In this document: in pieces, positions 1 to 64,000 of the stretch
Layout of the letters: each line of letters opens with the position of its first letter
How positions within the stretch are numbered: the first letter of the stretch is position 1
NCBI RefSeq assembly: GCF_000001735.4
Contig: NC_003075.7
Coordinates: 13,765,001-13,829,000, forward strand
Reading direction: 5' to 3'
Length of the DNA stretch: 64,000 nt
Source of the DNA: Arabidopsis thaliana
Taxonomy: Eukaryota; Streptophyta; Magnoliopsida; Brassicales; Brassicaceae
Translations under genes and position numbers: made by a program
Notes under the pieces: generated by a model
What the model saw: the letters and a program-made list of their open reading frames with translations, nothing else
Told to the model about the DNA's origin: nothing
Databases searched by the model: none

Positions 1-720
1 AAACTTCAAACCACCCATTTCTGTATATTTTCTTTTCGTTTTCTTGTTTCTTTGTATCTCTATTATGCTTTGGATACTAGATGGGTCTATATATAGTGCC
101 AGGGTTTGGTGTGAAAATCTAACAAGGCCTACCTAACTCTGGTTGTGTTCTCTCGATAGTTATTAATATATACACCGTTTGGTTGTTGCTGACATGATTC
201 TCATACCAAAACATAACGCTGGTTTTCCCATTTGCTGCTTTGATTGCTTATTTATAGTTGTATTACTGGTCGATTGAGCCTTGCGTAGACACGTCTGATT
301 GGGGTCCGTTAAAATTTTAATTGAGCCTCGATATAGATGCGCACTAGATGTATCCATGGTGGCCTGTAGTATTTGTTTACGACCAATAAAACTTGGGGTG
401 TTCGGTAAAAGTGTACATTGCCTTCTCCGAAATCCAACTAAAACCGTACCGGAAATTTAATATCCTTGCTATAAATGCGTGGTAGTTGGAATCGACATGC
501 AAAAAGAACCAAGATTTTGTAGGCCATGTACTCATTCTTCATTTTATCCTCTGCAACCGTGGGACATAGAGGAGGAACCTCTAGTCTAGATATCGATCTA
601 CTTGGTGCCAACTGAATGTCCCAGTTTTAGTGTTGATATTTACACATCATAAGCTATATAAAAAAGAATTGTAATTTTTCGTTAATCATAATTTACTAGA
701 GGCGGGCACAACAGAATGTA
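1..720. other. Intergenic, nothing recognised
   Basis: AT-rich DNA left of the first gene. A TATA-like run (ctatatatag) lies near position 87, and short open frames exist, but none has coding character or a plausible splice structure. It may hold the promoter or 3' flank of a gene outside the window. Confidence 0.5.
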
Positions 721-831
721 CATGGGTATTGTACATATTGACAATAGAACAGAGATGAACATACGAATAACAATGTGAGAAACACTTGCACTTGCACATA
801 CTCATGATTTTGAGATTTGATGAAATGAAAA

Positions 832-1306
832 TCAAAGGATCACGAGAGGGGCCTCATCGGTTTTAGCAGCAGGTGTGGTCTCTTGTGCTGGTGGCTCAGT
901 CTCAGAAGATGTTTTTTCTTCTGCCTTCACAGCTTCTGGAGTTGGCTCAGCCTTGGTTGCCTCAGAGGAGTCCTCTTTTGTCTCACCTTCCTTCTTTGTC
1001 TCTTCAATGGACTCTTCCTTCTTCTCCTTTAATCAACAATCAGCAACAATAGTTTTAACTTAATATGAGTTTGTTCAATCAAGAATTTGTAGTAAATTCT
1101 GTTTAATTGGTAAATTTCATGTTATTCAATTCAAGAATCTTTAAGATCATCTACTAAATTATTTAGAAAGAATATATTGGACTCACCTGAGTTAATGTGG
1201 CATCTGTCTCGGTCGCGGCATTCTTGGACTCAACAACAGCATTTTCGGTCGAGACAGAGCCTTCGACGATGTCAGATTCCTTAGGTTTGCTCGCACAGGC
1301 TCCCAT
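832..1306 (-). CDS. Small acidic Ala/Glu/Lys-rich protein with N-terminal acylation motif
   Basis: Two exons, 1306-1187 and 1026-832, give a 104-residue protein. The ATG at 1306 is the only good start. The donor CAG|GTGAG and the acceptor AAAG|GAG keep the frame. The protein starts MGACASK: Gly2 suits N-myristoylation and Cys4 suits palmitoylation, so a peripheral membrane location is likely (inference). The rest is low-complexity Glu, Lys, Thr, Ala and Pro, probably disordered, ending APLVIL. No enzymatic domain is visible. It is the minus-strand neighbour downstream of SLP1. It resembles the many plant small acidic acylated proteins of unknown role; I do not recognise a specific function. 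Confidence 0.8.
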
Positions 1307-1983
1307 GGTTTTTGGATTGAAAGGATTAGTTTGGAAAACAAAACTTACAATGGGAAGAGCTGTGGAGCAAAAAAAGAAAGAAAGAAAAGGAGAACTCCTC
1401 TAGACAAAGCTGACTTTGAAGAGGCCAAAACTCTTTAATTTTATAACCGGAGGCTGAGCAAATGGAGGAGAGGGCTGTGAACAGATTCATACAGGAATCG
1501 TATGGACTAAAGCTATTTCAGGTAAAGTTTTGGTTAATTTCAGAATCACAAGTCATTACACCTTTGATTCTCTGTGAGGACCTATTTATCCGGAGGACAA
1601 CTTTTATCTCCACCATTCTTCTATATCCTGTTTAGGGGGCAATGGCTTCTTTTCTGCTGGCAAATTCTGACATCTCATGGATTCACAAGCTCCTCCTGGT
1701 TAGATTGCAATACTCTGCAACCGAACCGAATAATAACGGGTACAGGTAATAAGCAATGCAATGGGAATAAAGGTGAATAAGAACACAAGGACCATGTTCA
1801 TAACAAATCCAGTAGGAAAATTCTTATCGGAGAACAGATGTTCAGATTCGTTTCTATATGCAAAGTGATGATATTCTAGCTATTCAAACGGAAAAGATGG
1901 TTACTGCCTCATATTTGAAAGATGAAAAATGGTTTCCAGTTTTCTCAAGCCCAAAGAATTTATCTCATCCCCGGTTCGGCTGC

Positions 1984-4832
1984 CTACTGCGGATCCTTGT
2001 TGCGGTTCTGAAGAGAAAATCGTGGTTCACCGGTGTGACCTGGTTTCTCTGTGTCAAATGATATTGAGCCTGATCGGTTATTAGAGCCTTCTGATATATG
2101 TTTCTCACCCATGTCTTCCAACTCTTCCAAATCTGTTTCATCAAGTGCTTGTGTTTCTTGGTGATCTTTGCTTGGACCATTGATGACAAGGCTTTTGTAC
2201 ATTGTTAAAGCTTGAGCAATCATGCTAGCAGGATTTGAAGCACCACTTGGAAGCAACATTATCGTACCCTAAACCCCAAAAAAAAACAAAAAACATGAAC
2301 ATTACATAAGCCCGAGCTATGCCAAGAGACTGGAAGAGATTACAGTAATTGATTTGTTTTTACCTCCTTGGCAATGTTACCGAAGGCTGTAATGTATTGC
2401 TCTGCAACTCTCAAACTCGCCGCCTGCAAATTTTACAGTGACACCGTATGAGATCATATTTTGGACAGAAAAAGTTAAGAAACCTAAACACAGCAATAAT
2501 AGTGATATGACTTAAAATTCCAAAAGTTGGAAAGTTCAAGAAGACACAGAACCCTTTATCCAAAGAGAATAAAGACGTACACATTTAGCAATTTGTGTAA
2601 ATACTATGAAGAATTAATTAATCAAAGCTAGTTAGTTAAATCAAAACTATGAATACCAATATTCTGCTTGATCTCAATTACTCACCTCTACTCCCCCAGT
2701 TTCCTTGAGGGACTGAGATAACAAGACCAGGCCTTTCGCAGTTGCTTGTGCTCTAGCTAGTATTGCTTCTGCCTCACCTGTAGAACATCATCAAGGATAA
2801 TATAAGAAAAAACCAGTGGGAGATAGCAACCATATTGTGCATTAGCAGTAACGAAAATAGTTCCTCATGCACCAAGCATTCATCAGTGTACAGTGGAAAA
2901 ATAAGCAAATGAAAACTAACTTTTTCTTCTAGTGAAACTAACTAACAATGGACATAACATGCAACTCTGATGTGTTCTCGATCTTAATGGCTCACTAACC
3001 TTGTGCTCGATTCACCTGGTCCATCTTTGCTGCTTCAGATGCCAAGATTACAGAACTTTTCTTACCATCAGCAATGTTGATATGGGATTGCCTTTCTCCT
3101 GTCAAATTTAGTAAAGCAATGATTAGAAACATGCTAAGCAGGCCTCTTCTTTTCCAAATGCAAAAAACGAAACTCAAAAGGAATAACAGATAGATTTTAG
3201 CCAAGAATAACATTATGAGCCGTAGCAAGCACTGCTCAGTCTCGAAGATGAGTTCTCAAAGACAAGTCAGTCAAGGTTACCTTCAGACTCAAGAATCTGG
3301 GCTCTCTTTTTACGCTCAGCTTCAGCTTGCATTTCCATAGCAGCTCGCACTCCATGAGGGGGCATAATATCCCCTGGAAAAACATGAATTAGAAATAGGA
3401 AAAAACAGATATGTAACTATCACCGGAAAAGAAAAAACACGAACAACTTACTTATCTCATAACGAAGGCACTGAAGACCCCAGTCTTTTGCAGCAACATT
3501 GATGGCTTCCTGCAAGAATATATATACATCTCAAAAATCCATCATATATTTTCTTCTTCAATGGATATACTTCCTCTAACCATCATGTCTCCTTATGATT
3601 TGAAAAAGAGACGCAAATAAGTTCGGATATCCAACAAATACAACATGACTAAATCCCCCAGCTGAATCTAAATTCCATATACCCAACTTGTGGTATACAA
3701 ACACACTGCCAGATGTGACTAATTTTTCCAACTAAACAGCTCAAGCCGCAATGCTCAGTAGGGAGTAACACCAACAGCAATATTCAAGCTAACGTGACTT
3801 GACTTTGAAATTGATCAACTTAGCGGATTCTAAATTCTTTGAAATGCACAGGAGCTTAAGTACGGTGAGTCCTAACACTTCAAAACAGAGATAAAGAAGG
3901 CTGGAGAACAAACCACTATCTTCTCGTTGAGAGTGTCTCGTTCCTCAAAGGTCTTATCAAGAGTGATCTTACCAAGCTCACTACGCATTGTGGTCTGAGC
4001 CAGCTGTACAACAGCATAGATAGGACTCTCAACGCCATAAGAAGCTAACTTAGGATCCACAATCTGCAAAAAAAAATTCCCAGATCAACAAGAAGAAATC
4101 AGTAAAGAATCACAAAAGTAAGAACTCAAAACAAAAAAAAAAAAACAAGAGGAAAATGGATTGGTGAAAGAAAAGAAGATGACCTTAACGTAGAGAACAC
4201 CATCGATGTGGATACTAACGTTGTCTTTAGTAATCGCAGTCTGATTCGGAATCGGGATAGCTTCTTCCTTGAGAGAATGAACATAAGCAATACGATCCAC
4301 GAACGGAATGAGGAAATGAATCCCCGACGGCAACGTCGTAGCGTATTTACCGAATCGCTCAATCACAAACGCCTTCCTCTCCGGAACTATCCGGATTCCC
4401 CAATTCGTCGGCGGCGTCAATTGAAAACTACAACGAACATCCATAAATCAATCCTAAGGTTCTCTACTCTAATCTAAAACCAAATGCTTCAAAAACGAAA
4501 TCGTAAGGTGAGAAACATAAATGATTCAAAAATCAATCCTAAGGTTCTCTACTCTACTCTAATCTAAAACCAAATCGTCAATTGAAAACTACAACGAACA
4601 TCCATAAATCAATCCTAAGGTTCTCTACTCTAATCTAAAACCAAATGCTTCAAAAACGAAATCGTAAGGTGAAAAACCTGTTGGAAGGATAGCCGGCGGA
4701 AGTGAACTGGCGAACGGTTGAAGCGGCGGCGGAGAAAATCGGAGGTGGAGAGGTAACGGCAGATTGACGGAGGTACGAAACGGACCTCAAGGCGGAGTAA
4801 CCGACGGAGCTTTTACGAACGAGGTGGTTCAT
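1984..4832 (-). CDS. SLP1: Stomatin-like protein 1, mitochondrial SPFH/band 7 protein
   Basis: Nine exons: 4832-4678, 4427-4184, 4063-3914, 3509-3452, 3373-3281, 3098-3000, 2777-2686, 2423-2364 and 2268-1984. Together they encode 411 residues, the length I remember for Arabidopsis SLP1. The first ~45 residues are Ser/Arg-rich and fit a mitochondrial presequence. The SPFH/band 7 domain follows (residues ~55-230, starting at [20 protein letters not shown]), then a helical [19 protein letters not shown] segment typical of stomatins, and an acidic C-terminal tail. Family knowledge: SLP proteins form large inner-membrane complexes that organise respiratory supercomplexes. Intron 1 contains a 97-bp duplication that copies the exon 2 acceptor (listed separately). 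Confidence 0.95.
4415..4672. repeat. 97-bp direct duplication within SLP1 exon 2 start / intron 1
   Basis: Positions 4415-4511 recur at 4576-4672 with an offset of 161 bp and essentially no mismatches. A third partial copy (the aatcaatcctaaggttctct block) lies between them near 4530. The copied unit includes the first 13 bases of exon 2 plus the TTGTAG acceptor, so intron 1 carries a decoy acceptor whose exon would start at 4588. Confidence 0.9.
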
Positions 4833-4969
4833 CTTCGTGGGAGAATCAGAAAAATGATATGTGAAGAAGGAAAAACCCCAAAACAAAACCTCTTATAATG
4901 CGTAGTCAATATTCAGGTACTGTTTCTTCGCCGGATCACGAAGATTTCACGCAATATGCGTGGAGAGGA

Positions 4970-6220
4970 GGCAAATATTTTATTGGGCTTTAGTGGATAG
5001 TTTGGTACCTGCTGTTATTATTGGGCTTATCTCTAGCCCATTCAGACGCCTGAAATATCCATCTGTTATTAATTTATTATTCATTGTTTTGGTTGTTATT
5101 TTAAAGAGTTTTTTTTAGTTGAATCCAAAATTCATTGTGAATCGAGAAATTGCAAGAAAATAATGGCTCCGATTGGTAACCACTTTTGAGGAAAACAATG
5201 AATAGGAAAGTCGTGTTCCTTTTTGTTCCTCGGTATTTTTTACCATTTGCAAGGAATTTTTGATCCATTTTCAGACAGGTGGATCCTACATTTTTCCTCA
5301 TCATTCCTCAAAAAAAAAGAATGATAGAACAAAATTGTTCCTCCCCAAAATTCCTATTGTTCATTTCTTTGGTCACCAATCGGAGCCAATATAAAAAATT
5401 TGGGTAATGGTTTCTTTTAGTTTCTAAAAATCATGTAATGATGTGAGTGAATTATAATGAATATTTATATTGTAAGGAATAAAATACATATTTTATTTCA
5501 AGAAAATAAACTTATATCATGAAATTTTGATAGTTGTAGATAGTCATTAATTCATTATTATACGACGTTTTGGATATTGAAAAATTTAGACATTACAAAA
5601 GCCATGAAGGGGTGTTAAACTTTACTATAATGGAAAAAAGCGGTTTAAAATTCAGAATGCATGGAAAAAACAAGTCTAATGGGTTTCACATGGTGAAGAA
5701 CTGTGTGTGAGTCATCAAAGATCCGGCGCCGTTCCCTTTTAGATATACCGACGTCAAGAAATAAAATGGCAACAATTAAAAGCTTCGTAATGACGAAGCG
5801 CATTTCACCTTTCAAAAGTGTCTTCTCTTTCTTTTGTCTAATCTTTTCTAAGAAAATAATTTCTATCTTTTGCTTAGATTTCAAAAGATTCAATCCAAGT
5901 TTTCTTTTGGTGGGATAAAGTAAAAGATGAACATGTAACATGGGATCCAAAGTCTAAAGAAGGTTATATTTTGTGAACTATATCTAACAAAGAGAATAGT
6001 GGTGACACACTTTACACTAAATCCAAGTCACTAGATCCTAAAAAGCTTATAACATGACGACTTCAACAACATGCACCTCATCTCTTCTGCATGAAACCCA
6101 ATCACTGTCGTCAATATATATATGCACACACCTAAGTTCGTGTATCTCTACTATATATAAAGGTAAGTGTGCATAGTTTGAGTTAGAAATTGGAATTCGA
6201 CCAAAATACATAGTTAAAGT
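4970..6220. other. Intergenic between SLP1 and the HMA-like gene
   Basis: This is the divergent promoter region of SLP1 (-) and the HMA-like gene (+). Apart from the foldback element at 5165-5387 I see only AT-rich DNA. Overlapping open frames on both strands near 5650-5950 have no ATG-led coding character. TATA-like atatataaa lies near 6153, about 70 bp upstream of the HMA ATG. Confidence 0.5.
5165..5387. mobile_element. Foldback MITE-like element
   Basis: The 223-bp element is bounded by inverted termini: GGCTCCGATTGGTAACC on the left and ggtcaccaatcggagcc on the right. The inverted similarity extends inward through gaataggaa / ttcctattg-type sequence, giving about 40 bp of imperfect terminal inversion. 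AAT flanks both ends (5162-5164 and 5388-5390) and may be a 3-bp target duplication. It has no coding capacity. The termini recall PIF/Harbinger-derived MITEs (GG..C.GTTTGGT-like), but the superfamily assignment is inference. Confidence 0.7.
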
Positions 6221-6223
6221 ATA

Positions 6224-6790
6224 ATGGGTGATCTTCAAATCGTGCCGGTGTACAACAAGGTGGAAGCACAGTACGTAGAAATGATGGTGCCTTTGTATTC
6301 TTACGGTTGCGAGAAGAAAGTCAAGAGGGCTCTTTCTCATCTCAAAGGTACGTAATCAATAGTTTTAATGGTTATGATATCATAGACGACTATGCATAAA
6401 TAATTAATAAGCTTATTATATTTTCTTTATAACGAATAATCAGGAATATATTCAGTGAAAGTAGACTACTACAATCAGAAGGTGACGGTGTGGGGGATTT
6501 GTAACAAACTCGATGTGTTAGCGATGGTGAAAAAGAAGCGAAAAGAAGCTCGGTTTTGGAATGTAGAGGAAGAGGAGAATAATAATCCAGAGAGCGTTGA
6601 TGATTGCATTGTCGTAAAAGAAGACACTATTATTAAAACTTCATTTGATACCGATAAATCATCGGCGTTTTATACGTATTCTACAACGCCTCCGAGATTC
6701 AGTATAAGACCTCCTATGTCACTTATTAGAACCTCTTCATTCACATGGAAAGCCGTGAAGAAGGTCTTCACTAGATCCCTTTCCTTTTGA
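6224..6790 (+). CDS. HMA-domain (heavy-metal-associated) protein lacking the CxxC metal site
   Basis: Two exons, 6224-6347 and 6444-6790, give 156 residues. The donor AAAG|GTACGT and acceptor CAG|GAATAT join in frame. Residues ~20-65 match the beta-alpha-beta start of a plant HMA/HIPP domain (VPLYSYGCEKKVKRALSHLK, then GIYSVKVDYYNQKVTVWG). Where metal-binding members have MxCxxC, this protein has YSYGCEK, with only one Cys. The C-terminus ends RSLSF without a CaaX box, so it is not an isoprenylated HIPP. The C-terminal 90 residues are acidic, then Ser/Thr-rich, and unrecognised. A scaffold role rather than metal transport is more likely (inference). Confidence 0.85.
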
Positions 6791-7129
6791 ATCACGTCTA
6801 TATATGACTCTACTAAGTTTCTAATAAAGCTCCAAGAAATCACGTACGTAACTTTCATTGGATCTCTTAATATATACATAAATACCAAAGTTTCTATATA
6901 GTTGATAAGGTTTGCATCTCGCAACGGATTGATGGTACGTAGTTCAATGGTCACCGCATTGTTCGTAAAATCTTTCTTGGGACACATATGTAATTCAGTT
7001 GTATGACGCTTATCAACTCTGAAGTTAGTTTATATTCGAATGTCTTTAATTTTAATTATGGTTAGTCTTTAAAACAATCATAAGAGGTTATCAAGAAAAA
7101 AAAAGACCGAGTCTTTCGAGAAAAATAAA

Positions 7130-7594
7130 GTGATAACGCTTTATCTTCCAGTCCACTGTACTGAACTTAGGAGATCATCCACTATTTTCTCGGACAAAGC
7201 CCTAGTTCCTCTTTCAGAGACAGAGGTGACAGACACAAAAACTATAATAAGAACTCGCAGCGGAAGATCAACCAAGACCAGATCTGTTCCCTCGCATCCA
7301 ATTCCCATCGCCGTTGCAGAATCAGCGAATCCAGAATCGGACAATGACTCGGTAGCTACAACAACGGAAGTGAGAACTCAACGTCGTCCTCGTCAGAGCG
7401 TGGGGGAGTCTTCTCGTCCCAAGCAGAACACGCTGAACAAGAAGAAGGAAGAGGAAGAGAATGATTCGACTCAAGTGATCGACGAGGAAGAAGAAGAAAA
7501 CGCAAGGCGAAAGAAGCGTTGTATTCATAATCTCCGCAAGGCTATTCAAAATCTTAAGGAATGTGTCGACATTCTTGAAGGCTTCGTCTTTTAA
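7130..7594 (+). pseudogene. ATG-less open frame, possible gene remnant or unassigned exon
   Basis: An open frame of about 150 codons ends at 7594. It contains no ATG at all and is preceded by an in-frame TAA. A plausible splice acceptor (ttatcttccag) ends at 7151, so it could be a terminal exon whose upstream part I cannot identify. The translated stretch is rich in Arg, Ser, Thr and Glu, with a Lys/Glu-rich run, and ends in a short amphipathic helix (RKAIQNLKECVDILEGF). It lies between the HMA-like gene and the 3' end of the WEB gene. It could be an unannotated alternative 3' exon of the HMA gene, a decayed gene or chance. Confidence 0.25.
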
Positions 7595-7818
7595 CGATGA
7601 CTCTCTTTCTCTGCATGTTGCTCTCTATCTCTATCATGTCAGGACTCTTGGTGTTATTACTTCTTTTAGGTTGTTTCTATGTTATGCTTTGTAAGCTTTA
7701 ACAATGGCTATCTCTTTGTTTGTTATATATAAAAATCAGTCAGTTAGATCAAAGACCTTTCATTGAATTTGGAATGTTCAGTTGCAACAGAGATTGTAGT
7801 AAAACATCACATCTACCT

Positions 7819-10800
7819 CTATTTCTGGCTACTGCTCTTCTTTTTCAGTAAATTTCCAAACTTCCGAAGCAAAGGCTTCTTCTTTTTCTGTTGTTGGTCC
7901 TTTGAGACCACATCTTCTGTTTGTTCTGCTAAAGACAAACCATTACTTAACTGATCAAAGTTCTCACTACCTTCTGCTTTCGAGTCGACTTCTTCTTCAG
8001 CAAAGTCATGCTCTGTGTCTCTCTCTGAAGAAGCTTCTCTCTTTTCTAAATGATACACTTCGCTTTCCACGGTGTCTTTATCTTTACCTTTCTCTCCTTT
8101 TCCTATTACTTGAACGTTGTGAGCTGACCAATGAATTGTTGTGTCATCTTTCAAATGTCTATCAATAGCTTCCAAAGGACTTTCTTGTACTTTTTGTTCT
8201 CCGGTACTGTTATCAAAAGGATTGGTATTAGTAATCTCTTCCCCTTTCTCATGTGTGGAAGAAGCTTCTTCTAGCAACTTAGATAACTCTTCGATCTTCT
8301 TAAGTGCAGAAGCCTCTCTGGCCTTGAGCTCATAGTTATCGTGAATTACGGTCTGCAATTCTTTGTCAAGTAAACTCTCTTTCATCTTTGACAACTCCTC
8401 TATCCTCTTTGCAGCTGAAGCTTCCCGCACCTTAAGCTCCTGATTTTCGTTTCCCTTATCAATCCAACTCTGTTCTAGATGTAACAACTCATCAATCTTC
8501 TTCAAAGATGATGCCTCCTTGGCCTTAAGCTCCTCATTTGCCTGAAAAACACCCTCCAACTCGTTCTCTTTATCAAGTAAACTCTGTTTAAGATTTTTCA
8601 ACTCTTCAATCTTCTGAAATGATGATGCAGCTTGGGCCTTGAGCTTCTCGTTCTCAACAACTGCGGTCTTCAGCTCCTTTTCTTTATCAGCCAAAGTTTG
8701 TTTAACATCGGACAGCTCCTCTGTTGTCTTAAGCGATAAAGCCTCTTTGGATTTGAGCTTCTCATTTTCGAAAACAACATCTTGTAACTCACTCTCTTTC
8801 ACGAGCAAGCTTTTATTTAGATTTGATAGCTCTTCAATCTTCTTTTCGGCCAGAGAGTCTTTGGCTTTAAGGTCCTCAATCTCAAGAACCATATCATGCA
8901 GCTCATTTTCTTTATCAAGAAGATTTTCTTGCAGCTTTGCTAACTCTTCAATTTTCTTAAGATAAGCAACCTCCCTTTCTCTAAGCTCTTCATTTTCTTG
9001 TGTGGAACTCTGAAGTTTGGCTTCTCTATCAGCAAAGATTTCATCTACCTTTGATAACTCCTCAATCTTCTTCTGATAAGCAGACTCCTTTTCTCTTAAC
9101 TCTTCATTTTCCTGAACAACGGTCTGCAGTTTGGCTTCTTTCTCTACTAATCTTTCATTCGACAATGACAACTCCTCGATCTGCTTAATATTTTCAGCCT
9201 CCCTTTCTTTGAGCACCTCAACTTCTTGAATACTGCTCTGCAATTTGGTTTCTTTATCAACCAATCTCTCGTTCACTGCTGACAACTCTTCAATCTTCTT
9301 CAGACAAGCAAGCTCCCTTCTTCTAAGCTCCTCAGCTTCTTGAACAGTGCTCAACAGTTTGGTTTCTTTTTCAACCAAGCTCTCTTTCGCCGCTGACAAC
9401 TCTTCAATCTTCTTGAGATAATCAATCTCCTTAACTCTGAGCTCCTCCGCTTCTTGAATAATGTTCTGCAGTTTTGTTTCTTTATCCACCAAGCTTTCCT
9501 TCACTTTTGACAACTGATCGATCTTATCAATAGAAGAAACCTCCATTTCTCTGAGTTTTCTGTTTTCTGCAGCAGTGTTCTTTAGTTCATCTTCTTTCTC
9601 CACCAAGCTTTCTTTAAGTTTCATGCTGTCAGCTTTCGCTACTTCAACTATTTCCTGCAGATCCTTAATCTCCTCCTCAAGTTCCTTACGATTAGTTTGC
9701 ATTTTGGCATCTTCTTCTTTTGCGGCACACGCCTCAACTTCCTTAAGATGAAGCAAATTCTTCACTTTGCTAAGTTCTTCCTGCACAGAGAAATTTCCAT
9801 CTTCCAATTTCTTCACACATAGCATCAAATGAAGTTCTCGCTGTTCCCACTCAGTCTTAGAATTAAAAAACTCATTCTCAGTGTTTTCCAAACTACTTTT
9901 CAGGCCATCAATCTCGTTTCTTGCATCTTCAAGCATTTTCCCATGCTTTTCATTTGTATCTTTCTCAGCCAACTTCAAACTTTCAATCTGGACTCCACAA
10001 AGTTCGAGCTCCGCTTGACATGTTAAGAGCTTCTCCTTTGCTTCCTTTGCTTCAACAGATACTTCTTGCAAATCCAAAGTTAAACTCTCCATAGCTTTCT
10101 TGATTTTCTCTTCTTCCTTCTTACAGTTTTCCAACTCTGTCGCAAGTTCTGTCTTTTCACTTAATAGGTTCTGAATCTGTGATGTTGCAGTCTTTTCATT
10201 CAGCAAAGCTCTAACCTTTTCCCCTTGGGTGGTTTCAAGGTCAGATTTTATTGACTCAACAAGCTTCTCAAGTTTAGAAGTTTCTTCTTTTGAAATGCAA
10301 ACCTGGTGTTGAGATTCTTCAAGATCATTTTCCTGCCTTCCAATCGTCGTCACCAGAGACTCAACCTTTTCTTTTAACGTAGCATTACCCAACTCTGCCT
10401 CATGAAGTGCATGATTGTTTTCCTCCAGCTGCTTCATAGCTAAATCTAAAGATTCTGAAGCAGATGTCTTTAACTCCTTTGATTCTTCAACTTGTTTATC
10501 AACCTCGTTCTTCCACTCTGCTGCTAAGTTATTAGCATAGGATTCAACCATTTTTGCAGCTTGAAGATCAACGTGGAGCAGTTCAATGGACTCTTCTTGA
10601 TCCTTCAGCGTATTCTCGAGGATGCTAACTTTCTCAAGTTTCCCTCTCAACATCTCAATTTCAGACTTCAGTTTAGACACAACCTCATCATCTTCATTAC
10701 TTTTCTTTTGTTCATCTGAACCAACCAATGCTTTTAAACGGCTTAACTCAGAAGAAAGAATCTCCGCCTTCTCAGCCTGATTTTCAGCAATCTTAGTCGC

Positions 10801-12128
10801 TTCCTCGGCATGACTGAGAGCCTTATTTTTAGCATCAGCAGTCATAGCCAATTCTTGTTTAATCCTGTGAAGCTCTTCTGTGGTAGAGAGAAGAGCTGAG
10901 ATGTCCAAAGCATGCTGGCTTCTAATAGACTCAACTTCTTTCTTCCAAGAAACTTCCTTTTTGTGAACTGCTTCAATTCCCGCCTGTTCTAGTTCAACCG
11001 CTCTGAATTTCTCAATCTCAGAACTCTTCTCTGCGTGATGCTGAGCTGCCAATGCCTCTCTCAGTTTCTCATTGGCTTCTTTAGTCAGTTTCTCAGATTC
11101 TTTAAGATCATCAAGAGCTTTAGCTTTATCTTTCTTGAGCCTTTCTATTTGCTCATTAGCTTTCCTTAAATCCTCTTGAGTTTGTTGAACCAGTAGCCCA
11201 GTTCCCTTCCCTAACCGTGATTGCGATTTCTGAAATGCCATACAAATGATGATCAAGAAATAGTCTTTCAAAGTTGAAAATCAAAACACGTGAAGCATCA
11301 AGTTATTGGATGGAGATGGTTTTACTTGCCTCAGGAGGAGTAGGAACTCTTGCAGTCCGACGATCAGAAACAGGCTTGGAGTTAACAGTTTGCGGTGAAC
11401 GGTCTATTGAAAGACGAGTGCTCTGCACCGGAGATGGCGAATTGCCATCGGATTTAGTCACTGTTGGTTTACTCACTCTTGGTGTTGGTGGTGACGGTTT
11501 GCTACGAGGAGTCTCCATTAAACCAGTTCTACATCATCAGAAAGATAAACCACAATGTCACAATCTCACCATTTAACAATAAAGAAAACAAAACAGACCA
11601 TCCATCATCTCCATTCTTCTTAGAATCTTTGGATTCATGATTAAGTAAGCTAGGAACAGGATCCCATCTCAGTCTAGAGATCTATCAAATTATCAATAAT
11701 TAAGATGAATAAACATTTAGGTACACTTCAACTGTATCCAAAAAATCATTGTTACATAGTACATGGACTATTGGAGAATTCCGTTAAAAGTGTTGGGAGT
11801 CTCACAAAACGGAAGATAGAGACTTTAAAGACAAATAAGTCTACAAGTGACTACAGAAGAAGCTTCTGCAAGATCTAAACCAATTTGTGGAACCAGAAGC
11901 AGGGAAAATCAGATTAAAAGTAACAAAATTAATGCAACCAAAACAAAAAACAGATGACTGAATAATTCCAGAAGAAAAAACAAGGGAAGGAGAAAGTGAC
12001 CCACATAAAAATCCAACAAAACATAACTACATTTCCGACAAAGAAAACAGAAGACAGAGATTTCAAATTGTCTTCTGAGTTAAAAACTAAAGTTTGGTTA
12101 ATTATCCTCACTTGGTTCTGGACGCCAT
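7819..12128 (-). CDS. WEB-family (DUF827) long coiled-coil protein
   Basis: Three coding exons: 12128-12112 (17 nt: ATG plus 14), 11528-11330 and 11229-7819, for about 1208 residues. The tiny first exon gives MASRTK, joining [17 protein letters not shown], an N-terminus typical of plant WEB proteins. A shorter model starting at ATG 11518 would also be open. Intron 2 uses a GC donor (GAG|GCAAGT at 11329); only that donor keeps the frame into [10 protein letters not shown]. The N-terminal 80 residues are basic and Ser/Pro-rich, and the rest is almost continuous coiled coil. It includes 11-12 tandem ~38-residue repeats (KKIEELS...ESL..KE..LQ), then an acidic tail and a basic end ([17 protein letters not shown]). 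WEB1-type proteins take part in light-driven chloroplast movement; the role of this member is inferred. Confidence 0.9.
8240..9540 (-). repeat. Tandem 114-bp (38-residue) coding repeats in the WEB gene
   Basis: About eleven consecutive units share the register KKIEELSxxxESLVxKExx, then LQ..V.E.EEL..KE. Most are 38 residues; one or two near the C-terminal end are shortened (about 31-36 residues). Divergence between units shows the array is old, but repeat homology at the DNA level could still permit unequal crossing over. It is coding, not a CRISPR or satellite array. Confidence 0.85.
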
Positions 12129-13030
12129 TGTTGCCGAAGAAGAGCGTCCTCAAAAGAAAAAAGAAAAAGCGAATTGTTGGCTGCTAAGATTCAGGCATTG
12201 ATATGGGAGAGACTAAACAGAGACTCTACAGATCGATTCTGTTTCTCTTCTTCTTCAGTGGGTAGGATTGCTTCTCCACAAAGTCTTCAACTTTTTTAAC
12301 ACAACAAATTCTTTTCATATATAAATGCAAAAAAACAAAAAGAAACAAAAGAAAGTGAAAAAATAATTGGGTAATGGGGTTATGGTGTTTCCCAGAGTGG
12401 TTACCCTCGTTCTCTCTCTCTCTCTCGTCTTTTTCTTTCTCTTTCCCGGTTTATTTTTTCAATTATATTTAGTAAAATGATAAAAGTAGAAGAATACGTG
12501 GGAAGTGAAACTACGAAAATGGCCATGGCTTAAAGTGTTTTTGCATTGCCTGCATCAAAGGGAATGAATATGAATGGACGTTGCTCATTATGTGGATAGA
12601 CAAGTAACTCTCGTAATCTTTTTTTTGTTAAAAATCTTTAGATCCATTTGATTTTGGGTCATGTGGACTGCATGTGCCTTTTCAATCATTTATTTATTTT
12701 CCAATAATTCAACCATACAACTCTTATAGTATTCTGAAATCATAATCTGTTTTTTTTCCCTATTGAAATCGTTGAAACTATATTAAAATTAAGATTTACT
12801 AGTATGTTACATGTTGCTATTTTATGCATATGATATGGATGCAATTTCGGCTGTACACGTAAATATAATAAAATAAAACTGGTGGATTACTTCGTATACC
12901 ACATTAGTGATAGAAGAAACACCATAATTTATTCATCTTAGTAAAAATAATGACAATTATTTTCAACTTAGTGTTAAAGTGTTCAAAATGTAATCATATG
13001 AAGGGAAGGGATTATATACTTTAATCATGG
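12129..13030. other. Upstream region of the WEB gene
   Basis: 5' leader and promoter of the minus-strand WEB gene, then AT-rich spacer up to the hAT element. A TC microsatellite (tctctctctctctc) lies near 12412-12426, where plant core promoters often carry Y-patches. No other gene is seen. Confidence 0.5.
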
Positions 13031-13038
13031 GTTTTGTA

Positions 13039-16000
13039 AAGGCCTGGGCGTTTTAACCGAACCGAACCGAACCGACCCGACCCAACCGAATTCAAACCGA
13101 CCCAAACCAAACCCAATCTAAGACTCAAACAATTCGGTTGTATTTTATCTCAACCCAAATGGGTCGGTTCGGTTTGGTTTTGAACCAAACCGAACCGACA
13201 ATCCAATGTCTTTATATACTTAATTAATTAATTCTATAAATAATATTACAAATAACTCTAAATATTTATTTATCTCTAACTAAAACTCTAACCCTAAAAA
13301 GTAAAAACCTAAGGTTTACTTCTAACTTCGTTTCATTTGTTCTTCCGTCGTCTCTCTCTACTCTTTACAGCCACGGTATGATTTTTAACTACTCTCTAGC
13401 AATACAATTACGCTCATCTCAATTTTAATTAAATATTATGAGTATATGATGATTTTTTCAATCTGTACGTACACCGCAAAGTCATGGAAAAGAAAAATCT
13501 GTGTTTGCGTTGTCTTGTTTCTTCTATTTACTTAGATTTTTTAATTTTTAAGAATAGGTTTCATGTAGGTTGGGTGATTTTGTTTGTTTACAATATATAT
13601 AATATATCTTAGCATTCATACCAATAATCAATGGATTTTCGTGCAAGAAAACAGATCAAACATGTTTATTTAGTTTACTAATAATGAAAGATGTTTTAAT
13701 AGAAACGTAATTGTATTCTTTCAATTGACTAACAATTTTATACATGTTTTGTTTGTAGATGTCTAAAAGAAACACGACTAGCAATAAAAGAAAAGAACCC
13801 GAGTCTCCAACAGTGTCGCCAAAGGCAAAAAGAAAACTACCTACAAGATCAACAGCATGGAAAGTCTTTACGAGGTTGAAAGATGATGATAATAGTTGCT
13901 CATGCAATTATTGTGGTAAAATCTATTCATGTAATCCTGTTACATGTAGAACCAGCAATATGAATACACACATGAGAAAGTGCAAAGCTTATTTGGATCA
14001 TCTTGAATCTAATTCTCAGAATGTCATAGTCTCTAGTGGTGGTGGTAATGGTGCTGGCATGATAAAACCTTTTGATCAAAACGTGTGTAGGCAAGCAACG
14101 GTAAAAATGATTATCATGGACGAGTTGCCGTTTTCTTTTGTGGAGAATGATGGGTTTAAACATTTTTGTGAGATGGCTGTCCCTTGGTTTACTATTCCAT
14201 CGCGAAGAACAATTACTAGGGATGCTGTTGGTCTGTACAGAGCTGAAAAAACTGCATTGAAGACTATTTTAAGTCGAAATAGGCAGGCCATGTCGTTTAC
14301 CACTGACATATGGACTTCTATTACGACATTGAGTTATATGGTCGTTACTGCTCATTTTATTGACATGGATTGGCAATTGCATAGAAGAATTATTAGTTTT
14401 AGTCCTATTCCTGATCATAAGGGAAAGACCATCGCCAATCAGTTTTTAAGATCTTTGGATGATTGGGGTATTGAGAAAGTATTTTCTATCACAGTGGATA
14501 ACGCAAGCGCCAATGATAAAGCTATTACTGTTTTGAAAGAGAGGCTAAGTAACAGAAATAGTGATGCTTTGATGATGAATGGTGATTTTATGCACATACG
14601 TTGTGGTGCACACATTCTTAACTTGATTGCCAATGAAGGTCTTGAAGATATAAGTAATAGCATCGTAAGTGTTCGTAATGCTGTAAAATATGTGAGGTCT
14701 TCTAATTAAAGGCTGGAATCATTTAAGCGTTGGGTGGAGGTTGAGAAGATAACAAGAGGAAGTGTGGTATTGGATTGTGTTACTAGGTGGAATTCTACCT
14801 ACTTGATGTTGAAAAGTGCACTTAAGTATAAAGTTGCATTTGATAGGATGGCTGATATGGATAAACCTTATGATGCATGGTTCAAAGAGGTTGATTCTAA
14901 TAAAAAGAAGAGGGACGGACCTCCAATGGCAATTGATTGGGACAATGCTCGTCATATGGTAAGGTTCTTGAAAGCTTTCTATGATTCGACTTTAGCATTC
15001 TCTTCTTCTATAAAGGTGACATCAAATGGTTGTTACAATGAGATCTGCAAAATTCAGTCAAGTGTGCAAAAAATGGCTTTTAGCCAAGATTCTGATTTGA
15101 CAGAGATGGCTTCTGCAATGACGGCCAAGTTTGACAAATATTGGGAAGGTACAGAAAAAATCAATAAGATATTGATAGTGGCTGGTGTACTTGATCCTCG
15201 TCGCAAAATGGTATTTACAATGTTCAGTTTTGAACTTATCTATGGAAAAGGTAATCCAAAATGCGTTGAAATGAAGGAACTCGTGATGGATGTTTTGGAG
15301 AAACTATTTGACATATATAGTGTTCGATATGCCACTTCAAATCTACAACCTTCTGTTTCCTGTGACGCTGAGAACGTAACCCAAGTACACCAAGACTTTG
15401 AGAATATGGAGGTTGACAACATTGATGATCCTTTTCTAAAATTTATGGTTGCTAAGAAGACTTCTGTAGCAGTGGTAAATGAATTGGTAAAGTATTTAAA
15501 AGACGAACTGCATGTAACTACTGAAAATAGTTTGGGGCTCCCGTTTGATCTTCTAGATTGGTGGAAGACAAATAGCTCAAAATACCCAATCATGTCTTTA
15601 ATGGCTAGAGAGGTTCTTGCAATACCAGTATCTTCGGTTGCGTCGGAGTCTGCTTTTAGCACGGGTGATCGTATCCTAGATCAATATAGAAGTTGTTTGA
15701 CTCCTGATATGGTTGAAGCGTTGGTTTTGACTCAAGATTGGTTACGTGCTTCACTTCGTTCAGAAGCAATGAAGTCTCTTGATAAGCTAGAGGAAGAGAA
15801 CAAGTTTATGGATTCACTTGAAGAAGGTATTTTACTTTATTTCTTTATAATAATTATATGTGACAATCACTTATAGATTTACTCTCTGTTCATGTTAGTG
15901 TCTAATTTTTATTTTATTTTGTTAGAGTTTAATCCTCCATCTCAGAATGAGAAGTGAGAGCGATAGGTACATGTCTAAGTAAACGATTAGTGGGAGCAGA

Positions 16001-16585
16001 AAAAGATTAAAGAGGTAATGATCTTTCCTTTCTATATATTAGTTTTACGATGTTGGTGCTATCTGTTGTTGAAAAGTTTAAAATTGTTAATTTATGTTTT
16101 TTTCTTTCTGTTCTTAATAGTTTATACTCTGTTTTGGTTTCCAATATTCTAGTTAATACTCTGTTTCAGTGTAAGAAGTGATTGGTTTTATTGTTTTCGT
16201 TTCGTCTTTATATAGTTATAAACTTATATGCAAGTTATTGACTTGTTGCAGATTCTTCTTGATGACATTGGGTGAAGGAATCATGGAAGATTGTTATGTT
16301 ACGTTGTTGGATTTCTTGCATTTTCCTTTCTTTTAAATTCTAAGTACTAGGCATTTGATAATTTTGATTTGAACTTGTTACGTTAATTGATTTTTTGAAC
16401 CAGATTAAAACCGAACTGAATTAAAACCGATCCAAACCGAACTGAACCGACCTAGAACTAACCCAAACACAAACCAAACCAAACTAACTTCGGTTGACTA
16501 TGGTTAGAGTTTTACAAAACCCAAATAAACCGAACCGAACCGAACCCAAACCGAACCCGAAATTAAACCGAAATGCCCAGGCCTC
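13039..16585 (+). mobile_element. hAT-superfamily DNA transposon, almost complete
   Basis: A 3.5-kb element with terminal inverted repeats AGGCCTGGGC(G/A)TTT at 13040-13053 and 16571-16584 (one mismatch). The flanking 8-mers gttttgta (13031-13038) and actttgtg (16586-16593) match at 5 of 8 positions and fit a decayed 8-bp hAT target duplication. Both subterminal regions are packed with ACCGAACCGA-type motifs, in both orientations on the left, which are candidate transposase binding sites. The transposase gene runs left to right inside. A telo-box-like motif (aaccctaaa) lies near 13290 in its leader. This is the only large transposon I see in the window. Confidence 0.9.
13759..15957 (+). pseudogene. 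hAT transposase (BED finger, DUF4413, hAT-C) with one in-frame stop
   Basis: Coding exons 13759-15826 and 15926-15957 form 700 codons counting the terminal TGA. The only break is a TAA at 14707-14709 (codon 317); the frame resumes without shift. Domains: basic N-terminus; BED zinc finger with C49-x2-C52 and H71-x3-C75; RNase H-like core with TTDIWTS (Asp183) and VDNASAND (Asp247); then, after the stop, a DUF4413-like segment (LIVAGVLDPRRKM) and the hAT-C dimerisation region with ASESAFSTG, which should carry the third catalytic acid. A 5'-UTR intron, 13376-13758, is likely (CACG|GTATGA to TTTGTAG before the ATG). The intact triad and single nonsense change suggest recent inactivation. Confidence 0.9.
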
Positions 16586-16599
16586 ACTTTGTGTTTTGT

Positions 16600-17140
16600 C
16601 TCTTTTGCATCTATATCGATACAATTAAATAATAACACAATTATGGTAAGCAGCACAATGAATGGAGTTGAGTAACAATCAAACTAAATCAAAGTCCTAG
16701 TACTACCACCTACATTTATGATTTGTCCTTAATCATTCTAGTTTAGAACTTAATTAGATCGCACGTCAAATTGTTGTTCGTTGATCTTTTATTCGTATAC
16801 TTGTTCGTCTCCTAGTCGTAGGTGAGATTTTTCTTTCCATGTAATCAAATTGTTGATGCTTGGTTTGCTCGTAATATAAAAAAAATTGCTGAAGCCTGGA
16901 AATGATATAATTTTCTTGGTAAAGGTACTCTCGCGAATGAACCTTATTGTTATTAATATCGTTTATGGAATTGGATCCAAATTAATCGCTTGAGAAACCT
17001 GAGCAGTAAAAGTTGAAGCTAATTTACACTTTTTAAGATTTTGATTCTTAACCACGATAAATTGGGCCCATAAATGAAATAATGGGCTAACAGAGAATCA
17101 GAAACAGAGGCCCATTTTAATATAAGAGATAACATCATAT
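16600..17140. other. Spacer between hAT element and U6 gene
   Basis: AT-rich DNA without a recognisable gene. The last part leads into the U6 upstream promoter. Confidence 0.5.
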
Positions 17141-17141
17141 T

Positions 17142-17185
17142 AGTCCCACATCGCTTATACAGTAAAACGAAACAGAGTTTATATA
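17142..17185 (+). promoter_or_regulatory. Pol III-type U6 promoter: USE plus TATA box
   Basis: The upstream sequence element AGTCCCACATCG lies at 17142-17153 and the TATA element TTTATATA at 17178-17185. The 24-bp gap between them and the start about 24 bp past the TATA are the spacing known for Pol III-transcribed plant U-snRNA genes; Pol II U-snRNA genes have a USE-TATA distance about one helical turn longer. All elements needed for activity are visible. Confidence 0.92.
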
Positions 17186-17208
17186 GAGTTAGAGTCGAAG
17201 TAGTGCTT

Positions 17209-17228
17209 GTCCCTTCGGGGACATCCGA

Positions 17229-17260
<32 letters not shown>

Positions 17261-17310
17261 GGCCCCTGCGCAAGGATGACACGCATAAATCGAGAAATGG
17301 TCCAAATTTT
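17209..17310 (+). ncRNA. U6: U6 spliceosomal snRNA
   Basis: The 102-nt gene begins GTCCCTTCGGGGACATCCG, giving the 5' stem-loop. It contains the ACAGAGA box (GATACAGAGAAGATTAGC) and the AGC triad, and ends GGTCCAAATTTT in a T-run that serves as Pol III terminator (17307-17314). I see no difference from the Arabidopsis U6 sequence as I know it. With an intact USE and TATA it is probably an expressed copy. It converges on the 3' end of NARA5. Confidence 0.97.
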
Positions 17311-17752
17311 TTTTGTAAAATTTTCCAGATCAATAATTTACATGAAGCAGAACTCTTTCTTGTTTCAGAGCTTTCGGAGAGCTACTCTAAGCCTCTGCAT
17401 GTTCGAAATTTCTTGGCCTACCCTCTGTTAATAACTTCACCAGTGCGAATCATATAGAAACTGGACAAGATTCTGTCTTACAAAATGTCTGAGTTTTGTT
17501 ATAACACTGTCAATGCTAAACATGCTTATGGGATTTCAATTTTGCATTTCACAAAAACTTAATAATAGTTTCTGCAAGAATATTCTATGAGACCATCAAA
17601 TCAAAAACAAAAAATGTCTCAAACTTTGTCGGAAACATATACTATATACTAAAATGTTACATACAAGATTACAAGTCAATTGCAAAAGGCACTACTACAT
17701 GAAGACAAAGAATGAATCAAAAAGCTAAAAATCACAAGCTAAAGAGGTTTCA

Positions 17753-20005
17753 TCAAGACCCAACATCTGTTCGAACACCAGAACCATTGAGACGGAAGGC
17801 ATGTGATCGAGCCAGCTCAACCGCGTCCTGAACCCTAAGCCTGGTTCCTTGTTGACCCACCACAGTTGCTGCAATCGTTGCAGCCATATCTCCCATTCCT
17901 TTCAAGTCAGAGACACCCCTCAAGATACCGTATAAGATCCCTGAAGCATATGCATCTCCAGCACCACATGTATCAACTGGCACGCATGGGGACGGAGGAA
18001 TGTAGATGGCCTCTCCTTTTACTCCAATATATGACCCGTTGATTCCATCGGTAACAGAAACAAACGGAACAAAGTGGCTCATGTATCTTGTCGCTGAAAT
18101 TGGACTTTCCTCTGCGGAAAAGTGACAAAACGCTCTTGCTTCATCGCTATTTGCAAATACAATATCCGCATAGTTCCCCACAATGTCCCTGAATCAACAG
18201 AAAACCATCAGCATTTATCTAGGTTCAAGTTTCGTTTTTTCGAGAGACATTCACAGCTTGAAGCATCAAAGCTTCTATGACTTATCAAGCTACAGAAGAT
18301 AATCACTCTCTTCGTATTATTTCCAACTGTTCCTATCCGATGGAACTGACCCAAAATCAAATAGACGCAAGAATGTATTCAAGTAAAGGGAGAAGAAACT
18401 GACCAGAAATCATCATAATGCCTCTCTATGCAGGACACATCTGATGCTGTCACAGCAACAAGTGCCCCGTTTCTGTGGGCTTCTTCGCAGGCTTTTGTTA
18501 TGGTTCTTATAGTATCAGGAAGCTCAAACAAATAGCCTTCCACAACAAAGACATTTGTCTTGGCTATCAAACTAGCCAAACAAGAATCATAATTAACGAC
18601 AGAGGATGTTCCCTGAAATTATACATAACATTAGGTTTGTTATTTAGTGGGATCAATAAAACTGAAAAACTTATCAGAGTTAACAATGCTACTACTATCT
18701 CAATGTGGTTGCTTTATGGAAGCAAATCGATCCTACCACTACAATGATCTTGCACGTCATCTACTTCAAAAGTTAAACTTTGCTCGACTCTTGTGGAAGA
18801 AGAAAGGGAAACCCTTACATTTTGAATAGTAATACATTGCAAGAGCAATTTGCTGAGATCAGAAATCCTACCTGATATGCAAGCATAGTACGTTGTGCAT
18901 CAGGAGTTGTGAGAACTATCACTGTTCCTGTTGTTCCGTCCTTGATTGGAGCAGAAAGAAAATTTACATTTGCTCGTCGTAGTTTAGTCCTATAGAAACA
19001 AAAAAAAAAAAACTTGTGAGTATACCAAACCAAATGTAATGATAGGCTAGTTTGACGCCTTACAAACTACTCTTGTATAGTAACGATTCTCTACATAATT
19101 CCATACTCCAATTCTTAAGAGGGGAATAAAAAGTAGACTATGTCTAACTACATACACAATTAGCCAAAAAAAAAGAGAAGGGCCATATAAGTAAGACAGT
19201 TTAGTACCCGTAAAAGCTACCGAGAGGGTCACCTCCAATACTGCCAGCCATTGCCACATTCAAAGGCCGGTCACAGATGGATTGAGAACCTAATCTTGCG
19301 AGAGCAACTAAAGTGTTGGACAATGAGCCTCCAGCTGCCGCCTTATAGCTACAACCATCCATTGCTTGTAATAATTTACCCCTCTCCTCGTGATTAATCA
19401 GTTTCCTTGTTCCCTTTTCTAAACCAAGTTTCTTTAGAAACTCATCATCCACAACTCCAGAGAAATCTACCTAAAACATAAAACACATCATCAATAACCA
19501 AGTAAGTATTTTTAGGATCCAGATTCACATATTTCAACCATTTGGTGGCTTCAAGGATAAGAAGAAGCTAGAAGCTAGAAGCTAGAATGATTTATTATAG
19601 GAAACAAAAACTCACCATGGCTTGGCCGAGACCCAAAACATCCCATCTCTCAGGCGAAGCAGCAGAGGAATTATTAGCATGGACTTGTATGAATTCATCG
19701 TCGTCTTCGTCTTCATTTCCAATCCTCTGGATTTCACCTTCATCCATATCATCCAATTCAGCACCGGCTCCGCCACCAATCCTACAAACCAATTGCCTAT
19801 TCTCCGCCATGGAAACAATCCTCAAGTTCCCAGAAGCTCCGAAAAACGAGGTCGCGGTTCTGGTTCGTAAGGTTCCTTTGGGGTGATATAAAGAGTAAAG
19901 ACGGGAGAGAGAGGAGGAGGAAGCATTATTAGAAGCGGTAATGGCGGAGAGAGTGAAAAAAAGAGAGGCAGAGGTAGGAATTGGAGAGAGGAGGGAGAAC
20001 GCCAT
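17753..20005 (-). CDS. NARA5: pfkB-type carbohydrate kinase NARA5, chloroplast
   Basis: Five exons: 20005-19616, 19470-19208, 18989-18872, 18612-18404 and 18188-17753, for 471 residues. The Ser/Thr-rich first ~60 residues fit a chloroplast transit peptide. After an acidic stretch (residues ~80-106) the ribokinase/pfkB fold starts at RWDVLGLGQAMVDFSG. The N-terminal glycine motif is seen as AAAGGSLSNTLVALARLG, and the second pfkB signature as PVDTCGAGDAYASG, with the GAGD aspartate as catalytic base. Known for the Arabidopsis protein: it is needed for high expression of chloroplast photosynthesis genes and Rubisco accumulation; its true sugar substrate is, to my knowledge, unclear. All donors and acceptors are standard GT-AG. 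Confidence 0.95.
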
Positions 20006-20099
20006 GGAATTAGATAGTTTTGCTCTTTGAATGAAGAAAGCTCACATCTCCATTCAAAAGCGAGAGGAGCAAGGAAGACCAGCAAAACCCGAGAGACGG

Positions 20100-20640
20100 C
20101 CTCTGAGAGGATAAAGTATGACTTTGACTTTATATGTTTATTTATATAAATCTTATTAGGATAAAACTCTATTTCTTATTTATATTCAAACCCAAAATTT
20201 CAGAATAAGCATAATTGCTAACAATTTTATTTTAACTGTATCTTAAAAATAATAATGTATGTTGCGTCTATTTATAAATTTAAAATTTGTTTATACTATT
20301 TATCATTTGTGTTAAAATTGGCTAATTCTTCTAGTGAACACATCCTTATACGTGGCGTTTGTAATTATCGGGTTAGTTACCAATTACGGAGAATAAAAAA
20401 AAAAAAAAAGTAGAGAGCTATTCCCGCGGTAAATTCTTCAACAACTATCTATTTACCTTTACACCAAATGTTGAAAGAAAAAACAGAATCAAGACATTCA
20501 AAAACGAAAGCAGAAAGCCAGAAAGAACCTGAAAATCTTGATCTCCACCGTTCTTAGTACATACTAAGATTCATTTTCTCGAAAAAGGAAAAAGAACCGA
20601 AAAAAAAAATAAGAGACGCAAGTATGCACAATGCCTAACC
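20100..20640. other. Intergenic between NARA5 promoter and the first tandem coiled-coil gene
   Basis: The upstream region of NARA5 is AT-rich; the last ~100 bp is 3' UTR of the next minus-strand gene. No gene or element recognised. Confidence 0.5.
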
Positions 20641-20647
20641 TTTCCAC

Positions 20648-22332
20648 CTACAATAAGTTTTGGAGCTGTGAGTCCAGTCTCTGCTGCAACTCTTTTACCT
20701 TCTGCGAAAGCTCAATCTTCTGCTCCTTATAGCTTCTAAGTAGATACTCTTTCCCATCTATCACTTCTTTAAGCTCACTCACTTCCTTTCTCAACATCTC
20801 TACTCTTTCTCCATCCCTTAGGCTCTTTTCTTGTGACTCATAATTGCTTTCGCTGTCCATAAACCCGCCATTCCAAGGTCCAACCGGAGATGTCTTGCCA
20901 TTGCTGTCCGCGCCACATCCCACGCTGTGATCAGCAATTGCCTTTCTCAGTCTTTGAACTTCTCTTTCTGATTCAAACAGATCTCTGTTCAGTGTGTCTA
21001 GCTGTGCCTGGAGATGGCTTGAGTGTGCCGTCTGTGCGTTATACGAGTTTTGCAGCTCTAGAATCTGTTCTTGCATTTCCTGTATCATGTCATCCCGTCT
21101 CTTCAGCTGCTGCCTTAGTTTCTGTATTACTTCTCGTTTGCTGAAAATGTCTGAGCTGGTTTCAGATACGCAAGGAGAATCTGAGCAGTTTGAATTGTGA
21201 TTGTATGGTCTTGGGGGAAGTTCCAGGCGATCAGGAGAAGTTGCCCACATGACTCCATTCTCTTTGCTCGATGGAGCAGGAACTGTCACAAGAGGCAGTG
21301 AAGTGTCAGATGCGGATATCATTTGCTCGCTTGTCACCTCTTTTCCTTCCACACTCTCAGTTCCTATAAAAATAAAGAAGCAAAGGCTGATAAGATCCAT
21401 ACACGACTGTTTGCTCTGGACTACATGAATATTAGGATTCAGAGATTTTCCAAAGAGAAAACATAACTCAGGTCTGGATCTAATAGTACAAAACTTGTAA
21501 CTATGCTTAACGAGGTCTTGGTAGATAACAAAACTAGTAACTGTTTTTAGCATTCAGCCACTAGACACAGCCATCAATGGAGAAAACCTGCTTCCCTAGT
21601 TGCCAGCCCAATTGATGCAAATTAATGGTAATATGCCACAACGAAACAAGAGATATTCGATTCAACCAGTTATTGCAAGGTGGCAAATCTTGTAACTATT
21701 TTACTCATTCCATAACTTCGAATTGGATTCCCCTAGTTGACAAATACATCATGAGGTAAGATAACAGAGGCTAGAACTCTATAACAACATCTACACATTC
21801 TCCCAACTAGATTTTACTATATATCACACATCGTTTTAACTTCATGAAAGGAAACCCAGTAAGACATGATGCGAGACCAAGAAACAAGCATATAGCGTTT
21901 GTTTAGTAGATTGAACAAATATGTATGAGGCAAAACAGAAAGTTACAAAGTCACACCTGGAATGGAGCGGAAGCAACAAAAATCATTATTTTGTGTACAG
22001 GAAGATGTGGTAGAGTGTAAGCAACAGCTTGTAGATTTTTGCCTCTCAGATGTTCCATTAGCTGCACAAGAGGCTTTCATTTAGTGATAGAAAAAAACTA
22101 GAACCAAATTATAAAACATGTTAAGCAACACAGCGATAAAGTAAGTACGTTTTAATCCAGCAGAGCCATTTGATTGAGGTTTCGAATCAAGCGACTGCTT
22201 TAGCTTGTATCCAAAGCGAATGGACAATGTGCTCAACAATGCACCCCCTGCAATTAGTATCCAGTTTGGCCCTTCACCACAAAATTTATCACCTCGCTGA
22301 TGCTTGGAAATGCCATTTCTTCGTGTACTCAT
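20648..22332 (-). CDS. Membrane-anchored coiled-coil protein, tandem copy A
   Basis: Three exons: 22332-22149, 22061-21957 and 21363-20648, for 334 residues. The N-terminus is basic (MSTRRNG), followed by a single hydrophobic segment (GPNWILIAGGALLSTLSIRF, residues ~21-42), then the short Cys-rich middle exon with CCLHS, a lone Cys and CCF. The large last exon carries a conserved SDSPCVSE-x-SSDIFSKREV motif and a ~130-residue coiled coil with an internal Ser/Gly loop, ending in a second coiled coil (LKEVIDGKEYLLRSYKEQK). It is the tandem paralogue of the gene at 24059-25516. Family function is unknown to me; a tail-in-cytosol membrane tether is inference. Confidence 0.88.
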
Positions 22333-24050
22333 TGTATGAGAAAGTCAAAATGTATCTATCATCCAAACATAACCTACATTGAACGGATACAAGAATCAAT
22401 CATCATCAACGATCAGAATGAATTGGGCATATGTCAACAAGAAACCTGGTGTCAACTCAATAAAATCAACAAATATACAATTTTAAAATCATCAAATGCT
22501 TAATACCCAGAAAGATTCCAGAAACTAGAATATGAAAAGATAATGAGCACAAAGAATCACGTTTTGAGCATTACCTCAAACACAGTCAACCAGAGAAGGA
22601 AAAACAAAAAAAAGATCTAAAATGATAGTAACACTGAAAAGAGAAAGACAAAAAAAAAAATGGAAGATTCTCTAAGTCAAACATTCTCAGTTGAGAAAGT
22701 ATACGACGAATCCATGGAATCATATAGGAGCACAGACTCTACCTCAAAAAAAGCAAATGCAAGAAAAATGGAGTTCCCTGAAAGAGTAATCGAAACGTTG
22801 ATGCCATGGGATTTAGATTCTAAAACTACAAAAGCAAGAAGAAGAGATAGATACTTGCCTTGAACATGAAGCGAAATGAAAATAATAACAACCCTTATTT
22901 TTTTCGATAGGGGCCGTTAATCGATATCCCAACAACCCTTAATGAACACAACAATCGCAATCAGAAGGAGAATAAGGAATTACATAAATCCGAGCTCGAA
23001 AATAGATTTTCCGACGAATCAAAAATCAGTGAGCGAGCGAAGCACCCAAAAACAGGGAGAGTATAAAGGACTCTTTAAAAAACCTCATAGACAGCAGAAA
23101 ATGGGCATTAGGGCTCCATAGTTTCCCTCCCGAGCCAGAAAATTTCTCCCGCTTGAGTTTCAATGTTTGATGGGTGGTCCTTGCAGCTTCGAGAATCGAA
23201 AAAAATCGCTGAGAGAGAAATACGATTCCGTGAAGAATCGCAGAGTCTCCGACGATGATATGACTGTAAAACCCCCGGGGAGGAGAGAGAGAAGCAAAGT
23301 GGAGGGGAAGAGGTTGAAGAGAGACGGCGCCTCACAGTTACAGCTCCGTTGTTGTTTTTTCCTTCCACTGTTAATTCATTTATTAAAATAAAATCACGCA
23401 CGCGTCAACCACGTCCCATGGATGACGCTCACGGTGGTTAACAAACTCAGCTCATATGTTTTTTTCTTCTTTCTTTTCTTCTTTACGATTTCAATTTTTT
23501 AGTAATGAAATTTAATAGATAATTTGAGTATGAATGAACATTTGACATCTTTATCCATGTGTAAATGTTTGCACTTTCTGTTGATTATTTTTTTTTTTCT
23601 ATTTTAAGTCACTACCAGCTAATGTGATGATACATTTTTCTTTTGTCTTCTTCACTATGTGACAACTACAAAATTAAATATTTGGTCCTTCCTTCTCTAA
23701 CGATTTTCTTCCTTATGAATATCAAAACCTGACTGAAATAAGTGCCAAATTAAATTTTAGCAACCCTTCTTTCTCTTTCCTTAAGAACAAGTAACCAACT
23801 TTCTTGTAAAAAACTTCAACTGCAATTCTACAATTTAAGCCTTGAGACACGATATTGTATGAGTTTGCAACTTTCGAATATCCACTTCACCAAGAGAAAA
23901 AAACAATTTGGATAAAATCATAATTGACACCCAAAACAATGTAGTCAGTTGATAAGTTTCCCCGGAGAAATTGAGATATTTTTGAACAAAGATTCATATT
24001 TTTTACTCGGGGAAACAAAAGAGAGTGGTAAGAATGCACAATGCCTAACC
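22333..24050. other. Upstream region of tandem copy A and 3' flank of copy B
   Basis: It probably contains the 5' leader of copy A up to about 23.3 kb (purine-rich, GC-richer around 23200-23340), then AT-rich spacer. No coding frame with support. Confidence 0.45.
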
Positions 24051-24058
24051 TTCTTCAC

Positions 24059-25516
24059 CTACAAAATGTTTGGGAGCTGCGAGTCCAGTCTCTGCTGCAA
24101 CTCTTTTACCTTCTGCAAAAGCTCTGTTTTCTGCTCCTTATAGCTCCTAAGTAGATACTCTTTCCCATCTATCACTTCTTTAAGCTCACCCACTTCTTTT
24201 CTCAACATCTCTATTCTTTCTCCATCCCTTATTCCATTTTCTGGTGACTCGTAGTTGTTTTCGCTGTTCACATCGCCACTCCAACCATTGCTACCTGTGT
24301 GTCCCACGCAGTGATCAGCGATTGCCTTTCTCAGTCTCTGGACTTCTCTTTCTGATTCAAACAGGTCCCTGTTTGTTGCGTCTAGCTGTGTTTGGATATG
24401 GCTAGAGTGTCCCATCTGGGCGTTTAGCGAGTTTTGCAGCTCTAGAATCTGTTCCTGCATTTCAACTATCATGTCGTCACGTCTCTTCAGCTGTTGCCTC
24501 AGTTTCTGTATTACTTCTCGCTTGCTGAAGATGTCTGAGCCGGATTCAGATACGCAAGGAGAATCTGAGCAGGTCGAATGTTGATGGTATGCTTTCATCG
24601 GCACTTCCAGGTGGTCAGGAGAAGATCCCCATACGACTGCACTCTCTTTGCTATATGATGAAGCAGGAACTGTCACAAGAGGCAGAGAAGTACTGGACTC
24701 TGCCATTTGCTCATTTGTAGCATGATTTCCTTCCCCATTCTCAGTTCCTGCATAAATGAAAATAAGAAGCCAACTCTCAGAACACCCACACAAAACTTTT
24801 CTGCCATAACACAAGCCATCATTGGGGGATAATACTACAGCCTTCATAGTTTCCAGCTCATTAACGTAAGTAGCTACTTAAGTATGAATCCTGATTGGGG
24901 TACAAAGACATCTTTAGTCAAATATTGTTCCTGATTGGGTTACAAAGATCATTATGCAAGATACTAGAGGCTACAAATATGTAAGAACCATCTCCATATT
25001 CTTTCAACTATTTGACAACATCTCCCAAAATCTCTTTTCACTTCAAAGATACCACAAAATCAAACCCCAGTAAGAGACTATGTGAAGTGAAGTTATGTAT
25101 AAGCAAATTCAGTAGTAAGAATAACAAACTCACAAACTCTCACCGGGAGTGCAGTGAAAGCAACAATCATTATTCCTTTCACAGGGTGATGCATTAGAAT
25201 GCAAGCAGCAGCCCTTAAATCTTCCTCTGTCGGTTGTTCCATTAGCTGCACAACAAAACAACCTACCAATAAGATAGAGAATACAAGCGAATTCTAGGAC
25301 ATGTAAGCACTAAACAACCAGATAAGTACGTTTTAATCCACCAGTGGCATTGGAATGAGGAGGTTTGGAGTCAATAGACTGCTTTAATTTGTAGCCAAAA
25401 CGAATGGACAATGTACTCAACAAAGCACCCCCAGCAATTAAGATCCAATTTGGTCCTTCACCGCGAAAACTCTCAAACCGCTGATGCCTGGAAACGCCAT
25501 TTCTTCGTGTAGTCAT
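24059..25516 (-). CDS. Membrane-anchored coiled-coil protein, tandem copy B
   Basis: Three exons: 25516-25330, 25245-25144 and 24747-24059, for 325 residues, with intron positions and phases identical to copy A. It has the same order: basic start (MTTRRNG), hydrophobic segment GPNWILIAGGALLSTLSI, Cys-rich exon (CCLHS ... CCFHC), SDSPCVSESGSDIFSKREV, two coiled coils and the same C-terminal LKEVIDGKEYLLRSYKEQK. The C-terminal coding DNA is very similar to copy A, and the similarity continues for ~30 bp into the 3' UTR (tgcacaatgcctaacctt in both). Differences concentrate in the middle linker. A tandem duplication is clear; whether the two have separate roles cannot be seen. Confidence 0.88.
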
Positions 25517-26960
25517 TGTAAGAGAAGGTCAAAAAATGTCTTCTATCATCCAACCTTAACACTGAAGAGGAAGCCACAGTCTCAAGTTTAGTAACAGAAC
25601 AGAGGCCTTTAATCGTAATCAAACCCTATGCGAAGGAAAAATGGCAAACAATTGAAGAACACAGAGGCTCAACGACAAAAAGAAAATCGGAGAACGATTC
25701 AAAACACCAAAAGTGACGATAAAAAGGAAACAGAAATCGGAAAATAAACCTCATCGGGATGGGTAATACTGCAGGGACGATTCTCCCAGAAATTAGGGTT
25801 GCTAAGTGACAACGATCAAGTAGATCGAGAGACTAATGAAAAAGCTAAAGTTTGTAGAACAATTATGATAATCAATGGTCTCTAGAAGGGAAAACGAAGA
25901 AGCTTACCAGGCTGTTTTAGAGAGACAGCGCGGCGCAGAAACAACTACTCAAAGGCCGTTGAAGCTTCTTTTTTTTTTTCTTCACCCGCCGTGAAGCGTC
26001 CCAAATTATCTTATTTTCATAGTGTATAGTACTGTTACTAGATATTTTATTTCTCAAGAATGTCGAATCGAAATTGGCGGAAAAAAAAGGCGAAATAAAA
26101 TAATGTGGAATCGAGATTACTACTTAGGCCTTTTGATTGATATTAAACTGAATAATTCCTTCATGATTTTGTATAATGTAAGTAACAGTTGATTTAACCT
26201 ATTTCACAAATAAAAAGTAACGATTAAGAAATGAGATTAATATAGGATCAAGATTACGACAAAACGAAGGATACATTTCTCTTTATTGGCGGCAGTGACT
26301 CTTGGTGATCAGATGACAGAGGTTATCTCATTCCTAGAGAATGTAAATTTGTTCTCAACCTATGCACTACTACTGCACTAAGAAGTTGTAAATTATTCTA
26401 TATATATATTTCTTTAGATTTATCTTCGTTGTTTTCTATGAATGTATTTTGGAATTGAAAATCCTTGGACTGGATACAATGTGACATTGAAGTCAATTAC
26501 ATGCATATAATCAACCGAAGCAGATATTGAACCTAACACACGTACCAACTCCTTCTCTACCACAATAATCTCTCACACCGAATCAACCAAAAAAAAAAAA
26601 CAGTCATTTTCGGTTAATGCCTCATTAAATCATTGTGGCCACTACTCTTTTTCTTTTTCTTTTCCTTTCTTTTTTGTGTGTGTATGTGTTTCTTAAAGTA
26701 CTGCATGAAAAATAATGTATGCATATAAATAAGGTAGAGATCTATTGAATTTTATATCAGATATATATTATTGAATGGTAAAACCCCAAAGTCTCATTCT
26801 CTTTACAACTAATCACACACACCTGAGGAAGAAAAAAAAACAACAACTCAAGACTGATCCTTTCAAAGCAAGAAAATGTACATAAGTCAACGCTAAGTAG
26901 TGGTCATTGTTTCAAGTTTTTCATCTAGATCAAAATTTAATCAACCACCTCATTTGCAAG
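25517..26960. other. Upstream region of copy B and 3' flank of GTG2
   Basis: The first ~450 bp likely hold the 5' leader of copy B. The rest is AT-rich, with poly-A and CT-rich tracts and the GTG2 3' UTR. No gene recognised. Confidence 0.5.
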
Positions 26961-26979
26961 GGAACTCACAGATGCTTGC

Positions 26980-32033
<5,054 letters not shown>

Positions 32034-32039
32034 CTCTCT

Positions 32040-33000
32040 CTAATAAGGAAACAAAACTCAGATCTCTTTCTCTCTACCCCAACACTCTCATCAGAGTCTC
32101 AAGCTTCCGCTATTCGACTGAATTTGCCGACGAACGGTGGTTCCTTTGCTTTTCATCAGAATCCCAAATTTGGTTTTTGTATTAAACCACACTAAACCGT
32201 ATCTCCGTACCAATTATTTATTATTTAGTTTTGCGCGACTGATTTCCGGTTCAACCACCCGAATCATGCCTCGTTCCCGCCAAATAGGATTTAGTTCCCA
32301 CTTCCCATTAACAAAGCTAAAACTATTAAACTCTTGCCGTTTCGCAACGGCCCAGAAAGACCAACAAATATATAACCTAATCTGTTGCGCCATCTTCCAG
32401 AGTAAAACACCTTCCCTAAAGAACAAGTACAAGAAATGGAGAAGACAACGACTACGACGTCGTCGAACATGAAGAAGAAGAAGCTGTCGTCGACGCAGGC
32501 TATTTGCTAAAGCTGCAAGTTTTGTTTGTCTCCGAGGACAGGTTTCAAAGAAAATTCCGTGTGCATGGACCAAAATAGTTGAACTAGGAAAGGCTCATGC
32601 AAAATAGTTGATGCCCTCGTTTTGCGATGGCAAAGAAGATAACGTACGTACTCATTTGCAATTATGTATACTCAATTTTATCAAGGCCAAAATAAAATAT
32701 TGTATGTCAAAATACAAATACAGATACTCCACTGATCCACTCAAAGCTTGCAAACTTTGAATTGAAGACTATAAATAAGTGGAGAAAATGAAATAAACAA
32801 TGAGGACGAAACTCTGAAGTAAGGAACATATAGCCAAGCCAAAACAGGAATACACCCACTTACCCTCAAATGCTAAAATTGGATATTTAGGAAAGAAGAA
32901 GAAAAAAAAACAAGATTTGAGACTCAATTGAGCAAAGAATAGACTTCAAAAGAAAAACAAAAGCTGAAGACAGTTTTCGCTTCTGAGATATTAAATATAT
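32040..33000. other. GTG2 promoter and IMB4 3' flank
   Basis: About 70 bp of GTG2 leader, then spacer. A short plus-strand ATG frame at 32437 (MEKTTTTTSSN...) has only 24 codons and is not supported. Positions 32650-33000 probably contain IMB4 3' UTR. Confidence 0.5.
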
Positions 33001-33012
33001 CACAAGCGACAA

Positions 33013-36000
33013 TCAACTCGTGGATGCAAACGCAGCGAGAACGTTAGCTTGAGAAGGCGGTAGACTACTTATTATTGGCTGCAACTGATTCCCATAAACC
33101 GAGATTAGATGGGAGAAAGTTCTGCCTACAATTGCTTTCACTTCAACTTTTTCGACTGGCGACTCCAATACTTGCCCAAAGATTTTAACCAGCTCCGGAA
33201 CATGAGAGAAGATCTGATTTTGCATCCAAGCAAAACAATTTTATCAAATTAACCTTAGTAATGTTTAGCCAAAGGTGAAAATATTGCCTTGAGAAAACTA
33301 CCTGTGGATTGGATGACGAAACAAGGGAATATATACAGGTGTAAACAGCCATGGACTCCTCTTGATCTTCCTTTAGAGGTAGACCTCTTAAGAACACTGG
33401 AAGTACCTGGATTATATAACTTAGGGATGAGTACCGTGTTTCATAAGGTTTCAGGAAGTAAGCAAAAATACATGAAAATGGCCTAGCTCCTAGATCATAC
33501 TTGATTTAGCGGGACTAGTTGAGGATGAACAACAATCATCCTTGCGGTAGCACCTGCTGCATTATCCCTAACAGCAAGGTCTGGTTCTGAATCCCCGAAA
33601 AGTGGGGAAATTCCGCGTAGCACATCACCAAAATATCTGGTATTGAGTCAAAGGGAGACAAGTATCGCATGGACTGACAATTCTCATATTCTTCCAAAAC
33701 AGAAGGACGATGAATGAGCATAGAAATCAATGGATAAAAGTCTTTACGACTAGAGTAGAGTTGAAGCATGTAACACGAAAAGGATACTTAAGAGCAGTTT
33801 CACCCCCGTTTTTGCATAGCTCTCCAACACAGAAAGCTGCATTCCTTCTATTGGTTGCTTCTGGTGACCCCAACTCTTTGAGCACCAAAGGCATTAATCT
33901 CTGCAAGAGAATTACCCCCAATAGTTGGTTTAATAAGGCTCAAACACCAATCATAGAGAACATCAGATGAGGAAACGTACATCAACATAGGAAGAGATTG
34001 GAAGACCCATGTCTTGAGCAACCTCAGCAAGACTAGCAACTACCATTGTCCTATCCTGTGGAGGACGTGAAGCTTTCTACAGACACAAGAAGTGAAACAG
34101 TAAGTGCCTAAGTTTCAATGGAAGAAGATATGTCAATGAATACTTTATTCACTAATACCCACCGCAAATTTCATCAACGGCTCAAAGAATTGGGCAAAGA
34201 CAGGTTCAAATTGAGAACCCATACACTTTGCAAAGGCGGGAAGGAGGTCAGAAACTGCATCCATGAGGACCTCATCATGTCCAGTATCATCATCATCAAT
34301 ATCACTCTCATCTTCTAACTGCTGGCAAGCTGCTTTTTCCGTCAGCAGTAGCAATGTCGCATCAACAAGGGGTGATAAATCTAGAACCATTGTCAGCATA
34401 TGATACATGAGTAAGGATCATTTAAATATCCTGAAAATAATTTACATCAAATTGACTCCAACAAGAATAGATACCCACACTTTTGAATGGCTGGGTAACC
34501 ATAATCCTTCATGATATCGGCAACACTGATGCAAGCCTGAGCAACAACCTCCTTGTCGTCATCATCAGTCATAGTTTTGATATAATTATTCATAACTGTA
34601 TCTGCGATGGACAAAAACGGTTTCAATATCTTCCCGTCATTCTTGTGTTAATGAGAAAAAATGCTGTGTTATGTGTTACCAAGAATTTCATTTGCCTTTC
34701 CAGTTCCATCCTACAAAAGAGCCAAACATTAGGAAAAAGGAAACTACCATGGCTGGAAATTAGATAGGATTGAGATTCGATATATGCATGATCAAGTTCT
34801 TACATTATGAGTCTGGAAGATAGCATGAGCTGCAGCCAATATATCTGCAATTCAAATTAGAATGACAAGCTGTAATGCCACAATCATTATCAAGTCTAAC
34901 CCATAGATTAGGTAAGCTTTTAAATACTAACATAGTTCCCACCCAGTATAAACAATGACAATTAATGGAACAGAATATTGAATAATCAATAGATTGAAAA
35001 CTCACGTTTCAAACCAGTAACTGCTTGAAGCCGAACATCTTCATGAAAATATGCAGAATGTTTGTCCATAATCTTCAATGATTCCTCGAGGTAGCTTATA
35101 AGTTAGTTAAGGAGGCATAAAAAGGTTTCTTGTAAAAAGTCCAAAGAAGAAACAACCGTTAAAGGGAAGTTGAAGGATACGGTGCAAAAGCAGATTTAGT
35201 GTGGAGTGCAAACAGGCCAAGAGCTTGAGTTGCAGCTGCCTTTTCATCTAAAACTCCTGTTCTAACGCTAATGTTCCTAACTCTGGGCTCATCATCAGCA
35301 TCATCATCAGAGGATACCCCACCAAAATCATTGACATTTTCATCATCTGACTCATCAATGTCCACTGCAGATCCATCATCAAGATTGCACGAAGCAAATA
35401 CTAATGGCATAACACGAGGCAAATACTGCGGGAAAAACGCTATGTTTACTTTAAACCTAATCACTGGAGTATTATGAAGTCTATTTGAAAGAAATGTATG
35501 CACACCTGGGCAAAAGTGTCATCCAATATTTCTGCTACGTTGCTGAAGAATCCATGAGTATATTCTCGCAACTCACTGAACTCCAATTCAAATCCCTGGT
35601 ATTTTGTGATTGTGAGCTCTTTCTTCCTCAAAATAGCATATATAGTTCAAAGATACAGAATATAAATATATAGTAAGGCAATTACTGATATTGCAGCATC
35701 AATGAAAGGTGGCAAAATGGCCTCCATCCCTTTTCTCCCAACAGACATTGCAACAATCCCTACAAGCTCAGTAGACCTGGCACGGGCACGAAGATCCTCG
35801 TCTTTGGTGAGCACCATGAAAAACTTCATCAACTCTAGAACCCTCTCAGCGTATGGATTGAATGCTTGCTCTGCAGCAGCAGCAACCGACCCAATTGCAG
35901 ACTGCAAGCAAGTAGCACGACGCTTAAATCAATATTTCAGATACACCAGTTCAAAAGAAACTCTGGCAAAGATTGTCAGTTTACCATGCATGTCTCTTGT

Positions 36001-37976
36001 AGATTACGCGGACTATTTTCTAGGGCTGCCATAAGCTTCCCCATTAAATGATCAAGCAGCGGAACAATTTCCTCTCCCATGTTCTCACAGAATGCTGCTA
36101 AAGCATAGTGTGACTTTTCCTGTAGACAATAATAAGAAATGTTACTAATAACCTAAGGTGATAATCGGCAGAAAGGTGTATTTTCAAAAAGAAGACACAA
36201 ACCACACTCAATTGGTTTCTTTAAATTTTACCTTCACTTCCTCAGATGTATCTTCAATTGCAATCAATAGGCATGGAAGGACACTCTGATAGTGTGATAG
36301 GATCTCGGGCTGAAGATGCTCAGCGAATTGGCCAATTGCAAATGATGCAGCCCCTCGAACCACTAGCTCAGGGTCTCTTAAAGCTCCTAAGACTATATTA
36401 AGAACAGTATCCAGCTTCTCTTTCATCAGATCAAAGCAACCCTCTGATATAACACCAAGAGCTGTTACAGAAGCTTCCCGAAACTTGAGGTTTGTACTTT
36501 GACAATGCACGGAAGCAAATTCAAGAACAGGGAGGAATACATGCTTTGGCAGGTTCATAGCTAGAGTGTCAATAACTTCAGCAGATGCACGATCAGGAGC
36601 AAGATCATCATCGTCCTCTTGATCAGATGACTCAGCGAGTAAAGGGCACATAACTTGCAAGATTGGTATGACAAGCTTATGTTTTTTAAGGGAATTGTAT
36701 TTATACTTTGCCAACCATGAAACTATTTGGATTGCCTGGTAAATGAATGGAGTAAGGCATAAGTAATCATAACACCACAATTCGAACCTATTTCAAGCGA
36801 AAGAGAATAATTCTCCTAACCTGGTGACGGGTGCTACTTTCCAGATTTTGGTTACAGGAAACTTCAAGAGAGAACTGCACAATTGCTTTGACAGAATCTC
36901 CAAGAAGGGGAGCAGGAGATTCAATCAGCTCATCAAAAATTTCAAAAGCAAGTATAGCAACATCCTCCTCTCCAGATGCAATACATTTCCTTGATACATC
37001 CAATATACTGGGAATGAAATCTCGGAACTTCACCTGACAGAAATGACATAAGCATATATTCCAAATCAGTCTTTAAATTAAACATGTATATAACATTAAC
37101 AAGAAAGTGAGAAAGTGGCTAAATTTACCACTTCATCTCCGTCGTTGGTGAATTCCAGAAAAGAACCAACCGCCCTGATAAATTACAGAAGCTTGTAAAA
37201 GAGTAGAGATAAAGGTCCAAGAAAGGAGCAACAGTTATCAATTCCAGAGAAAAACAAATTACTTGAGAGCAGCAACTCTGACACGACTACTGCTTTCATC
37301 CTGCATACACTTGAGAAGAAGAGCCTGCAAGTCTGCAAAGTATGGCCTAAATGTGTTCCCAATCGTTTCTGTCAAAGAGCTGAAAAGGATCAATGCTACC
37401 TACAAATACAAACAACAAAATAAGATTTTTAAACAAAAGAACCATAAATAGACAAAATGAGACAGAGAATTTCAAAGGGAAGTTACTTCACGATGATCTT
37501 CTTGAGCACTCTGACTACACTGGAAGAGAAAGGTTAATAAATCAGGCCACTCTCCAGCTGGAACAGCGTACTTGGCTACTACACTCACAACATTAGCACT
37601 CGCACGTCTCACCGGTGGACTGTAACAACTCCAATAAGAAATCAAAAACTCAAATCCCAATTGAAAAAATAGAAGAGCAAAAGAGAGAGAGAGAAACAGA
37701 CCTATTCTCCACAGTGATGCTCTCGATTAAGGATTGCTTAACATGCTGTTTAAGCTGAGGAGAAAGCTTAGCCCAATGTCCGGTAATCCTTTTGCGGAGG
37801 AGAACGGCGGCGAGCTGGCGGACGTTGGGGGTTTTAGCGGTGCGGAGATGCTGAACGAGAGCGGGAACAACTTGAGGATCTTTGGCAAGACGTTTGATCT
37901 GATCCTCTGCTTGACGCCGAGCATCGTTGTCTGGCATGAGGAATTGGATCAACAGAAGTTCGAGAGATTGCGCCAT
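33013..37976 (-). CDS. IMB4: Importin beta family nuclear transport receptor (importin-4 like)
   Basis: Twenty exons: 37976-37702, 37619-37487, 37399-37263, 37174-37129, 37033-36821, 36735-36232, 36119-35985, 35901-35686, 35595-35506, 35425-35181, 35094-35006, 34844-34804, 34710-34680, 34601-34479, 34380-34163, 34076-33981, 33900-33788, 33636-33501, 33406-33302 and 33213-33013. They give 1048 residues. HEAT/ARM helices run throughout. The N-terminal half holds the importin-beta N-terminal RanGTP-binding region (QAEDQIKRLAKDPQVVPALV), and two acidic loops follow (SSDQEDDDDL; SSDDDADDEP). Role from family knowledge: imports ribosomal proteins and histones, as Kap123/importin-4. Introns 10 and 17 have U12-type splice signals (separate entries). 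Confidence 0.95.
33637..33787 (-). other. Probable U12-type (minor spliceosome) intron, IMB4 intron 17
   Basis: The donor reads AA|GTATCCTTTT, a perfect minor-class 5' splice site. The candidate branch site CCCTTTGAC lies about 12 nt before the ACCAG acceptor and matches the consensus TCCTTRAC at 6 of 8 positions. No polypyrimidine tract is evident. The intron is phase 2. Confidence 0.8.
35095..35180 (-). other. Probable U12-type (minor spliceosome) intron, IMB4 intron 10
   Basis: The donor reads CC|GTATCCTTCA. The branch site TCCTTAAC (complement of 35106-35113) is a perfect match, with the branch A about 13 nt before the TTATAAG|C acceptor. Only this splice keeps the frame (APYLEESLKIM). 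The intron is 86 bp and phase 2. Confidence 0.9.
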
Positions 37977-38458
37977 AGTTTGTTTGTTGATTGATCTCTC
38001 TTCCTTCCTCAAGCAGAGACAGAGGCTGCTCTAGTTGTAGCAGCAACTAGCAAGACAGCGAATAGGGTTTTTCTTATTTTTTGTTCTTTTATTTAATTTG
38101 CGAGGGTTTTTGTTTAATTCACTTTTCGATTGGTCGGTATCTTATTATTTTTGGTGGTAAAACTTTATTATGGAGTTTTGACTTTTGACTTAAGTTGTTT
38201 GACTTTACTCCAAATTCTTACAACAGCAAATTTTGTAAGCAATTACGGAAATTTCTTTCACTTAAGTATGGAACTGAAAATTCTAACAGAATAATTTTAT
38301 GTAGAAAAATTGCTTAACAACAAAACAGCAACGAATGGTTATCTTATAATTTGTAATGAGTTACAAATCTCTTTTTATGACACTGAGTACAAATAAACTA
38401 TAAATTATGAGAGATGTGTATGATTTGTTGTATTGTTTTCTATAAGCCGAAGATTTTT
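37977..38458. other. IMB4 leader/promoter and PEL1 3' flank
   Basis: Short IMB4 leader, then AT-rich spacer. Nothing else seen. Confidence 0.5.
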
Positions 38459-41400
38459 TTACATCTCAATGTCTTCGAGTTCTGGTAAAGGGAACCTGAG
38501 AAGAGCTGCTATTCCAGTCAGCTGTGCCAATTCTGCAAAGTTCATCAACACTTATTTAGCACATTAAAAAACATAATCACATCACAAATTCACTAAGATA
38601 AGAAAGAAGCAACACTAACGTTCTCCTGACACATGCATCGCCGAAAATATAAAAGCATCTCCTCCCGAATCTTTTACCGACTCCACCAAATTCACATACT
38701 TCTTCCTTGTTTTCACGTCAGAATTCCTGGACCAAATTTATATATTTGTAATGTCAGTCTCAATCACGTTTGCCTCTTAAAACTACCAAAAAAAAAAACG
38801 CATTGAAATGGGATATTCCCTTCCGTTACTAAACCTGAAAAGCTCGTCCGTTATGAGAAGCGTTTGAATTGCCATTCGTTCATTTGCAACTTCCACGTGT
38901 TTTGGTCCATAGCATGCCCGATCTGGTTCCTGGATTAAAAATCAAAAAGATATCAACACATATTGAGAGATTCTTAAAATTTGATGAGAATATTAAGAAT
39001 CGCTGAGAGCTTTGACCTACAGTTGAAAGCATGTTGTGAAAATCATTGAGAGCTTTGACCTACATAGGCAAATTCACATCAGTTAGGTAGATGACAAAGG
39101 TACATTTCAAGAGCACAACTCAGATGATAGAGATCAAAAGCCACAAAACAGTGAGGACTTATTTGAGTTCGTGTGAATTGTGACTTTCAAGCTAACCCAG
39201 TTTCGAATGAGCAATTCAAAAATATAGGCAACATTCTAAATCACCTCTTTTGCTGCTTTTGTATCTTTTATCATATTCATCACGTTGGGGGCATGGAGAA
39301 CCTCACCCAGGCTATGTCTGTGCACCAAAATATTATGTCAGAAATCGAAGAAAATTTGCATGAGCAGAGAATCTCAGGCTGTTTAGTTTAGAAGTGAATA
39401 AGCAAAAAAAAATACAAACAAAGTAGAGTGAACCGTTAACACTGATAGCCACCATGAACATGAATCATAACATTACTAAAGTAGGTAACCTGGTCAATTC
39501 GGACATTGTTATACAAAAATTAAAAAAAAAGTGTATGTTTCCTGCTAAAGAAATTATTAGGTTTATCCAGCAGATATCAACTCAGATCGACAGTATAAAT
39601 CTCAAATCAGTGTTCCACAACTTTAATAAATAAATTGCATGTTATATCATTTGACTCTGAGCACTCAATGTATTTTAGCATGGCAGAACAAAATTTTGAC
39701 AGGCTTCATGAACAATTTCACAGAAATACTACCTATATCCAGAGTTTGTGTGCACCAATATTATACGTGATTTATTCTCAATAATAGGTCTCAGTTGTCT
39801 TCTTTCTGCTTCCAACAATAAGTGGCGATGAAACTGATCCTGGAGACATGAAACAATCAAACGGTCTGTGTCATATATGTATGGGAAATTTGTAAGCCTG
39901 GTCCAGCTGCAATTTGAAAAATAATAAACCACGTAAATTTAGAAAGTCTTTGAGTGACCAAAAAAAAAACCTTTGTGAAGCCGGGACTTGCAACTACTGC
40001 ACAGCGAACGACACTGAAGTCAACATGTTTCACAAAGGCCTGTGATATTGCAATAGACTTTTAGATATGTGAAACTCTTTCCGCTTTTTTGTGGTATGTT
40101 TTAGAAAACAACAAAAAGAAAACATCAACATTCTGAGAAAAGACAAACCTGCAGAACATTCTCAAAAAATTTCTTCAAAGCCTACAGAGAAGCAAAAAAT
40201 GACATAAATTGAAAGGATAAATATGTAAACGAATTTTGGGCACATATATGACGAAACAGTGAAGGAACATACAGACTCGTAACCAGCAATTGCAGGTCCA
40301 TGCTTCCTAGGAATGGATGTTTCTATTCGTGCACGGCTACTTGTCACACTGCCAAACAAGACAATAAAGTAAACAAGAACAGAATTGGATGAATTTCTTT
40401 GACCCGTTTCATACTTGTTCAGCCAAAACCACCCAGGTGAAATAAGAGAACTACATGTTGTCAAAACAAAAACTAGGAAATAACAAATTTCACAGACAAT
40501 GGACCTTGTCACTGCAATCAGTACCTTCTGCCCACAAGGAAGATTTGTGCCAGTCCTTCTTGCATTAGAACTACAGCTAGATCAGCACTAGCAGCGGGAT
40601 CTGTGCATAAGACAAGTGCAATAAATTTGAACCCGGAAGAAAAAATGGAAGATAACATGAGATCAAAAGCACATGACAATATGACATACTGAAACATTAG
40701 CTATTTAAAATGAAAAAGCCTTAACGGGTCACAAATCATGTTTGTGCATGATTGGCTGGAGGGTTTATCAAAGGCGTGTTAAGGCTTGTTGATGGATACA
40801 CAAGGGTCTTAGAGACTTGAAAATCTTATAAAAAAAATGCATTTTCGTCTCAACAGCCACGTATAAATAGGAACTAAACTAAACTGACATGCAGGCCTAA
40901 GAGATAAACTGGAGACAGAAGAGGAGTTCTGGAATATTGCATGTAAAAAATTTTGTTAACTAATGCCTTGGATTTGATATCTACACTAGATGACACGGAG
41001 ACAGATCTTGGATATTGTGTCAACCAATCAACACAGACACCTTCCCAGTTATGTGACAATTAAAAGGAGGAATAAATGGAGCAGCATACCTGAGGCCTGT
41101 TTGAGTGTATCAAGAGCCATTGAGTCCCACATTTCCTGCAAATTAGCCATGTACACACTAACGATTACAAATGAAGTTTTAACATAAGTAGGGGGTTTCA
41201 AAGTTCAAACTTATAACCAACACAGTAAGCAGACTGCTGCAAGAAAAACATCAAGACCTGTGTATTGTAAAACAGCTTTTACCTAGTTTTTAAAACTCTA
41301 ACAATGGGATCGTGCACTTTAATAACCATATTTAAAGGTAATGACATTTCTAAGCATTACAAAATACATTAATGGTTATCGAATATTAAATCCATGTTTA

Positions 41401-42556
41401 AAACATTAACATTAAGTGGCGCTGAATTTACAGATAGTAGCTTGCAAATGGTATCCACACTACACCAGCGTGAATTGCATTACTCATATAATAGAATCTA
41501 GATTGCAAGACACATCCTGTCACACTTACAAAGGAGAAATAGAACAGAACTTCCGGAGGATAAAAAATAGTAAAAAGAGGATATCTACCTTTCTCAACAC
41601 AAAAGGTCGTTTCAGCTCAAGTTCCAAAGTATGGAATGCACCAATCTGCGATACAACACATCAGCACAGGAAAATCTATAGAATAAAAGGCGGCCTCGCA
41701 TCTACCTTTACGTGCTCATTCTCCAGGATATTTTTGCCACGTATGCGCAAAACAGATCCGTCTTTGTCATAGTCCACCTCCTAATTGAACAAATAAAGAG
41801 AACTGAAGACAATCAGATTCATTCCATGAAATTAGACTAAGATATCTTCCAATGTCAAGAGTAGCAAGATTAAAGGGCAAAAGAAAACCATAAAAAGAAA
41901 CATATGTAAGAAATATCGATTTTTATTACGCAAATGACTGTAAAGCAATATAGTGCATTTATGGTCATTGTTAATAGGTTTCTACAATGCAAAGGTATAA
42001 ACAAATTGGCATACCAAGCCCTTAGAATCATACCTCAACTTGTACTTCCAGCTTCAGTTTAACACGTTCAGAGTCTCTTCCCCCACCAGGTATCTCTCTC
42101 TGAACTTTTCTGATAGCAGGCATGATACTAAATTGGTTAACCTTTACTCCTTAAAAATTTTCATGAAACTATTACAAATCAGTGAACTTTTAATGTGATA
42201 CATGATTTTAATGAGAGAAAAAAACAAAGCATGTTTGCCTAACCCTTCAATGGAAGTGGCTCAAGAAGTTGACAAGGAAAACACCATGTAAGAAACAAAG
42301 GCAGTGAAAACCGAAAGGAGACAGTACCTGAAAGTGACAGCCATTACACTATCGCCCACAGCAATCAAGTTATAAGCATACCAGAGATCATCAGAGTCCT
42401 CTGCCACCATCTACCCTCAATTTAAGTTGCCAACACCCACAGGACAAAAATCAAATTTCAGCTAAGCATTTGAATTGCACACGAGGAAAAAGGAATCAAT
42501 CAAACCTTAACGCTTCCGGGTCCATTACGAACAAAATCCCTGCGAACGATCTTCAT
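38459..42556 (-). CDS. PEL1: Pelota homologue, no-go decay ribosome-rescue factor
   Basis: Sixteen coding exons: 42556-42506, 42410-42328, 42109-42034, 41780-41706, 41645-41589, 41135-41090, 40600-40525, 40348-40273, 40181-40149, 40039-39971, 39839-39733, 39317-39245, 39059-39021, 38929-38835, 38726-38620 and 38532-38459. They give 378 residues. The three eRF1-like domains are recognisable: N-terminal ([17 protein letters not shown] start, residues ~1-130), central (~136-260) and C-terminal (~265-370). The central domain lacks the GGQ tripeptide, as expected for Pelota rather than eRF1. It acts with HBS1 to split stalled ribosomes. A 5'-UTR intron (~42742 to 42575, CAG|GTTTGT to TTAG) is likely. 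Several exons are very short (33 and 39 nt). Confidence 0.95.
39004..39062 (-). repeat. Direct repeat flanking PEL1 exon 13
   Basis: The 17-mer GTAGGTCAAAGCTCTCA (minus strand) spans the acceptor of the 39-nt exon 13 and recurs directly after its donor. The donor therefore reads ACT|GTAGGT, and a second potential acceptor (CTGTAG|GTCAAAG) sits at the exon end. Confidence 0.85.
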
Positions 42557-42929
42557 CTCTCAAGGTATGTCCACTAACAGAGTCCAGAGACACACAAGGA
42601 CAGAGATTAACACTAGTCTCGAACAAAGGTTCAATCTTTCAGTTCTCATGTTACAGCAATTTAATCAAAAGAGAGACCAATGCACTGGAATTGGTAAAAT
42701 CGGCGAAACAACACGGTGAAGTAAGATACATAAATTACAAACCTGTTGGAAGAGTTACAGATACAGGGCTTCAGCTCAGACTCCGGCTCCGGCTCGGCGA
42801 TAGCGAGAACTTGTATCCGTCGTCTATCGATTGAATCAAAAGCAAAAGGGTCAGTGGTCGTAAGCTGCTGCAGAGATTCAATCCGTAGACACGCAGTTTC
42901 GACTTCGAAGATTCGTTCCACAGCTTCTC

Positions 42930-44695
42930 AATTTTAATTACCAGATGTCAAAAGTCAAAATAATAAAAAGCTATTATATTTATAGTAAAAAAAAAGGTAA
43001 AATAAATTCAGTAGAAAAAAATAGAAATAGGAATTGCCCAAGTTTTAATCTCTTGAGAAAAATAGAAATAGAAAATCATAAATATTTGGAAAAGTGTGTC
43101 AAAAATTAGTTGAGCATTTTTGAAAAAATAATATCATATAACCACCTTATTATCAAACAAAACGATACTATCCGACAGAAAAATTAAACCTTAAATCTCT
43201 ATTATTGATTTTTTTAGGCAGAAAAATTGTCTAGATTTTATTTATATGCGAGTTCAAAATGGGGTTTTCTAAATAAAATTTTTAAAAAAAAAAACTTCTC
43301 AATGTTTAAGATAAAATAAAAATAAAACAAATTATCGGCTACAATATCTAAAGTCTATGAAACTTTATTTATATGATTAAGTATGACATGTCGTATTTCT
43401 CTCATTTAGCTTTGGGATTAAGATACAGCTGCACATAATAAACATCCTACAAGTTTTAAAACCGTCTAATCAGAGATATTTCTGATGCATATAATATTGT
43501 CTATTGTAAAATCATCTTTCAAACTATAAAATAAGAGTATTCCACTAGTTATGTGTCATCAAAGATTAGGTCAGACCTATGATAATTATCAATTATTTAA
43601 TTCAGATTGTTATAATCGACTACAACTCATATCAACTTATAAATTGCCTAACTTATATGATTCAATATATTATTCATTAAATTAATGTTATGTGACTGTA
43701 TAACATCAGCCAAGTTGTGAACACAAAAAGCTTGATAATTGATATAATCCTCAACAATTTTATAACCGATACCTTTTTTATTTTCTTCACACCAAACGGT
43801 AGCCTTTTTTATAATATCTCTTCGTCGGAGAATAATAAGACAAGATATTTGATATTCTCATACAGAAATATATAAATCTAGTTCCTATATATACTTTAAT
43901 TAATAACAGCTATAAAATCTATATCATAAATCACAGTGCAATGATATGTCAGATCATTTGTGATTAGAGCTCCAATCATATACTAGTAAATTCTTAAATC
44001 CATCTCCTTGTTATCGATTTTGTGTGTTTCCCAACAAATATGTTAAGTGCAAATATTAAAACCTCCAACCAAACAAAATATATCACAATCTATGAATAAT
44101 ATTGACAACTACTAAATAGATCGTAAGTTTTAGTTTATGCAAGACTATACATACAGTAGTTTTGTAAAGTTACTTATATTGGCAAACAAAATATAATTCT
44201 GGTATTCAGTTTGAAAACATACGTTAATTTACACAATATAGTTTTGTAACAACAGATTTAAACTCCATATTTTGTAAACAATTGTAGGCTATAGATTAAA
44301 ATATAGAAAACTCATACACGACTACTCATACTGGACCCAGTCATATTGTAAGGTAAACTGCGTATTAAACGTCGTGTAATCAGTCAATTATGATTCACCA
44401 TGAACAGCAATACAGCATAATATTATAGTAGTAAAATACTTTAAAATCCTTTTTTTTCGTTTGACAAAGCGCTATACTAAAAAATATAGCAAACTCAAGT
44501 ATACACTAAAATAAAATTAGTACATTTGCTAGTCTTCACCTCTAGAAGACAAGAGTATGTCGTTTTCTTGACAAAGACGATTTGGTTTTGGTGAGTTATT
44601 ATAGTAAATAAATATAATACTAATAAAAATGTATTTATTATAATCTATAGATTAGAGAGACAGCTAAACGCTAATGTGTAGTTTATGCGCGTACG
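42930..44695. other. AT-rich intergenic block before the micropeptide array
   Basis: About 1.8 kb of strongly AT-rich DNA after the PEL1 leader. No open frame with coding character, no inverted termini and no recognised transposon. The last ~250 bp form the promoter of the first array gene. Confidence 0.55.
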
Positions 44696-44701
44696 ACGCG
44701 G
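44696..44701 (+). promoter_or_regulatory. CGCG box upstream of micropeptide gene 1
   Basis: ACGCGG with a second CGCG-containing motif (TGCGCG, 44686-44691) just upstream, about 245 bp before the ATG and ~100 bp before the TATA box (tatataaa, 44801-44808). CAMTA/SR transcription factors bind such CGCG boxes. It is part of a block (44651-44705) also found upstream of gene 2. Confidence 0.6.
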
Positions 44702-44944
44702 TTAATTTTGTTTTCTCTTTTTTTTTTAAAGTAAACAAAGATATTAAAATAAAATAAAACACGAGACCGTGTCACTAACTAACAGAGACGTAGCTACACA
44801 TATATAAAGAGATCGAGAGGTCTTCATTTCTCACAAGCCACAACAACACCAATCACACTTCTCAAAAAAGATCAGAGATTTCTAGATCCTTCTTCTTCTC
44901 CTGCAAATTCATCTACCTGAATCTTCCAACTTTATAAATCGATC

Positions 44945-45157
44945 ATGATCTCCGTCGTAATCATCGCTGAGTTACTAGTAGAGTACACGACGGCTCTCGC
45001 GAAACTAACCGCCGGGATTCTTCCATCGAGACGGCGAGGCGATAGTAACGTTGTACGGATTGGTGGTTTCTCTCTGCCTTGTCCTTCTCCGTCGAGTAGT
45101 AGTACTAGTCGATCATCTGCGATTCCAGATTTCTCTTCTCATCTCGTTGATTTCTGA
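44945..45157 (+). CDS. Tandem micropeptide family, member 1 (70 aa)
   Basis: Intronless 70-residue frame from ATG 44945 (tcgatcATGATC). The N-terminal 27 residues are hydrophobic to amphipathic (MISVVIIAELLVEYTTALAK), with two Glu, so a clean transmembrane helix is uncertain. A basic stretch (RRRGD) follows, then RIGGFSLPCP, a Ser-rich linker and the invariant end IPDFSSHLVDF. It has eight more residues than its siblings, mostly as a Ser/Thr insertion. It is one of four paralogues in the same orientation. From memory, Arabidopsis genes in this position (At4g27652, At4g27654, At4g27657) are uncharacterised and strongly stress-inducible. No biochemical function is known to me. Confidence 0.85.
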   Translation: MISVVIIAELLVEYTTALAKLTAGILPSRRRGDSNVVRIGGFSLPCPSPSSSSTSRSSAIPDFSSHLVDF

Positions 45158-45159
45158 TC

Positions 45160-46490
45160 TTGTGGAAGACGAAACAGATTTTGTTTTCTTCTCTCTCTTT
45201 TTTTTAAATCTATTCGAAGATTGGATTGGACGGCTGAGATTTTTCCATGTGTGTCTCTTCTGTCTCCCTCTCTTCCTCTAGATTTTAAAATCGCTTATTA
45301 GATCTTTGTAAATCGGTATCTCAATATAATAATAGTGGTTATGAATTTTTGATGAACTACTCTCTCATCTTCTCCTTGCATTTCTCAATTTCTGATTTTA
45401 CCTAACTGTGATGATGGCTCATTTGACGATTTTTGGTCTCGTTTTGGTGACGTCAGAAAAATGGATATAAGTCGCATTTGACTAATTAAGTGCACTAGTT
45501 TATCTTTTTTTCACTCTGAATGTTCAACATATAAGAATTCGTTTCCATGTTTTGGTCCTTATGGACGGTTGAAAACAGTTACGAGAATTCGAAATTAAAT
45601 AAAATAAAAATAACAATCATAGGTAGCAAACTAAATGATAAGACCAGTTAATGATGAAAATTCAATAATTAAGTTAATTTGTTTTTTGATTAAAAGAAAC
45701 AAAAAGCATCGTTTAAGAAAATAACAAGAAAACAAATCATACGTGATTTTACAAATTTATGTTCTTGTCCCGTCTCATTACCAAACGGGAAATTAAATCT
45801 TGGTCTAGATGGAAATGCGTTTCATAATAAAACAAGAATTTGAAATCGGTAATGAAACAAGATGGGACGAAAACTGAGATAGGATATGGAATGGAAATCT
45901 GGTCCACACATTTATCGGAAGGTGGACTTTAGCTTTCAGGAATTAAAGAAGTTGGATAGATTTTCCGTGAGTACACCAAATTTGTAGTATTAACAGAAGT
46001 TGAAATTACGGTGTGAACTCTAGTAGCTACAACTCCCAAGTCTTTAACTACATTTGATATATAATGTTTTGGAACATTCGTTCTCTACTACTGATCACCA
46101 CGTTTACATCACTTTTCTTTACTTGGTCTAGGTAATTTAATTTAGTACTCAAAGGTATATATATGTTGTACTGTCTTCGTCTATAGAGACTACCACGTCC
46201 ATTCTTATTTTGTTGGACGGTCCATTTTTAAGGATCAAGAAGATAACTAAAATTTTGACTTTTTAAATGAAAGCGGAGAAAACCAACACATTTTTATGCT
46301 TAATTAGGTCTTTTGCTAAACTTCACAAGAGAATCGAGTTATGAGACTACGTACGATGATGTGATAAAATCTCTCAGAATAAAGTTTTCATGACAATGAC
46401 GTATCTCCTAACTTATAATATTAGTAAACAAAATCCATTTGATTATCAGAAGATTAGAGGACACAGCTAATGCTATGCTAATGTGAACTG
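45160..46490. other. Spacer between micropeptide genes 1 and 2
   Basis: The first ~200 bp is likely 3' UTR of gene 1 and resembles the gene 2 3' flank (ggctgagatttttcc vs agctgaagattttttt). The rest is AT-rich, without gene-like signals. Confidence 0.5.
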
Positions 46491-46498
46491 CGCGTAAG

Positions 46499-46504
46499 AC
46501 GCGC
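46499..46504 (+). promoter_or_regulatory. CGCG box upstream of micropeptide gene 2
   Basis: ACGCGC, with TGCGCGT at 46489-46495, about 238 bp before the ATG and ~108 bp before the TATA box (tttataaa, 46612-46619). The surrounding block (gattagag...gctaatgtg...gcgcgta-gacgcg-ttaat) is shared with gene 1. Confidence 0.6.
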
Positions 46505-46741
46505 TTAATCATTTGTCAATGTGTAAAGCGAAAAATATTAAAAATATGAAACACGAGTCCGAGTAAAGTGACGATAGTAACGACGTAAGACGAGAAACTC
46601 TGGTCTACACCTTTATAAAGAGATAAGAAATCTCTCTCTCCCTCACAAGTTATACCAACAAAATTCCATCATCTTTTGTCTGAACTCAAGAGACATCTTC
46701 TAGATCATTATTCTCCGGCAAATCTTCCGAAAAAGTCGATC

Positions 46742-46930
46742 ATGATTTCCATCGTAATCATTACTGAGCTACTAGTAGAGTACACGACGGCTCTGGCTAA
46801 ACTTACCGCCGGGATTCTTCCGAGACGGCAAGGCGATGGAGACGTCGTTAGAATTGGTGGTTTCTCTTTATATTGTCCTCCTAGATCATCACCGATTCCG
46901 GATTTTTCTTCTCATCTCGTCGATTTCTGA
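46742..46930 (+). CDS. Tandem micropeptide family, member 2 (62 aa)
   Basis: Intronless 62-residue frame. ATG 46742 (tcgatcATGATT) has the same context as gene 1; the frame is open further upstream but without another ATG. Sequence order: MISIVIITELLVEYTTALAK, LTAGILPRRQGD, VVRIGGFSLYCPPRSS, PIPDFSSHLVDF. It is the closest relative of member 1, at a spacing of 1.8 kb and with homologous flanks, so the two look like products of a duplication that included the promoter. Function unknown. Confidence 0.85.
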   Translation: MISIVIITELLVEYTTALAKLTAGILPRRQGDGDVVRIGGFSLYCPPRSSPIPDFSSHLVDF

Positions 46931-47905
46931 TATAAGACGATTGTGGATTGTTTTTTTCTTTCTTTTTTTCACTACTTTTTTGATCGAGTTTTGTTTCTTA
47001 CACACTTTCTTTAAAATTAATTTGAAGAGTGACAGCTGAAGATTTTTTTCTCCCCTTTTGGAGATATTAAATAATTTAAAGATTTGTAAACCTTATCAAA
47101 TTATATAATAGAAATTTATGATTTTGATATCTTTATTTCTCTGATTTTCTTAATTTCTGATGATTGATCATCTATTCCATCGATCTTGTCCACAACTAGT
47201 GATGATTCCGAAAACTTGCTATGAGGATGACGATCATCACAGTCGGGCTCCTATCAGTAATTTTGCATAATCGAAAAGAGAGAAAAACGGATCGTTAAGC
47301 AAAACATAGTAGTAAGAAAATACTTGAACAAACGTGAAGTTTTGTGCTATTCCACCGCAAACTTTTTGAAACCATAAACCTATACTCGCAGCATATGAGT
47401 GAATCAGTGAACTATACTCTTGTCTGATATATTGATGCATTATTTCAAAAAAGTCAAAAGATTCGTTGACTGATTTTATAAGTCACCATAAAGATAATAT
47501 TTGCATTTATGTCATATTTCTAGGATCAATGCATTATCGAAAACAAATGAAAAGATCTGTGACTGATTTCTACGTTACCATTTGAATAATCTTTCGATTT
47601 ATGTCATATCCCTATGATCAATGAGTTTTCATAAGAATATTATTTGTACATAAGAAAAAGTGAGTTTTTTTTTGTGAATTTAAGAAGAAGTGAGTTTACT
47701 TAAGAATATTTTTTGAACTAAATTTAGGAAAATAATATATTGTAACTGGTGAAAATATCTCTGTGTTAAAATGCTCTAAAATAAGTCAGAGCAGATACGG
47801 TGTTAGTATTCTACATGTTTTTTTTAATTGGAGTATGGTACGAAGCACTGACTTCGTAAGTAACAGCTCACTTTTGTCTTCTTGCCAACACTCTGACTAT
47901 TATCC
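46931..47905. other. Spacer between micropeptide genes 2 and 3
   Basis: Probable 3' UTR of gene 2, then AT-rich DNA. A minus-strand frame at 47237-47440 has no support. Confidence 0.5.
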
Positions 47906-47907
47906 AC

Positions 47908-47924
47908 AACGCGTGACACGTGGC
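47908..47924 (+). promoter_or_regulatory. RSRE/CGCG box next to a G-box/ABRE upstream of micropeptide gene 3
   Basis: AACGCGT (47908-47914) contains the complement of the rapid stress response core CGCGTT. Two bases later lies CACGTGGC (47917-47924), a G-box with strong ABRE core. A further ACGTGT is near 47962. TATA (ctatataaa) lies at 48008-48016, and the ATG is 210 bp downstream of the CGCG box. Combined CAMTA and ABA/bZIP input is inference. Confidence 0.65.
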
Positions 47925-48123
47925 TGTTAGTTCATAAAGCCACAAATTAAAGAAACCAAATACGTGTACGAGTAACTTCTGGACCACTGGAGCTTAAAGT
48001 TATGGTCTATATAAACCCTCGAGTGGTCTGGCTTCAGATTTTCAACCACCATTCAATTTTCTATAAAGAGATAACAAACTTCAGAAACTTCTAGGGCCAT
48101 TTTTATTCCGGTGCATCCTAATC

Positions 48124-48312
48124 ATGATATCTGTTGTAATCATCACTGAGTTACTTTTGGAGTACACGACGGCTCTTGCTAAACTCACCGCCGGGGTTCT
48201 TCCGAGACGGCAAGGCGACAGAAATGTTATACGTATTGGCGGTTTCTCTCTGCCTTGTCCTCCTAGATCCTCACCTGTTCCAGATTTTTCTTCTCATCTT
48301 GTCGATTTCTGA
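48124..48312 (+). CDS. Tandem micropeptide family, member 3 (62 aa)
   Basis: Intronless 62-residue frame, MISVVIITELLLEYTTALAK, then LTAGVLPRRQGDRNVIRIGG, FSLPCPPRSSPV and PDFSSHLVDF. It is colinear with member 2 without gaps, and nearly all changes are conservative (I/V, L/V), which suggests purifying selection on the protein. It has the most complete stress-type promoter of the four. Function unknown; a membrane-associated or peptide-like role is possible. Confidence 0.85.
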   Translation: MISVVIITELLLEYTTALAKLTAGVLPRRQGDRNVIRIGGFSLPCPPRSSPVPDFSSHLVDF

Positions 48313-51300
48313 ACTCTGCGCTACGCCTTAATCTCAATTTTGGTTTTTCACCGGAGATTATGACTGCCAAGACTTTTTTCCCGGCGTCTGATCTCTCCGT
48401 CTGTAGAATACCTTTTTTGTATTTTCTTAAATTTTTTGTTTTGTTCCTGAATTTTGAATGGCTCAGAGTTGTAAAAGATGTATCGAATTATAATAGAGAC
48501 TATGATTTAACTCTTCATCTTCCTGCCCTGTGTTATTAGAAGCTGATAATTAATCATGTTTTAACATAAAGATAAACGCATTTGTCTGTTTAGGTTTGTT
48601 AACTGCCTCTTAACTCATTATTAGGCTACTGATTGTATTTCGATTCGTTGTGTTTGAGAGTAACAAATGAGTGTACTAACTTGTTTTTTAAAAAATTATC
48701 GTTTGGAGATTGCCATTAATTGTAAGTAGAATTAGTAAAATGAATAAAGCGGAATCGAACTATTAGAATTTTGTAATTAACTGAAGAGAATAAAGTTATA
48801 TACAAAGATAGGAATGTGTGTGTATGTGTTTTTCTGGCCCCATGACCATAAATAAGTAAAGTAACCTCTTACAAGGGTATGCTTGGACTCGGAGAGAGCG
48901 CACTACCGTAGAGACTAGAGGCCCTTCTAGAAAAGAAAATAAAATTTAAACAAAAGAAACAATATATTGTGTAATATGTCAGGTTTAATTGTATTGTGTG
49001 GAGGAAACAAACAAAAAAAAAAATTGTATTGTGTGGAGGATTTTCACTTTTTAGAGTTGAAAAATATATTCATATTTGTTTTTTTAAATCTAGTATGAAC
49101 AAATGAAATACTATATAGCTAATGTTAGGTGCGAAAATTTGATGAAAAAAACCTACACTTTTTTATTTAATCTTTTTTTACACTTATAATCATCAGTTGT
49201 AAGTTGTAACCATCCCAGTCCACACAAAAGAGTTAGGGGGAGAAAATTCATGCAAATCGAACCGGTATTAAAGTCAGGCTTTTCGTCTTACTATGTTTAT
49301 ATCTGTGGGCCATTACATCTTCTTCAGCCTTTAAGGCGATTTACTAGTATCTTAATTCAATTGCTCTTCAAACAGTTGATATGAGGTAGGGCATGACCAG
49401 CCAATTCGATTTTTCTAATAATTGAGCATTATTAGCTACAAGGGGGATGACCTGATTTATTACTTTTTTATTTAATTGATCAAATGTGTCAACGTTGTAG
49501 TTATATTGATATATACATGTAGAGAGTGAGAGAGATATTTGAGAAAATGGAAGTTTAGGTAGTCCAAAGCAAAGTGTATGGATTTTGTGAGACAAAAACA
49601 CAAACATCAAACTACTCGGAGACGTGTCTCTATTTAGGACTTGAATAACTTATGGCTGTGGTGTATTTCCTCCTCCCTTTTTTGATCTTTTTTCTTCTTT
49701 CTAATTTTGCAATTATGGAACCAAGACAAATGAATTGATCATTTACATTTCCAAGCTATCTTCCTTCCTATCTTTATCTTCGAGAATGGGTATAGTTTGT
49801 TGCAATTAACCATAGTTATTTATATACTCATTTGTTTCATGTTGCAATTAGTCTATGTTATGTTCTTCAGACCCGATCATTTTAAACATTTGTAAGTGTA
49901 TGCAATTCCATTTTTATACTATGAAAGCCGTGCACCCGATTTCTATCCATGTGGCTACTTTCTGAATTCTGATATATAAATGCAGTTTGGTTTCCTTCTT
50001 TTTTGTATGTTACACTTAAAAAGCAATTTAGGTTTTGCATGTATACATGTTTTTTTTGTTGCCTACAAAAGATGTGAAGTTGTGTGCACTTAAGGGAAAA
50101 AAATATGAAAAGGACAAATTGAACAAACAGCATTCGCTTAATAATCAACACTAATTTTCTGTGAAAACAACTTGCATCCACAAAAAGAATTAAAATCTAA
50201 AAAAGAAAAAAAAAACTGAAAATTTTGGGAAAACAGAAATATTAGGATATAAAATTAGTCACTACCCTAAACCTAAAGAATAGACTGAACAGAAATAAAA
50301 TTTCATTTTCTCTACCCTGTCATTTTCCTATTAAATTAACGGTGCCTAGAAACAAAAAAGAAGAAGGAAAAATAGTAATTGACTAACTAACAATAATATT
50401 CAATACTAGTATTTACTATCAAGGATAACTGAGACACACATACAATATATAATTATATACTAATACATAGTATAAATCTTTTAAAATTAGCAATAGTATT
50501 TGTTTAGGTTTAAAGGTTAATTAATGAATTAATTTAGATGTCATGGATTAAGGTCCCGTTTAAGATATTCAGTATTTTAGTTTTAAGCCTTAATTGTAAT
50601 TTAGAGTTAGAATTAAATTAAAAAAAAAAAAAAGAGTTAGAATCTAAGATTCAACAACGTGGTGAAGTATGAACAGTATGAGAAAGGCACCATTCACACG
50701 CGATTTGGCCGCCATTATGAGCTAAAACGCGTTATGATGTCAGCCGTTTATGTGTGGACTATGGACTCGCATATATCATTCGGCTACCATTTAATTACAT
50801 TATAATTAAGTGTTGATTAATATTATCATTCATGACCATTTATTTCCAATAGCACACAACTATCGGGGTATTTTTGAATTGAATTATCGTCTCTCTTATC
50901 TCATCAGTTCACTACAACTTGTTACAGCTATTATTGCCACTGTATTAATTCGTTTGGACCAATTGTGACATCTCTAATTGTCTAGTAAAGAAACATGTCA
51001 ACTTCCATCAGTATTTTATTGTTAGAGATTGATTTATACTAGTTGACTAGTTGTAATTGACTGATAATAGTTGGTATCGGATAGTATCTCGTTATAATTT
51101 TCTTAGCTTCCAGCATTTCGAATTTTAGAATATTGAAATTCAACCATTTATGATGATTCAATAATATTTTTCATATGTTTTTTGATCTTTAAATTGTAAG
51201 TTACAGTCAAGGGTTAGAAATCAGCATGTTAGTTTTTTTCTTTTTTGTTCTATTCTGTCATCTGTATATATAATAAATATTTATGGACAAACAGTATTTA

Positions 51301-51540
51301 AAACAAGATCCAGTGTTTGGTGTCCTAAAAAGAACAACATCCTTTTCAATTAGTTCATTTTTGACTTGTTGGAGATTCTAGAACCAAGAGACAGTTGAGA
51401 TAATCGTGTAAAGGTCAAATTTAGCTCTTTACATATAGATAGTATTATTATTATTTTTTGCTAAAAAAAACATATAGTAATATATTTTAAATAACAAACA
51501 CAAAAACAGTAGAGAATTAGAGATATTCGTACCGTCCAAG
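48313..51540. other. 3.2-kb AT-rich spacer before micropeptide gene 4
   Basis: No supported gene, RNA or transposon. Two more CGCG sites stand out in otherwise AT-rich DNA: ACGCGA near 50699 and the palindrome AACGCGTT at 50726-50733, about 1 kb upstream of gene 4. Minus-strand frames at 49368-49610 and 49882-50181 look like chance. Confidence 0.5.
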
Positions 51541-51543
51541 TCC

Positions 51544-51549
51544 ACGCGG
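51544..51549 (+). promoter_or_regulatory. CGCG box upstream of micropeptide gene 4
   Basis: ACGCGG within tccacgcggac, 232 bp before the ATG, the same relative position as in the other three genes. A weak TATA-like ctataat lies at 51624-51630. Confidence 0.55.
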
Positions 51550-51780
51550 ACAAAAATTGTGACACGAGGCCACACACACACACAAGAATCTCTAGTCCAC
51601 ACCCACATGACCGGCCACATCGCCTATAATCCCTATCCATCCTATAACTACTACTTACCTTCTTCAATATCCATTACCCAAAAAAAATCACCCATCCGAA
51701 TATTCAGCGATCCCTGAATACTTTTTCCACAAGAACTTTTTGATACTCTACATTATTCCTCTGATTAGTTTTTCTAAACA

Positions 51781-51966
51781 ATGTTTGCAATAGTGATATT
51801 TGCTGAGCTACTTGGCCAGTACACGGCTGCTCTCGCCAAAATTGTCTCCGGAATCCTTCCCCGGCGTCCCCATGATCGGAGTGTTATTTACATTGGTGGT
51901 TTCTCCTTACCTCGTCCTTCTTCTTCTCCGGTTCCGGACTTCTCTTCTTATCTCGTTGACTTTTAA
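51781..51966 (+). CDS. Tandem micropeptide family, member 4 (61 aa), most divergent
   Basis: Intronless 61-residue frame from ATG 51781: MFAIVIFAELLGQYTAALAK, then IVSGILPRRPHDRSVIYIGG, FSLPRPSSSPV and PDFSSYLVDF. It keeps the family landmarks (ELL, YT-x-ALAK, GILPRR, IGGFSLP, PDFSS-LVDF) but replaces the Cys of members 1-3 with Arg and His with Tyr. It lies 3.7 kb beyond member 3. The conservation argues for a real coding gene although it is short. Confidence 0.8.
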   Translation: MFAIVIFAELLGQYTAALAKIVSGILPRRPHDRSVIYIGGFSLPRPSSSPVPDFSSYLVDF

Positions 51967-52248
51967 GTTCTAGTTCGTTAGATTCTATCTCACTTTGTAA
52001 ATCTTGGTTTGTCAAACTGTTTTTTTTTTTTCCACAACTTGTAATCTCCAATCTAGTGATGGTCAATAGTCTTTGACTAACAGTCATACGAAGAGTGAAA
52101 TCTAAAATCATTTATATATGAAACTCAATAACCGATTTTACAAAAAAAAAAAGTTTCTTCAGTAAACGAAATATTCAGCTGAAGATGAGGGAAATAGAGC
52201 ACAACATTACTCTTATTCATCAATCTCAACACCACATGAGAGAAGTCT

Positions 52249-53027
52249 TCACTTCTTGGTGGTTACACGAAGGCCAGCAGCAGGAAGGTCCCGGTACAAC
52301 TTGCGTATAGGCTTCCATTTACTGTTCTCTAATGCCTCACAGTGCGGTGTAGCAAAACTAGCCGTCCAATATGCACAAGGCGCAACCACATCGCAGACAT
52401 AACAGTAACACTACACAGTAAACATTAAAACAATCATAAGACTCTGTTGTTACATTACACCAAATCTCAAACCCAAACAACTAAAAAAAGGACCAAGTTT
52501 TTTCAACATCCAAATAGATTATTACCTGATTACAATGTGATGAGTGTTGACTTGATTCAAAGGGGAATTTCAAGCAGAGATGCCTTGGATGTGGAAAATC
52601 CCTACAAGCCACCTAAATATTCGAAAACAGAGACATAAACCCTAAATCACTAATTGTGCTAAAAAGATGTGAAAAGCCTCAAAATTTTCAGACAAAACAG
52701 AGGACCCAAGAATCCTAATAACCAAACCTGGCCTTTCTCATGGACAATCGCCACGTCGTCGTCACATTCAGATGCAGGGCTATCGGAGAGCTTTCGTGCA
52801 TCAAATGAATCGTTGGGATCGAAATCGAGGATAAAGCAATCCTCTTTCTCTTCGAAAATCTTCATATCTTGTCGTGTTTTGAGACAAAATATACCTCTGA
52901 GAGGTGTTCCCTCTTCTTCTTCTTCCTCCTCCTTACTAAGTCTCTTTCTTCGCTTGCTTTTCGTTTTCTTCTTTGTCTCACATGGATCTGGTGTGATCCC
53001 CACTACAACTCTTCGCTTTCTCACCAT
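52249..53027 (-). CDS. Cys/His-rich putative zinc-binding protein, basic N-terminus
   Basis: Three exons: 53027-52728, 52612-52526 and 52410-52249, for 182 residues. The N-terminal 40 residues hold a likely nuclear localisation signal (KKKTKSKRRKR) followed by an acidic run. The middle has an acidic LDFDPNDSFDARKLSDSPAS region. Exons 2-3 encode a compact domain with CRDFPHPRHLCLKFPF, then HCNQCYCYVCDVVAPCAYW and a later HC, eight or more Cys with His, which should bind zinc. I associate this CYCYVCD layout with plant proteins of the RIN13 (RPM1-interacting 13) type, but that is unverified memory. A telo-box (complement of tagggttt) lies near 53227 in the likely promoter. Confidence 0.85.
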
Positions 53028-54040
53028 TTTTTTCCTTCCTACGACTGTAAAGTTTCGATCTTTTTGTTGCTTTTATTGAAAGAGTTGTTCGAAATTCGCA
53101 AATGACCGTTGTTGTTCCTACACAAGCACCCCAAGCAGCGGTGGCAGAGGATTTGATCTCATTTTTGAATTAGAAATATTTGATTTTATTTTTGAATAAA
53201 TCGTGATTAGAGAGGAGAGTGTTTTAGGGTTTACAATTAGTTAAGGCCTTTTCAAGACCTTTATATCAATATGGGTAATAATGCTAAATCCCAATTTATT
53301 GGCCCAAATAATGAGACATGACTCAGCCCAGTAAAGTATGCAAAATACATTTAGGTATTGAACATATCGGGGGGAGATATGTTTGTGAATGTCCCCAAAG
53401 CATATCTTATGAACGATTCCAAAATCATGTTTGGACATTCATTCACCCGAATAAGTTAATTTAGCAACACTTTTAAATCTAGACTATTACATCATTTGGA
53501 GTTTTCGTAGAAACTTCAAATTACGTGTCTTAATATTCCTGTCTCTTACTCTACGTCACATTCATGTCTATGGCGGGGCTTTGAATAGTTGTTCGACTAA
53601 CTATGAGTTTTGGTTTTAAGGCTTTGTGTGAAGACGTATTTCTTCATTGGATTCAACATGTGTCAAGGACTGTTTCTATGTTCTTTTGACTATTACCTTC
53701 TAATTTAATTATAAAATAATGGAACCGAATTTTTGATTTAAGATTTTTCTCTGATTGGTTGTTACTCCTATCAGATCACGTTTACTTGGAAAACAAAACA
53801 GATTTTTCTCGATTGGTGTATTTTAAGAAAATACTCACAGATTATTTAGTGTCGTCTCCTCAGCAATTACATATCCAAATATTAGTGCCATTATTTCATT
53901 TCTTTTGTGGAAAAGACTTCTCTAAAATCTCTCTTTGTTGTTTTTACTTGCATCACACACTTTAAGCTATAAAGAGAAACATATGCTTATGTACAACAAA
54001 CAGTACCTCCAAGAAACATTAAACAAGAGGATAATGTTGA
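53028..54040. other. Promoter of the Cys-rich gene and HSP21 3' flank
   Basis: Leader and promoter of the Cys-rich gene, then AT-rich spacer. Nothing else recognised. Confidence 0.5.
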
Positions 54041-54047
54041 TCGAGTC

Positions 54048-54895
54048 CTACTGAATCTGGACATCGATGACTTTGCGTTCGACTTTGGTCTTAGGGATAG
54101 TGATAAAGAGGACTCCGTTCTTGAGCTCAGCTTTGATCTTGTCTTTCTCACAGTTGTCTGGGAGCTGAAGTCGTGTTCCATATGAGCTAACGCTTCTTCC
54201 AGACCAAGAATCATCACTGTCTTCCTTCTTCTGCTCTCCTTTGATCACAAGTACGTTATCTTCTACAGAGATTTTGACGTCTTCTTTAGAGAGACCAGGC
54301 ATGTCGAAACGCATCTTGATCTCGTGTTCTTCCTCTTTGATGTCCCACGGTGCACGAATCTCTGACACTCCACTTCCTCCTCTGTTTCTTCCTGAGACAG
54401 GCATAGTGTCCTCGAACATCCTGTCCATAGTATCTAACATTTGTCGCATCGTCCTCATTGGTGACAAAGGATCCAACAATCCTGTGGTTAGATTAAAACA
54501 GAACATTGTTTCAGTTCAAAGCAGAGGAAGAGATTTTCGATTGACAAAAGCTGAGTTCATAAAAACAGAGCAATGTTTTAAGTAATAAGCAGAGGATGTA
54601 GTTTTTATTTATACAAGTGAAGTCCGTTTAGTTAGTTGAACGTACCGAAAGGAGAGACGTCCATGGTTAAGCGTTGTTGAGGTCTTTTTTCGACACTTGA
54701 TCCTTGGTTCCCTTTTTGTTGTCCTTGCTGAACAACATCAATGGAGTTTTCTCTCTGGTCTTGAGCCCTGATCCGGCTAGGGATCTTCCGTGGGAACGAA
54801 ACCGAGAACGGTGTAGCGGACTTCGATGAGACAGAAGGAGATGGAGCAAGAGGTGAACATAGAGCCGATGCAGCAAATGAGAGTGTAGAAGCCAT
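54048..54895 (-). CDS. HSP21: Chloroplast small heat shock protein HSP21
   Basis: Two exons, 54895-54646 and 54481-54048, for 227 residues, the known HSP21 length. A Ser-rich transit peptide occupies roughly the first 43 residues. The plastid-specific methionine-rich amphipathic helix follows ([19 protein letters not shown]), then the alpha-crystallin domain ([44 protein letters not shown]). HSP21 is an ATP-independent holdase that protects thylakoid membranes and plastid transcription under heat. A trimeric heat shock element lies upstream (separate entry). Confidence 0.97.
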
Positions 54896-54991
54896 TTGTT
54901 TCGAGTATGAGCCAAAAATATCGCTGAGTGAAGATTAGAAAATTCTAGTTCTGAGTTTGTTGAGTATCTACTACAATTGTAGAAGTGAGTG

Positions 54992-55075
54992 TATATATGT
55001 AGGTGAGGATGAGAAGGCTCTAAGTGACAAAAGGAGAGGTCTTGAAGGTTGAAGATTTGATACGAAGTTTCTCGA
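54992..55075 (-). promoter_or_regulatory. HSP21 promoter: TATA box and heat shock element
   Basis: TATA (tatata, 54992-54997) lies ~100 bp upstream of the ATG. A three-unit heat shock element GAAGTTTCTCGA (55064-55075), read on either strand as alternating GAA/TTC modules, lies ~70 bp further up. A second, imperfect array (gaaaattctagttc) sits near 54938 in the leader. Heat induction through HSF is expected. Confidence 0.75.
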
Positions 55076-55079
55076 CTCG

Positions 55080-56262
55080 TTTTGTTTTCTATCTATCTAT
55101 TTTACTATTTGTTAACCTTTGTGCGTTTTCTCGTGTTTTCTCATCTTCTCCCGAACCATCTTCTTTTTTTCCTTCTTGCCAATCAGTGTTTATTTGTGAT
55201 GAACTAATAAAAACAAAATAAACGAAAAAAAAAGACTAGATTTCTACAATTAGAAAAACCACGATTACGAAAAAACCATGATTAGATGATATATTGTTTA
55301 AAAAAAATAAAAAAATCGAAGAAAGCATATCATATTGAAAAAGAGAGAGAAAAAAAGCAACTCACCAAGTCACCATTATGTGTGCTAACTTGCAGAAACA
55401 TATGAGAAATGGAATGCCCAAGTAAACTAAAAATATATATCTACGGGAGAAATTAGAAAATTTTGTCTAGTTTGATCATATCAGCTACACGTATGTCATA
55501 TACAGTATCAAACAGGCTTATTAGCTTACGTATAAACTATCTATAGCATGTTGAATTGTTCAAGTCGTTTTTTTTTTTTTTTTCTTTATCACAGAATTGT
55601 TCAAGTCGTTTTATATAATAATTGTTGTACATAAATTATACAAATAGCATGACATGACTCTATATTAATTTTGATTGGTATAAAATTATACAAAATTTAA
55701 GCTCTAATCTATTAATCCGCAATCCGATCAAATGTTCAATGATCCAAAAGACTTTATGTTTTGTGTATAGATTTGGTTTTAGAAACATTGAATGATTTTT
55801 CTCTATATTTTCAAAAGGCTGCTAGAATAAGATCAGATGATGTAATAGACTAAAAAAGAAAAAACAAGACACACATTGAACTGATATAAGATGATGATGA
55901 TGCAATAGTACCTACAAAATCTAGTGGACGCCGAACAGTACTTTAATTCGGTTTTAGAACATTCTGAATTGAAGGCCTATTAAAGGCCCTTCTTGACACA
56001 ATCTAGTTACACGACTTACGACGGTGCAGCTAAGGCTATTTCGGTAATTTCAGCTTCTCCTTTCCTCGATCTCCAAGTATTCGAGAAACCCCCACCAAGG
56101 CAAAAGCTCTGTCGTCGTCCACAAGAACAACCAAATTTGTTTCCGTCTTCTGCTAACATATCCTCTTTTTCATCTGGGAACCCTAATTTCTTGACTAACT
56201 TAGGGTTTTATTTATCCATTTGAGATACTCTGTAATTGAAAGGTTGAATTTTTAGAAGAGAC
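55080..56262. other. Divergent intergenic region HSP21 / Msp1-like gene
   Basis: AT-rich, with a run of about 19 T near 55567. The leader of the plus-strand ATPase gene probably begins near 56000. No further gene. Confidence 0.5.
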
Positions 56263-58083
56263 ATGGGAGGTTCGTCGGAGACAAAGATCTTACAAGAACT
56301 CATACTTTACGCGGCGAGCGCTGCTTTCAGCTGCTTGGTTCTCTTTGCGGGTCTTCGTCATCTCGATCCTAATCGTGAGGCTTCTAAAAAAGCTCTCGAG
56401 CATAAGAAGGAAATCTCTAAACGTTTGGGTCGTCCTCTTGTTCAGACCAATCCATACGAGGTAATCTACTATGAATTAAGCATCTTAGAATCCTCACTGG
56501 TTGGTAGCTACCTGAGAATGCGATATGTGGTTTCGATAACCAATTTGTATTGGTCTCTCTGTTTAATATTGAAATTTGGATACTTTTGAGTTCCAATCGT
56601 CTTTTTGCGCAAACTCATGAAATGAGCTCGAGAAATTGCTCACTAGTTTCTAATTTTGTGAATAGGATGTAATTGCATGTGATGTGATAAATCCAGACCA
56701 CATTGATGTGGAGTTTGGTTCTATTGGAGGGTTGGAGACCATCAAGCAGGCTTTGTATGAGCTTGTGATTTTACCACTGAAAAGACCTGAGCTTTTTGCT
56801 TACGGGAAGCTTCTTGGACCTCAAAAAGGTGTCTTGCTCTATGGACCTCCTGGTACTGGAAAGACTATGCTTGCTAAGGCTATTGCCAAAGAGTCAGGAG
56901 CTGTTTTCATTAATGTTAGGGTTTCAAACCTGATGAGCAAGTGGTTTGGAGATGCTCAGAAGCTTGGTAAGTGCATATTATTATTTTGTGTGTGATAAAG
57001 GAACACACTTTGAGTAGGCCTGTCTTCATGCTCGTCGTGTTTTCTTCCTGTGCTTTTATCAGCTTCACATTGTGCAACTTTGTTGGCAGTTTTTTGTTTT
57101 TTGTGTGTGGTTATTATATCAATTACACTTTTTTTGGTCTGTTGATGGTGTTTCTAATCTATGAGCTGCTCTGTTCTGTTTCGTTCTCTCAGTTTCTGCT
57201 GTGTTTAGCTTGGCCTACAAACTCCAACCTGCTATCATTTTTATTGATGAGGTTGAGAGCTTTCTTGGTCAGCGCCGTTCAACAGATCATGAAGCTATGG
57301 CCAACATGAAGACTGAGTTTATGGCTTTATGGGATGGATTCTCTACTGATCGTAAGTTGAATTCTTCACTGTTCGGCTTACTTTGCCATGCAGACTAGTG
57401 TAACCTGGAGTATGTGGGTTTCTTATGAATAGAAATGGTTGCTTTTGTAGCGCATGCAAGGGTTATGGTTCTTGCTGCAACTAACAGACCGTCAGAGCTT
57501 GATGAAGCAATATTAAGGCGTCTTCCTCAGGCCTTTGAGATTGGAATACCTGATCGCCGGGAGAGAGCTGAGATATTGAAAGTGACTCTGAAAGGAGAGA
57601 GGGTGGAACCTGATATTGACTTTGATCACATAGCTCGCTTATGCGAAGGCTATACCGGATCAGACATTTTTGAGCTATGCAAGAAAGCAGCTTACTTCCC
57701 TATCAGAGAAATCCTAGATGCAGAGAGAAAGGGGAAACCATGTTTGGTAAGTTTAAAAAGAAAACATGGTCCACTGAAATGTTCAGTGTTGCATCCACTA
57801 GTTTCAAGGTACTGATGTTATGAGTTTGTCACGTTTGCAGGACCCTAGGCCATTATCACAGTTAGATTTGGAGAAGGTTCTTGCAACGTCAAAGAAGACA
57901 CAAGTTGCAGCAGGCGAGTACTCATTGAGCTCGCAGTCCTCGGCTTGGAGAGGCTCAAGGGAACCAGATGAGGTCCAGGCAGCGATAAGTGGGATCTCGA
58001 AGCTTCTAGTTTCTCAGATCATTAACCTACAGTCAGAATCTCAGGATTCATGGCAGCGGGATCCCGAAGAAGATTCCCGATGA
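56263..58083 (+). CDS. Msp1/ATAD1-like membrane-anchored AAA ATPase
   Basis: Five exons: 56263-56460, 56666-56966, 57193-57351, 57451-57746 and 57841-58083, for 398 residues. One N-terminal membrane anchor ([18 protein letters not shown], residues ~14-31) precedes the AAA domain. Walker A is GPPGTGKT (residues 126-133). Walker B is IIFIDEVES (Asp185-Glu186), and the Arg-rich second region of homology is [20 protein letters not shown]. Acceptor and donor signals are all canonical. Family role: extracts mislocalised tail-anchored proteins from the mitochondrial or peroxisomal membrane. The position matches At4g27680. Confidence 0.93.
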
Positions 58084-59018
58084 AATTCCGGATCACTTTT
58101 ATAAACGTTCTGGTGTTTTCATTGGAAGTTTAGAATTTGTCACACACTTCAGTTTATTCTGTAAAACTTTTCTTTTCTTTTTGGTAGGATCATTTGATAA
58201 CTTATGACTGTACTAAAAAGTCTCTCAAGTTTCTACATTACTGAATCTCTCTTGTTCATAATATGGCCACTGTTCTCACTCATGGGTTACTTAAGTGTTA
58301 ACTCTTTCTTCACTTTACTTAATCGTTAATGGAACCTTGATCAATGTGTGAAGTGATTATTCTGAATGTATAAGTTTCATACATCAATATAAAAATCTCA
58401 ACTTTGAGATTGTTATTAGCGCACATTGTGCAATGGTCAATGGTGTCATCTGGGCTTTGCTTTGCTTTGTTTTTTTTTTGACTGGGCTTGTATAGCTGAT
58501 TAGAGAGATTAAAGCTTTGTTTTTTTTTTGACTGGGCTTGTATAGCTGATTAGAGAGATTTAAAGTTCCTCCCTTTTCTATTTCCCAATTTCGTTTGTTA
58601 CTTTTCTTGCCTTTTCCGTCGATCTTCTTCTCCAACACAACAACAATCAGATTTGCTTGATTCAATTACGCTCTTAACATCAGCTTGGAAGGTAACTACT
58701 GGTCTCGCAATTGTGTTGTAGTTCTGGGTCTCAGTTTTTCTCACTGGCTCGCTCGTACTCTTGATTTCTATCGAACCGAGTCCTGTTCTTATTCACTGAA
58801 GCATTACGTCTGATTCAGAAATTTATTAGCTTTGGATTTGGTTATTTGTTTCATGAATTGGGAACTAGGGTTTGCTTCTATTTTCGCATTTCTCCTAGCT
58901 GTTACAGCTCTAGCTTTTGACCGTATGCATTCAGTGTAATGAAATCGAAAAAGCTGCTGATTTTGTTCCTTTGTTGAATGGAACAGGTTATTTGTGATTG
59001 AGATCTAGTCTTCTTATA
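58084..59018. other. Intergenic and VPS26B leader
   Basis: 3' UTR of the ATPase gene, a 50-bp tandem duplication at 58464-58563, and the VPS26B leader with a likely 5'-UTR intron. No coding frame with support. Confidence 0.5.
58464..58563. repeat. Perfect 50-bp tandem duplication
   Basis: The unit gctttg-T10-gactgggcttgtatag... occurs twice back to back, with essentially no differences. It lies just upstream of the probable VPS26B transcription start. Near-perfect identity suggests a recent slippage-type duplication. Confidence 0.9.
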
Positions 59019-61235
59019 ATGGTAAAGTGATCTTCTTACTATGGATTTGCCTTTCTTTGCTTTGTGCTTCCATTGTAAATGCTTATAGCTTTTTGAGTTC
59101 AATCTCACAGAATTATCTTCTTGGAGCCTTCAAGCCCGCCTGCAACATCTCCATCACTTTTTCTGATGGCAAAAATCGTAAACAGGTATCTCTCTTTTGT
59201 GCCAAATGCCAATGATTACAATCGCTGCTACCAAATTTATTGGCCTAGATCATTACTTGTGATCAAGTCACGTTTTGGATTTTCATTTCTTCTATTTAAT
59301 CGCCATTGTTTCGATAGGTTCCCATGAAGAAAGAAAATGGTCAGACGGCTCTGGTGCCTCTGTTCCATAGTCAAGACACTATTTCCGGGAAGGTACTTGG
59401 TTTTTTGCTTTTGATGGATGTCAGCTGTTCCAGTTATGATCTTGTGATGGTTTAAAGTATTTTTTCCTTAATGTCTTTATTAGGTTTGCATTGAACCATA
59501 TCAAGGGAAAAAGGTGGAGCATAATGGTGTAAAAGTTGAGCTTCTTGGTCAAATAGGTGTGCAATTGCCATGATCTGTAGATCTGCCACCAAAAGAGTCT
59601 TTAATGATTAGTTCTGCGGTTTCTAACTTATATCGATGTATGCTTATTCATTGCATCTGTGTGTTCTCGACAGAAATGTACTTTGACAGAGGAAACTTCT
59701 ATGATTTCACTTCCTTGGGTAAGTAAAAACTTAGCTTTCATTTCCTTTTAAACAATGTCGAGGGAAAAGCTTTGGAGTTTTTCGTTATCAGGGGTGACTC
59801 TGATAATTGATTAACAATTCATTGTGACAAGGATTTACTTTCATGTTTAGTCCTGTTATATTGTTTGATTGAGCCAATTATAGTTATGATTCTTTTTTGC
59901 TCCTTACTACAGTTCGTGAACTGGATGTACCTGGAGAAATATACGAAAGGAAGACATACCCTTTTGAATTTCCTACTGTGGAGATGCCATACGAGACATA
60001 CAATGGTGTGAATGTGCGGCTAAGGTATATCATATGTTTATTTTTTCTCGTAATGTTGGTACACTTGTAATCCCCTATACTGTTTTTAATACAATTTACT
60101 TTGTTCTTTACTTCCTCAGATATGTCCTCAAAGTAACCGTCACTCGTGGCTACGCTGGAAGCATCTTGGAATACCAGGAGCTTGTGGTATGTTTCTTACT
60201 TTTTACTGCTGTCCTTGTTACAAAATAGTTAATTGTGTTATGACTGTAAATTTTCCATATAGCATCACCAGAAATATTTTAATCGTGACATTGTTGATGT
60301 CATTTGAAATAGGTACGGAACTACGCTCCACTTCCTGATATTAATAACAGCATCAAGGTGAGTTCTAATAGTGATAGGATCTAAGTTTGAAACTATATAA
60401 GAAAAAGAGATAGGAACTAAAAGACCTAAAACTCAAGCAATTTATAGGCTCTTGCTAGATTCACTGATGAGTAATGATATTGAGTGCTCTTTCTCTTGAA
60501 GCTTGCATTCAAATGTTGAGTTCCTTTTTCCCTACTTACTTTAAGAGATGTCAATAGGCTTCCTTATTTACTACTCAGAGCGTTCTTAAGCTCATACAAG
60601 ATTAAGGCTTAAATCAGTAGGATCATTTGAGGCACAATGTTGAATCTTACTTTTTGTACAGATGGAAGTTGGAATTGAGGATTGCCTGCACATCGAGTTT
60701 GAGTACAATAAAAGCAAGTAAGACAAAATCCGTTTCATGATTTAAGGATTTGACTGATTGATTGGGAAATAAGACAGATATACTCTATGCCTCTGGTTGC
60801 AGGTATCACCTAAAAGATGTCATCCTTGGGAAAATATATTTTCTTCTTGTGAGAATCAAGATGAAGAATATGGATCTTGAGATCAGACGGCGGGAATCAA
60901 CAGGTGCAGGTGCTAATACTCATGTCGAGACAGAAACTCTTGCAAAATTTGAGTTGATGGATGGAACTCCAGTTAGAGGTATATTTGGAATCTGATGTTT
61001 TAGTGATTTCTTTAAGATATTAGATAACTGAGTGAAGATTTGCATTACAGGTGAATCGATACCTGTAAGACTGTTTCTGGCCCCATATGATCTTACACCA
61101 ACGCATCGCAACATCAACAACAAATTCAGCGTCAAGTATTATCTGAATCTTGTACTGGTAGATGAAGAGGATCGCCGATACTTCAAGCAGCAAGAAATCA
61201 CGTTGTATAGGTTGAAGGAAGACGCATCATCTTGA
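59019..61235 (+). CDS. VPS26B: VPS26B, retromer core subunit
   Basis: Eleven coding exons: 59019-59021, 59111-59185, 59318-59392, 59484-59556, 59674-59718, 59913-60024, 60120-60186, 60313-60357, 60662-60717, 60803-60978 and 61051-61235, for 303 residues. The start codon alone ends the first exon (ATG|GTAAAG), and the next exon starts AATTATCTT, giving MNYLLGAFKPAC, the known VPS26 start. The two arrestin-like beta-sandwich halves are present (for example PFEFPTVEMPYETYNGVNVR and RRRESTGAG). VPS26 joins VPS35 and VPS29 to recycle vacuolar sorting receptors. All splice sites are GT-AG. Confidence 0.95.
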
Positions 61236-61540
61236 TGATAATAACTACTGTAAGGATTCTCATTATCCTTTTGAGACTTTTTTTGTAAAAAGCTTTAGAC
61301 TTTGTGTACTCAGATTGTTATTTGGGTCGGTACTTAGAATGAAGTTTTAACAGTACTTGTTTAGTTTGTTCATCAATCAAGTTCCTTTTCTCTGGATTCC
61401 GGTCGAGTTTGCTGGATTTCATGGTAAAGTCTGAAGTTTTACAAACCTCAAAACACTCTCTGAAAAGCCAAATCTCTAAATGCAACTAACTGAAATGGAC
61501 AGATATACAAAACTGGACAACTCTAGAGTAAAGAAGTTGG

Positions 61541-62673
61541 TTAGTCTTCTTCAATTGTTTCAACAGGAAGACCTTCCTTGCCCCATGTGTAGATTCCACC
61601 TTCTAGGTGAAATACGTTCTTATAGCCGTTAAGGACCAGAAGATAAGCAGCTATGAGAGACCTGCAAGAACCCTAATTATATGAGCACCGAAACAAATGC
61701 TTTCTTCGCACAAAGTTGTAGACTTTTGGCATTACCTCGATTGTTGGCCTTCGGGAAGATTTTGTGTCGGCTTCATTGTACCCGCGGATGAACAAGCTAC
61801 TATGATCTTTGCCTCTTTGTCAAGTTTAGCTTCTACACCTGCAACATTTCCGAAACAAAACATTCAGCCGCTGGATTCAACGGCATTGTGTAAAAACAGT
61901 CCAAAGCTTATTATCTCATTTCAGTGCATACTTTGAATAAACTCAGGGTTCTCTTCTGTGCCAGAGAAGATACCAAAGAAAGCAAAGCCAAGACGGCGAG
62001 CTATGTCCCATGCCGTCCATTCCCTTATGAGTCTGTACATCTCCACATTGATAGCTCCCGGAGGATGACCCTTCAAAAACAAAACAACAAGACAAATGTC
62101 ACTCACATGAATTTGCCATTAAAATTACAAGCGATCATGACACGACGAGAGAGAGAGCATAGTATCACTCACCGCCTTGTACTCTGCCTCTGGTCTTACA
62201 TCAAGAATCACAAAGTTGTTTTCTTTTTGTAACCGTTGAGCTTCCTTCACGTCCACACTTCTCACCTACAACAACAACTAAAAGCTAAGCTCTATGTTCA
62301 CATTTTGATCGAAAGTTTTAGTAAATTAGAGCCAATCATTGATTACCCTTTTCTCCAATAGAAGCTCTCTCTTCTGTCTCCAATCGACTTCAGCTAAACC
62401 CTCCAAGAGACACAAACAGAAGAACGAGAGGTTAATCTAACCGAACTTTACCATTCACAAGATCGATACACAAGATCGCTCTCGCTCTACAAGTTGTATA
62501 CCTGCAGGTTTGGCAGGTTTGGTTGAAGTGCATTGAATCTTAAGCGTTTTGTGACCGGAAACCATTGCTGCCGATCGAACTCCGGCAGAGAAAAGAGTGT
62601 TTCCGGAGGATTTCAGACGCAAAGCCTGCGATGAAGATGGGTAAGGCGTGGCTATTGAAGTAAGTGAAGCCAT
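61541..62673 (-). CDS. STR14: Chloroplast rhodanese-like sulfurtransferase
   Basis: Six exons: 62673-62502, 62393-62347, 62265-62173, 62070-61932, 61838-61736 and 61661-61541, for 224 residues. The Ser-rich N-terminus (~50 residues) fits a transit peptide. The rhodanese fold runs from FVILDVRPEAEYKAGHPPGA to the C-terminal HLEGGIYTWGKEGLP. The active-site loop VACSSAGTMKPT carries the catalytic Cys; the loop is longer and less basic than classical thiosulfate sulfurtransferase (CRxGxR), so the substrate is uncertain. It converges with VPS26B (stop codons ~300 bp apart). Confidence 0.92.
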
Positions 62674-63519
62674 CTCTTGATCGAAGCTGCTTCTGTTAAG
62701 TTTCTGTTTTTTCAGATATTTTCTTGAAAATGAGAGAATTTAATTGCACGATAATGGAAGAAAGACGATGAAACTGCGACTTCTTTTCTTCTTGTTAGGA
62801 AAAAATCTGAACATGTGGTGCTTATTTTATTTTCCCGATTTTCTATCTTTTGTATTCAAACGATCAAAAGTTGACACAACATAATCTTCTCTTATCTTCT
62901 TTTCGACCAAAACATAAAATAAAATATTTCTCTTATCTTCTTTAGTTTTCTCATTGCGCCATTCTTGAGTTTTTGATTGGATCGCTTAGATTTGGTTAAC
63001 CTGGTTTTTACGTTTTCGGTTATACCGGTTTACCTCTTTTTGATTAATTTTCTTTCACAATTACAAAACCAATGGTCCCATACTCCCATTTGCTAGTTTA
63101 CCAATTTTTAAAACGGTAAGATTTAGTCGTACAAAAGCTGTTATTTTCAGTTTTTTTTACCGCCTTATCTTATTGTACTTTTTTTTTTCATCAATCTTAT
63201 TGTACTTCTTACTAATGGTTATCTCTCTATCTTTCATCTAAAAATATCTTACCCTTTAGTGAGCTCTTAAATTATGTTGTTCAATTTTCTTAACAACTTT
63301 AATTATGTTTTAGGTATTACCGATCACATCATTGTTCAATAGTAAATGTTATGTTGTTCCCTTTCGATCCAGAACTTGGTCGTGTACATTACTAAGATAC
63401 ATTTGTTTTTAACTATAACCAGATTTGCTTATCCAGATCGGAAAATATAAGTCAACTACTTGTGTTCTTGCTACCAAAAAAAAAGAAAAAAAAAAGAGCT
63501 ACTTGTGTTCCTTCTTTTA
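62674..63519. other. Divergent promoter region STR14 / CYP709B3
   Basis: AT-rich, with poly-T tracts and a short tandem repeat of atcttattgtactt near 63167-63208. No gene or RNA recognised. Confidence 0.5.
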
Positions 63520-64000
63520 ATGGAACTTATAAGCACAATCAATCTCTTAACAATCGTTCTTCTACTCTTCGTTGTTTCCAAGATATGGAAAGCTTGTTGG
63601 ATCCTCCTTTTGCGTCCATTGATGCTATCAAAAAGATTCAAGAAACAAGGAATCTCAGGACCAAAGTACAAAATCTTGTACGGAAACCTCAGCGAGATAA
63701 AGAAGATGAAGAAAGAAGCTGACCTTTGTGTTCTGGATCCCAATTCCAATGATATTTTCCCTCGTGTGTTTCCTCAGTATCACCAATGGATGTCTCAATA
63801 CGGTACCGTTTTCTATCCATCTTGTTTTTTTTTTCTTCTTTTCATAGATGAGGATTACTTAACACACACATAAGTTGTCTATGATATATTAGGAGATACA
63901 TTTCTATTCTGGACTGGAACAAAACCAACTATATACATCTCAAATCATGAGCTAGCGAAACAGGTCTTGTCGAGCAAGTTCGGTTTCACTATTATACCGG
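63520..64000 (+). CDS. CYP709B3: Cytochrome P450, CYP709B3-like, 5' part only
   Basis: Exon 1, 63520-63802, and exon 2 from 63893 run off the window, giving the first 130 residues. ATG 63520 opens an N-terminal signal anchor ([20 protein letters not shown]) followed by a basic stop-transfer and the [19 protein letters not shown] linker typical of the CYP72 clan. Exon 2 continues [20 protein letters not shown]. The haem-binding Cys region lies outside. The ER membrane is the expected location. The subfamily name rests on similarity plus neighbourhood; the known role proposed for CYP709B3 is in salt/ABA tolerance. Confidence 0.85.

Follow-up and report, generated by a model that had tools for sequence, protein, structure and literature searches.

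Four tandem genes of Arabidopsis thaliana encode members of a small-protein family conserved at both ends

The window analyzed is a stretch of 64,000 nucleotides (contig C4:13765001-13829000 of the 119.7-Mb Arabidopsis thaliana genome) and carries four small plus-strand genes in tandem. These genes, the features around them, and the two further family members in the genome are as follows (window positions, except for the last two lines; ORF, open reading frame; aa, amino acids).

42327-42410, minus strand: eRF1_1 (Pelota-type) exon, flanking the array on one side
44687..44701: two CAMTA-type boxes, GCGCGT and ACGCGG, 258 and 249 bp before the start codon of copy 1
44945..45157, plus strand: copy 1 (c1), ORF of 70 aa, probably At4g27652 by gene order
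46348..46353: TACGTA upstream of copy 2, which ties At4g27654 to this copy
46490..46504: two CAMTA-type boxes, GCGCGT and ACGCGC, 252 and 243 bp before the start codon of copy 2
46742..46930, plus strand: copy 2 (c2), ORF of 62 aa, probably the real At4g27654 product
46836..47039, plus strand: out-of-frame ORF of 67 aa over copy 2, probably the "67 amino acid unknown" of At4g27654
47909..47914: CAMTA-type box ACGCGT, 215 bp before the start codon of copy 3
48124..48312, plus strand: copy 3 (c3), ORF of 62 aa; At4g27657 would be this copy or copy 4
51544..51549: CAMTA-type box ACGCGG, 237 bp before the start codon of copy 4
51781..51966, plus strand: copy 4 (c4), ORF of 61 aa, the most diverged of the tandem copies
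52659-53042, minus strand: Lys/Glu-rich open frame with no Pfam match, flanking the array on the other side
54048-54934: HSP20-domain gene beyond the preceding frame, presumably HSP21
C5:21972558-21972746, plus strand: copy 5, 66-83% identical to the tandem copies
C5:8405817-8406026, minus strand: remote member (copy 6), found at E values of 0.0009-0.0017 and recorded as At5g24570

Copies 1-4 all begin with ATG and contain no internal stop. The original prediction that the four frames align end to end was borne out, with ELL, YT-x-ALAK, G-[IV]-LP, IGGFSL, and the terminal PDFSS-[HY]-LVDF all present in the alignment. Its proposal that selection acts on the protein also held: dN/dS (Nei-Gojobori) was 0.12-0.22 in five of the six pairs of copies 1-4, the ratio being noncomputable for c3-c4, where dS is saturated. 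When copy 5 was included, dN/dS was 0.09-0.26 in the nine of 10 pairs with computable dS, and dS in these pairs was high (0.5-1.8). The same number of nucleotide changes was also placed at random, 1,000 times per pair, and the 8-22 amino acid differences observed were fewer than the lowest of these neutral placements in all 10 pairs. Across copies 1-5, variable columns at codon positions 1, 2, and 3 numbered 29, 11, and 41 over 61 codons. They were distributed as 13, 2, and 15 in the helix region (27 codons), 15, 9, and 19 in the middle region (24 codons), and 1, 0, and 7 in the last 10 codons, so that variation in the tail includes seven third-position and no second-position columns. Copies 1-4 are true coding genes in which the reading frame has been kept, beyond conservation of the DNA alone. 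That they contain no known domain, as first noted, stands for copies 1-4 and the remote member, none of which reached the cut-off of any Pfam family; the sole match, YnaM for copy 2, was below threshold, at 12.5 bits against a cut-off of 27.

The family is larger than the four members first counted, as this genome holds at least six, two of them on chromosome 5. Copy 5 we take to be At5g54145. The remote member, At5g24570, keeps MITVAIAAELLEEYTAAL...PNYTAFLLNF. When the genome was searched with a DNA pattern encoding E-L-L-x-[EQ]-Y-T, 13 sites matched, namely, the six family members and seven others with no resemblance to the family beyond the motif. Reversed-pattern controls gave 16 and 23 matches; the bare pattern is therefore not enriched, and context alone identifies members. 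A slightly wider N-terminal core, [EG]-[LIVM]-L-x-[EQK]-[YF]-T, is present in 6/6 genome members and 81/89 relatives.

Relatives were retrieved by protein searches that returned 45, 72, and 89 hits, the latter two sets including the chimeric record P0073. All organism-named relatives are from Brassicaceae, except five from Tarenaya hassleriana, although these searches rely on shared 5-residue words and the distribution may be wider. We place Tarenaya in Cleomaceae. Conservation outside Arabidopsis extends across Brassicaceae and to Tarenaya, where the frame is kept. In a tree of 71 rows and 65 columns (32 of 68 inner branches drawn open), the remote member groups with orthologues of nine other Brassicaceae (support 100/100), copy 4 with proteins of A. 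lyrata, Thlaspi, and Brassica (97/82), and copy 5 with those of Arabis, Cochlearia, Sinapis, and others (99/98); copies 2 and 3 have no resolved placement. These supported cross-genus clades suggest that the remote, copy 4, and copy 5 lineages, and hence several lineages of the family, probably arose before much of the radiation of Brassicaceae. Neighboring record numbers (Sinapis N665_0365s0045/0047, A. suecica As12g013600/013610, and Tarenaya LOC109116601, 602, and 608), together with a pair of B. carinata gene models in each of which two copies are fused, suggest tandem arrays in other species as well. Two Cochlearia proteins carry a duplicated VVRIGGF module.

Conservation along the protein is concentrated at its two ends. 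Mean column entropy over 65 aligned rows was 0.72 for residues 1-27, 1.51 for residues 28-52, and 0.67 for residues 53-62. The N-terminal helix is therefore as conserved as the tail, and the tail alone tells just half of the story. The tail typically reads P-[DN]-[FY]-[SAT]-[SA]-[HF]-L-[VL]-[DN]-F-COOH, i.e., 10 residues up to the stop codon. A pattern of [SAT]-x-[LF]-[VIL]-[DN]-[FL] at the stop codon matched 6/6 genome members and 82/89 relatives, and all 82 of these relatives have Pro at position -10. With two further proteins ending in AFVLNF, counted by eye, the tail is intact in 84/89 relatives, and the five exceptions (P0054, P0055, P0061, P0066, and P0070) resemble gene models that have been shifted or spliced. 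The C terminus described initially as invariant is thus strongly conserved and fixed to the last residue, but it is not strictly invariant: the remote member ends in PNYTAFLLNF, the final two residues are NL or DL in a few relatives, and the last residue is Phe in 63/65 rows and Leu in two. The linker is Ser/Pro-rich and varies in length among relatives, and RIGGFSL in mid-protein is also conserved in the main group.

AlphaFold models are consistent with this division. For copy 3, a single helix was predicted at residues 2-25, with block pLDDT values of 93 and 91 over the first 20 residues, 52-64 over the remainder, and a pTM of 0.33. The same helix was predicted for At5g24570 (pLDDT 78, 84, and 70; pTM 0.27), with a short tail helix at residues 64-67 and a pLDDT of 72 in the last block. 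The predicted architecture is therefore one of three parts: an N-terminal helix of ∼24 residues, a flexible linker, and a 10-residue C-terminal linear motif. Within the helix, E9 is present in 59/65 rows, E13 in 61/65, and K or R at position 20 in 63, and on a helical wheel these three positions lie no more than 40 degrees apart. Over residues 2-26, the helical moment did not differ significantly from that of shuffled sequences in five of six copies (P 0.14-0.35; P 0.02 in copy 4), and amphipathicity is therefore weakly supported. The maximum 19-residue Kyte-Doolittle mean is 1.65-1.81 in copies 1-5 and 1.14 in the remote member. In most rows, an Arg-Arg pair comes directly after the helix region (R28 in 50/65 and R29 in 50/63).

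One published code appears to describe the right gene in the wrong frame. At4g27654 has been called "a 67 amino acid unknown" (PMC3817919), and together with At4g27652 it has been grouped as "unrelated unknowns" (PMC4112631). The ORF at 46836-47039 is the only plus-strand 67-aa ATG ORF between 42900 and 52700, and it exceeds the 62-aa copy 2 frame that it overlaps; an alternative 67-aa ORF lies on the minus strand at 47237-47440. At4g27654 is also listed with TACGTA at -306 and without CACGTG (PMC4322638). Apart from the site upstream of copy 2, the only TACGTA between 43000 and 52700 is at 48230, within the copy 3 coding region. A position of -306, whose reference point is unstated in the available passage of that paper, would set the transcript start at 46654, ∼40 bp past a TATAAA at 46614. 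Copy 3 carries CACGTG at -207, a motif absent from the published At4g27654 listing. Placement of TACGTA, the absence of CACGTG, and the position of the 67-aa ORF together lead us to infer that At4g27654 is very probably copy 2, entered under an incorrect frame, and the label "unrelated" would then follow from that record. The correct-frame copy 2 protein is itself on record (P0008, Q8L943), with one residue different. If At4g27654 is copy 2, then by order At4g27652 would be copy 1 and At4g27657 copy 3 or 4, which would place all three codes in the tandem array. At4g27660 was considered for copy 4 and set aside, as it was cloned as a candidate transcriptional regulator and may instead be the minus-strand frame at 52659-53042.

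The genes have a published history, cited here from the accessible portions of the papers, in which tables handle these stress-responsive genes as separate unknowns. At4g27652 was one of five genes tested among 197 multiple-stress-responsive unknowns and was described as intronless, raised by many stresses, and of unknown function; neither knockout nor 35S overexpression gave a visible phenotype (PMC4619001). That gene set, to which a probable member of the array thus belongs, treats At4g27652 as a single gene, with no family, conserved ends, or promoter boxes in the portion available. At4g27652 is also listed as universally stress responsive (PMC2925951) and takes 37th place in a ranking of predicted stress genes, with At4g27657 in 34th (PMC2213690). 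At4g27657 is described as responsive to singlet oxygen (PMC12536220) and is up in early phenanthrene exposure (PMC5073745). At4g27654 is up in some, not all, comparisons of nNOS lines (PMC4112625). In a table of responses to reactive oxygen species (PMC3083342), its values are 6.23 in flu, -3.59 in cat, and mostly ∼1 elsewhere; these values, like that of -1.35 for At5g24570 in a light-regulated gene list (PMC3083342), speak against uniform induction. At5g24570 was also up 2.33-fold in a sugar-response mutant comparison (PMC2579432), and on these two values the remote member may be regulated differently. A herbivory module has At5g54145 as one candidate hub (PMC4231836). The array is therefore not the undescribed system that was first proposed, since its genes have locus codes and entries in stress tables, and one, At4g27652, has published mutant lines. 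A description of these genes as one family was not found in the literature searched, mostly non-subscription journals and in part only excerpts.

All four tandem promoters contain the hexamer (A/C/G)CGCG(T/C/G) at -258 to -215, and a box in each also meets the narrower form (A/C)CGCG(C/G/T); both consensus forms are given for CAMTA proteins (PMC10417383, in the part available). The window holds 16 sites of the wider form, six of which are the boxes of the tandem promoters, and 6.6% of its 300-bp stretches contain such a site. Among 10 pairs of 600-bp promoters of copies 1-5, only those of copies 1 and 2 aligned better than shuffled sequences, and the copy 2 boxes lie inside the alignable block; being homologous, these two promoters were treated as a single event. 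On that basis, boxes in all tandem promoters would arise by chance with a probability of ∼3e-4 for 300-bp stretches and 0.009 (0.211 cubed) for 1-kb stretches, the latter a weak enrichment. CGCG was present in all four promoters in 0.25% of 2,000 Markov simulations of 500-bp promoters. These figures are generous, since the motif was picked after inspection of the sequence. The array resembles CAMTA/rapid-stress-response-element (RSRE) targets (PMC10417383, in part) in these boxes and in the stress induction of some members. It differs from them in that the exact CGCGTT core is found, reversed as AACGCG at -216 and next to the CACGTG G-box, upstream of copy 3 only; the boxes are candidate sites, and no CGCG was found within 1 kb of the genes of the two chromosome 5 members. 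CAMTA factors would therefore not be the whole story, as the chromosome 5 promoters lack CGCG, yet At5g54145 is in the herbivory module.

The genes are real, conserved, and already catalogued. New here are their recognition as one family, the probable wrong frame of At4g27654, and a CAMTA-type box in each of the four tandem promoters. Our best guess, held with somewhat less than even confidence, is a stress-induced intracellular docking protein with two ends. (i) A stress Ca2+ signal would reach the tandem copies via CAMTA factors acting at their CGCG boxes. (ii) Transcription of these copies would rise quickly. (iii) The protein would work inside the cell, its hydrophobic helix, with E9, E13, and K20 on one side, binding either a partner helix or the surface of a membrane, and its free C-terminal tail binding a second conserved partner. 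This reading draws support from purifying selection on the frame, the conservation of both ends and the lower conservation of the middle, the predicted helix with its near-constant charged positions, the promoter boxes, and the published stress induction of some members, and the docking or sorting role originally suggested for the tail is plausible. The lack of a visible phenotype in At4g27652 knockout and 35S lines (PMC4619001, in part) counts against it, but redundancy could mask one.

In broader terms, and only just short of an even chance in our estimation, the genes may represent an unrecognized stress family of Brassicales whose helix and C-terminal motif, both fixed and joined by a flexible linker, couple two conserved partners, either as an intracellular adaptor or as the precursor of an alarm peptide, with the tandem array wired to CAMTA factors. 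If the coupling reading is true, redundancy among six copies would explain the null single knockout. A family view with two conserved ends guides the joint removal of copies, the choice of the frame to tag, and the retention of a free C terminus.

The most serious rival to intracellular docking, although unlikely, is that the proteins are precursors of secreted or damage-released signaling peptides of the phytocytokine type. The mature peptide would be the C-terminal 10-15 residues, the N terminus would target or anchor the precursor, the linker would be dispensable, and stress induction would prime an alarm signal. Precursors such as PROPEP, CEP, PIP, and SCREW are small and stress induced and have a conserved C-terminal motif behind a variable linker. 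The family resembles them in size, stress induction, hydrophobic N terminus, variable Ser/Pro linker, and conserved extreme C-terminal tail. Four records (P0014, P0023, P0032, and P0043) are named "Secreted protein" in the database, and the Kyte-Doolittle maxima of copies 1-5 would suit a signal sequence. Signal peptidase sites follow a -3/-1 residue pattern, which A-L-A before K20 fits. However, the N-terminal segment matches the tail in conservation, unlike a cleaved signal peptide and unlike the precursors named, and it is acidic, with Glu at positions 9 and 13 in >90% of 65 rows and no basic residue ahead of the hydrophobic stretch. The remote member has an additional Glu12 and scores just 1.14, and in the main group the mid-protein RIGGFSL is likewise conserved.

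The hydrophobic segment could also be read as a single membrane span, with a cytosolic tail whose aromatic end (Phi-x-Phi-COOH) would be a trafficking signal or PDZ-type ligand; this is a strict form of the "sorting tail" first suggested. We regard it as improbable. The predicted helix of 24 residues, its borderline transmembrane hydrophobicity, the Arg-Arg that follows in most rows, and the near-constant terminal Phe would suit such a protein, but two conserved Glu residues and one Lys/Arg would lie within the span, and the remote member falls under the usual Kyte-Doolittle transmembrane limit of 1.6.

It is more doubtful still that the family consists of microproteins, i.e., lone interaction helices derived from a larger protein and acting as its dominant inhibitors. 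Plant microproteins are very small and have a single interaction helix, and the family shares with them its small size, single predicted helix, and stress induction. Unlike them, it has no larger relative of its helix in the genome by sequence search. Six-frame searches with copies 4 and 5 at E ≤ 10 returned only the family and one match, at C1:11972390 (E 1.33), which was taken as chance rather than as such a relative, and the seven nonfamily E-L-L-x-[EQ]-Y-T sites resemble the family in the motif alone. Finally, a conserved RNA whose frames are incidental decoys is effectively refuted, as is the view that the product comes from the overlapping +1 frame. In their favor, three of the five copies keep the +1 frame open from codon 21 onward, and At4g27654 was recorded with 67 aa (PMC3817919, in part). 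Such openness is not unusual, however, when codons are recoded synonymously (P 0.17-0.29 for the three open copies), and that frame would vary most at its own second codon position (derived from the 29/11/41 distribution). Third-position variation, differences below every neutral simulation, and retention of the frame in Tarenaya all point to the 62-aa frame of the family.

Several specific ligand classes were considered. MAPK docking with a Ser-Pro site was rejected: a loose D-site pattern fits 68/89 relatives, and 71/89 have [ST]P among their final 30 residues, but these patterns are too unspecific, and the remote member, inspected by eye, has neither. RST-domain and ATG8-type ligands were dropped for lack of fit. 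The one match in a search of solved structures was 9d01_A (a-iTHR-201; E 0.022, with no stretch passing alone), which, judged from its name, we take to be a designed protein, and the match was rejected as helix resemblance.

The VVRIGGF module in the middle of these small proteins is duplicated internally, with both protein ends retained, in two relatives from Cochlearia groenlandica (records P0001 and P0004), which suggests that the module is a separable unit. In two gene models from Brassica carinata (records P0047 and P0075), two tandem copies are joined to encode one protein of 125 or 135 aa; the joined product is either genuine or a fusion introduced by annotation.

Four further features of the window are as follows.

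17209-17311, plus strand: gene for U6 spliceosomal RNA (score, 113.8 bits; gathering score, 44)
46836-47039, plus strand: 67-aa ORF lying out of frame over copy 2 of the array
52659-53042, minus strand: Lys/Glu-rich frame of 127 residues
54048-54934, minus strand: HSP20-domain gene

The product of At4g27654 has probably been mis-recorded as the 67-aa ORF. The HSP20-domain gene, which we take to be chloroplast HSP21, apparently has two exons. A Pfam scan of the 127-residue frame gave no match; this frame may be At4g27660, a code that PMC5485742 included among the candidate transcriptional regulators it tested. Strand asymmetry among the window's 2-kb steps is greatest at 8001-10000 (GC skew, -0.33; AT skew, -0.26).
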